Assembly: GCA_018817585.1 (NCBI GenBank)
Contig: JAHITE010000105.1
Coordinates: forward strand, 1 to 37,010
From: Candidatus Omnitrophota bacterium
GTDB taxonomy: Bacteria; Omnitrophota; Gorgyraeia; B26-G9
Direction: 5' to 3'
DNA: 37,010 nt
This document shows positions 1 through 37,010 of this stretch, one piece after another; within the stretch, counting starts at the first letter, position 1; each line of letters starts with the position of its first letter. The notes beneath the pieces were generated by a model. That model had not been told where the DNA came from. It saw only the letters and a program-made list of their open reading frames with translations, and did not search any database. Position numbers and translations under genes: made by a program.

Positions 1-580
1 ATTTTTCCTCATGGACTCCTAGCGCTAAAGCCTGAGTCAAAGTAAACCGGGTATTCGCAGTAAAAAAATCGCCAGTAGCAAAGAGCCTTCTATACACATC
101 TTTACCATAAGTTATCGGATAATTATTAACATCATAGCCATGAAAACTGGTTAATAGTTTTCCTTTTACCCCCAGCAGTTTAAGCTCTGTTCCCAAAATT
201 CCATTTGGTCCAAAATGACAATGAATAATATCAAACTCCTTATTTAAAAAAGGAATTACTGTATAAATCTGCCGACAAGACTTGTAACGCATAATATTAA
301 AAGCTTTTAATATCATCGCCGGATTTTTATAAAAATTAATCAAGCCTAAGCAAAATGCCTTACAAATCCGAATTGATTTATTTTTTGGGATTCGCGGAAA
401 GTAATAGGCGCGTTTTTTAAGATTAAATTTTTCGATATCAGCATGCTGTTTATTCTGAGCAGCCCCGGTTGTGGCAAATATTTCCAGATCATGCCCGGCT
501 TTTACAATACCCACAATCTGCTCCAGAATAAATGTCTCAGAAAGCGCTGGAAATTCAGTTACAATAACCGCTATTTTCAT
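1..580 (-). CDS. Glycosyltransferase family 4, N-terminal part (truncated by window edge)
   Basis: I translated this stretch by hand. It starts at ATG 580 and stays open to the window edge (193 codons), so the C-terminal half is outside. The start MKIAVIVTEFPALSETFI, with 'SETFI' followed by an acidic residue, and the later 'CHFGPNG' and 'SFHGYDVN' motifs are typical of the GT4 acceptor-binding Rossmann domain of exopolysaccharide and colanic-acid type glycosyltransferases (WcaL-like). The enzyme would transfer a sugar from a nucleotide-sugar donor to a lipid-linked glycan at the inner membrane. The start overlaps the stop of the upstream methyltransferase by 4 bp (ATGA), which suggests translational coupling. 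The donor-binding domain is not visible, so specificity cannot be judged. Confidence 0.85.
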   Translation of the reverse strand, partial: MKIAVIVTEFPALSETFILEQIVGIVKAGHDLEIFATTGAAQNKQHADIEKFNLKKRAYYFPRIPKNKSIRICKAFCLGLINFYKNPAMILKAFNIMRYKSCRQIYTVIPFLNKEFDIIHCHFGPNGILGTELKLLGVKGKLLTSFHGYDVNNYPITYGKDVYRRLFATGDFFTANTRFTLTQALALGVHEEK

Positions 581-1170
581 TTATTTTTCCTCAATAATAA
601 ACAGTTTATTCGCCAGCGTAAAAAAGGCAGATTATACCGCAATTTTTCGCTTATTGCTTTAGTATATCTTTGTTTGTCATTAATAATCACAACTTTTTTT
701 TCAATAACCTCAAAATTACCAAATTCAGCAAACAAAGAAATAAATTGATTCATCCTTGGCCTAAACATTGTATCGATCGGATCAGGATGATAACGATAAA
801 CTTCCGGAACAGTTACCAAAAGATATCCCCTTTCTTTTAAAAATCCAGACAATAAACCGCAAATTTTATTCCGATCATCAACATGCTCAAGAACACTACA
901 GCAAAAAACTAAATCAAACTTTTGCGCGATTGAATCACTGTTCATCTGATTAATATCAAAAACATAATCCACACCTTCATCTTTTTTTTTATCCAGATGA
1001 AAAATTTTATTATTCATCTTCCGCAGCGGAGCAAATACATATTCATCGATATACGGCTGAATTTTAGTTCTAAATGCTTTTGTCGATGAACCCACATCAA
1101 GCACATCCATATTCTTTATATCCAGTTTTCCTAAAACACTTTTAATCCACACTGCTTCTTCTTTTACCAT
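577..1170 (-). CDS. Class I SAM-dependent methyltransferase (197 aa)
   Basis: A small Rossmann-fold methyltransferase. Motif I is 'VLDVGSST' at about residues 23-30. The acidic/post motif is 'FDLVFCCSVLEHVDD', where the 'LEH' is characteristic of the Methyltransf_11/23 group, and 'YLLVTVPEVYRYHPDP' follows. That last stretch resembles methyltransferases in polysaccharide clusters that act on sugars or small molecules. The substrate is not readable from sequence. The ATG at 1170 lies inside the 3' end of the radical SAM gene (29 bp overlap) and has only a weak purine-rich ribosome site. The gene sits between a radical SAM enzyme and a glycosyltransferase, so glycan or lipid-carrier decoration is the likely role (inference). 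Confidence 0.8.
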   Translation of the reverse strand: MVKEEAVWIKSVLGKLDIKNMDVLDVGSSTKAFRTKIQPYIDEYVFAPLRKMNNKIFHLDKKKDEGVDYVFDINQMNSDSIAQKFDLVFCCSVLEHVDDRNKICGLLSGFLKERGYLLVTVPEVYRYHPDPIDTMFRPRMNQFISLFAEFGNFEVIEKKVVIINDKQRYTKAISEKLRYNLPFLRWRINCLLLRKNK

Positions 1171-2587
1171 TATTTTTCTCTTTATCTTTATTATTTAAAA
1201 CCTGCTGTTTGCGGGCCAAATTCTTCTTAAGCTTTTTTAATTTCAACCAAAAAGGTAAATATTTAAAAAAAGCACGAGGATGCCTGATCATAAAATTTAA
1301 GGCGCCATTGACCTTGCGAAAAACATTACTAGCAATCGCTCCCAGCTGAATAGTTTGTTTGATATCCTTAATCTGTCCGGCAGTAAAATGCTCCATTTGC
1401 ATCGAAACATTTGCGTAAAAATCATAATCACTCCATGATTTAGCGGCTATTTGATCTTTTTTTAAAGCATAATCAAAAATATCCGTTCCCGGAAAAGGAG
1501 TAAATAAAGAAACATGCAAACCATCAAAATTAATCTCCTCAAGCAAATTAATTGTATCAATTATATCCCGCGGAGTTTCTGTCGGGCTGCCCACCATGAT
1601 AAAAGCCAATGTCGGCATCTGCTCCTCTGCGCAGATATTAAAAATTTCTTTTATTTTTTCTACTGATATTCCTTTGTTTAAAATACAGTCAAGCAAGCGT
1701 GATGATCCGGATTCAACACCCAGATCCAGCCGCTGACAACCGGCATCTCTGAGCATTGCAATCATCTCTCGGTCTAACACATCGATTCTTGACTTGCAAT
1801 TCCAGAAAAATTTAAGATCATTTTCCTTTATAAGCTTACACAATTCAGATACCCATTTTTTATCCCAAGTAAAAGTATCATCATGAAACCGCACTATTTT
1901 TCCTGGGTATTTGCCTATTAACATTTGAAGTTCCGCAATTACATTTTCCGGCGACCTTAATCTGACTTTATTGCCAAAAAGCTTCTTTAATGTCGGCTGG
2001 CAAAATGAGCAGTTATAGGGACAGCCGCGTGAGCTGATCATTGTAACTTCCGGATAAGCAAAGTATCTGGGATCAAACAAGTGCCTTGCCGGAAAAAGAA
2101 TAGTATCCAGATCCTGAATAAAAGTACGCTCAGGATTTGATATAATCTGATCATTATTCCGGTAAAATATCCCTTTGACTTGAGAAAAATCCTGTGTATC
2201 CGCGAATTTTTCTACAATTTCCAGCAAACTATCCTCTCCTTCACCAATAACAGCAATATCCGCTCCTGACTCAGCCAGTGTTTTTTCCGGCATAATTGTC
2301 GGATGAGGACCGCCGATAATAAGCAAAGCATCTGGCCGTATAATCTTCACGATTTTAGCTGCTTTAAACGCGTCTTCTGCGAATGTAGTCTGACAAGTTA
2401 TTCCCACTAATTGAGGCTTCAATTGTTTTAATTGTTGTTCTAAAAAATCAAAGTTTTTTTCGAATGTCAGATCAATAATTGTAACTTTATGTTTTTTTGC
2501 CTCTAAAACAGCTGCCAGATATCCCAAGCCTAAAGGCGGAGAATGTTCTCCATATTTTATTCTGGGAAAAATTAGAACTATGTTCAT
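1142..2587 (-). CDS. Cobalamin-binding radical SAM enzyme (481 aa)
   Basis: The N-terminal ~150 residues form a B12-binding fold ('GLGYLAAVLE', 'GITCQTTFAEDA', 'IIGGPHPTI', 'GEGEDSLLE'). The radical SAM core has the cluster motif CX3CX2C at Cys189, Cys193 and Cys196 ('RGCPYNCSFCQ'). 'RLDLGVESGS' and 'TLAFIMVGSPTET' are further conserved core strands. Enzymes of this layout (BchE/HpnJ-like class) catalyse methyl transfer or radical rearrangement on lipids, pigments or sugars. The C-terminal ~60 residues are basic. ATG 2587 is preceded by AAGGA at good spacing. Its place between two methyltransferases in a polysaccharide locus suggests modification of a glycan or its lipid carrier. The substrate is unknown. 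Confidence 0.88.
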   Translation of the reverse strand: MNIVLIFPRIKYGEHSPPLGLGYLAAVLEAKKHKVTIIDLTFEKNFDFLEQQLKQLKPQLVGITCQTTFAEDAFKAAKIVKIIRPDALLIIGGPHPTIMPEKTLAESGADIAVIGEGEDSLLEIVEKFADTQDFSQVKGIFYRNNDQIISNPERTFIQDLDTILFPARHLFDPRYFAYPEVTMISSRGCPYNCSFCQPTLKKLFGNKVRLRSPENVIAELQMLIGKYPGKIVRFHDDTFTWDKKWVSELCKLIKENDLKFFWNCKSRIDVLDREMIAMLRDAGCQRLDLGVESGSSRLLDCILNKGISVEKIKEIFNICAEEQMPTLAFIMVGSPTETPRDIIDTINLLEEINFDGLHVSLFTPFPGTDIFDYALKKDQIAAKSWSDYDFYANVSMQMEHFTAGQIKDIKQTIQLGAIASNVFRKVNGALNFMIRHPRAFFKYLPFWLKLKKLKKNLARKQQVLNNKDKEKNNGKRRSSVD

Positions 2588-2598
2588 CTGATCCTTAT

Positions 2599-3372
2599 TT
2601 ATTGTTTATTTAAAGGTTTTTCGGCTTTTATCAACAGCATGAATCCAAAGAGATCTTCAAATATTGGATTCTCAATTAAATATAAAATATCCGCAAGCAG
2701 TCTTATTAAAAAATGATTACCCTGTAGCCGGAAGACTCCATGGGCAAAATCATAGGCTCTGAGTTGAATTTTTTCTAAGCCCCGAGCCTTGAACAAAGTA
2801 ATAAGCTCACTGCGCTTAAATGATTTTTCATAGCCAAAAGAGTATTGTTTGCCGGTTATTTTTAACAGCCACTTATAAAAAGTATGAGCAAAACAATACC
2901 AATTCGGCACATCAATAATTATTTTTCCTCCTGGCTTTAAAACTCTGAGCATTTCCGCTAAAGCATTATTATAATTATTCTTCTGGCCTAAAGGAAAATG
3001 TTCGATTACTCCATTATTAAATACTACGTCAAAATATTCATCAGGATAATCCAGCTTAAATATATCCCCTTTTTTAAACTCAACATTATCTACCCCTAAG
3101 TATTGTTTTAGCTTATTGGCTATATCCAATGATTCCTGAGTGATATCTATGCCGACAATCATTGAATTAGAAAAACTTTCTCCCAGCAAGCAGCAAAGCC
3201 TTCCTGTGCCGCAGCCTGCCTCCAGAATTAATTTATCATTTCTATCAATGAACCGCTTAAAATTACGAAATGCCTTTTTTGTAAACCGAGTATAGAGTAT
3301 GTCTTCCGGCTTAGCGCCTGACTGTTGCTGCCAGCTTGCCTGCCAAATACTATTCGAGCTATCAAGCGACAT
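2599..3372 (-). CDS. Class I SAM-dependent methyltransferase (257 aa)
   Basis: A typical Methyltransf_11/25 protein. Motif I is 'ILEAGCGTGRLCCLLG' at about residues 49-64, motif II 'IVGIDITQESLDIA', and the post motif 'DVVFNNGVIEHFP' is followed by 'EMLRVLKPGGKIIIDVPNW'. The C-terminal ~90 residues, with 'YKWLLKITGKQYSFGYE', are less conserved and probably form the substrate cap. ATG 3372 has an AGGAG site seven bases upstream. It overlaps the flippase gene by 11 bp and is followed after 11 bp by the radical SAM gene. It probably methylates a sugar or lipid intermediate of the locus (inference). Confidence 0.85.
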   Translation of the reverse strand: MSLDSSNSIWQASWQQQSGAKPEDILYTRFTKKAFRNFKRFIDRNDKLILEAGCGTGRLCCLLGESFSNSMIVGIDITQESLDIANKLKQYLGVDNVEFKKGDIFKLDYPDEYFDVVFNNGVIEHFPLGQKNNYNNALAEMLRVLKPGGKIIIDVPNWYCFAHTFYKWLLKITGKQYSFGYEKSFKRSELITLFKARGLEKIQLRAYDFAHGVFRLQGNHFLIRLLADILYLIENPIFEDLFGFMLLIKAEKPLNKQ

Positions 3373-4867
3373 TTTTACTCCTAAATTGTTGGGTGATTTG
3401 CCTAATCAGTTCTTGCATATTATAATCAAATATTTTTCCAAGATAATAGATACTTAATAAATAGCATCCGCTTACTAATAATAGATCTGCCGCAAACAGC
3501 CAAATATTCGTCTGTCCACCGACATGCAGTAAAAACACTGCCAAACAGATCATTAAACCTGAACCAATCAGAGGAACAACAATCGGAATCAAAAAATTCT
3601 TAAGACTACATTTAATAATTTTTATAAGCTGCACACTAGCCAGCACAGGAGTAATAAAATTAGGAATTAAAGTAGCTATTGCTGTGCCCAATATCCCCCA
3701 CTTTTTGGTTAAAGGATAGATAATAATAATCATAATAATCAACTGTATTGAGGATAACCATGTCATAATCTTTGGCTTTCCCACTCCCACAAAAATTGGA
3801 CCAGTGGTAGCGGTTAAAGAGCGAATCAAACCAAAAGCACACAGCACCTTCATCGCCGGAACCATCTGCATCCATTTTTCCCCTAAGAATAAATCCGTGA
3901 AACTTGAGCAAAATACAAATATCAATCCCGCTAAGGGAAAAGAAACAAATGCCACAATTCTCAATACCCTTAAATATGCCTCACGCAGCCGAGGAATATT
4001 ATCCTGCAGTTTAGCATATGCCGGAAATGTAACCTGAATAATAACATGGGTTATTTGAGTTGCCGGCAAATTTGAAATTCGATAAGCCATTTGATAAAGT
4101 CCTAGAGCCGCGGCTCCCAAAACTTTTCCCACGAGAATATCATCTCCTTGGATTATCAAAAAACCTAATATCCCATAACCAATTACCCATTTTCCAAAAC
4201 TGATCAGTATCTTGAATTTACTTAAATCAAATTCCAATCTCGGTCGATAAGGATGCATTGCATAGGAGAAGATAAAAATAAAAGCCGAACAAGTAAGCGC
4301 GCCGATTACCAAGGCCCAGACATTACGTAATATATAGGCAGCCCAGATTGTCGCGATTAAAGCGATAATTTCCGGAAAAATATTGCAAAAAAACTGTTTT
4401 TTAAATTCCATTTCTTTTTGAAAAAAAACCAGTCCGATATTTCTAAATCCGTCAATAACCTGCGTAAAAGCAAAAAACCGAATAATATTTAATGACTTTG
4501 GCTCATTAAAAAAAGTCGCGGCAAACGGAGCAATCAGCCAAATAATCGTAAATATGAATAAACCTCGGATTGCCTGCACTGTCCAGGCGGTATTTAAAAA
4601 TTCTTGAATTTTCTCTTTTTTGTGAATCAAGGCCTGATTAAAACCAGATTCAAGAAAAATATTTAGAATAGCCGTAACCAGCGCTGCCACGCCCAGGAGT
4701 CCAAAATCATTCGGACTAAGCAGTCTTGCCACCACAATTAAGCGGATAAGACCCATTAGTTTTTCAATAATTCTCCAAAGAAAAATCCACATGCCGCCAT
4801 GCACTATTTTTCTAGCAAGACTGGGTACTTTTTCTTTTTTAGAATTAAAATCACTGCTTTCAATCAT
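3362..4867 (-). CDS. Polysaccharide flippase, MOP/Wzx family (501 aa)
   Basis: A polytopic membrane protein with about 12-14 hydrophobic segments. The N-terminal 'FLWRIIEKLMGLIRLIVVAR' leads into 'LLSPNDFGLLGVAALV', the signature of the Polysacc_synt_3 (WzxC/TuaB-like) branch of the MOP exporter superfamily. It would flip undecaprenyl-linked glycan repeat units across the inner membrane. Length is normal for the family. It lies directly downstream of the O-antigen ligase/polymerase gene, the expected partner in a Wzx/Wzy pathway. The start ATG 4867 has only a weak ribosome-binding site, but the preceding N-terminal cytoplasmic stretch (~20 polar residues) is reasonable for the family. Confidence 0.88.
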   Translation of the reverse strand: MIESSDFNSKKEKVPSLARKIVHGGMWIFLWRIIEKLMGLIRLIVVARLLSPNDFGLLGVAALVTAILNIFLESGFNQALIHKKEKIQEFLNTAWTVQAIRGLFIFTIIWLIAPFAATFFNEPKSLNIIRFFAFTQVIDGFRNIGLVFFQKEMEFKKQFFCNIFPEIIALIATIWAAYILRNVWALVIGALTCSAFIFIFSYAMHPYRPRLEFDLSKFKILISFGKWVIGYGILGFLIIQGDDILVGKVLGAAALGLYQMAYRISNLPATQITHVIIQVTFPAYAKLQDNIPRLREAYLRVLRIVAFVSFPLAGLIFVFCSSFTDLFLGEKWMQMVPAMKVLCAFGLIRSLTATTGPIFVGVGKPKIMTWLSSIQLIIMIIIIYPLTKKWGILGTAIATLIPNFITPVLASVQLIKIIKCSLKNFLIPIVVPLIGSGLMICLAVFLLHVGGQTNIWLFAADLLLVSGCYLLSIYYLGKIFDYNMQELIRQITQQFRSKNVA

Positions 4868-4912
4868 TATTAATATCCATATCGTTAATAATTGTTAATC
4901 TATAAAAATTTA

Positions 4913-6274
4913 TTATTCTTCAATCACTTGCGGTAATTCCGGTAATAAGACGACAATAGCTGTAATAAACCAGAACGGCTCCATTATTCTAATCAAGATA
5001 AATGTTGCCGCGCCTAAAGAATGAAAAAGCAATCCCACAAAACCCGCGATAAACCCGGCGATTAGGCCATGAGCAAAATGATCATCCTCAGCCTTGTTCA
5101 AGGAATTCAATGATGTTCGAAATATGGACAATAAGATCAGGAAAAATGCTAATGTTCCGAAAATTCCGGTTTCAATTAAAACCCGCATATATTGATTATC
5201 CACTGTTGCTCCGGCGCTTGCCGCGCCATTGCCGAGAATCGGTGACCGCATCCAATGCTTAATACTGTCTTTAAATGTATCTACCCGCGCAGCGCTTGAT
5301 TCATCAATACTTACTACCTTACCCATAACAACCCGCGTTGCTTGCGCTTGAAAAGTATAATATATCCGATCATAAACATACTTCGGAAAAATTACGGAAA
5401 ATAGCAAGACAAACAACAGGGAAACCACCAGAAGCATTTGTTTTCCTTTGCGGGATAAGAACATCAGTACTGCATACGCCGGCAGAAAAGCAAACCATGA
5501 GGTACGCGATAGCGTAAACAAAAATGCCGGAAAAGCCGCGCACATCCCGGCAGATAGAATAATCTTTTGTTTTAAACTAGTAATATTCAGAATTAATCCG
5601 GTTGTAATCATCATCATTAATAATAAATATCCGCCCAGGGTCGCCGGCTCTCCGGCTTTACCTTCAAACGGAGCAGTTACCCTCTCCGCTCCGGAAAAAT
5701 GTAAAAACCAGGCAAATATACTGGTCACAAGCGCTATACCCAGCATGCAGTAAATAAAAATCTTTACCTGCTTGCGGTCTTTTAAGCAATTAACAACCAT
5801 AAAATACAATAAAAAATATTCCGTATATTTTAAAAAGTAAAAAATACTTGCTTGCCAGCGGGTAGTCCCCATCAAAATACCGTACAGAGTCCCAATCAGA
5901 TACAAAAAACAATAAATTATAATCGGCTGATTTAAAGCAGTTTTTTTGGCAAAGCCCAGCTCTTTATTAACAGCCATCTTAGCCAGCCAGCCAAAAAAAG
6001 TGACAAAAATAAAAACATCATCAATCCGCAAAACAACTTCTCTTCCCCGCACACCGCCCAAAGCAAATTCCGGAGAAAGCAGCATAAAAAATATCAGCAA
6101 AAACAAAGCAAAATCTGTATTAGTAAAAGCAATAACAAAAATAATTGGCACTAACAGAAAAACAAAAGGCAGCAGAGAAACCGAGGCATGTATATTATAA
6201 ATTACAATTAGCAGCGCTAAAAATAATAAAAATATAATGATTCCAAAATTAATATTTCCATTTTTATCAAGCAT
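4913..6274 (-). CDS. O-antigen ligase / Wzy-type polymerase family membrane protein (453 aa)
   Basis: About 11-12 transmembrane segments separated by short loops, with the large periplasmic loop typical of the Wzy_C family between about residues 300 and 370. It contains 'SRTSWFAFLPAYAVL' and 'GNGAASAGATVDNQYMRVLIETGIFG', matching the conserved 'G.G......DN.Y...L.E.G..G' pattern of O-antigen ligases and polymerases. It either joins glycan units into a polymer or attaches polymer to a carrier; sequence alone does not separate these roles. It is flanked by the Wzz/kinase and the flippase. No clear Shine-Dalgarno sequence precedes ATG 6274, which is AT-only for about 20 bp. Confidence 0.85.
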   Translation of the reverse strand: MLDKNGNINFGIIIFLLFLALLIVIYNIHASVSLLPFVFLLVPIIFVIAFTNTDFALFLLIFFMLLSPEFALGGVRGREVVLRIDDVFIFVTFFGWLAKMAVNKELGFAKKTALNQPIIIYCFLYLIGTLYGILMGTTRWQASIFYFLKYTEYFLLYFMVVNCLKDRKQVKIFIYCMLGIALVTSIFAWFLHFSGAERVTAPFEGKAGEPATLGGYLLLMMMITTGLILNITSLKQKIILSAGMCAAFPAFLFTLSRTSWFAFLPAYAVLMFLSRKGKQMLLVVSLLFVLLFSVIFPKYVYDRIYYTFQAQATRVVMGKVVSIDESSAARVDTFKDSIKHWMRSPILGNGAASAGATVDNQYMRVLIETGIFGTLAFFLILLSIFRTSLNSLNKAEDDHFAHGLIAGFIAGFVGLLFHSLGAATFILIRIMEPFWFITAIVVLLPELPQVIEE

Positions 6275-6333
6275 TTTTTATATCGATTAATAAAACACAC
6301 GTTGGATTCAAAGTAATTCATTATATCTATGGG

Positions 6334-8259
6334 TTATACGGCAACTTTATTTTTCGCGACTGATTTCTTTTCCGGTTCTTCCCGATAATAGCGATACTTA
6401 TAGTAATAAGGATAAAGTACATCAACATCAGTTTCATTACGAGTCTGGTTAAGGATCACACCGCAAATTTTAGCTCCAACCGCGTCCAGTTGAGTTTTAG
6501 CCCTGAGCAAAGCATCACGACTGGTACGCCCAATTTCATAGATCATGATAACCATATCCATTTTGGAGGCCATTATGCTGGCATCAGTTACTGGCAGCAC
6601 TGGCGGTGAGTCATAGATTACTAAATCAAATTTCTCTCTCAGCTCGTCGTTAAGCCTTTCAAATTCCTTGGACTCCAATATTTTTGCTGGATTAAATGGC
6701 AGCTGTCCGCTGGTTAAAAGCCATAAATTATCCAACCCAGGGGTTTGTTTAATCTGGTCAAAATCCATACTGCCCAGCATATAATCAGTAACATTTCTCA
6801 CTGCTTCATCAAACGGAACCATGCCCAAAAGAACCTCGGTCAATCCCGGTTCTCTTTTAATTCCAAAAGCCTTAGCTATCACCGGACGTCTGATATCCGC
6901 TGAAATTATTAATGTTTTAATTCCTGTTTGAGCAATAGCTAATCCCAAGTTGGTTAAACAAGTACTTTTTCCTTCCCGAGGACCAGCACTGGTGATAAGC
7001 AGGGTTTTTCTTGATTGATCCAGCTTAAGATTAGTATGCACATTCCGATATGCTTCCGCTACCGGAGAAGTTGGATTATACTGCAGCAATAAACGCACAT
7101 AGCGCTCTTCTAATTCCGTATTTTGTTTATGCAGTACCCTTTTTCTAAAGTTTTTTAAAAAGCTTCTTTTTGATTTTAACTCCTCCCCCATCATTACCGA
7201 AGGAATAACCCCGAGAACCGGGACTTTCATAATACTCTCAACATCCTCAATTGTCGCGATTGATGTATCCAGACTCTCAATAATAAGCGCAAAAGCAAAA
7301 CCTAAAACTATTCCCAAAATCCCGCTGACAAGTATCCCAAAAGTTTTATTCGGACCAGCAACTATGCTTGCTGTTACTGCTGGATTTACCACTGAGATAT
7401 CCCCGACTTTTTGCGCCTCAGTAATCCGCGCTTCTTCAAGCTTTTCTTTGAGCAAAGAATACAGCCTTTTGTCAGCCTCCACTTCTCGAAAAAGACGAGC
7501 ATAATTAAGATCTTCGCCAGATAGACCTTTTGTTTGTTTTTGCAGTTCAGCGATTCTTTCTCTAAGTTCAATTACCGAAGGATGACGTTCCGTATACTTT
7601 TGGAGTATAGAGCTTAATTCAAATTGCAGTTCCGTTAATTTTTCCTGCATCGGAGCAGCCAGAGAGATATTATTTGTTTCCTCAGAGAGTTTTTTTAAAG
7701 TTTCTTCTTTTTCTTTTAATCGTTCATCCAAAGCCGCAAGTTGTTCTTGAATAAATTGACGAGCACTGCGGGCCTGTAAAGTTTTACCCAGAAGGTTTTC
7801 CTCAATATAAACACTGGCAACAGTATTCGCGGTTTCAATGGCAAACTGCGCATTATCCGCGCTGGCAATAATCCGAATAATGTTTGTTGTGCCTTCCCTT
7901 TCAGCTTTAACCATGCCTACTATCTTACCAATAGCTTGATTAATCTGTTGCTCATCTGAGTCAGCAGAGATCATTCCCATCTTAATCGCGGTTTTTTTCA
8001 TTATCTCATTGCCGCGAATAAGCTGAGTTTCCGATTCCATCATATCACCGGGGCTATAAACTATCCATTCAGTCAAAAGCCCGGCAACAGTTTTTCTCTC
8101 TTCGAGTTTTACCGTTGTAACTGCTTCATAAAAAGGAGCTTGTTCTTTGGAAAAGAAAATACTACCTGCTAAAACAAGGATAAATGTGAAAATTATCATT
8201 GCTCTACGTCGGCGAAAAATCCGCACATAGTCTCTTAAATTCAGTTCGTATTGTGGCAT
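6334..8259 (-). CDS. Polysaccharide chain-length regulator fused to bacterial tyrosine kinase (641 aa)
   Basis: This protein joins a Wzz domain to a BY-kinase. Residues ~1-60 hold a short cytoplasmic start ('YELNLRDYVRIFRRRRAMII') and the first membrane helix. A periplasmic coiled-coil region follows (~150-280), then a GumC/GNVR-like segment and the second helix near residue 305-325. The kinase half has Walker A 'GPREGKST' (~residues 424-431), Walker A' 'LIISADIRRP' and Walker B 'FDLVIYDSPP'. The C-terminus carries the autophosphorylated tyrosine cluster 'YPYYYKYRYY'. It controls polymer length and export of the surface polysaccharide made by the downstream genes. ATG 8259 has AAGGG seven bases upstream, and a good promoter lies at 8294-8322. 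Confidence 0.93.
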   Translation of the reverse strand: MPQYELNLRDYVRIFRRRRAMIIFTFILVLAGSIFFSKEQAPFYEAVTTVKLEERKTVAGLLTEWIVYSPGDMMESETQLIRGNEIMKKTAIKMGMISADSDEQQINQAIGKIVGMVKAEREGTTNIIRIIASADNAQFAIETANTVASVYIEENLLGKTLQARSARQFIQEQLAALDERLKEKEETLKKLSEETNNISLAAPMQEKLTELQFELSSILQKYTERHPSVIELRERIAELQKQTKGLSGEDLNYARLFREVEADKRLYSLLKEKLEEARITEAQKVGDISVVNPAVTASIVAGPNKTFGILVSGILGIVLGFAFALIIESLDTSIATIEDVESIMKVPVLGVIPSVMMGEELKSKRSFLKNFRKRVLHKQNTELEERYVRLLLQYNPTSPVAEAYRNVHTNLKLDQSRKTLLITSAGPREGKSTCLTNLGLAIAQTGIKTLIISADIRRPVIAKAFGIKREPGLTEVLLGMVPFDEAVRNVTDYMLGSMDFDQIKQTPGLDNLWLLTSGQLPFNPAKILESKEFERLNDELREKFDLVIYDSPPVLPVTDASIMASKMDMVIMIYEIGRTSRDALLRAKTQLDAVGAKICGVILNQTRNETDVDVLYPYYYKYRYYREEPEKKSVAKNKVAV

Positions 8260-8293
8260 GTTTTAACCCTTTTTTAAAAACCCCTATATGCCG

Positions 8294-8322
8294 ATTTTAT
8301 CAGATTTTCACCTGGGATGCAA
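8294..8322 (-). promoter_or_regulatory. Candidate sigma-70 promoter for the polysaccharide locus
   Basis: On the minus strand, TTGCAT (8317-8322) and TAAAAT (8294-8299) are separated by exactly 17 bp, and the -10 is preceded by TG in the extended position (TGATAAAAT). It lies in the 113 bp gap between the LOG-family gene and the Wzz/kinase gene, about 35 bp before ATG 8259. This is the only substantial gap at the head of the polysaccharide run, so it probably starts that transcript. The -35 box is a weak match (3 of 6). Confidence 0.5.
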
Positions 8323-8372
8323 GCAATTAAACCTTTTATATCATTTATCTTACAGCTGCAAAAGCCATTCTC

Positions 8373-9050
8373 TTATTTTTTATTTTTTATTCCTAGGGTA
8401 GTTTTATGAAAATCAGATATTATTGTCACTGCTTCTTCTGCGGTATCAACAAGTTTAAAAATTTTTAAATCATTTGCCTGAACACTCCCGGCTTTATGAA
8501 CCGTTGAATTCAACCACTTTACCAGTCCTTGCCAGTATTTTTTCCCCACAAGAATAACTGGAAAGGTCTCGCTTCTGCCGGTTTGAATTAAGGTAATTGC
8601 CTCGAAAAACTCATCAAGCGTACCAAACCCCCCAGGAAGAATAACATAAGCCTGCGCATATTTCACAAACATGACTTTCCGGCAAAAAAAGTAACGAAAC
8701 TGTAATAGTTTATTAATAAAAGGATTGGGTTTCTGCTCAGTGGGGATCTGAATATTTAAACCAATTGAAACTCCTTTTGCCTGCTTAGCGCCCTTGTTTG
8801 CTGCTTCCATTATTCCCGGGCCGCCTCCAGTAATGATTGCAAACCCTTTTTTACTTAGTTTATATGCGATCTCCTGCGCGATTTTATAATGATGCTCATC
8901 CTTGGTCATTCTTCTGGCAGAACCAAATATTGACACCGCTGGACCAATCTTTGACAGCACCTCAAACCCTTCCACAAACTCGGACATTATTCTAAATATT
9001 CGCCAAGGTTCTTCTTCATGCGCGACTGGCTTTCTGATTACTTCGTCCAC
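8373..9050 (-). CDS. LOG-family protein (cytokinin-riboside 5'-monophosphate phosphoribohydrolase-like) (225 aa)
   Basis: A Rossmann-like protein of the 'lysine decarboxylase-like' LOG family. Visible motifs are 'SIFGSARR' (nucleotide binding), 'ITGGGPGIMEAANKGA' and the family signature 'LPGGFGTLDEFFE' (PGGxGTxxE). Characterised members release a base from nucleoside monophosphates by cleaving the N-glycosidic bond. The natural substrate in bacteria is usually unknown. The start is GTG 9050 with AAGGAG six bases upstream, 20 bp after the metalloprotease stop. The N-terminal ~35 residues are polar and acidic, longer than the minimal plant LOG, and place it in the larger TIGR00730-type group. 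Confidence 0.85.
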   Translation of the reverse strand: MDEVIRKPVAHEEEPWRIFRIMSEFVEGFEVLSKIGPAVSIFGSARRMTKDEHHYKIAQEIAYKLSKKGFAIITGGGPGIMEAANKGAKQAKGVSIGLNIQIPTEQKPNPFINKLLQFRYFFCRKVMFVKYAQAYVILPGGFGTLDEFFEAITLIQTGRSETFPVILVGKKYWQGLVKWLNSTVHKAGSVQANDLKIFKLVDTAEEAVTIISDFHKTTLGIKNKK

Positions 9051-9070
9051 AATAAACTCCTTTCGGTTGG

Positions 9071-9868
9071 TTATTCCTCTGTTTTCACAGTATTAATATA
9101 ATCATTAAATTTTATTGTTCCCCTGTTTATTTGCTGATTTACTGATTTTTTTCTTTCCGTAATATAGGGATGAGTCCGCGCATGAGCTGGTCTAATTGGC
9201 TTATCTCTTTGTGTTTTTTCCAAAACATCTAAAACAGCAGCAGCTCCTGAAATATTATAGCCAGCGCCTTTAAGATATTTTGTCGCTAAAACATCAGCTT
9301 CAATTTCATCTTGTCTAGAGTATGATAAAATTAATTCATTTATTCCCACCATTGCCTTATGCTTGGAATACTGATCCACTTTCGTAGACCCAAGAATAAG
9401 TATGCTCATAACATTTGCGCCCACAGCTGATTGCATTCTTTTTATACTATGTCTGGCCGCGATATGCGCTATTTCATGGCTTAAAACCGCGGCAATCTTC
9501 GCATCATCATCGCTTATTTCATCCCATAAAGCGCGAAAAATATAAACATAGCCTCCTGGCAAAGCAAAAGCATTAACTTCATCTTTCTCCGATTCTAATA
9601 CTTTAAAATAATAATTAATTTCCTTACGGTCATTAACCTCAACCAGCTTTTGCCCGATATGATTTACCCGCTGCTGAACCAAAGGATCCTTATCAGGTTT
9701 AAATTTCTTCTCAACAGTAACAGATAATGACTTGCCGATCTTTACCTCCTTGTCATCAGAGTAAAAATACGTCTCTTCTTTTTGGGTAGCGACATTATAA
9801 TAACTTTGGATACATCCAGAAGAAAAAACAGATAGAGCTATCATTAAAAACAAATATACTTTATACAT
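9071..9868 (-). CDS. M48-family zinc metalloprotease, lipoprotein (265 aa)
   Basis: The N-terminus is a lipoprotein signal peptide with lipobox 'FSSGC' (Cys19), so the mature protein is lipid-anchored in the envelope. The zinc site is His131-Glu132-x-x-His135 ('LSHEIAHIAARH'), and the third ligand is probably Glu188 in 'DEIEADVLATKYL', as in the M48 (Ste24/HtpX/LoiP/BepA) peptidases. 'NAFALPGGYVYIFRAL' is also conserved in this family. Such proteins degrade or help assemble misfolded outer-membrane proteins. No TPR repeats follow the catalytic domain, so it resembles LoiP more than BepA. It follows the binding-protein lipoprotein gene after 5 bp. Confidence 0.92.
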   Translation of the reverse strand: MYKVYLFLMIALSVFSSGCIQSYYNVATQKEETYFYSDDKEVKIGKSLSVTVEKKFKPDKDPLVQQRVNHIGQKLVEVNDRKEINYYFKVLESEKDEVNAFALPGGYVYIFRALWDEISDDDAKIAAVLSHEIAHIAARHSIKRMQSAVGANVMSILILGSTKVDQYSKHKAMVGINELILSYSRQDEIEADVLATKYLKGAGYNISGAAAVLDVLEKTQRDKPIRPAHARTHPYITERKKSVNQQINRGTIKFNDYINTVKTEE

Positions 9869-9873
9869 AAATT

Positions 9874-11508
9874 TTATGGCTGATACTGTTGTTTTGATTT
9901 AGGAACATACCACTTAATAAAGTTATAACTTATTCCCACTGGAGCGATTTTAATCCCTTCAAAACGACTGTTGATTATCGGTAAAGTATCCGGATTATAT
10001 AAAAACAAATAAGGTTGTTCATTATATATAATTTGATGGATCCGATTATATATATTTTTACGTTTATCCTGATCAAATTCACTTCTACCTTGCTCAAGCA
10101 ATTGATCAATTTCTTGGTTTTTATAGCTGATGAAGTTAAACTCTCCGGGCTTTATTTTACTTGAATGCCAAATATCATAAATATCCGGATCCAGAGACAA
10201 AGACCAGCCTAAAAGTAATGTTTCAAATTTGCGCTGGTTCACAAACTCATTGATAAACGCGCTCCATTCCACTATTTTTATTTTAACCTGCATCCCGATT
10301 TTACTCAATCGTTTCTGAATAATTTCAGCAGCTCTTTTTCGTTCATCATTGCCTTGATTCGTTATTATTGTAAATTCAAAAATTTGATTATCCTTTTCCA
10401 ATACCCCTGCTTTATTTAACACCCATCCAGCTTGCTTAAGAAGTTCTAATGATCTTATCGGATCAAATCCCGCGGCTTTTACATCTCGATTGTATGCCCA
10501 GGATCGATAGGCAAAAGGCCCGGTGCATTCAGTTCCCATGCCCAGTAATACGCCATTGATCAGCTCCTGCCTGTCTACCGCGTAATTTATCGCTTGCCTT
10601 ACGCGTAAATCAGAAAATTTAGGATCTTTAAGATTATAAGCCAGATATGTAAAACTAAACCCTTGATAACGGAATTTATTATACTCTTTTTTAAAAAAAG
10701 CCGTGTCTGTTTGCCGAGCATATTGCAAAGCGGATAAGCCCATATAATCAATCCCTTTGTTCTGTAATTCAAGAAACATTGTTACTCCATCTGGAATGAT
10801 TCTGAAAAAACATTTATCGATATAAGGCCGGCCTTCAAAGTACTCTTTATTTGAATCAAGCACAATTGACTCTTGGGTTTTCCATGCAGTTAATTTGTAT
10901 GGACCTGTGCCTACTGGTTTACGTGAAAATTCAGTAACATTTAAATCTTCATTTTCCAGGATATGTCTAGGCATTATTCCCATACCCCAGCTTGAAAGTC
11001 CTGGAGAAAAAGCTTCTTTGTAAGTAATTTTCACTGTATAATCATCAAGAACTTCCAGGATTTTTACTTTTTCAAAATCACCGCTATAGGGAGTTCTAAT
11101 CTTGGGGTCAATCAAGGACTGGTAAGTAAATTCAACATCAGCAGCCGTAAACAATACCCCATCATGCCATTTAATTCCTTTTTTTAAATGAAATATTATT
11201 ACTAGTCCGGATTCCAATACTTCCCAGCTCTCCGCTAAATCACCGACTAAAAACAAATCTTTGTCATACTTAACCAAACCATTAAAAATAAGCCCGCAAA
11301 TCTGCGAAGATGCGCCGTCACTAGCCAGTATCGGAACTAGGGTTCTCGCGTCAGCAATTGTTGCTTCAACAATAATATCACCATAGGCCGGAATCTTTAA
11401 ATCTAGATTTAAAGTTGAATTATTTTTTTCCTTGCTTGAACAAGCACTCAGAATAAAACTCAAAACAAGAAAAAAAAATACCGCGCAAAGCGGTATTCTT
11501 TTTTTCAT
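9874..11508 (-). CDS. Peptide/oligopeptide ABC transporter substrate-binding lipoprotein, SBP_bac_5 family (544 aa)
   Basis: Lipoprotein signal peptide with lipobox 'ILSAC' (Cys23), followed by a family 5 extracellular solute-binding domain. Typical stretches are 'DARTLVPILASDGASSQICG', 'LAESWEVLESGLVIIFHLKK', 'DGVLFTAADVEFTYQSL', 'PVGTGPYKLTAW' and 'VRQAINYAVDRQELI'. It would capture oligopeptides or similar solutes in the periplasm for an ABC importer. No permease or ATPase gene lies nearby, so it must pair with a transporter encoded elsewhere. AGGGGAGG precedes ATG 11508. It follows secG by 68 bp and is transcribed with the metalloprotease. Confidence 0.93.
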   Translation of the reverse strand: MKKRIPLCAVFFFLVLSFILSACSSKEKNNSTLNLDLKIPAYGDIIVEATIADARTLVPILASDGASSQICGLIFNGLVKYDKDLFLVGDLAESWEVLESGLVIIFHLKKGIKWHDGVLFTAADVEFTYQSLIDPKIRTPYSGDFEKVKILEVLDDYTVKITYKEAFSPGLSSWGMGIMPRHILENEDLNVTEFSRKPVGTGPYKLTAWKTQESIVLDSNKEYFEGRPYIDKCFFRIIPDGVTMFLELQNKGIDYMGLSALQYARQTDTAFFKKEYNKFRYQGFSFTYLAYNLKDPKFSDLRVRQAINYAVDRQELINGVLLGMGTECTGPFAYRSWAYNRDVKAAGFDPIRSLELLKQAGWVLNKAGVLEKDNQIFEFTIITNQGNDERKRAAEIIQKRLSKIGMQVKIKIVEWSAFINEFVNQRKFETLLLGWSLSLDPDIYDIWHSSKIKPGEFNFISYKNQEIDQLLEQGRSEFDQDKRKNIYNRIHQIIYNEQPYLFLYNPDTLPIINSRFEGIKIAPVGISYNFIKWYVPKSKQQYQP

Positions 11509-11576
11509 AATAATCCTCCCCTAAAGGGTTTTATCAGGGATTTATATAAAGTATTTACAATAATAGTCTGCACTTA

Positions 11577-11972
11577 TTATTTATTTTCAGTTTGTTCAGA
11601 AACTTTATCCTGAGCAATATCTGTATTTTCCTCTGCCATTTCTTGATTTTGCGCAGATTTTTTTTCCGGATTCATTATGCCCTGAACTTTTTCTACTGCC
11701 TGCTTTTTAATCAGTTCCTGGGTAATAACCGAATTGCCTGATCTTTTAGACATAAACGCAAGACTCAAACAAGTAACCATAAAAATAATTGCTGAAGCAG
11801 TTGTCGCTTTAGTTAAAAAATTGCCGGTTCTTGTACCAAATATAGTTGTCTGGCTTGAACCGCCGCCAAAAACATCAGAAAGCCCTTCACCTTTTCCGCT
11901 TTGAATTAAAATAATGAATATCAAAAAAAGCGAAACAATTACATGAATAACCAATAATATTGTATGCAACAT
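11577..11972 (-). CDS. secG: Protein-export membrane protein SecG (131 aa)
   Basis: The N-terminal ~75 residues are a standard SecG: a first helix (~3-24), the conserved cytoplasmic turn 'LIQSGKGEGLSDVFGGG', 'GTRTGNFLTKAT' and a second helix (~53-72). SecG joins SecYE and assists SecA-driven protein export. The C-terminal ~55 residues are polar and rich in Glu, Gln and Lys, extending beyond the minimal SecG as in many Gram-negative bacteria. It starts at ATG 11972, 14 bp after the LacI-like gene. Confidence 0.93.
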   Translation of the reverse strand: MLHTILLVIHVIVSLFLIFIILIQSGKGEGLSDVFGGGSSQTTIFGTRTGNFLTKATTASAIIFMVTCLSLAFMSKRSGNSVITQELIKKQAVEKVQGIMNPEKKSAQNQEMAEENTDIAQDKVSEQTENK

Positions 11973-11986
11973 TTTATTACCTCCCT

Positions 11987-12832
11987 TTAGATTTTCTCAC
12001 ATGTATCTCTTTTAATTAATCGTGCGTTTAATTTACTCTGTACTGGAGTTTTTTCTTTTTTCATAACTATCCGATCCAGCAGCTCCAGTCCCAATCTAGC
12101 CATTTCTGATATCGGCTGTCTAACTGTAGTCAGGCCAATCGCGCTGTAGTTATTTAATGGATTATCATCAAAGCCAATTACCGATAGTTGTTTTGGTACG
12201 CTAATATTCTTTTTTTTAGCCACATCCAGAACTTCTAAAGCCATTACATCCGATGCCGCAAAAATTGCCGTAGGCCGCTGTTCTAAACTCAGCAAACGCT
12301 CAGCAGCTCGCCTTGCCGGAGTTCTCATAAACTCACCTTTTTTAATATATTGATTCTCCACAGAAATTCCTTTAGAATTCAAAGCATCATTATAGCCTTT
12401 GAGTCTTTCCTTGCCTGCTTCTGTATTCAAATCACCGCAAATTGTAGCAATTTGCTTATGCCCTAGGCTTATAAGATAATCCATAACATTTCTTGTCGCT
12501 TTATAATTATCAATACTTATACAATTAATCGGCTCGAGAAATGAGTTATTCAAAACCACACAAGGCTTATTTGAATTAATAACCTTTTTTAAAGCAATTC
12601 TATCTTGGTCAATATCGGCAAAAATTATACCCTCTGAAATCTGAGCCGCAGAAGCAACACTTAAAAATAAATCACTGTTCTGTCCTCTCTCGACAATATG
12701 AATCAAAAGATCAACATTAATTCGGCTTGCCGCGGAAGTTGCGCCTTTAATTATTTCTTGCGCAAAGAAACTATGAAATATATCCTCAAAACGCGGGATA
12801 ACTAAAGTATAAATTTTTCTCTTTGCAGCCAT
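11987..12832 (-). CDS. LacI/periplasmic-binding-like effector domain protein lacking HTH (281 aa)
   Basis: The protein matches only the effector-binding half of LacI-family regulators: 'YTLVIPRFEDIFHSFFAQEI', 'CISIDNYKATRNVMDYLISLGH', 'RLKGYNDAL', 'PTAIFAASDVMALEVL', 'PKQLSVIGFDDNP' and 'LTTVRQPISEMARLGLELL'. The usual ~55-residue N-terminal helix-turn-helix is missing. In this frame there is a stop codon 9 bp upstream of the TTG at 12841, so no HTH can be encoded in frame. There is no signal peptide, which rules out an exported binding protein. I prefer ATG 12832 over the TTG at 12841. The start lies at the larC stop. It may be a cytoplasmic sugar/ligand sensor or a partner of another regulator. 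Confidence 0.8.
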   Translation of the reverse strand: MAAKRKIYTLVIPRFEDIFHSFFAQEIIKGATSAASRINVDLLIHIVERGQNSDLFLSVASAAQISEGIIFADIDQDRIALKKVINSNKPCVVLNNSFLEPINCISIDNYKATRNVMDYLISLGHKQIATICGDLNTEAGKERLKGYNDALNSKGISVENQYIKKGEFMRTPARRAAERLLSLEQRPTAIFAASDVMALEVLDVAKKKNISVPKQLSVIGFDDNPLNNYSAIGLTTVRQPISEMARLGLELLDRIVMKKEKTPVQSKLNARLIKRDTCEKI

Positions 12833-12833
12833 T

Positions 12834-14015
12834 TTAACCAAACCTTTTTAAAGCCTGAGCTTTAATCCTTTCATAAACAATTTTAAATGGTAAAGATTTC
12901 TTTATCGCAATTGCCTTGCAATCCTCATATTCAGGCGCTATATTGAAAACCTGATCATCTGAAAATGCTATTTTTACTCTAACAATTATCCCATAATCAG
13001 TCCGAAGATTCAAGGTTTTTCTGTTTAATTTCCGACGAACAACCTTATTTATTCTAATTCCAATAGTTGAGGTTTCTTCAAAAACCAGTTTTATTATCTG
13101 CTCTAAATCCTTTTCTTCTGTTTGTATCTGCAGTAAAATTCCTGGTCTTTGCTTTTTCATCATAATTGAGCAGGTAAAAACATCCAAAGCACCGGTTTTG
13201 AACAGCCGCTCAAATAGTAAATCAAAATTTAAACCTAGGGTATCATCTATATTTGTTTCAATAACCGTAATACTACTATCCGGGCCAGCTATTTTATCTG
13301 CTTTGCCAATAACAATTCTAAGCGCATTCGGCAAATCCGCTGATTCATATGTTCCTGCCCCATAACCGATTTTTTGCACACTCATAATCGGCATATTCGA
13401 GACCTGTTCCGTTAAAAACGATAATAAAACTGCCCCAGTAGGAGTAACAGTTTCATGTCTTATTTCCGGATTAATCTTGATTTTTCGATTTTTAAGCAAT
13501 TCAAGTACTGCCGGAGCTGGCAAAGGAAATATATTATCCGCAAATTTTATAATCCCGGTTCCCAATACTACGTGACTTGCATATATTTTCTCAATACCCA
13601 AAAGTTGAATTGCTAAAACACATCCCGCTATGTCGATTATTGTATCAATCTGTCCTAATTGATGAAAATGAACCTTAGCCACTGACTGTTTATGTACTTT
13701 TGCTTCAGCCTGGGCAAGTTTTATTAAAATATTTTTTATTTTTATTTTAATATTTAAATCAAGCTTACTTTTCTCAATTAGCTTTAGCATACTCTCAAGA
13801 TCTTTAAATTTTCTCTTATCTCCTAAGACTACATCTAGTTTTGTAACTTTAATATGACCGCGTTGAACCTTTTTTACTTTCAAATCAAATGCGCCGATAT
13901 TAAGCTTTGCCAGCTCTGTTTTCAATTGTTTAACTGATACTCCTAAATCAATAAAAGCCCCAAGAACCATGTCCCCACTTATTCCTGAGCAGCAATCAAA
14001 ATAAGCAATTTTCAT
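12834..14015 (-). CDS. larC: Nickel-pincer cofactor biosynthesis protein LarC (393 aa)
   Basis: Matches LarC (DUF111) across its length: N-terminal 'MKIAYFDCCSGISGDMVLGA', 'KVHFHQLGQIDTIIDIAG', 'PLPAPAVLELLKNR', 'ETVTPTGAVLLSFL', 'GYGAGTYESADLPNALRI' and the C-terminal 'VIETNIDDTLG' plus 'MMKKQRPGILLQI' half. LarC is the CTP-dependent cyclometallase that inserts nickel into the pincer cofactor made by LarB and LarE; the cofactor serves lactate racemase LarA and relatives. In Lactobacillus plantarum LarC needs a programmed frameshift to join two ORFs; here it is one continuous ORF. It is separated from larB by a 249 bp repeat-filled gap. larE and larA are not in the window. Confidence 0.95.
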   Translation of the reverse strand: MKIAYFDCCSGISGDMVLGAFIDLGVSVKQLKTELAKLNIGAFDLKVKKVQRGHIKVTKLDVVLGDKRKFKDLESMLKLIEKSKLDLNIKIKIKNILIKLAQAEAKVHKQSVAKVHFHQLGQIDTIIDIAGCVLAIQLLGIEKIYASHVVLGTGIIKFADNIFPLPAPAVLELLKNRKIKINPEIRHETVTPTGAVLLSFLTEQVSNMPIMSVQKIGYGAGTYESADLPNALRIVIGKADKIAGPDSSITVIETNIDDTLGLNFDLLFERLFKTGALDVFTCSIMMKKQRPGILLQIQTEEKDLEQIIKLVFEETSTIGIRINKVVRRKLNRKTLNLRTDYGIIVRVKIAFSDDQVFNIAPEYEDCKAIAIKKSLPFKIVYERIKAQALKRFG

Positions 14016-14032
14016 AAAATCCTCAGCGTTTA

Positions 14033-14073
14033 GTATTTGTATCGCGTAGTGAGTATCGCGTATTGCGTAAAAA
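14033..14073. repeat. Degenerate 7-bp tandem tract (GTATCGC-type)
   Basis: Five units in strict 7-bp phase: GTATCGC (14039-14045), GTAGTGA, GTATCGC, GTATTGC and GTAAAAA (to 14073), with a partial GTATTT just before. It lies in the larB-larC gap. It is non-coding, and unit sequence differs from the neighbouring tracts. Confidence 0.75.
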
Positions 14074-14093
14074 AACTAACTAGTTTTATTTTT

Positions 14094-14124
14094 CAACTCG
14101 CAAACTCGCTAACTCGATAACTTT
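14094..14124. repeat. Degenerate 8-bp tandem tract (NNAACTCG-type)
   Basis: CAACTCG (14094-14100), CAAACTCG, CTAACTCG and ATAACTTT, with AACTCG repeated every 8 bp. It lies 20 bp from the 14033-14073 tract in the same intergenic gap. Confidence 0.75.
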
Positions 14125-14172
14125 TTTCTGCTTATGATTTTGGCTTTAGTCATTTGGGTTTATTTAAAGTTT

Positions 14173-14200
14173 AGTAATTAGAAATCAGTAATTAATTCTC
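14173..14200. repeat. Degenerate 7-bp tandem tract (AGTAATT-type)
   Basis: AGTAATT (14173-14179), AGAAATC, AGTAATT and AATTCTC in 7-bp phase. It is AT-rich, so chance is harder to exclude for this tract than for its neighbours. Confidence 0.5.
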
Positions 14201-14210
14201 TGCTTTTGAC

Positions 14211-14245
14211 CATGAGCTATGAGCCATCAGCTATCAGCCAAGCGC
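14211..14245. repeat. Degenerate 7-bp tandem tract (YATSAGC-type)
   Basis: Five units in perfect 7-bp phase: CATGAGC (14211-14217), TATGAGC, CATCAGC, TATCAGC and CAAGCGC. The first four differ only by Y at position 1 and G/C at position 4. It ends 19 bp before the larB stop codon on the minus strand. Confidence 0.85.
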
Positions 14246-14264
14246 TTTTTGCTTTTTCTATACG

Positions 14265-14975
14265 CTATTTGTTTATCAGTCCGGCTAAATATCCCGCGCC
14301 AAACCCATTATCAATATTTACCACGCTAACCCCTGGAGAGCAGGAATTAAGCATTGTTAACAAAGGTGCAATGCCTTGAAAACTAGCGCCATATCCCACA
14401 CTGGTCGGCACACCAATAACTGGCTTATCAACCATACCGCTAACCACACTAGCTAATGCCCCTTCCATCCCGGCAACAACTATCAGCACATCAGCTTTTT
14501 TCACAATATCTGATTCATCCAACAAGCGATGAATACCCGCCACCCCAACATCATAAAGCCGTTCAACCCGATTATTCATAAGCTCCGCGGTAACAGCTGC
14601 TTCTTCAGCAATAGGGATATCACTGGTTCCCGCGCTGATTATAAGAATAAGCCCTTTTTTCTCAACCTTTTTGTTATTAGCAACATATATAAGATTTGCC
14701 TCTTTATTGTAGACAAGTCCTTTACTAATTGATTTTAATGCCTTGAAAATTTCATTATTGGCTTTTGTCAGCAATAAAGTATCATTATGCTCAAGAATGC
14801 ATTGCGCTATCCGCTTAATTTGCTCAATTTTTTTCCCAGGGCAATAAATCACTTCGGGGAATCCACGGCGTTGTTCGCGGCCAATATCTATTCTGGCAGA
14901 ACATGATTTTTTATTTCTCATGTTGATTTTATGTGTCTTAGTCGGCAGGGTAGTTTTGACTTTTTTTAGACCCAT
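14265..14975 (-). CDS. larB: Nickel-pincer cofactor biosynthesis protein LarB (236 aa)
   Basis: LarB is a PurE-like (AIR carboxylase-like) enzyme that carboxylates and hydrolyses nicotinic acid adenine dinucleotide, the first step of nickel-pincer cofactor synthesis. Recognisable blocks are 'RRGFPEVIYCPGKK', 'LILISAGTSDIPIAEEAAVT', 'YDVGVAGIHRLL', 'VVAGMEGALASVVSGMVDKP', 'VIGVPTSVGYGASFQG' and 'VVNIDNGFGAGYLAG'. The N-terminal ~35 residues are basic and poorly conserved. The start at 14975 overlaps the end of the MgtC-like gene by 10 bp. Its partner larC follows after the repeat-filled gap. Confidence 0.94.
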   Translation of the reverse strand: MGLKKVKTTLPTKTHKINMRNKKSCSARIDIGREQRRGFPEVIYCPGKKIEQIKRIAQCILEHNDTLLLTKANNEIFKALKSISKGLVYNKEANLIYVANNKKVEKKGLILIISAGTSDIPIAEEAAVTAELMNNRVERLYDVGVAGIHRLLDESDIVKKADVLIVVAGMEGALASVVSGMVDKPVIGVPTSVGYGASFQGIAPLLTMLNSCSPGVSVVNIDNGFGAGYLAGLINK

Positions 14976-15628
14976 TTTACTGAAGTTACACCTTTGATTC
15001 GCAATAGAGATGTTGTTATTTGATTATTGATTTTCACAGCAAAAAATTGCAAATGCATTGAGACATTAAAACTCTCTGAATTAGCAGTGTGCTTTATATC
15101 TATATTTTTAATTTCTGCTTCTAATGCATCGATCGTCTTCGTAATTTCACTCAATAAATCTATCCCGCCCACAGCCTCGATATTCAAAATTCTCTCTGTA
15201 GAACGGGGGATTATGCGTTCAAAATGAGATAAAACAACTAACACAATAAAAATAAATCCCGTAGCCAGAAAAGCCGCTGGATAAAAGCCGCTGCCAATAG
15301 CAATCCCGATTCCGGCAACTGCCCACAATCCAGCAGCAGTAGTCAATCCCCGCACAGAAGCGTGAAATCTTAATATAGTTCCTGCACCTAAAAATCCAAT
15401 TCCGCTTATTACTTGAGCTGGAATTCTAGAAGGATCTACACTAGCTATTCCCTGATAAATTGAATGCAAATTCATTGATGTAAGCATTATTAAACAAGAA
15501 CCAACACCAACCAATATTGTTGTTCTAAGTCCAGCAGCGCGGCCGTGTATTTCTCGTTCATAGCCGATAATACCGCTTAAAACAGTCGCGATCATTAACC
15601 GACTAGCTATCTGATACACATCAAGCAT
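14966..15628 (-). CDS. MgtC/SapB family membrane protein (220 aa)
   Basis: The N-terminal ~145 residues carry four to five membrane segments with the MgtC signature 'GIIGYEREIHGRAAGLRT', then 'ILVGVGSCLIMLTS', 'VSGIGFLGAGTIL', 'VRGLTTAAGLWAVAGIGIA' and 'GSGFYPAAF'. The C-terminal ~75 residues form a soluble, ACT-like domain found in long MgtC homologues. Family members influence magnesium and phosphate homeostasis and membrane ATPase activity; the exact role here is unknown. It starts at ATG 15628, 20 bp after purA, and overlaps larB. Confidence 0.92.
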   Translation of the reverse strand: MLDVYQIASRLMIATVLSGIIGYEREIHGRAAGLRTTILVGVGSCLIMLTSMNLHSIYQGIASVDPSRIPAQVISGIGFLGAGTILRFHASVRGLTTAAGLWAVAGIGIAIGSGFYPAAFLATGFIFIVLVVLSHFERIIPRSTERILNIEAVGGIDLLSEITKTIDALEAEIKNIDIKHTANSESFNVSMHLQFFAVKINNQITTSLLRIKGVTSVKWV

Positions 15629-15648
15629 GCTTATCCGTATCTCCTATT

Positions 15649-19276
<3,628 letters not shown>

Positions 19277-19380
19277 TTATTCTCCTCCCAATATCATTTT
19301 ACATTTTAAAAATATCGATTGTTTTACTTTTAGAATTTTTAATACCAAACCAGACATACTAAAAACCCATTCACATAAAA

Positions 19381-21081
19381 CTATTGCTTTTGTAAATATG
19401 TTTCGATTTCGCGTTTAATTCTTTCGAATTCAGTTTTAGCATTTCTGTAGGAATATTCAGCTTTAAATTTTTCAGATACAGCTAAATCCAAATTTAATTT
19501 TATCTGTTCATATTTTTTGGAAAGATCTATAAGGACAGCATTCTTATCCAGCAGCAATTGCTTAAGCCTGGCCAATTCCGCTCCACTAAACTTGTTTTGA
19601 TTTTCAAAATTTTTCAAATCAGCAGTAATACGTGATTTAGCCTCAACAGCTTTATCCAGTTTTTGACGAAGCTCTTCAATTTCCCGACTAAGTTTTTCAA
19701 CAGTTAGCGTTATCGAATCCTTAATTTTTACAGTATTATCGTATTCGGTTTTTATATTCGCATATTCAGTTTCCATTGTATTAACATCATCTTCCAATTT
19801 TCTTTTTTCAAAACGCACAAGATCAAGTTTTCCGCTTGTTTTTTTAACTTCAGTATTCAAATTATCTACTGTCGCACTAACCCGATTAAGCTGCATCTGA
19901 AAATCTTCGTAATCCTTCTTTGCTTTTATATAGGCATTACGCTGAGCAATAAGATCATCAACTTTTTCCCCTAATGCTTGGCGTCTTTTAATCTCATCAT
20001 CCAGGGAATTTTTCAGCTGATCAAGTTTTGCCAAAATTTCATTAATTTTCTCATCCAACTCAGATTTTTGCCCCTTGGATAAGTATAAAGCTTCTTGCAG
20101 ATTTTTCAATTCCATGGTCAGATCTTCAATCCGATCAGATGTTTTTTGTTTTTCTCTTATAGTCTCATTAACAATGCTGTCAATTAAATAATTTTCTCGT
20201 TCAGCGGGAACTGGCATATTTGTTATTTTTCTTTCGATAGGCATTTTTTCTTCCAGCACGACTTCTTTAGGCTGTTCTGCAACTGATCTTCGGCCAAAAA
20301 ATAAAAAACCTCTATTGCCTTTTCTCTTTTTCGGTATTTGTTTTACACTTTTTTTTCGTTCTGCACTAATCTTTGCTCTTCTGACCTTAAGTTCTTTGGA
20401 TGTTTTTTTTGAGGCGGAAATCTCTGGCTGCTGAATTTGCTCTATTTCCCTAGAGGAATTTTCAATCTCTTTAGGGAAATCTTCATATTTAGCTTTATAA
20501 TTTATTGCGTCGTAGCTGTTATAATCATAACTGCTAACCTCTGGCTCTACAGTTTTCAGTTGCCTTGAAACAACTATTGGCGGAGTGAGTTCAACCGCAG
20601 TATCTGCGATATAAGGTTTTTCTACTTGTTCTACTTTCTTTACTGTTTCTCCTAGCTTAGATTCGCCAATACTCAAATCAATAACTGATTGGGATTGGTT
20701 AACTCTATAATCAGCTGCCCTAGTAAGATTTATCGCTAAAAAATCTAAAGAGTAATACGGTTCTCCATCAATAGAGATTTGGCTTTCTTCCCCTCTAACA
20801 AGACTTATTTTTTCAACCGCGCCTTGGCTGACATCAATTATTGAAGGCATCTTTGTATATACACTTCCAATAACATCTAAAACAATATAATTAGCAGGGC
20901 TCTCATCATTTTTGAATGTTTCTATTTGTAAAGTTTGGCTAGAAGTAATAGTAACTTTTACTGAAGAATCCTGTGTATCGATTACAATATCATTAATAAT
21001 TGCCGGCTGTGCTATTGCATTTGCAGAAACCGACATTATACCAACAAACAGAACCCAAAGTAATATTATTTTACTCTTCAT
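19381..21081 (-). CDS. Exported AMIN-domain coiled-coil protein (566 aa), paralogue of the following gene
   Basis: Signal peptide at ~1-24 ('NAIAQ'), AMIN-like domain at ~28-140 ('YIVLDVIGSVYTKMPSIIDV', 'GEPYYSLDFLAINLTRAADY'), and a basic linker (~205-285) with the motif 'FLFFG' at 259-263. A continuous coiled coil runs from ~300 to the C-terminus. It shares order and motifs with the 782-residue neighbour but has no TPRs. The frame also has an ATG at 21093, but no ribosome site precedes it, whereas ATG 21081 is preceded by a run of eight G. It follows serA by 32 bp. It is probably a periplasmic, cell-wall-associated structural protein; function unknown. Confidence 0.8.
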   Translation of the reverse strand: MKSKIILLWVLFVGIMSVSANAIAQPAIINDIVIDTQDSSVKVTITSSQTLQIETFKNDESPANYIVLDVIGSVYTKMPSIIDVSQGAVEKISLVRGEESQISIDGEPYYSLDFLAINLTRAADYRVNQSQSVIDLSIGESKLGETVKKVEQVEKPYIADTAVELTPPIVVSRQLKTVEPEVSSYDYNSYDAINYKAKYEDFPKEIENSSREIEQIQQPEISASKKTSKELKVRRAKISAERKKSVKQIPKKRKGNRGFLFFGRRSVAEQPKEVVLEEKMPIERKITNMPVPAERENYLIDSIVNETIREKQKTSDRIEDLTMELKNLQEALYLSKGQKSELDEKINEILAKLDQLKNSLDDEIKRRQALGEKVDDLIAQRNAYIKAKKDYEDFQMQLNRVSATVDNLNTEVKKTSGKLDLVRFEKRKLEDDVNTMETEYANIKTEYDNTVKIKDSITLTVEKLSREIEELRQKLDKAVEAKSRITADLKNFENQNKFSGAELARLKQLLLDKNAVLIDLSKKYEQIKLNLDLAVSEKFKAEYSYRNAKTEFERIKREIETYLQKQ

Positions 21082-21113
21082 TGCCCCCCCCATGTGATTA
21101 AAGATTAAATCGT

Positions 21114-22691
21114 CTATAGTCTAATAACTTTAGCATCAGTAACATTCTTGCATTTTTTTATTTCCGCAAGAACATCTTCAGTAATTTCACTGTCCACATT
21201 TAAAACAACCATCGAATTCCCACTTGCCCCAGTTTTCCCAAAAGTCATTGCGGCAATATTAACTTTATTATTGCCAAGTATGGTTCCCACCTTTCCCACA
21301 ATACCCGGCGAATCAATATTATTTGTAATTAATACATTTCCCTCAGGAATAGTATCAATATAAAAATTATTAATTCTAACAATTCGAGGCTTATCTTTAG
21401 CAAACAAAGTACCGCTAACTATACTTTGCCCTTTATCAGTTAAAACTTCCACACTGATAAGATTCGAAAATTTTTCATTCTCTAAAACCTTAGTTTCGCT
21501 AACTTCAATACCTCGCTCTTTAGCTATAAACGGAGCATTAACATAATTTACCGATTCTCCTAATTTAAAAGCAAGCAATCCTTTGAGCAAAGCAAGCGTA
21601 ACTGGTGCTATATCATGATTTACTATATCTCCTGAATATTTTATACTTACTTGATTAATATGTCCAGAAATAATCTGAGCAGAAAAACTGCCTAATTTCT
21701 CTGACAATTTAATATATGGTTCAAGCACAGCACAAACCTCCCCTTCCAAACAAGGGTAATTCAGAGCATTACGCACTCCTTTGCCTTGCAAAAGATCAGC
21801 TACCTGCTCAGCAATCTCAACAGCCACATTAATTTGCGCTTCTGTTGTTGAAGCTCCTAAATGCGGCGTTGCAATAACACAATCTAAAGCAACCAGTGGA
21901 CTATTTTTGGGCGGTTCATTTTCAAAAACATCTAATGCCGCCCCCCCGACAATCCCGGCTTCAATTGCTTTTAACAAAGCAGCTTCATCAACAATCCCGC
22001 CGCGAGCGCAATTTAAAATTTTCACTCCTTTTTTCATTTGAGCAAATTGTTTTTCCCCGATCATATGATTTGTTTCAGCTGTTAAGGGTGTATGCACCGT
22101 GAGAAAATCAAGTTTACCAAACAAATCATCAAGCTCAACTAATTCAATATCCAGCTGTTCAGCTTTTTTCGGTGAAAGAAAAGGATCATGAGCAATTATT
22201 TTCATGCCGAATGATTGGGCTCTTTTTGCCACTTCTAAACCAATTCTGCCCAAGCCGATAATACCCAAACATTTGCCTGATAATTCATGTGATTCAAAAC
22301 TTTTCCTATCCCAAGCCCCGCTTTTCATTGAAGCATTAGCTTGTGGAATATTCCGATTTAAAGCAAGCAGCATACTTACTGTATGTTCTGCAGTGGAAAT
22401 AGTATTGCCGCCAGGAGTATTCATCACAATAATCCCTTTTTTGGAAGCTGCTTCCAGATCAACATTATCTATGCCCACACCAGCCCGGCCAATAACTTTA
22501 AGCTTATCCCCTGCTTCGATTATCTCTGCCGTTGCTTTTGTCCCACTGCGAATGATCAATGCCTCATAGTTACAAATTATTTTTTTTAATTCTTCCGGCG
22601 AAAGTTTTGATTTGCAATCAAAAGCAATTTTACGATCTTCTAATATTTTCAAGCCTTCATCTGATAGCGGATCACTGATTAATACTTTCAT
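21114..22691 (-). CDS. serA: D-3-phosphoglycerate dehydrogenase SerA (525 aa)
   Basis: First step of serine synthesis: NAD-dependent oxidation of 3-phosphoglycerate. It is the long form with a D-isomer 2-hydroxyacid dehydrogenase core ('GRAGVGIDNVDLEAASKKGI', NAD-binding 'GIIGLGRIGLEVAKR', 'NCARGGIVDEAAL', catalytic His in 'ATPHLGASTTEA'). An intervening ASB domain and a C-terminal ACT domain follow ('NNIDSPGIVGKVGTILGNNK'), which normally gives serine feedback control. ATG 22691 gives the canonical start 'MKVLISDPLSDEGL'. A TTG at 22697 sits closer to the AGGAG site and cannot be excluded. It lies 14 bp after the aminotransferase that probably acts next in the pathway. Confidence 0.95.
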   Translation of the reverse strand: MKVLISDPLSDEGLKILEDRKIAFDCKSKLSPEELKKIICNYEALIIRSGTKATAEIIEAGDKLKVIGRAGVGIDNVDLEAASKKGIIVMNTPGGNTISTAEHTVSMLLALNRNIPQANASMKSGAWDRKSFESHELSGKCLGIIGLGRIGLEVAKRAQSFGMKIIAHDPFLSPKKAEQLDIELVELDDLFGKLDFLTVHTPLTAETNHMIGEKQFAQMKKGVKILNCARGGIVDEAALLKAIEAGIVGGAALDVFENEPPKNSPLVALDCVIATPHLGASTTEAQINVAVEIAEQVADLLQGKGVRNALNYPCLEGEVCAVLEPYIKLSEKLGSFSAQIISGHINQVSIKYSGDIVNHDIAPVTLALLKGLLAFKLGESVNYVNAPFIAKERGIEVSETKVLENEKFSNLISVEVLTDKGQSIVSGTLFAKDKPRIVRINNFYIDTIPEGNVLITNNIDSPGIVGKVGTILGNNKVNIAAMTFGKTGASGNSMVVLNVDSEITEDVLAEIKKCKNVTDAKVIRL

Positions 22692-22705
22692 GATCAATAT
22701 AGCTC

Positions 22706-23839
22706 CTACTTTAAGAGTTCTTTTTCTACAGCACCGACACCAATGCCTGCTTCAAATTCATAACCCATTTTTTTAAGCACAATTTCTAAACAGCTAACTC
22801 CGATTATAACATCAAATTCATTCATATATCCCATTGTAGCTATACGAATAATCTTTCCTTTTAAATGATCCTGTCCACCCGCTATCCCAACACCATAAAC
22901 TTCACGCATTGTCTTGACCAATGTTCCGCCATTAATTGTTTCAGGCAAGGAAATTGAAGTAACTACATCTGATGGATTTTTAGCATATACTTTTAAACCT
23001 AAAGCAACAACGGCAATGCGCAGTGCCGTTGCTAATTTGCTCTGCCGGGCAATTGCTTTTTCCAAAGTTTCTGATTTAATCATCTTTAATGCCTGATTTA
23101 GACCAAGACACAATGTTACTGCCGGAGTATAAGCCGTATCATCTTTATCTAAAGCTTTTTTTGCCGCGCGCATATCAAAATAATAACGCGGTGATTTTGA
23201 TGCCTCAACCAATTTCCAAGCTTTTTTACTAACAGAACAGAAAGCCAATCCCGGAGGAATCATCAAACTTTTCTGAGAACCGCAAACAACAACATCAATA
23301 CCCCATTCATCAGTTTTAAGTTCAACTCCGCCCAATGCACTGATTGCATCCGTGACAATTACCACATCAGTATTCTTGGTAATTTCAGCAATTGCTTTGA
23401 TATCAGTTAAAACACCGGTTGAGGTTTCACAAAGAGTGGTAAATACAACTTTTGCCTCTTTATTTTCATTAATCGCTTTTTTGATTGCTGCAGGGTCAAC
23501 AGCATATCCCCATTCAACATCAATAACAACTGGTTTAACACTATAAGCTTTACATATTTCTGTCCAGCGTTCTCCAAATTTTCCAGACTGCACACAGATT
23601 GCTGTATCACCGGCACTGAGCAAATTCGCTACTGTTGCTTCCATTGCTCCGGTACCAGAAGAGGCAAAAGTGAAAATATCATTTTGTGTTTGAAAAACAT
23701 ATTTCAGGTTTTCATTCATTTCCTTGAATATCGCCATAAATTCAGGAGTACGATGATGAATAGTCGGTTTTGACATGGAGAGAAGAACTTCAGTTGGAAC
23801 TTGCGTTGGGCCTGGCGTTAATAAATGATTTTTTTTCAT
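22706..23839 (-). CDS. Class V PLP-dependent aminotransferase (serine/alanine-glyoxylate type) (377 aa)
   Basis: Fold type I class V aminotransferase: 'LLTPGPTQVPTEVLLSM', 'HHRTPEFMAIFKEMN', 'SGTGAMEATVANLL', 'VVIVTDAISALGGVELKTDE' and the PLP lysine in 'CGSQKSLMIPPGLAF' (~residue 190). Its closest families are alanine-glyoxylate and serine-pyruvate aminotransferases rather than SerC. Placement directly before serA suggests it makes phosphoserine from phosphohydroxypyruvate, or otherwise feeds serine/glycine metabolism (inference). ATG 23839 is preferred to ATG 23845 because the AAAGGG site is only about 1 base from the latter. Confidence 0.9.
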   Translation of the reverse strand: MKKNHLLTPGPTQVPTEVLLSMSKPTIHHRTPEFMAIFKEMNENLKYVFQTQNDIFTFASSGTGAMEATVANLLSAGDTAICVQSGKFGERWTEICKAYSVKPVVIDVEWGYAVDPAAIKKAINENKEAKVVFTTLCETSTGVLTDIKAIAEITKNTDVVIVTDAISALGGVELKTDEWGIDVVVCGSQKSLMIPPGLAFCSVSKKAWKLVEASKSPRYYFDMRAAKKALDKDDTAYTPAVTLCLGLNQALKMIKSETLEKAIARQSKLATALRIAVVALGLKVYAKNPSDVVTSISLPETINGGTLVKTMREVYGVGIAGGQDHLKGKIIRIATMGYMNEFDVIIGVSCLEIVLKKMGYEFEAGIGVGAVEKELLK

Positions 23840-23865
23840 TTTCATTCCCTTTCGATAATTATTAT

Positions 23866-24480
23866 CTATTTTTTATCTTTTAACTTATCTGTGGAAATAA
23901 CTGAATCCACTAACCCATAATCAGCAGATTCTTGGGCATTCATAAAATAATCGCGATCTGTATCATTAGTGATTTTTTCCATTGATTGCCCCGTATGATG
24001 ACTTAGGATTTTATTTAAATTTTCTTTCATTTTTAAAATTTCCTGAGCTTGGATATGAATATCTGACGCCGTTCCCTGTGTACCGCCCCATGGCTGATGA
24101 ATCATTACCCGGGCATTGGGAAGCGCGAATCTTTTTCCTTTTGTTCCCGCGGCTAAAAGCACCGCGCCCATGCTTGCGGCTTGCCCCATACAATAAGTAT
24201 TCACATCACACTGCACAAACTGCATCGTATCATATATCGCTAATCCTGCCGTAACTACTCCGCCCGGTGAATTTATATAAACATGTATATCTTTTTTTGC
24301 TTCATCCATCTGTAAAAACAGCATTTGAGCAATAACTAAATTAGCAACCGAATCATCAATTGCTGTACCAATAAAAATTATTCTATCTTTTAACAAACGT
24401 GAATAAATATCAAATGCACGTTCTCCCCTATTAGTCTGTTCAACCACCATGGGTACTAACATCTGATTTTGCTCCTTCAT
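23866..24480 (-). CDS. clpP: ATP-dependent Clp protease proteolytic subunit ClpP (204 aa)
   Basis: The serine peptidase subunit of Clp proteases, forming a tetradecameric barrel fed by ClpX or ClpA. Triad residues are visible: Ser in '[13 protein letters not shown]' (~102), His in '[11 protein letters not shown]' (~127) and Asp in 'TDRDYFMNA' (~176). 'IYINSPGG'-like '[13 protein letters not shown]' is also conserved. The frame is open to 24525, but ATG 24480 has a strong GGAGGGG site three bases upstream and gives the standard length. It follows tig by 28 bp, the common tig-clpP order, but clpX does not follow here. Confidence 0.96.
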
Positions 24481-24508
24481 TTTCCCCTCCACATAAGAAT
24501 ACTTAAAT

Positions 24509-25786
24509 TTATTTTGAAGATTCACTTATTTTCGCATTAGCTAAAAGAAAAGCTATTATTTTTTCTTCCCAAACGTCCCAGTGAATATTCTCCAAAAGGT
24601 TTTTTTCACTTAAATACTTCAAAACTTCTTCCTTTTTCTGATTATAAGAAGCCGCTATTTCACTAATCCGGACATCAAACTCTGCTTGTTCAACTTTTAT
24701 CTTTTCTGCCAAAGCGATATTTTCCAGGATAAAAAACACTCTTACCTGTTTCAATGCTTCTTTGGAAAACATATCGTCCATTTTCTTTAGTTCAGTCTCA
24801 ATCTGCTGATCATTTAAGCCCTGCTGTTTCATTCTCTGAACAGCGCCATCCCGTAAAAGCGTTTCTCTTTTTTCGACTAAAGTCTGAGGCACATCAATCG
24901 GCATAATTTTTTCTAAATAATTAATGATTTGAGCCTTTAAATCCTGTTTTGCCTGCAGTTGCTTTTCTTTAACTAAATCATCTTTTATTTGCTCTTTTAA
25001 TTTGTCAATTGATTCCACTCGCAACATTTTAGCAAAATCATCATTAAGCTCTGGCAGTTTTTTTTCTTTTATTTCCTTAACCAGTAATTTAAAATTAGCT
25101 TTTTGCCCGGCAAATTCTTCTGGTTTAAATTTTTTAGGCAAAACTATCTCAAAAGTTTTTTCTTCATTAAGCGTTGCTCCTGCTATTTTCTGAGCAAGCT
25201 CAGGAATAAACATGTCATTATTTACGCACAGCCACGCATATTCTTTCTTATCTAATTCTTTATCGCCAACACTATACTTATAATCACAAATAATATAGTC
25301 ATCGTTTTTCACAGAGCGATCTTCAATCGGAAGATATTGAGCATACCTTTCGCTTAGATATCCCACAACTTTACTCACATCTTCTTCCTTAACTTCTTCT
25401 GACAGTTTTTTTATCGCGATATTTTTATATTCTTTCAAAGTAAAAGCAGGCTGAATATCAATTTTTGCCTGAAAAGTTAAATTCTCATCTTTTTTAAATT
25501 TAACCTCAGATATTTCCGGCATGCTCACTGGTTTAATATTTTCTTTTTCAATTGCTTTATGGTATGTGTCATTAAGAAGAGTGGTTAAGACTTTATCATT
25601 AGCTTTATCAGCAAAATACTCTTCCAGCATAGCCCGGGGAGCTTTACCTTTTCTGAAACCAGGAACCTGAGCGGCAGTACTGATCGACTTATAATAACGC
25701 TCAAACTCTTCCTTCACAGTTTCTTTGGGTATTTCAATTTCTAAAGTTTTCTGACAAGTTTGGGAATTTTTTACCTTAATTTTCAC
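24509..25786 (-). CDS. tig: Trigger factor (425 aa)
   Basis: Ribosome-associated chaperone that binds nascent chains at the exit tunnel. The N-terminal domain contains the ribosome-docking signature 'GFRKGKAP' (residues 43-50). The middle FKBP-type region (~155-240) is recognisable ('[17 protein letters not shown]', '[20 protein letters not shown]') but divergent, so peptidyl-prolyl isomerase activity is uncertain. The C-terminal helical domain carries '[18 protein letters not shown]'. The start is GTG 25786 with AAAGGAG nine bases upstream. A good promoter lies 41-69 bp before the start. Confidence 0.95.
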
Positions 25787-25826
25787 TCTTACAATCTCCT
25801 TTTAGCTATTACATAACAGAAAACAT

Positions 25827-25855
25827 TTTATATGCCTATTTCAGAAAGTCATCAA
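25827..25855 (-). promoter_or_regulatory. Candidate sigma-70 promoter of tig-clpP
   Basis: On the minus strand TTGATG (25850-25855) and TATAAA (25827-25832) are spaced by exactly 17 bp. It lies between tRNA-Gly and tig. No hairpin terminator follows the tRNA, so tig may also be reached by read-through from the tRNA cluster. Confidence 0.6.
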
Positions 25856-25873
25856 ACTATCCGAGGTAAAGAA

Positions 25874-25948
25874 TGGAGCGGTGGATGGGGCTCGAACCCA
25901 CGACATTCTCCTTGGCAAGGAGACATTCTACCACTGAATTACCACCGC
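25874..25948 (-). tRNA. tRNA-Gly (GCC)
   Basis: A full cloverleaf is readable on the minus strand: acceptor GCGGTGG pairs with CCACCGC, the T arm holds GTTCGAGCC and the anticodon loop is TTGCCAA. The anticodon GCC is at 25914-25916. The 3' CCA is encoded. It is last of four tRNA genes on this strand. Confidence 0.97.
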
Positions 25949-25963
25949 TTTTAAATCTTAATA

Positions 25964-26047
25964 TGGTGCGGACGGAGAGACTTGAACTCTCATCCCGGAG
26001 GGATACGGTCCTAAGCCGTACGCGTATGCCAATTCCACCACGTCCGC
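25964..26047 (-). tRNA. tRNA-Leu (UAG)
   Basis: Class II tRNA with a long variable arm, 84 nt. Acceptor GCGGACG pairs with CGTCCGC, the anticodon stem TACGG/CCGTA closes the loop CTTAGGA, and anticodon TAG is at 26011-26013. The T arm holds GTTCAAGTC. The CCA is encoded. Confidence 0.97.
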
Positions 26048-26109
26048 AAATATTTTCAATATTTAACTAAATTCAAACTACTGAACTAGTTATCCTAAAA
26101 TCCAAATTT

Positions 26110-26185
26110 TGGTGGGCCGTGAAGGGCTCGAACCTTCGACCTTGACATTAAGAGTGTCCTGCTCTACCAGCTGAGCTAACGGCCC
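26110..26185 (-). tRNA. tRNA-Lys (CUU)
   Basis: 76 nt. Acceptor GGGCCGT pairs with ACGGCCC, the D arm has AGCTCAGCTGGTAGAGC, the anticodon loop is CTCTTAA with anticodon CTT at 26150-26152, and the T arm holds GTTCGAGCC. The CCA is encoded. It reads AAG only; a separate UUU isoacceptor is expected elsewhere. Confidence 0.97.
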
Positions 26186-26261
26186 GCAATATACTTTTAC
26201 CTGAGAAAATAAATTATAACAAAAAATATACCGCAGGTCAATAGCTCAATTTCGCTTATTT

Positions 26262-26337
26262 TGGCGCGCCCGGAGGGACTCGAACCCCCAACCCTTTGGT
26301 CCGAAGCCAAATGCTCTATCCATTGAGCCACAGGCGC
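26262..26337 (-). tRNA. tRNA-Arg (UCG)
   Basis: 76 nt. Acceptor GCGCCTG pairs with CGGGCGC (one G-U), the D arm has GGCTCAATGGATAGAGC, the anticodon stem TTTGG/CCAAA closes loop CTTCGGA, and anticodon TCG is at 26302-26304. The CCA is encoded. It is first in the cluster and nearest the candidate promoter. Confidence 0.96.
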
Positions 26338-26345
26338 ATTAAATT

Positions 26346-26380
26346 CAGTCAACAGAGATCAGTCTACAGATAACAGATTA
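26346..26380. repeat. Degenerate 7-bp tandem tract (CAGNNNA-type)
   Basis: Five units in perfect phase: CAGTCAA (26346-26352), CAGAGAT, CAGTCTA, CAGATAA and CAGATTA. It lies directly upstream of tRNA-Arg, between the tRNA and the candidate -10 box. Confidence 0.85.
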
Positions 26381-26387
26381 TATTATA
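26377..26387 (-). promoter_or_regulatory. Candidate -10 region for the tRNA cluster
   Basis: Two overlapping TATAAT hexamers on the minus strand (26382-26387 and 26377-26382), about 40-50 bp upstream of tRNA-Arg. No convincing -35 box lies 16-18 bp before them. The -35 position falls in or next to the heptamer tract at 26403-26430. Confidence 0.4.
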
Positions 26388-26402
26388 AGTTTTTTCTATT
26401 TT

Positions 26403-26430
26403 CCGTCTTCAGCCCTCTGTCTTCTGTTTT
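26403..26430. repeat. Degenerate 7-bp tandem tract (CYGTCTT-type)
   Basis: CCGTCTT (26403-26409), CAGCCCT, CTGTCTT and CTGTTTT in strict 7-bp phase. It is separated by 22 bp of AT-rich sequence from the CAG-led tract and ends 7 bp from the flavodoxin-like gene's stop codon. Confidence 0.7.
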
Positions 26431-26437
26431 TAAAATT

Positions 26438-26914
26438 TTAATCAAAGAGCTTATTAGCTAAAACAGCGAGTCGTTTGGCAAAACGCTGGCATTCTTTTAT
26501 TGCCCGTTCCTCGGGTAATCCCAATGAAACCGGACCATAATGATCTCCGCGAGAATCCCCTTGAACAATCATCCCATGTATTAAAAATGCGTTTAATATC
26601 CCAGCAATTGTTGTTTCATTACCACCAGCAACATTACCGGCGCTGGAAAATGCCGCGCCTATTTTGCCCTCCAGTTTTCCATGCAATTTCACGCTTTCAT
26701 CTATCAGTTTTTTTATTTGATAAGCCATTGATCCATAATAAGTAGGCGAACCAAAAACAATCACATCATAATTTATTAATTCTTCAGCCTTAGTTTCTGA
26801 AACATCTTTTAGCTCAATTTGCAAACCCTGATCTTTTAAAACCACGCTAATAATTTCCGCCATTTTTTTTGTATTACCACTCCGAGAATAATATGCAACT
26901 AATACCTTTGCCAC
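26438..26914 (-). CDS. Flavodoxin-fold NAD(P)H oxidoreductase, WrbA-like (158 aa)
   Basis: The FMN phosphate-binding loop is near the N-terminus ('YYSRSGNTKKMAE'). 'VIVFGSPTYYGSMAYQIKKL' and 'GKIGAAFSSAGNVAGGNETT' match the flavin-contacting segments of WrbA-type and flavodoxin_2-like proteins. 'HGMIVQGDSRGDHYGPVSLG' is also WrbA-like. At 158 residues it is shorter than classic WrbA (~200), so it could be a flavodoxin-like quinone reductase or a small redox carrier. It stands alone, flanked on both sides by short-repeat tracts. Confidence 0.85.
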   Translation of the reverse strand: MAKVLVAYYSRSGNTKKMAEIISVVLKDQGLQIELKDVSETKAEELINYDVIVFGSPTYYGSMAYQIKKLIDESVKLHGKLEGKIGAAFSSAGNVAGGNETTIAGILNAFLIHGMIVQGDSRGDHYGPVSLGLPEERAIKECQRFAKRLAVLANKLFD

Positions 26915-26931
26915 AATACTTCTCCCATTTG

Positions 26932-26971
26932 TTTTCGCGTTTGCGAGTTCGCTTGTTAGCGAGTTAAAAAT
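26932..26971. repeat. Degenerate 8-bp tandem tract (TTNGCGAG-type)
   Basis: TTTTCGCG (26932-26939), TTTGCGAG, TTCGCTTG, TTAGCGAG and TTAAAAAT in 8-bp phase. It lies in the gap upstream of the flavodoxin-like gene. Its reverse complement resembles the AACTCG octamers at 14094-14124 (CTCGCTAA). Confidence 0.75.
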
Positions 26972-26991
26972 ACATATTTTATCTTGAAACT

Positions 26992-27023
26992 CATCAACAC
27001 GTTAACACGTTAACCCGCTAATT
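26992..27023. repeat. Degenerate 8-bp tandem tract (CGTTAACM-type)
   Basis: CATCAACA (26992-26999), CGTTAACA, CGTTAACC and CGCTAATT in strict 8-bp phase. It ends 5 bp from the stop codon of the last PilZ gene. Confidence 0.75.
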
Positions 27024-27028
27024 ACTGT

Positions 27029-27412
27029 CTAATTATTACCTGCAAAAAAAGCATGCTGCAAATAGTGATTTATCACCTGTCTGTCTTTGTCTTTAATATC
27101 CACAAAAAAAAGCCCTAGCTGATAAACCTTTACTGTCTCAATTTTAGATTCTGGTTGAATCCTGACAACAACAGCCTGACAATTCAAATTTTTCTCTATT
27201 TTTCTGTTGTTTTCAATCAAAGGAATTGTCAGATTTAGCCATAGTTTTGTCATAACCGGAATAAAACGATCAGCATTACAATAAATCCCCGAAGAACTTA
27301 TATTTTTTGTAGCGGTTACAAACTTAAAATCAGTTCCACCGATTTTAAGCGGTAGTTCAACATCAAACCGCTTATCCGTCCTTTTCTCTGAATTTTTATT
27401 TTCTCTGGGCAT
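27029..27412 (-). CDS. PilZ domain protein, short form (127 aa)
   Basis: A near-minimal PilZ domain. The c-di-GMP-binding residues are present: R11xxxR15 ('KRTDKRF') and N37xSxxG42 ('KNISSSGIYC'). The β-barrel continues through 'RIQPESKIETVKVYQLGLFF', ending 'DRQVINHYLQ'. Unlike its two upstream paralogues it stops just after the barrel and lacks the C-terminal helical module. It would act as a c-di-GMP receptor in the cytoplasm, or as a subunit partner of the other two. It is last in the rmuC-PilZ run. Confidence 0.88.
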   Translation of the reverse strand: MPRENKNSEKRTDKRFDVELPLKIGGTDFKFVTATKNISSSGIYCNADRFIPVMTKLWLNLTIPLIENNRKIEKNLNCQAVVVRIQPESKIETVKVYQLGLFFVDIKDKDRQVINHYLQHAFFAGNN

Positions 27413-27415
27413 TGA

Positions 27416-27979
27416 TCACCTTTCAACACTGGCTTTTTTAATTTCAGTTATTTCATGATCTAAACTATTCACCACATCATCAAGCTCTGTAATTGCTTGC
27501 GTAATAACCTTACAAAAATGCTCCGCAGTAGGATGCGACTCTTCCAGCGCTTCGAGCTTAGCGATTGTTCTTTTAAGCTCATAGTACATCTCCCGCAACT
27601 CTTCTGATTCCTTTACATTCCGCTGTCTGATAAAACGCAGAATAAGCTCTTTTTCAGCCTGAGAAATATTCCTAAAAGCAATGCCCAGATTATAGTCCGA
27701 TCCCTCACTTTGAAATTGTGGATCAATCCGAACTACTTTGCCTAAACTAGCAAATCTTTTTTTCTCGATTTTTGAATCACAACAAATCGGAATATTTAGG
27801 ACGACTTTTAATTCTGTTTTTGGCGCGATATACTGATCTGTTCGACAAAATAACCCACTGCAACTGATATCCTTCATTTCAGATCTAAAACTAAAATCAT
27901 CCCCCTTAATCTCAAAAGGAAAGTTAACTTTGAATCGATTATAAACTCTTTTATCCTTACAAATATCAGTTTTTCTCAT
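27416..27979 (-). CDS. PilZ domain protein with C-terminal helical module (187 aa)
   Basis: PilZ motifs are R11xxxR15 ('KRVYNRF') and D37xSxxG42 ('KDISCSGLFC'), so c-di-GMP binding is likely. After the barrel (~residue 105) a predicted helical region follows, with 'EELREMYYELKRTIAKLEAL' and the block 'HPTAEHFCKVITQAITELDD'. The latter is nearly repeated in the next gene upstream. That module is not part of PilZ itself and I do not recognise it. Only a 2-3 bp gap separates it from each neighbour. Confidence 0.88.
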   Translation of the reverse strand: MRKTDICKDKRVYNRFKVNFPFEIKGDDFSFRSEMKDISCSGLFCRTDQYIAPKTELKVVLNIPICCDSKIEKKRFASLGKVVRIDPQFQSEGSDYNLGIAFRNISQAEKELILRFIRQRNVKESEELREMYYELKRTIAKLEALEESHPTAEHFCKVITQAITELDDVVNSLDHEITEIKKASVER

Positions 27980-27981
27980 AA

Positions 27982-28539
27982 TTATTCCAATGTTTTCAGC
28001 TCATTAATTTCATAATCCAAAATATGCGCTGCAGCATCAAGCTCGATAATCGCGGTATTAATAACCTTGCGAAAATGTTCTGCCGTTGGATGACATTCTT
28101 CTACTTCAACCAAGCGGGCTGCCATTTCTTTTAATCTCAAATACAACCTCTTTAATTCTTTAGCCTCTTTTAGGTTTTTCTTCTGTATATATTTTTTAAG
28201 TACCTCCAGGTCATCACCTTCAATTACCCCAAAAGATATCCCTACGCGACAAGTTTCATTTTCTTTATTTTCCGCTGTTTCAATTCTTACTACTTTAGCT
28301 TTACATTTAACTGTTCTTTGTACTTTTTGACCGTCTGATAGATCAAAAACTCGCATGCTGACATTAACATCTGTATCAATCGGAATAAATCGATCCACAT
28401 AACAAAAAACTCCGGAACAGCTCACATTTCTAGAAGTTGTATTAATCGTAAACTCCTCAGTGCTTATCTGCAAAGGAAGCACCACAATAAACCTGGGATG
28501 TTTACGGCTATCCGACTTTTCTTTAATATTTTGAGTCAT
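27982..28539 (-). CDS. PilZ domain protein with C-terminal helical module (185 aa)
   Basis: PilZ motifs are R12xxxR16 ('SRKHPRF') and N38xSxxG43 ('RNVSCSGVFC'). The C-terminal module is 'EAKELKRLYLRLKEMAARLV' followed by 'HPTAEHFRKVINTAIIELDA', matching the downstream paralogue. ATG 28539 overlaps the rmuC stop region by 17 bp, so it is translated with rmuC. It is probably a c-di-GMP effector; the partner is unknown. Confidence 0.88.
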   Translation of the reverse strand: MTQNIKEKSDSRKHPRFIVVLPLQISTEEFTINTTSRNVSCSGVFCYVDRFIPIDTDVNVSMRVFDLSDGQKVQRTVKCKAKVVRIETAENKENETCRVGISFGVIEGDDLEVLKKYIQKKNLKEAKELKRLYLRLKEMAARLVEVEECHPTAEHFRKVINTAIIELDAAAHILDYEINELKTLE

Positions 28540-29587
28540 TGTCCGCTATTTTACTTTCCGGTTCAATCTGACAAATCGTTAATAATTTCCCTTCAAAAGT
28601 ATTAATTTTTTTATCCGCCTCATCATATTTATTCTTAAGATTTACAATATGTCGGCCCAAAACCTCAAAATCTTGTTTAAACTTCTCCATATCGCCTTTT
28701 AGTCTCTCTAAATATTGAATGATTTGATGCGCATTTTTATCAATACTTAATCCTTTTAATCCCAGGAGAATAGACTGTAAATACGCGTAAAAAGAATTAG
28801 GACTAACCGGAATTACTTTTTTACTTAAAGCATAAGCACTTAAACAGTTTTTTTCGTCGGCATCATCTTTGATAATAATTTCATAATAAACATTTTCCGC
28901 GGGTATATACATCAAAGCAAAATCAAAAGTTCCTTCATCCGGAAGAATATATTTACTTGCGATACTATCAATATGTTTTTTAACGTCGCTGACAAATATC
29001 TTACGCGCCTGACGCTTTTCTTCTTCATTTATTCCAGTTATTAATCGTTTAAAATTTTCCAGAGGAAACTTTGAATCAATACTAACTAGTCCCTGTCCAA
29101 GACTTAAAACAGCATCAACAATATCACCGTTTTTAAATTTATATTGCTGTTTCACAAAAGACGCGGGTAAAACCTGATTTAACAAATCTCCCAAAAATAA
29201 TTCGCCTAATCCACCGCGGATTTTAGGAGACTTAAGAATTTCCTGTAAACTGGCAATATCCTTACCCACTTCAAAAACACGCTCAGTAGCTGCTGAAAGT
29301 GATCCCAAATTCTTCTGCACCTGACCAAAAACCTGAGTCGCGGAATCTAATCGCTCGCCAACACTTTGCTGTGAATAAAATAACTGCTGAGTAATCGACT
29401 GCAGTTTTTGATCAATATTGCTATTCATATCCCGCATCGACTCATTCACTTGACCGCGCAGGTTTTCCAGTTGTTGCTGCATCAGCCCTAAAGCTTCTGG
29501 ATGAAAGTTTTTTTGGTTTTTAAAATTATTCACTACCAAATAAACAAACATGCCAAACAACAATACTAAAACAGCTATATTAAGCAT
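28523..29587 (-). CDS. rmuC: DNA recombination protein RmuC (354 aa)
   Basis: The N-terminal membrane helix (~3-21) is followed by a coiled-coil stretch and the RmuC domain: 'SPKIRGGLGELFLGDLLNQV', 'VKQQYKFKNGDIVDAVL', 'VSIDSKFPLENFKRL' and 'FALMYIPAENVYYEII'. This is a PD-(D/E)XK-like nuclease fold linked to limiting inverted-repeat recombination. The catalytic-type residues Glu of 'GGLGE', Asp of 'DAVL' and Asp-x-Lys of 'SIDSKF' are present. It follows the zinc-finger gene after 23 bp and is coupled to the PilZ gene behind it, an unusual partnership. Confidence 0.93.
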   Translation of the reverse strand: MLNIAVLVLLFGMFVYLVVNNFKNQKNFHPEALGLMQQQLENLRGQVNESMRDMNSNIDQKLQSITQQLFYSQQSVGERLDSATQVFGQVQKNLGSLSAATERVFEVGKDIASLQEILKSPKIRGGLGELFLGDLLNQVLPASFVKQQYKFKNGDIVDAVLSLGQGLVSIDSKFPLENFKRLITGINEEEKRQARKIFVSDVKKHIDSIASKYILPDEGTFDFALMYIPAENVYYEIIIKDDADEKNCLSAYALSKKVIPVSPNSFYAYLQSILLGLKGLSIDKNAHQIIQYLERLKGDMEKFKQDFEVLGRHIVNLKNKYDEADKKINTFEGKLLTICQIEPESKIADNDSKY

Positions 29588-29610
29588 ATCCTAATGATTC
29601 AGCTTTAAAT

Positions 29611-29904
29611 TCAAGCTGCTGGAGCTTGTTCTTGCTGTTTCTTTGCTTCAGTTTCTTTAAGTTTGCGCTGCTCTTCTTTTTTCTTAAAATCCTTCCAACA
29701 TTTCGTGTTGCAAAAAAACTGCATATTGCGATAATAGCGCATCTTAGCAACCGGTTTTTTACATGATCCGCAACTTTTAGGAATTGCTACCTTAGGCGGA
29801 ACCTTATCTTTAGGTTTTTCTTGCTTAATTTCTTCTGCTTTTACTTCAGCCCCTGGCTCTTGATTTGCATCCTGAATTTCCTCTATTTTTTTTTCTTCTT
29901 CCAT
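29611..29904 (-). CDS. Small treble-clef (TRASH/MYM-like) zinc protein (97 aa)
   Basis: The N-terminal ~40 residues are acidic and low-complexity (Glu/Lys/Gln). They are followed by CX2C (Cys45, Cys48), 16 residues, then CX3C (Cys65, Cys69) in 'FFCNTKCWKDFKKK', and a charged Ala/Gln-rich tail. The 'FCxxxCxxxF' end is typical of TRASH/MYM/YHS-like treble-clef metal sites; the exact family is unproven. The frame starts at ATG 29922, but AAAGGAG lies between that ATG and ATG 29904, so 29904 is preferred. It precedes rmuC by 23 bp. It may bind zinc or a nucleic acid; function unknown. Confidence 0.7.
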   Translation of the reverse strand: MEEEKKIEEIQDANQEPGAEVKAEEIKQEKPKDKVPPKVAIPKSCGSCKKPVAKMRYYRNMQFFCNTKCWKDFKKKEEQRKLKETEAKKQQEQAPAA

Positions 29905-29975
29905 TATTCTTGCTCCTTTCATAAAGCATGTTCTTCATTCTAAATTTTAAGCATTTACCAGCTATCTATTATTAT

Positions 29976-30001
29976 CAGTAAATGTATCCTTTAATTTACT
30001 G
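29976..30001. promoter_or_regulatory. Perfect 8-bp inverted repeat (operator- or hairpin-like)
   Basis: CAGTAAAT (29976-29983) and ATTTACTG (29994-30001) are perfect reverse complements separated by 10 bp. It lies in the 196 bp gap before the zinc-protein/rmuC run. It could be an operator for a dimeric regulator or an RNA hairpin. No T-run follows on either strand, so it is not a canonical terminator. Confidence 0.45.
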
Positions 30002-30036
30002 GCGAAACATTCGTTTTTATGATTTATTTATAATGA

Positions 30037-30076
30037 CTATTGAGCCCCCATAAAGTCTCCTTCACAGGGGCCAATA
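30037..30076 (-). other. Bulged hairpin with a Shine-Dalgarno sequence in the loop and a 4-codon minigene
   Basis: Arms 30038-30049 and 67-76 of the same hundred (30067-30076) pair as TATTG/CAATA, G/C and CCCC/GGGG with two bulges, leaving a 17-nt loop. On the minus strand the loop holds AAGGAG (30057-30062), 5 nt before ATG 30051, followed by Gly, Ala, Gln and TAG (to 30037). It lies 25 bp past the stop of the 77-residue protein. No T-run follows. It may be a leader/attenuator or chance. Confidence 0.35.
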
Positions 30077-30100
30077 AGTATTTATAGCCTATACAGTTTA

Positions 30101-30334
30101 TTATTTTTTCTTTTTACGTCTTGCCATTTTAGCGCGAGAAACGTCACCTTCTTTATCAATAAAATAGAGAAAACCTTCCTCTCTCTTTATCCCTAATTTA
30201 GTAACTTTGCCAGGTTTACCGCCTTTTTTTCCACCTCTAGCCATTTTCGCGCGTGAAACATCTCCCTGCTTGTCTAGATAGTAGAGATATCCTTTTTCTC
30301 TTGTGATACCAGCTTTTGCTACTTTATCTGCCAT
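30101..30334 (-). CDS. Duplicated small basic protein (77 aa), function unknown
   Basis: The protein consists of two copies of one unit, residues 4-33 and 43-72 (39-residue period), identical at 22 of 30 positions by my count. The unit reads roughly KVxKxGIxRExGYLYYxDK followed by xGDVSRAKMAR. Each copy ends in a basic tail, GGKKGGKPG in the first and RKKKK in the second. The alternating 'GYLYYLDKQGDVSR' suggests a small β-hairpin with a basic flank, compatible with nucleic acid or ribosome binding (inference). I recognise no named family. A strong GGAGGGAGG site precedes ATG 30334, suggesting high expression. A structured leader lies upstream. Confidence 0.8.
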   Translation of the reverse strand: MADKVAKAGITREKGYLYYLDKQGDVSRAKMARGGKKGGKPGKVTKLGIKREEGFLYFIDKEGDVSRAKMARRKKKK

Positions 30335-30439
30335 AATTTCACCTCCCTCCTTGCTTTAAATTTATATTCAACCGTCATTACTGTCTTGATCTAATAAATC
30401 TCTCGATAGAACGGTTGCATGTTCGTGCGTCGTTTTCTT

Positions 30440-30557
30440 AAAAAAAACACGCGGGCTATTGCCCCATCTGACGATGATAGTGTAAGCATTCGCAACATGT
30501 TCCTTTACGATTACAAGCAGAGTAACTACAATTGCCCCCCTTTACTCTTACCGTCAG
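30440..30557 (-). promoter_or_regulatory. Structured leader or small RNA candidate upstream of the 77-aa gene
   Basis: In the 271 bp gene-free gap before the duplicated protein, the minus strand shows nested pairings. CTGACG (30552-30557) pairs with CGTCAG (30468-30473), and GTAAG pairs with CTTAC just inside. Weaker inner stems are GCAA/TTGC and GTTAC/GTAAT. After the closing stem comes GGGC-AATA-GCCC (30453-30464) and then eight T (30440-30447). This is the layout of a folded RNA followed by a short hairpin with a T-run. It fits a cis leader with attenuator, or an independent ~110-nt RNA. It matches no riboswitch, 6S, SRP or tmRNA signature I know. Confidence 0.35.
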
Positions 30558-30565
30558 ATACAAAC

Positions 30566-30594
30566 ATAAAAAGGAAAAGATGATCTTGTATCAT
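30566..30594 (-). terminator. Weak candidate terminator after nadX
   Basis: On the minus strand ATGAT-ACAAG-ATCAT (30580-30594) forms a 5-bp AT-rich stem followed by CTTTTCCTTTTTAT. It lies 11 bp past the nadX stop. The stem is weak, so termination may be partial. Confidence 0.4.
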
Positions 30595-30605
30595 TTATTC
30601 AAAAG

Positions 30606-31412
30606 CTATGTTCCGATTTTTACATTAATCATAATTCCATCAAGAGTAGCCAAAGCCGATAGCATTGCCATCATACTTGTCTTAGGATTAAGTTTTGAAG
30701 GAACATTCTCTGTACAAGTTAATATTGTACCAAAATCCCCCTCAATTTCAATAGTATGTGTATTTCTTTTTGTTTGGGGACTGGCAACTATACAAACTCT
30801 TGTTTTTGTTGCGCCAATACCAGCTAAGCTTAAAATCGCGGCTACATTTATATTTTTAGGAAATTTTGATACTGCCTGCAATGCTGTTCCTTGAAATATT
30901 ATTTTATCTTTTTTAATAGATTTTAAGTTAATTTTATTTTTTATTAAATAAGGCGCTCCGATAAGACCTGCAACGGGTTTTCTAGTAGTAAGCTTAACTG
31001 ATTTAATTTTCCCCATACGCGCGGCTTTAAGCGCGTCAAGTCCGGCAATCGCTCCGCTGGGAATATGCATTCTAAGCTTATTATCTTGTATTTTTTTCAA
31101 CAAACCCTTTTTGCTAAGCAAACCGCCCACGCTCATCAGCATAACCTGCTTTTTATATTTGATAACATATTCTATGAGCTCGGGAACAACACTTGCATGC
31201 GCGGCTTCAATAATTAAATCACTTTTTCTAACTAAATCTTCTAAAGAAAAAACTATCATCTTTTTCTTCAAAGACCGCCTCAGCCGGATTAAACTTTCAG
31301 GATTTGTTTCTGATACTCCGACTAAAAAAATACGGTTACTATATTTTTTTAGGATTATATTGATAAGATATGATCCTATTGTTCCGCAACCGCAAACACC
31401 AACTTTAATCAT
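30606..31412 (-). CDS. nadX: L-aspartate dehydrogenase NadX (268 aa)
   Basis: NAD(P)-dependent oxidation of aspartate to iminoaspartate, the substrate of NadA. The N-terminal Rossmann motif is 'MIKVGVCGCGTIGSYL'. 'LIIEAAHASVVPE' and 'MSVGGLL' follow, then 'HIPSGAIAGLDALKAA', a hallmark of this family, and the C-terminal 'VNVAAILSLAGIG'-type segment ('INVAAILSLAGIGATKTRV'). Its place directly after nadA shows that quinolinate is made with a dehydrogenase rather than the oxygen- or fumarate-dependent oxidase NadB, as expected in anaerobes. No nadB or nadC is in the window. Confidence 0.93.
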   Translation of the reverse strand: MIKVGVCGCGTIGSYLINIILKKYSNRIFLVGVSETNPESLIRLRRSLKKKMIVFSLEDLVRKSDLIIEAAHASVVPELIEYVIKYKKQVMLMSVGGLLSKKGLLKKIQDNKLRMHIPSGAIAGLDALKAARMGKIKSVKLTTRKPVAGLIGAPYLIKNKINLKSIKKDKIIFQGTALQAVSKFPKNINVAAILSLAGIGATKTRVCIVASPQTKRNTHTIEIEGDFGTILTCTENVPSKLNPKTSMMAMLSALATLDGIMINVKIGT

Positions 31413-31484
31413 CTTAAACTCATTTTCCTTAAAAACCGATTATTTAAAGATAAAGCTACCAGCCAGAATTTACAAACCAATCAT

Positions 31485-32438
31485 TCAATTCTTGGGCAAA
31501 ACACTCATCATTTTATCCAGACTTTTCTTTGCTTTTTTCCGAATTAGATCACTTACCTTGACTTCAAAAACCATATCTTCCAAACTATGCGCAACCCAAC
31601 CCAGTGTTGTTAATTTCATATCAGCACAAATAAAATGTTCACTAGGACAATAAAATTTCTTTTTCGGATTATCCATTTCCAGACGATAAATCATTCCTAA
31701 CTCTGTACCCACAATAAATTCTTTAGCTTCATCCTGCTTGGCATATTTCAGCATTCCACTGGTTGAACCAATATAATCAGCATGCTGCAGTAACTTCTGT
31801 GGGCATTCCGGATGTGCCATAAATTTAGCTTTTGGATGTTCTTTTTTTGACAGGAGAATTTCTTCTTCTTTTATCCGCATATGCGTCGGGCAAAATCCTT
31901 CCCAGAGAATAATTTGTTTTTCAGGCAGCTTCCGCTGAATATAACTACCCAGATTCTTATCCGGAACAAAAATAACTTGCTTACTTTTTAATGAATTCAC
32001 AATCTCCAGCGCATTGCTTGATGTACAGCAAACATCACTTTCCGCTTTTACTTCAGCTGATGAATTCACATAACAAACAACCGGAACTTTGGGATATTTA
32101 TTTTTTAAAGCTTTGAGTTCCTTGGTAGTAATCATATCAGCCATCGGACATCCCGCTTCTTTGACTGGCAAGAGAATTGTTTTTCCCGGATTAAGAATCG
32201 AAGCTGTTTCCGCCATAAAATGAACACCGCAAAAAACTACTATCTTCGCTTTTACTCTGGTAACCGCACGACTTAATTCCAAAGAATCTCCGACAATATC
32301 AGCAATCTGCTGAACTTCAGGCCGTTCATAATTATGGGCAATAACAACAGCTTTTCGGCTATTCTTAAGCTGAATAATCTTTTGACTCAAAGCTTCTAGA
32401 TATTTTTTATCTTCGCTTTTTTGTATTTGTTTCTGCAT
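31485..32438 (-). CDS. nadA: Quinolinate synthase NadA (317 aa)
   Basis: A [4Fe-4S] enzyme that condenses iminoaspartate with dihydroxyacetone phosphate to quinolinate. The three cluster cysteines are probably Cys97 ('EAGCPMADM'), Cys183 ('EGFCPTHMR') and Cys271 ('FICADMK'), with spacings of 86 and 88 close to the known enzymes. Also conserved are 'VVIAHNYERPEVQQIADIVG', 'VVFCGVHFMAETA', 'YVNSSAEVKAESDVCCTSSN' and 'FVPDKNLG'. It follows panD with no gap and is trailed by nadX after 72 bp. Confidence 0.96.
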   Translation of the reverse strand: MQKQIQKSEDKKYLEALSQKIIQLKNSRKAVVIAHNYERPEVQQIADIVGDSLELSRAVTRVKAKIVVFCGVHFMAETASILNPGKTILLPVKEAGCPMADMITTKELKALKNKYPKVPVVCYVNSSAEVKAESDVCCTSSNALEIVNSLKSKQVIFVPDKNLGSYIQRKLPEKQIILWEGFCPTHMRIKEEEILLSKKEHPKAKFMAHPECPQKLLQHADYIGSTSGMLKYAKQDEAKEFIVGTELGMIYRLEMDNPKKKFYCPSEHFICADMKLTTLGWVAHSLEDMVFEVKVSDLIRKKAKKSLDKMMSVLPKN

Positions 32439-32795
32439 TTATTTTCTCTTTATTAGTTTATTTTTTTCGTCAACAAAAACTGTTTTTTGTTTATGCTCAG
32501 CCGCTTCTTCATTAGAAACCAGACAATATGATATTATTATAATAATATCCCCCACCTGAGCCCATCTAGCTGCTGGACCGTTCATACAAACAATACCGCT
32601 GCCTGCTTCACCCTCAATAACATAGGTTTCCACTCGTGAACCATTGTTCACATTTACAACCTGAACTCTTTCGCTGGGATAGATGTCTGCTTCTTTTAAA
32701 ATATTTTTATCAATTGTAATACTACCCATATATTGAAGATTAGCATCGGTTACAGTAGCCCGATGTATTTTTGACTTACTCATTATCCGCAACAT
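32439..32795 (-). CDS. panD: Aspartate 1-decarboxylase PanD (118 aa)
   Basis: A pyruvoyl enzyme that makes β-alanine from aspartate for pantothenate. The proenzyme self-cleaves between Gly24 and Ser25 ('QYMGSITID'), and '[14 protein letters not shown]' precedes it. Also conserved are '[20 protein letters not shown]', '[16 protein letters not shown]' and '[10 protein letters not shown]'. Start ATG 32795 gives '[13 protein letters not shown]', the usual N-terminus. It is 13 bp after panC, which uses its product. Confidence 0.96.
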
Positions 32796-32808
32796 CTACT
32801 TATTCCTT

Positions 32809-33663
32809 TCAATCAACTTTAACTAATATATTATCAATTAATCTTACTCTACCCATATAAACTGCTAGGACAATTAACACCTTTGTCTTTGCTTTTAATT
32901 GCTTAATTTCACTTAAATGATCAGCATCGACGATAGCAATGTACTCTATTGTAGCAAACTCCGACTGAGAAAGCAATCTTTTCATTTGGAAAATTATTTT
33001 AGCAGTTTTTCTCTGCTTTTGCTCAATTAATTGTTTTGCTTTTTTCAATGCTTGAGATAATAAAACCGCGTCTTGGCGCTGTTTATCATCCAGATAAGCA
33101 TTGCGTGAACTCATGGCCAGGCCATCCGGCTCTCTTATTATAGGTAACACCTTTATTTTTAAAGACATATGCAAATCTTTGACCATTTTTTTAATTACCA
33201 ATGCCTGCTGCGCGTCTTTTTGCCCAAAGTAAGCGATATCCGCCTTTACAATATTAAACAATTTGCTTACAATCGTGCAAACTCCGGTAAAATGACCAGG
33301 GCGAAACTTGCCGCACAGTGAATCAGTAATTCCTTTAACCTGCACCTCGGTCATATAACCTTTGGGATATATCTGTGCATCTTTTGGAATAAAAACATAA
33401 TCAACATTTTGCTGTCTGCACAATTTCAGGTCTGTTTTAATATCCCGGGGATATTTTTTAAAATCCTCTTTTGGCCCAAACTGCATTGGATTTACATAAA
33501 TACTCACAACAGTAACATCACAATCTTTCACTGATCTGGACATTAAAGACAAATGCCCTTTATGTAAATATCCCATTGTCGGCACAAAACCAATAATTTT
33601 TGACTGGATCTTCAGCTGTCTTGCTATTTCCTGCATTTCAGCCGCACTATGTATAATTTTCAT
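32809..33663 (-). CDS. panC: Pantothenate synthetase PanC (284 aa)
   Basis: ATP-dependent joining of pantoate and β-alanine. It is a nucleotidyltransferase-fold enzyme with 'FVPTMGYLHKGHLSLM' (the HxGH motif), 'SIYVNPMQFGPKEDF', 'YPRDIKTDL', 'GKFRPGHFTGVCTIVSKLFN', 'YFGQKDAQQALVIKKM' and 'GLAMSSRNAYL' (KMSKS-like). ATG 33663 gives the usual N-terminus 'MKIIHSAAEM'; an upstream in-frame ATG at 33684 adds 7 unconserved residues. It lies 27 bp after folK. Confidence 0.96.
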   Translation of the reverse strand: MKIIHSAAEMQEIARQLKIQSKIIGFVPTMGYLHKGHLSLMSRSVKDCDVTVVSIYVNPMQFGPKEDFKKYPRDIKTDLKLCRQQNVDYVFIPKDAQIYPKGYMTEVQVKGITDSLCGKFRPGHFTGVCTIVSKLFNIVKADIAYFGQKDAQQALVIKKMVKDLHMSLKIKVLPIIREPDGLAMSSRNAYLDDKQRQDAVLLSQALKKAKQLIEQKQRKTAKIIFQMKRLLSQSEFATIEYIAIVDADHLSEIKQLKAKTKVLIVLAVYMGRVRLIDNILVKVD

Positions 33664-33690
33664 TATATTAACCTGATTATGCAAAATATT

Positions 33691-34182
33691 TTATTTGAAT
33701 TCTAAATTGCCATTTAAAGCACTTAAAAGTTCTTTTATGGTTTGTTTAAAAATAGGGTGAATTACTTCTGGAGCGATTTCAGCAAATGGTTTCAATACAA
33801 ACAAACGATCCTGCACCATCGGATGCGGTATTGTTAATTGCAGAGTATTCAAAACAATATCACTAAATAAAAGAATATCTAAATCCAATGTCCTTGGCTG
33901 ATTCTTCAGCCCCGAACGAATCCGCCCAAGTGTAACTTCAATATCCTGTAGATTTTTTAGGAGTTCAAGCGGAGTAAGACTTGTATTTAACTCAATTACG
34001 CCATTAAGAAATTTGCCCTGAACTGGACCGCCCACTGGATCAGTTTCATATAATTGAGAAACCTGCTCAAGCGATATATTTATATTTTGTCTTAACAGTA
34101 AAATCGCTTTATCAATATAAACCCGGCGATCACCAATATTTGATCCGACACCTAAATATACCCTGCTTTGCTGTTGGCTCAT
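33691..34182 (-). CDS. folK: 6-hydroxymethyl-7,8-dihydropterin pyrophosphokinase FolK (163 aa)
   Basis: Transfers pyrophosphate from ATP to hydroxymethyldihydropterin in folate synthesis. The N-terminal 'VYLGVGSNIGDRRVYIDKA' and the family signature 'GRIRSGLKNQPRTLDLDIL' are intact, followed by 'LTIPHPMVQDRLFVLKPFAE'. Its start overlaps the dapL stop by 4 bp. Other folate genes are absent from the window, so its position in a Dap/pantothenate run looks like a mixed housekeeping operon. Confidence 0.95.
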   Translation of the reverse strand: MSQQQSRVYLGVGSNIGDRRVYIDKAILLLRQNINISLEQVSQLYETDPVGGPVQGKFLNGVIELNTSLTPLELLKNLQDIEVTLGRIRSGLKNQPRTLDLDILLFSDIVLNTLQLTIPHPMVQDRLFVLKPFAEIAPEVIHPIFKQTIKELLSALNGNLEFK

Positions 34183-35339
34183 ATTTTAGATAAACGTTTA
34201 AGCGCTTGTTTAATTCTTTTTTTATCTTGCGTTAGCGCAAAACGAATAAACCCCTCCCCATGATTACCAAAACCTATACCCGGAGTAACCACGATATCCG
34301 CTTTATCTAATAGCATATTAGCAACCTCAATTGAATTCATTTTATAAGGATACCTGGTCCATACATAAAAAGTCGCTTTAGACGCTTTTACCGGCCAGCC
34401 CAGATGCTTTAAACCATTGACTAAAACATCTCTTCTTTCCGTATATATTTTTGCCATCTTTTGATAAAAAAATGGTTTTGATTTTAAGGCAGCTATTCCG
34501 GCAATTTGCACAGCCTGAAAAATTCCTGAGTCCATATTTGACTTAAACTTTGCCAAAGCCGCTACCACATCTTTATTTCCACAAATCCAGCCAATTCTCC
34601 AGCCAGTCATATTGTATGTTTTAGATAGAGAGTGAAACTCAACCGCCACATCCATTGCGCCACTGATACCTAATATTCCCGGAGCTTTATAACCATCAAA
34701 ACACATCTCCGAATAAGCCATATCAAAACAGATTATAATCTCATTTTTTTTAGCAAAGCTTACCAGTTCTTTTAAAAAACCTTGAGGAACAACAGCCGCG
34801 GTAGGATTATTCGGATAATTGATAAACATTAATTTTGCTTTTTTAAGCACTGTTTGCGGAATCGCTTTTAGGTCAGGAAGAAAACCGTTTTTCTCTTCCA
34901 GCGGCATTGCATAGAATTCTCTGCCTGCCAGAATAGTAGCGTTTCTGTACGCGGGATATCCTGGGTCAGGCACTAAGCTGATTTCTCCTTTATTTAAAAA
35001 AGTGAACGGGAAATGCGCAATTGCTTCCTTAGACCCCAATACCGGAAGGATCTCGGTTGTTGGATCAAGTTCTACTTTAAATCTATTCTTATACCAAGCG
35101 GCAATTTCCAAGCGCAGCTGAGGCATGCCCGCGTCTAACGCGTATTTGTGATTTACAGGATCTTTAGCCGCAGCGTTTAAAGCTTCAATTACATGCTTCG
35201 GAGTCGGAGTATCTGGATCGCCAATACCCAAATCAATCAGATCACGCCCAGCTTGTCTGGCTTTACGTTTCTCTTTATCAATTGCCGCAAAAAGATATGG
35301 AGGCAAAGTTGACAATGTTTTAGCAGCCTGAATATTCAT
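34179..35339 (-). CDS. dapL: LL-diaminopimelate aminotransferase DapL (386 aa)
   Basis: A class I/II PLP aminotransferase. In the DapL route it converts tetrahydrodipicolinate to LL-diaminopimelate in one step, bypassing succinylation or acetylation. 'IDLGIGDPDTPTPKHVIEAL', 'PVLGSKEAIAHFPF', 'FINYPNNPTAAVV' and the PLP lysine in 'HSLSKTYNMTGWRIGW' (~237) are conserved, and 'GEGFIRFALTQDKKRIKQAL' ends the protein. Its place between dapB and partners supports DapL over a general aspartate aminotransferase. ATG 35339 is preferred over TTG 35345. Confidence 0.92.
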   Translation of the reverse strand: MNIQAAKTLSTLPPYLFAAIDKEKRKARQAGRDLIDLGIGDPDTPTPKHVIEALNAAAKDPVNHKYALDAGMPQLRLEIAAWYKNRFKVELDPTTEILPVLGSKEAIAHFPFTFLNKGEISLVPDPGYPAYRNATILAGREFYAMPLEEKNGFLPDLKAIPQTVLKKAKLMFINYPNNPTAAVVPQGFLKELVSFAKKNEIIICFDMAYSEMCFDGYKAPGILGISGAMDVAVEFHSLSKTYNMTGWRIGWICGNKDVVAALAKFKSNMDSGIFQAVQIAGIAALKSKPFFYQKMAKIYTERRDVLVNGLKHLGWPVKASKATFYVWTRYPYKMNSIEVANMLLDKADIVVTPGIGFGNHGEGFIRFALTQDKKRIKQALKRLSKI

Positions 35340-36069
35340 TACCAATAAGTCCTTTCATTTTTTCTAATACATTATGCATATTATACAAACCCGCAGGTTT
35401 ATTCGCAACCCATTTAGCAGCATCCAGCGCTCCTTTAGCAAAGATATCTCTGGTCTTAGCTTTATGGCTTAAAGATATTATATCCACATCACTTTCAAAT
35501 ATAATTTCATGATCACCGACAATTTCCCCTTCGCGGATGGCTTCAATATCCTCAACATGTTGATTGGTTTGAGATTCAATAATTGCCGCAAATTGCTTGG
35601 CTGTACCGCTGGGAGCATCTTTCTTATGAATATGATGGGCTTCAATAATTCTAACCTTATACTCTTTAAGCTGAGCCGCGGCTTGTTTCACCAAATCAAA
35701 CATTACATTAACCCCTACCGACATATTCGGCGAGTAAACAATCGCGATATCTTTCGCGGCTTGTTTAATAATTTCTACCTGGTCTACACTAAGCCCTGTG
35801 GTTCCAATAACTATTGTTTTTTTATGTTTGATCACAAAATTCAGCAAATCTGTTTTATCAGTCATCGGAGTAAAGTCAATAACAACATCTACTTGTTTAA
35901 TCTTATCCAGATCATCACTTACGATTACGCCTTCAAGCATAGAATTAATCTCTGAACAATCTTTTCTTTCAAAACCAATAAAGGTCTCAAGTTGAGCATC
36001 TTGGACAGCTAACGCGATGATTCTTTTGCCCATTTTCCCGCAACAGCCGACAACTCCGATCTTAATCAT
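35320..36069 (-). CDS. dapB: 4-hydroxy-tetrahydrodipicolinate reductase DapB (249 aa)
   Basis: NAD(P)H-dependent reduction step of the lysine/diaminopimelate pathway. The N-terminal 'IKIGVVGCCGKMGKRI' is the glycine-rich dinucleotide site; 'VVIDFTPMTD', 'VIGTTGLSVDQ', 'IVYSPNMSVGVNVMFDLV' and the catalytic 'EAHHIHKKDAPSGTAK' are intact. It overlaps dapA by 4 bp and dapL by 20 bp, so the three are almost certainly co-translated. Confidence 0.96.
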   Translation of the reverse strand: MIKIGVVGCCGKMGKRIIALAVQDAQLETFIGFERKDCSEINSMLEGVIVSDDLDKIKQVDVVIDFTPMTDKTDLLNFVIKHKKTIVIGTTGLSVDQVEIIKQAAKDIAIVYSPNMSVGVNVMFDLVKQAAAQLKEYKVRIIEAHHIHKKDAPSGTAKQFAAIIESQTNQHVEDIEAIREGEIVGDHEIIFESDVDIISLSHKAKTRDIFAKGALDAAKWVANKPAGLYNMHNVLEKMKGLIGNEYSGC

Positions 36070-36956
36070 TTCTTCTTCCCCTTTAAAAGCCCATATTCCC
36101 TTAATGCTGCATTAAGTTTTTTTAGATTGTCTTCACTCATCGGACATAAAGGTAAACGCAGCCCTGGTTCACACATGCCGAGAATTTCCATTGCGGTTTT
36201 CACACAAATCGGATTTGTTTCTAAAAACATGGATTTAACCAAAGGCAATAACTTATAATGCATCTGCTGCGCTTGTGCCAGGTTTCCCCGTTCAAACGCT
36301 TCTACCATTTTAGCTACATCCTGCGGAACAATATTAGCAACCACAGATATTACCCCCGCGCCTCCAATAGCTAGCAAAGGCAATGTTAGTGTGTCATCTC
36401 CGGATATTAAATCAAAACCTTTAGGACAAAGCATCTTAATTGTCGCCATCTGTTCCAGACTTCCTGACGCCTCTTTAATCCCCACAATATTTTTAAACTC
36501 ATGCGCTAATTCGGCAATCGTTTCTGGCAACATATTAACTGCTGTTCTACCCGCTATATTATACAAAATTATCGGGATATCCACATTTTCCGCAATTTCT
36601 TTAAAATGCAGATAAAGCCCTTTTTGAGTTGGTTTATTATAATAAGGCACAATTAATAAGGCAGCATCAGCCCCCGCCTCTTTAGCGTGCTTAGTAAGTC
36701 TTATCGCCTCATATGTATTATTTGAACCTGTTCCGGCAATAACTGGCAATTTTTTATTCGCGGTTTGCACCACCAGCTCAATTACCCGCTCGTGTTCGGC
36801 TAATGATAAAGTTGCTGATTCTCCGGTTGTTCCACAAGGTACAATCGCTGTAGTTTTATTTTTAATATGGAAATGGACCAACTCTTTTAGTTTATCTTCA
36901 TCTAGCCTTCCATTTTTAAACGGAGTTACTATTGCGACCATCGAACCTTTAAACAT
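36066..36956 (-). CDS. dapA: 4-hydroxy-tetrahydrodipicolinate synthase DapA (296 aa)
   Basis: Condenses pyruvate with aspartate semialdehyde, the first committed step to diaminopimelate and lysine. The (βα)8 aldolase motifs are present: 'GSMVAIVTPF', 'PCGTTGESATLSLAEHERVI', 'PVIAGTGSNNTYEAI', 'PYYNKPTQKGLYLHFK', catalytic Tyr in 'ILYNIAGRTAV' (~134) and the Schiff-base Lys in 'IVGIKEASGSLEQ' (~161). Start ATG 36956 overlaps the end of the partial gene upstream, and AAGGGAGAA lies just before it. Confidence 0.97.
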   Translation of the reverse strand: MFKGSMVAIVTPFKNGRLDEDKLKELVHFHIKNKTTAIVPCGTTGESATLSLAEHERVIELVVQTANKKLPVIAGTGSNNTYEAIRLTKHAKEAGADAALLIVPYYNKPTQKGLYLHFKEIAENVDIPIILYNIAGRTAVNMLPETIAELAHEFKNIVGIKEASGSLEQMATIKMLCPKGFDLISGDDTLTLPLLAIGGAGVISVVANIVPQDVAKMVEAFERGNLAQAQQMHYKLLPLVKSMFLETNPICVKTAMEILGMCEPGLRLPLCPMSEDNLKKLNAALREYGLLKGKKK

Positions 36957-37008
36957 AACATTCTCCCTTATAAACTATTCTGGCATTACCTTCCAACCAA
37001 ACGTTTGT
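36949..37008 (-). CDS. dapF: 3' end of probable diaminopimelate epimerase DapF (partial)
   Basis: Only the last 19 codons are inside the window, ending at TAA 36949-36951. The tail reads TNVWLEGNARIVYKGECYV. It resembles the conserved C-terminal 'VWxxGPAxxVFxGE' strand of DapF, and dapF upstream of dapA fits the pathway. It overlaps dapA by 8 bp. The other minus-strand frames give no such match. The call rests on a very short stretch. Confidence 0.55.
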   Translation of the reverse strand, partial: TNVWLEGNARIVYKGECYV

Positions 37009-37010
37009 GA

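Follow-up and report, generated by a model that had tools for sequence, protein, structure and literature searches.

Repeat tracts between larB and larC

The window, here the whole stretch of 37,010 nucleotides analysed from contig JAHITE010000105.1, belongs to a Candidatus Omnitrophota genome of 2.64 Mb in 125 contigs (G000) and carries larC and larB on either side of an intergenic gap (Table 1). The top match for LarB was in JACQZH010000024.1, a Candidatus Omnitrophota groundwater genome. The gap was searched for tandem repeats using TRF, and lags of 4–21 were compared with 2000 dinucleotide shuffles of the gap. The four tracts of 7- or 8-bp period named in a preliminary description of this DNA were all recovered by TRF; lags 7 (p = 0.0005), 8 (p = 0.002) and 14 (p = 0.0005), and only these, were in excess. 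The four arrays cover 114 of the 249 bp (46%) and not, as first stated, most of the gap, and, with the period kept, the units are only 70–90% alike.

The GTATCGC tract was best taken as a 14-mer in two copies, 86% alike in the repeat search; its kin, the heptads CGCGATA and ATACGCA, lie at other loci of the same genome (L057, L304). The units seen were AGCYATN, AACTCG, AGTAATT and ATACGCG. As a string of modules, the gap runs from the GTATCGC tract through the AACTCG tract, B and F to a short G, and the bulk of its sequence has matches at other loci in the dispersed-repeat search. Inverted repeats were absent from the gap in the repeat search. A known structured RNA was rejected as a candidate, with no Rfam match at E ≤ 5, and folding of the gap gave no notable structure (z = −1.16). 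Elsewhere in the window, a perfect 15-bp tandem duplication, CAGCGCGTTTAGATA (1.9 copies, 17380–17408), lies within the ORF at 16928–19276.

Table 1 Features of the larB–larC region (positions in the window) and catalogue of dispersed modules
Feature	Position	Strand	Basis or sequence
larC (LarC)	ORF 12834–14015	−	ORF list
larB (LarB)	ORF 14265–14975	−	ORF list
larB–larC intergenic gap, 249 bp	14016–14264		flanking larC and larB ORFs
Heptad tract GTATCGC, period 7; two 14-mers, GTATCGCGTAGTGA/GTATCGCGTATTGC	14039–14069		TRF and repeat search
Octad tract NNAACTCG, 32 bp	14093–14124	+	TRF 14095–14122, period 8, AACTCGCT
Module B, dispersed; core GGCTTTAGTCATTTGGGTTTATTTAAAGTTTAG (14142–14174) and AGTAATT/AGAAATT heptads	14120–14205	+	matches at other loci
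Heptad tract AGTAATT within module B	14171–14194	+	TRF period 7, TTAGTAA
Module F, AGCYATN heptads; exact AGCYATN ×3 and AGC at 14215–14238	14210–14240	+	TRF period 7/14, CCATCAGCTATCAG
Module F tail with connector AAGCGCTTTTTGCTTTT	14240–14256	+	module scan, connector enrichment
CTATACGCTATTT, short module-G-like heptads over the larB stop codon (CTA 14265–14267)	14258–14270	+	sequence, alignment
Module A			ACTTTATAACTTTATGAACTTTATAAACTTT; AACTCG octads also a listed dispersed module
Module B			GGCTTTAGTCATTTGAGTTTATTTAGAGTTTAG and AGWAATT heptads (TTTAGTCATTTGAGTTTATTTAGAGTTTAG/AGWAATT block)
Module C			CGTCCATCGTCC...GATCGTCCATCATCCTTC
Module D			TTCTGTC/TTCTGTT heptads
Module E			CAACCTTTTTCAGGATAGCACA
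Module F			AGCYATN heptads and AAGCGCTTTTTGCTTTT
Module G			CGCTATACGCTAAACGC; CGCTATW heptads at the larB stop
Unit P-K			hairpin-bearing, CTGAGCCTACATCGTGCAGGCTCAG ... GTCAAAATTACGTTCGAAAGCGCCGCTCAAAGAGAATTTTTGCC

Modules are dispersed, ordered and strand-biased, and turn over between relatives

The modules are about 20–60 bp each and mostly degenerate 7- or 8-bp tandems, each with its own unit. Module B was found at 5 places in G000 (window copy included), at 19 in the congener G001 and at 2 in G009, a relative in the same family; taken with their flanks, these copies sit inside mosaics of a limited module set. The non-tandem sequence between the second and fourth tracts is thus part of a dispersed block: 14120–14205 has matches of up to 80 bp at 79–86% identity in many G001 gaps. 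For the AGC-type pattern AGCTATNAGCYATNAGC, 131 matches (≤2 mismatches) were counted in the G000 genome, against 7 for the reversed pattern. Dispersed repeats make up 18.1% (G000) and 22.6% (G001) of the sampled intergenic DNA (reversed controls 0–0.1%), 6–15% in other members of the family and 1–9% in three genomes of other families (reversed-sequence controls 0–0.4% overall). Reversed controls were likewise near zero in the module scan of the genus, and the listed modules were absent from the other-family samples scanned (G015, G017).

In G000 contigs taken regardless of repeats, 66 kb of intergenic sequence held 3 tracts at lag 7 and 4 at lag 14, whereas shuffled intergenic controls, proposed earlier as a check, gave about none; a higher lag-7 count (23) came partly from contigs selected for carrying AGC arrays. 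In coding DNA of the family the rate of heptad tracts was near zero, and no such tracts appeared in the small samples taken from further families in the class (G015–G017). An enzyme or protein lattice measuring out 7–8 bp within the gap, as the preliminary description had suggested, is not supported, the module family of each tract having the same unit at other loci; the general 7-bp preference that does exist is shared with unrelated phyla. Its second suggestion, repeated capture of short tandem arrays, came near to what the data show, namely tracts that are pieces of dispersed modules, and the unit switches between tracts because different modules are joined. As a whole, that first interpretation is partly supported.

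Order, strand and gap class were counted in a sample of G000 (1.07 Mb, the first contigs picked for AGCYATN) and G001 (0.29 Mb), with simple ORFs ≥100 aa as gene calls for the gap classes. The order P-K-A-B-Bt-C1-C2-D-E-F-Fe-G was kept in 128 of 135 same-strand pairs (128:7), a ratio that is partly circular, since the by-eye module consensuses came from copies also counted; 100 of the 128 order-keeping pairs remain once trivially linked parts are removed. Modules sharing one gap lie mostly on the same strand (156:35). Between tandem genes, 33 gaps had their core modules in antisense orientation and 8 in sense (p = 5.6 × 10−5). Convergent gaps contained modules most often (38%), tandem gaps less often (11%) and divergent gaps least (8%). 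A connector, TGCTTTT, occurs at 2.13 per kb on the element strand, about five times its rate on the opposite strand (0.43) and in module-free gaps (0.44), often 0–20 nt ahead of the next module.

Between G000 and G001, LarB is 92% and LarC about 82% identical. The orthologous G001 gap has nothing in common with the G000 gap beyond the sequence at the larB stop (AACAAATAGCGTAT), the alignment placing CTATACGCTATTT in both; P-K, A, G, H, C and G stand in G001 instead. Tracts had been predicted both elsewhere in the genome and in the orthologous gaps of relatives, and are present in both, although the gaps of relatives differ in content: other period-7-like tracts in G009 (TTTAGGG ×6) and G002 (CCCTACA types), 10-mers in G003, and in G006 a gap that is nearly absent and without tracts. 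A 162-bp block (C-, D- and E-like) in G001 (L200) sits precisely where two conserved flanks meet directly in G000 (L171); at this one clean empty site AATC stands on both sides of the insert, which could also be a deletion footprint. In other orthologous gaps of the two genomes, modules were gained or lost and neighbouring modules retained.

Three further observations were made on individual modules. A G001 module B copy reaches the 3′ end of a gene (L243 1518–1638 vs L301 17408–17424), whose C-terminal codons it appears to have replaced. The P-K unit, about 130 bp with a hairpin, is dispersed in both genomes and almost identical between them at one orthologous site (L300 about 7611–7740 in G000, L186 about 14715–14850 in G001), and appears to be a short palindromic element in its own right. 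Module J, GACYATN heptads and thus a near mirror (reversed, not complemented) of AGCYATN, lies mostly sense to genes (7:1) and was kept between the congeners at L055 (about 7288–7324) and L190 (about 13190–13229) while adjacent modules changed.

Origin of the mosaic

What lies in the gap is probably an incomplete copy of a composite repeat of this Omnitrophota genus; the repeat, ordered and dispersed, would be made of slippage-born heptads, spread and lose modules, and have its position filtered by selection. Heptads would first be born by replication slippage, with the 7-bp step favoured in many bacteria, and module blocks would then be copied into new gaps by insertion or conversion. Modules would be lost by recombination between similar T-rich TGCTTTT connectors, which may be why the order is kept while the subset varies. 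Selection would purge copies from promoter-bearing divergent gaps, as well as the orientation that places T-runs in mRNA between genes, so that the remaining copies would lie 3′ of genes and antisense. Counting against the composite repeat are the lack of defined ends and of a clear target duplication, and no mobilising enzyme is linked to it: modules were few or none beside 20 Y1 (RAYT-like) loci, on which ground REP/RAYT mobilisation was rejected.

Independent local slippage, by which each tract arose in place in 7/8-bp steps from unrelated seeds like general bacterial heptameric SSRs, is unlikely as an account of the whole gap. It agrees with the dominance of lag 7 in unrelated phyla, with the recurrence of AGCYATN and some other words in unrelated genomes, and with the over-representation of heptameric SSRs and the polymerase-contact hypothesis cited in PMC4692102. 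Many loci, however, have identical units and connectors, the stretches of module B that are not periodic, and the module order in common, and neither a shared order nor an 80-bp match at 80–86% is expected from independent slippage. As the source of the B and F sequence of the gap it is largely refuted; it may be how each unit ultimately arose, and may account for the GTATCGC tract.

It is improbable that the modules are the diverged body of a MITE- or REP-like transposon family mobilised in trans by a Y1/RAYT or DDE transposase. The clean empty site of the 162-bp block, which has internal hairpins, the imperfect similarity of its ends (TTGTCCTAATATAG / TTGTTAATCCTGAAATAG) and the Y1 transposase matches (7 in G000, 17 in G001) are consistent with such a family. 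Yet the Y1 loci are not flanked by modules, module subsets are variable and ends not constant, and Y1 genes also occur in G016 and G017, whose samples were without heptad tracts. Terminal inverted repeats and constant ends, which mark the MITE class, were not seen, the gap having no inverted repeats and the subsets varying, and a MITE or REP identity of the mosaic is not shown. The Porphyromonas gingivalis minisatellite-bearing element (PMC4596501) is similarly dispersed with an internal tandem array, but it is a MITE, whereas no inverted repeats or ends were definable here.

Period 7, AGCYATN and known heptamer repeats

Across 79 LarB-centred loci drawn from many phyla, lag 7 was the commonest in intergenic DNA: it accounted for 8 tracts, every other lag for 0–3, and shuffles gave about none. 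AGCYATN arrays, searched as a 24-mer with one mismatch, were found in 34 of 145 Omnitrophota genomes and in 14 of 50 genomes sampled across phyla, the latter including Trichodesmium, a Peptococcaceae, a Chloroflexi and a Thermodesulfobacteriota; a scrambled-heptad control matched in 3 of the 50 and its reverse in 5. CGTCCAT had no matches in 30 genomes and AACTCAT was present in few; given these counts and the matches of the scrambled control, a universal heptad vocabulary was dropped and cross-phyla recurrence is claimed for AGCYATN only.

Mismatches in module F (150 units per position) numbered 57 at position 4, 88 at position 7 and 1–17 elsewhere; position 4 is T or C and position 7 any base, and C3, A5 and T6 hardly vary. 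Such uneven variation is not explained by plain slippage and neutral decay; it might be due to constraint, or to a founder array that was already mixed. An RCYA core was present in 23 of 57 unique units, against 9.8 by permutation. These patterns would suit functional arrays, in which the heptads are putative binding sites from which an RNA- or DNA-binding protein would act on the 3′ region of the gene upstream (cf. the proposal for TAACTGA): the AGC-Y-AT-N constraint, the RCYA core over-represented among differing units, the antisense bias and 3′-end placement, and the recurrence of AGCYATN across phyla all point that way. The content of the same gap is, however, almost wholly different between congeners, the G006 gap lacks tracts, and neither folding nor Rfam lent support, which leaves such arrays a quite doubtful explanation. 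Very unlikely is a bolder version, in which AGC-Y-AT-N and related RCYA words would be constrained recognition units for one putative nucleic-acid-binding or templating factor, common to several phyla and working in 7-nt steps, which would assemble or preserve ordered arrays opposite in strand to the flanking genes.

Compared with known systems, the mosaic shares its general features with heptameric interspersed SSRs (STRR, LSSR, TAACTGA and Geobacter repeats): 7-bp tandems stand above shuffles and are mainly intergenic and dispersed, and the STRR-type analogy drawn at the outset was well chosen. Heptameric long simple sequence repeats of bacteria comprise LSSR 5–11, the STRR of heterocystous cyanobacteria, and the GGGAATC and GGGGAYT repeats of Xanthomonas and Nostoc, respectively (PMC4692102); that source, citing 2007 work, tentatively ascribes the 7-bp preference to polymerase slippage. 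Their intergenic 7-bp units are likewise degenerate at fixed positions and dispersed, and vary in tract length and sequence between close relatives (PMC4692102); here, in contrast, the units are different and many, and stand in near-fixed order with T-rich connectors in one antisense-biased mosaic. TAACTGA repeats of marine Beggiatoaceae (PMC4679880) are also intergenic heptamers common to distant phyla, with no evident transfer mechanism, but in the genome studied there they are a single word, mostly just upstream of start codons. The present modules use many other words and tend to lie at the 3′ ends of genes, with convergent gaps holding them most often and divergent gaps least, and were therefore not assigned to the TAACTGA type. 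The four-heptanucleotide and octanucleotide elements of Geobacter metallireducens (PMC2700814) are dispersed arrays of 4–5 tandem 7- or 8-mers as well; they are single-unit and described as putative regulator sites, whereas the mosaic here is ordered and multi-module, and none such was seen described in PMC2700814.

Heptamer repeats as such are known in bacteria; of their ordered, strand-biased, connector-joined arrangement no description was found in the literature searched. To our knowledge, no mechanism for bacterial heptamer repeats has gained acceptance in the decades since they were noticed. The genus of G000, with about one fifth of sampled intergenic DNA in dispersed repeats, is a tractable case: because its modules have a set order and orientation and orthologous sites differ in content between congeners, slippage, transposition and functional-array models are separable by strain comparison. 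The case also cautions that the diverse microrepeats of one gap need not have a common local origin.

Carriage by phages or plasmids was also considered and rejected. The G001 composite had no plasmid match, its sole phage match was a Cronobacter phage tRNA-Arg (two records, one phage) taken as chance, and module B had no exact match in viral contigs. AGCYATN arrays were found in 40 viral-contig stretches, and no carrier was inferred from them because they lie mostly outside long ORFs and almost without other modules. In some IMG/VR viral contigs (L313, L320, L324, L334, L335 and others; UViG_3300044798_000503 and UViG_3300013103_000070 are examples), several AGCYATN arrays are present, chiefly in intergenic DNA; these contigs may be host sequence labelled viral.
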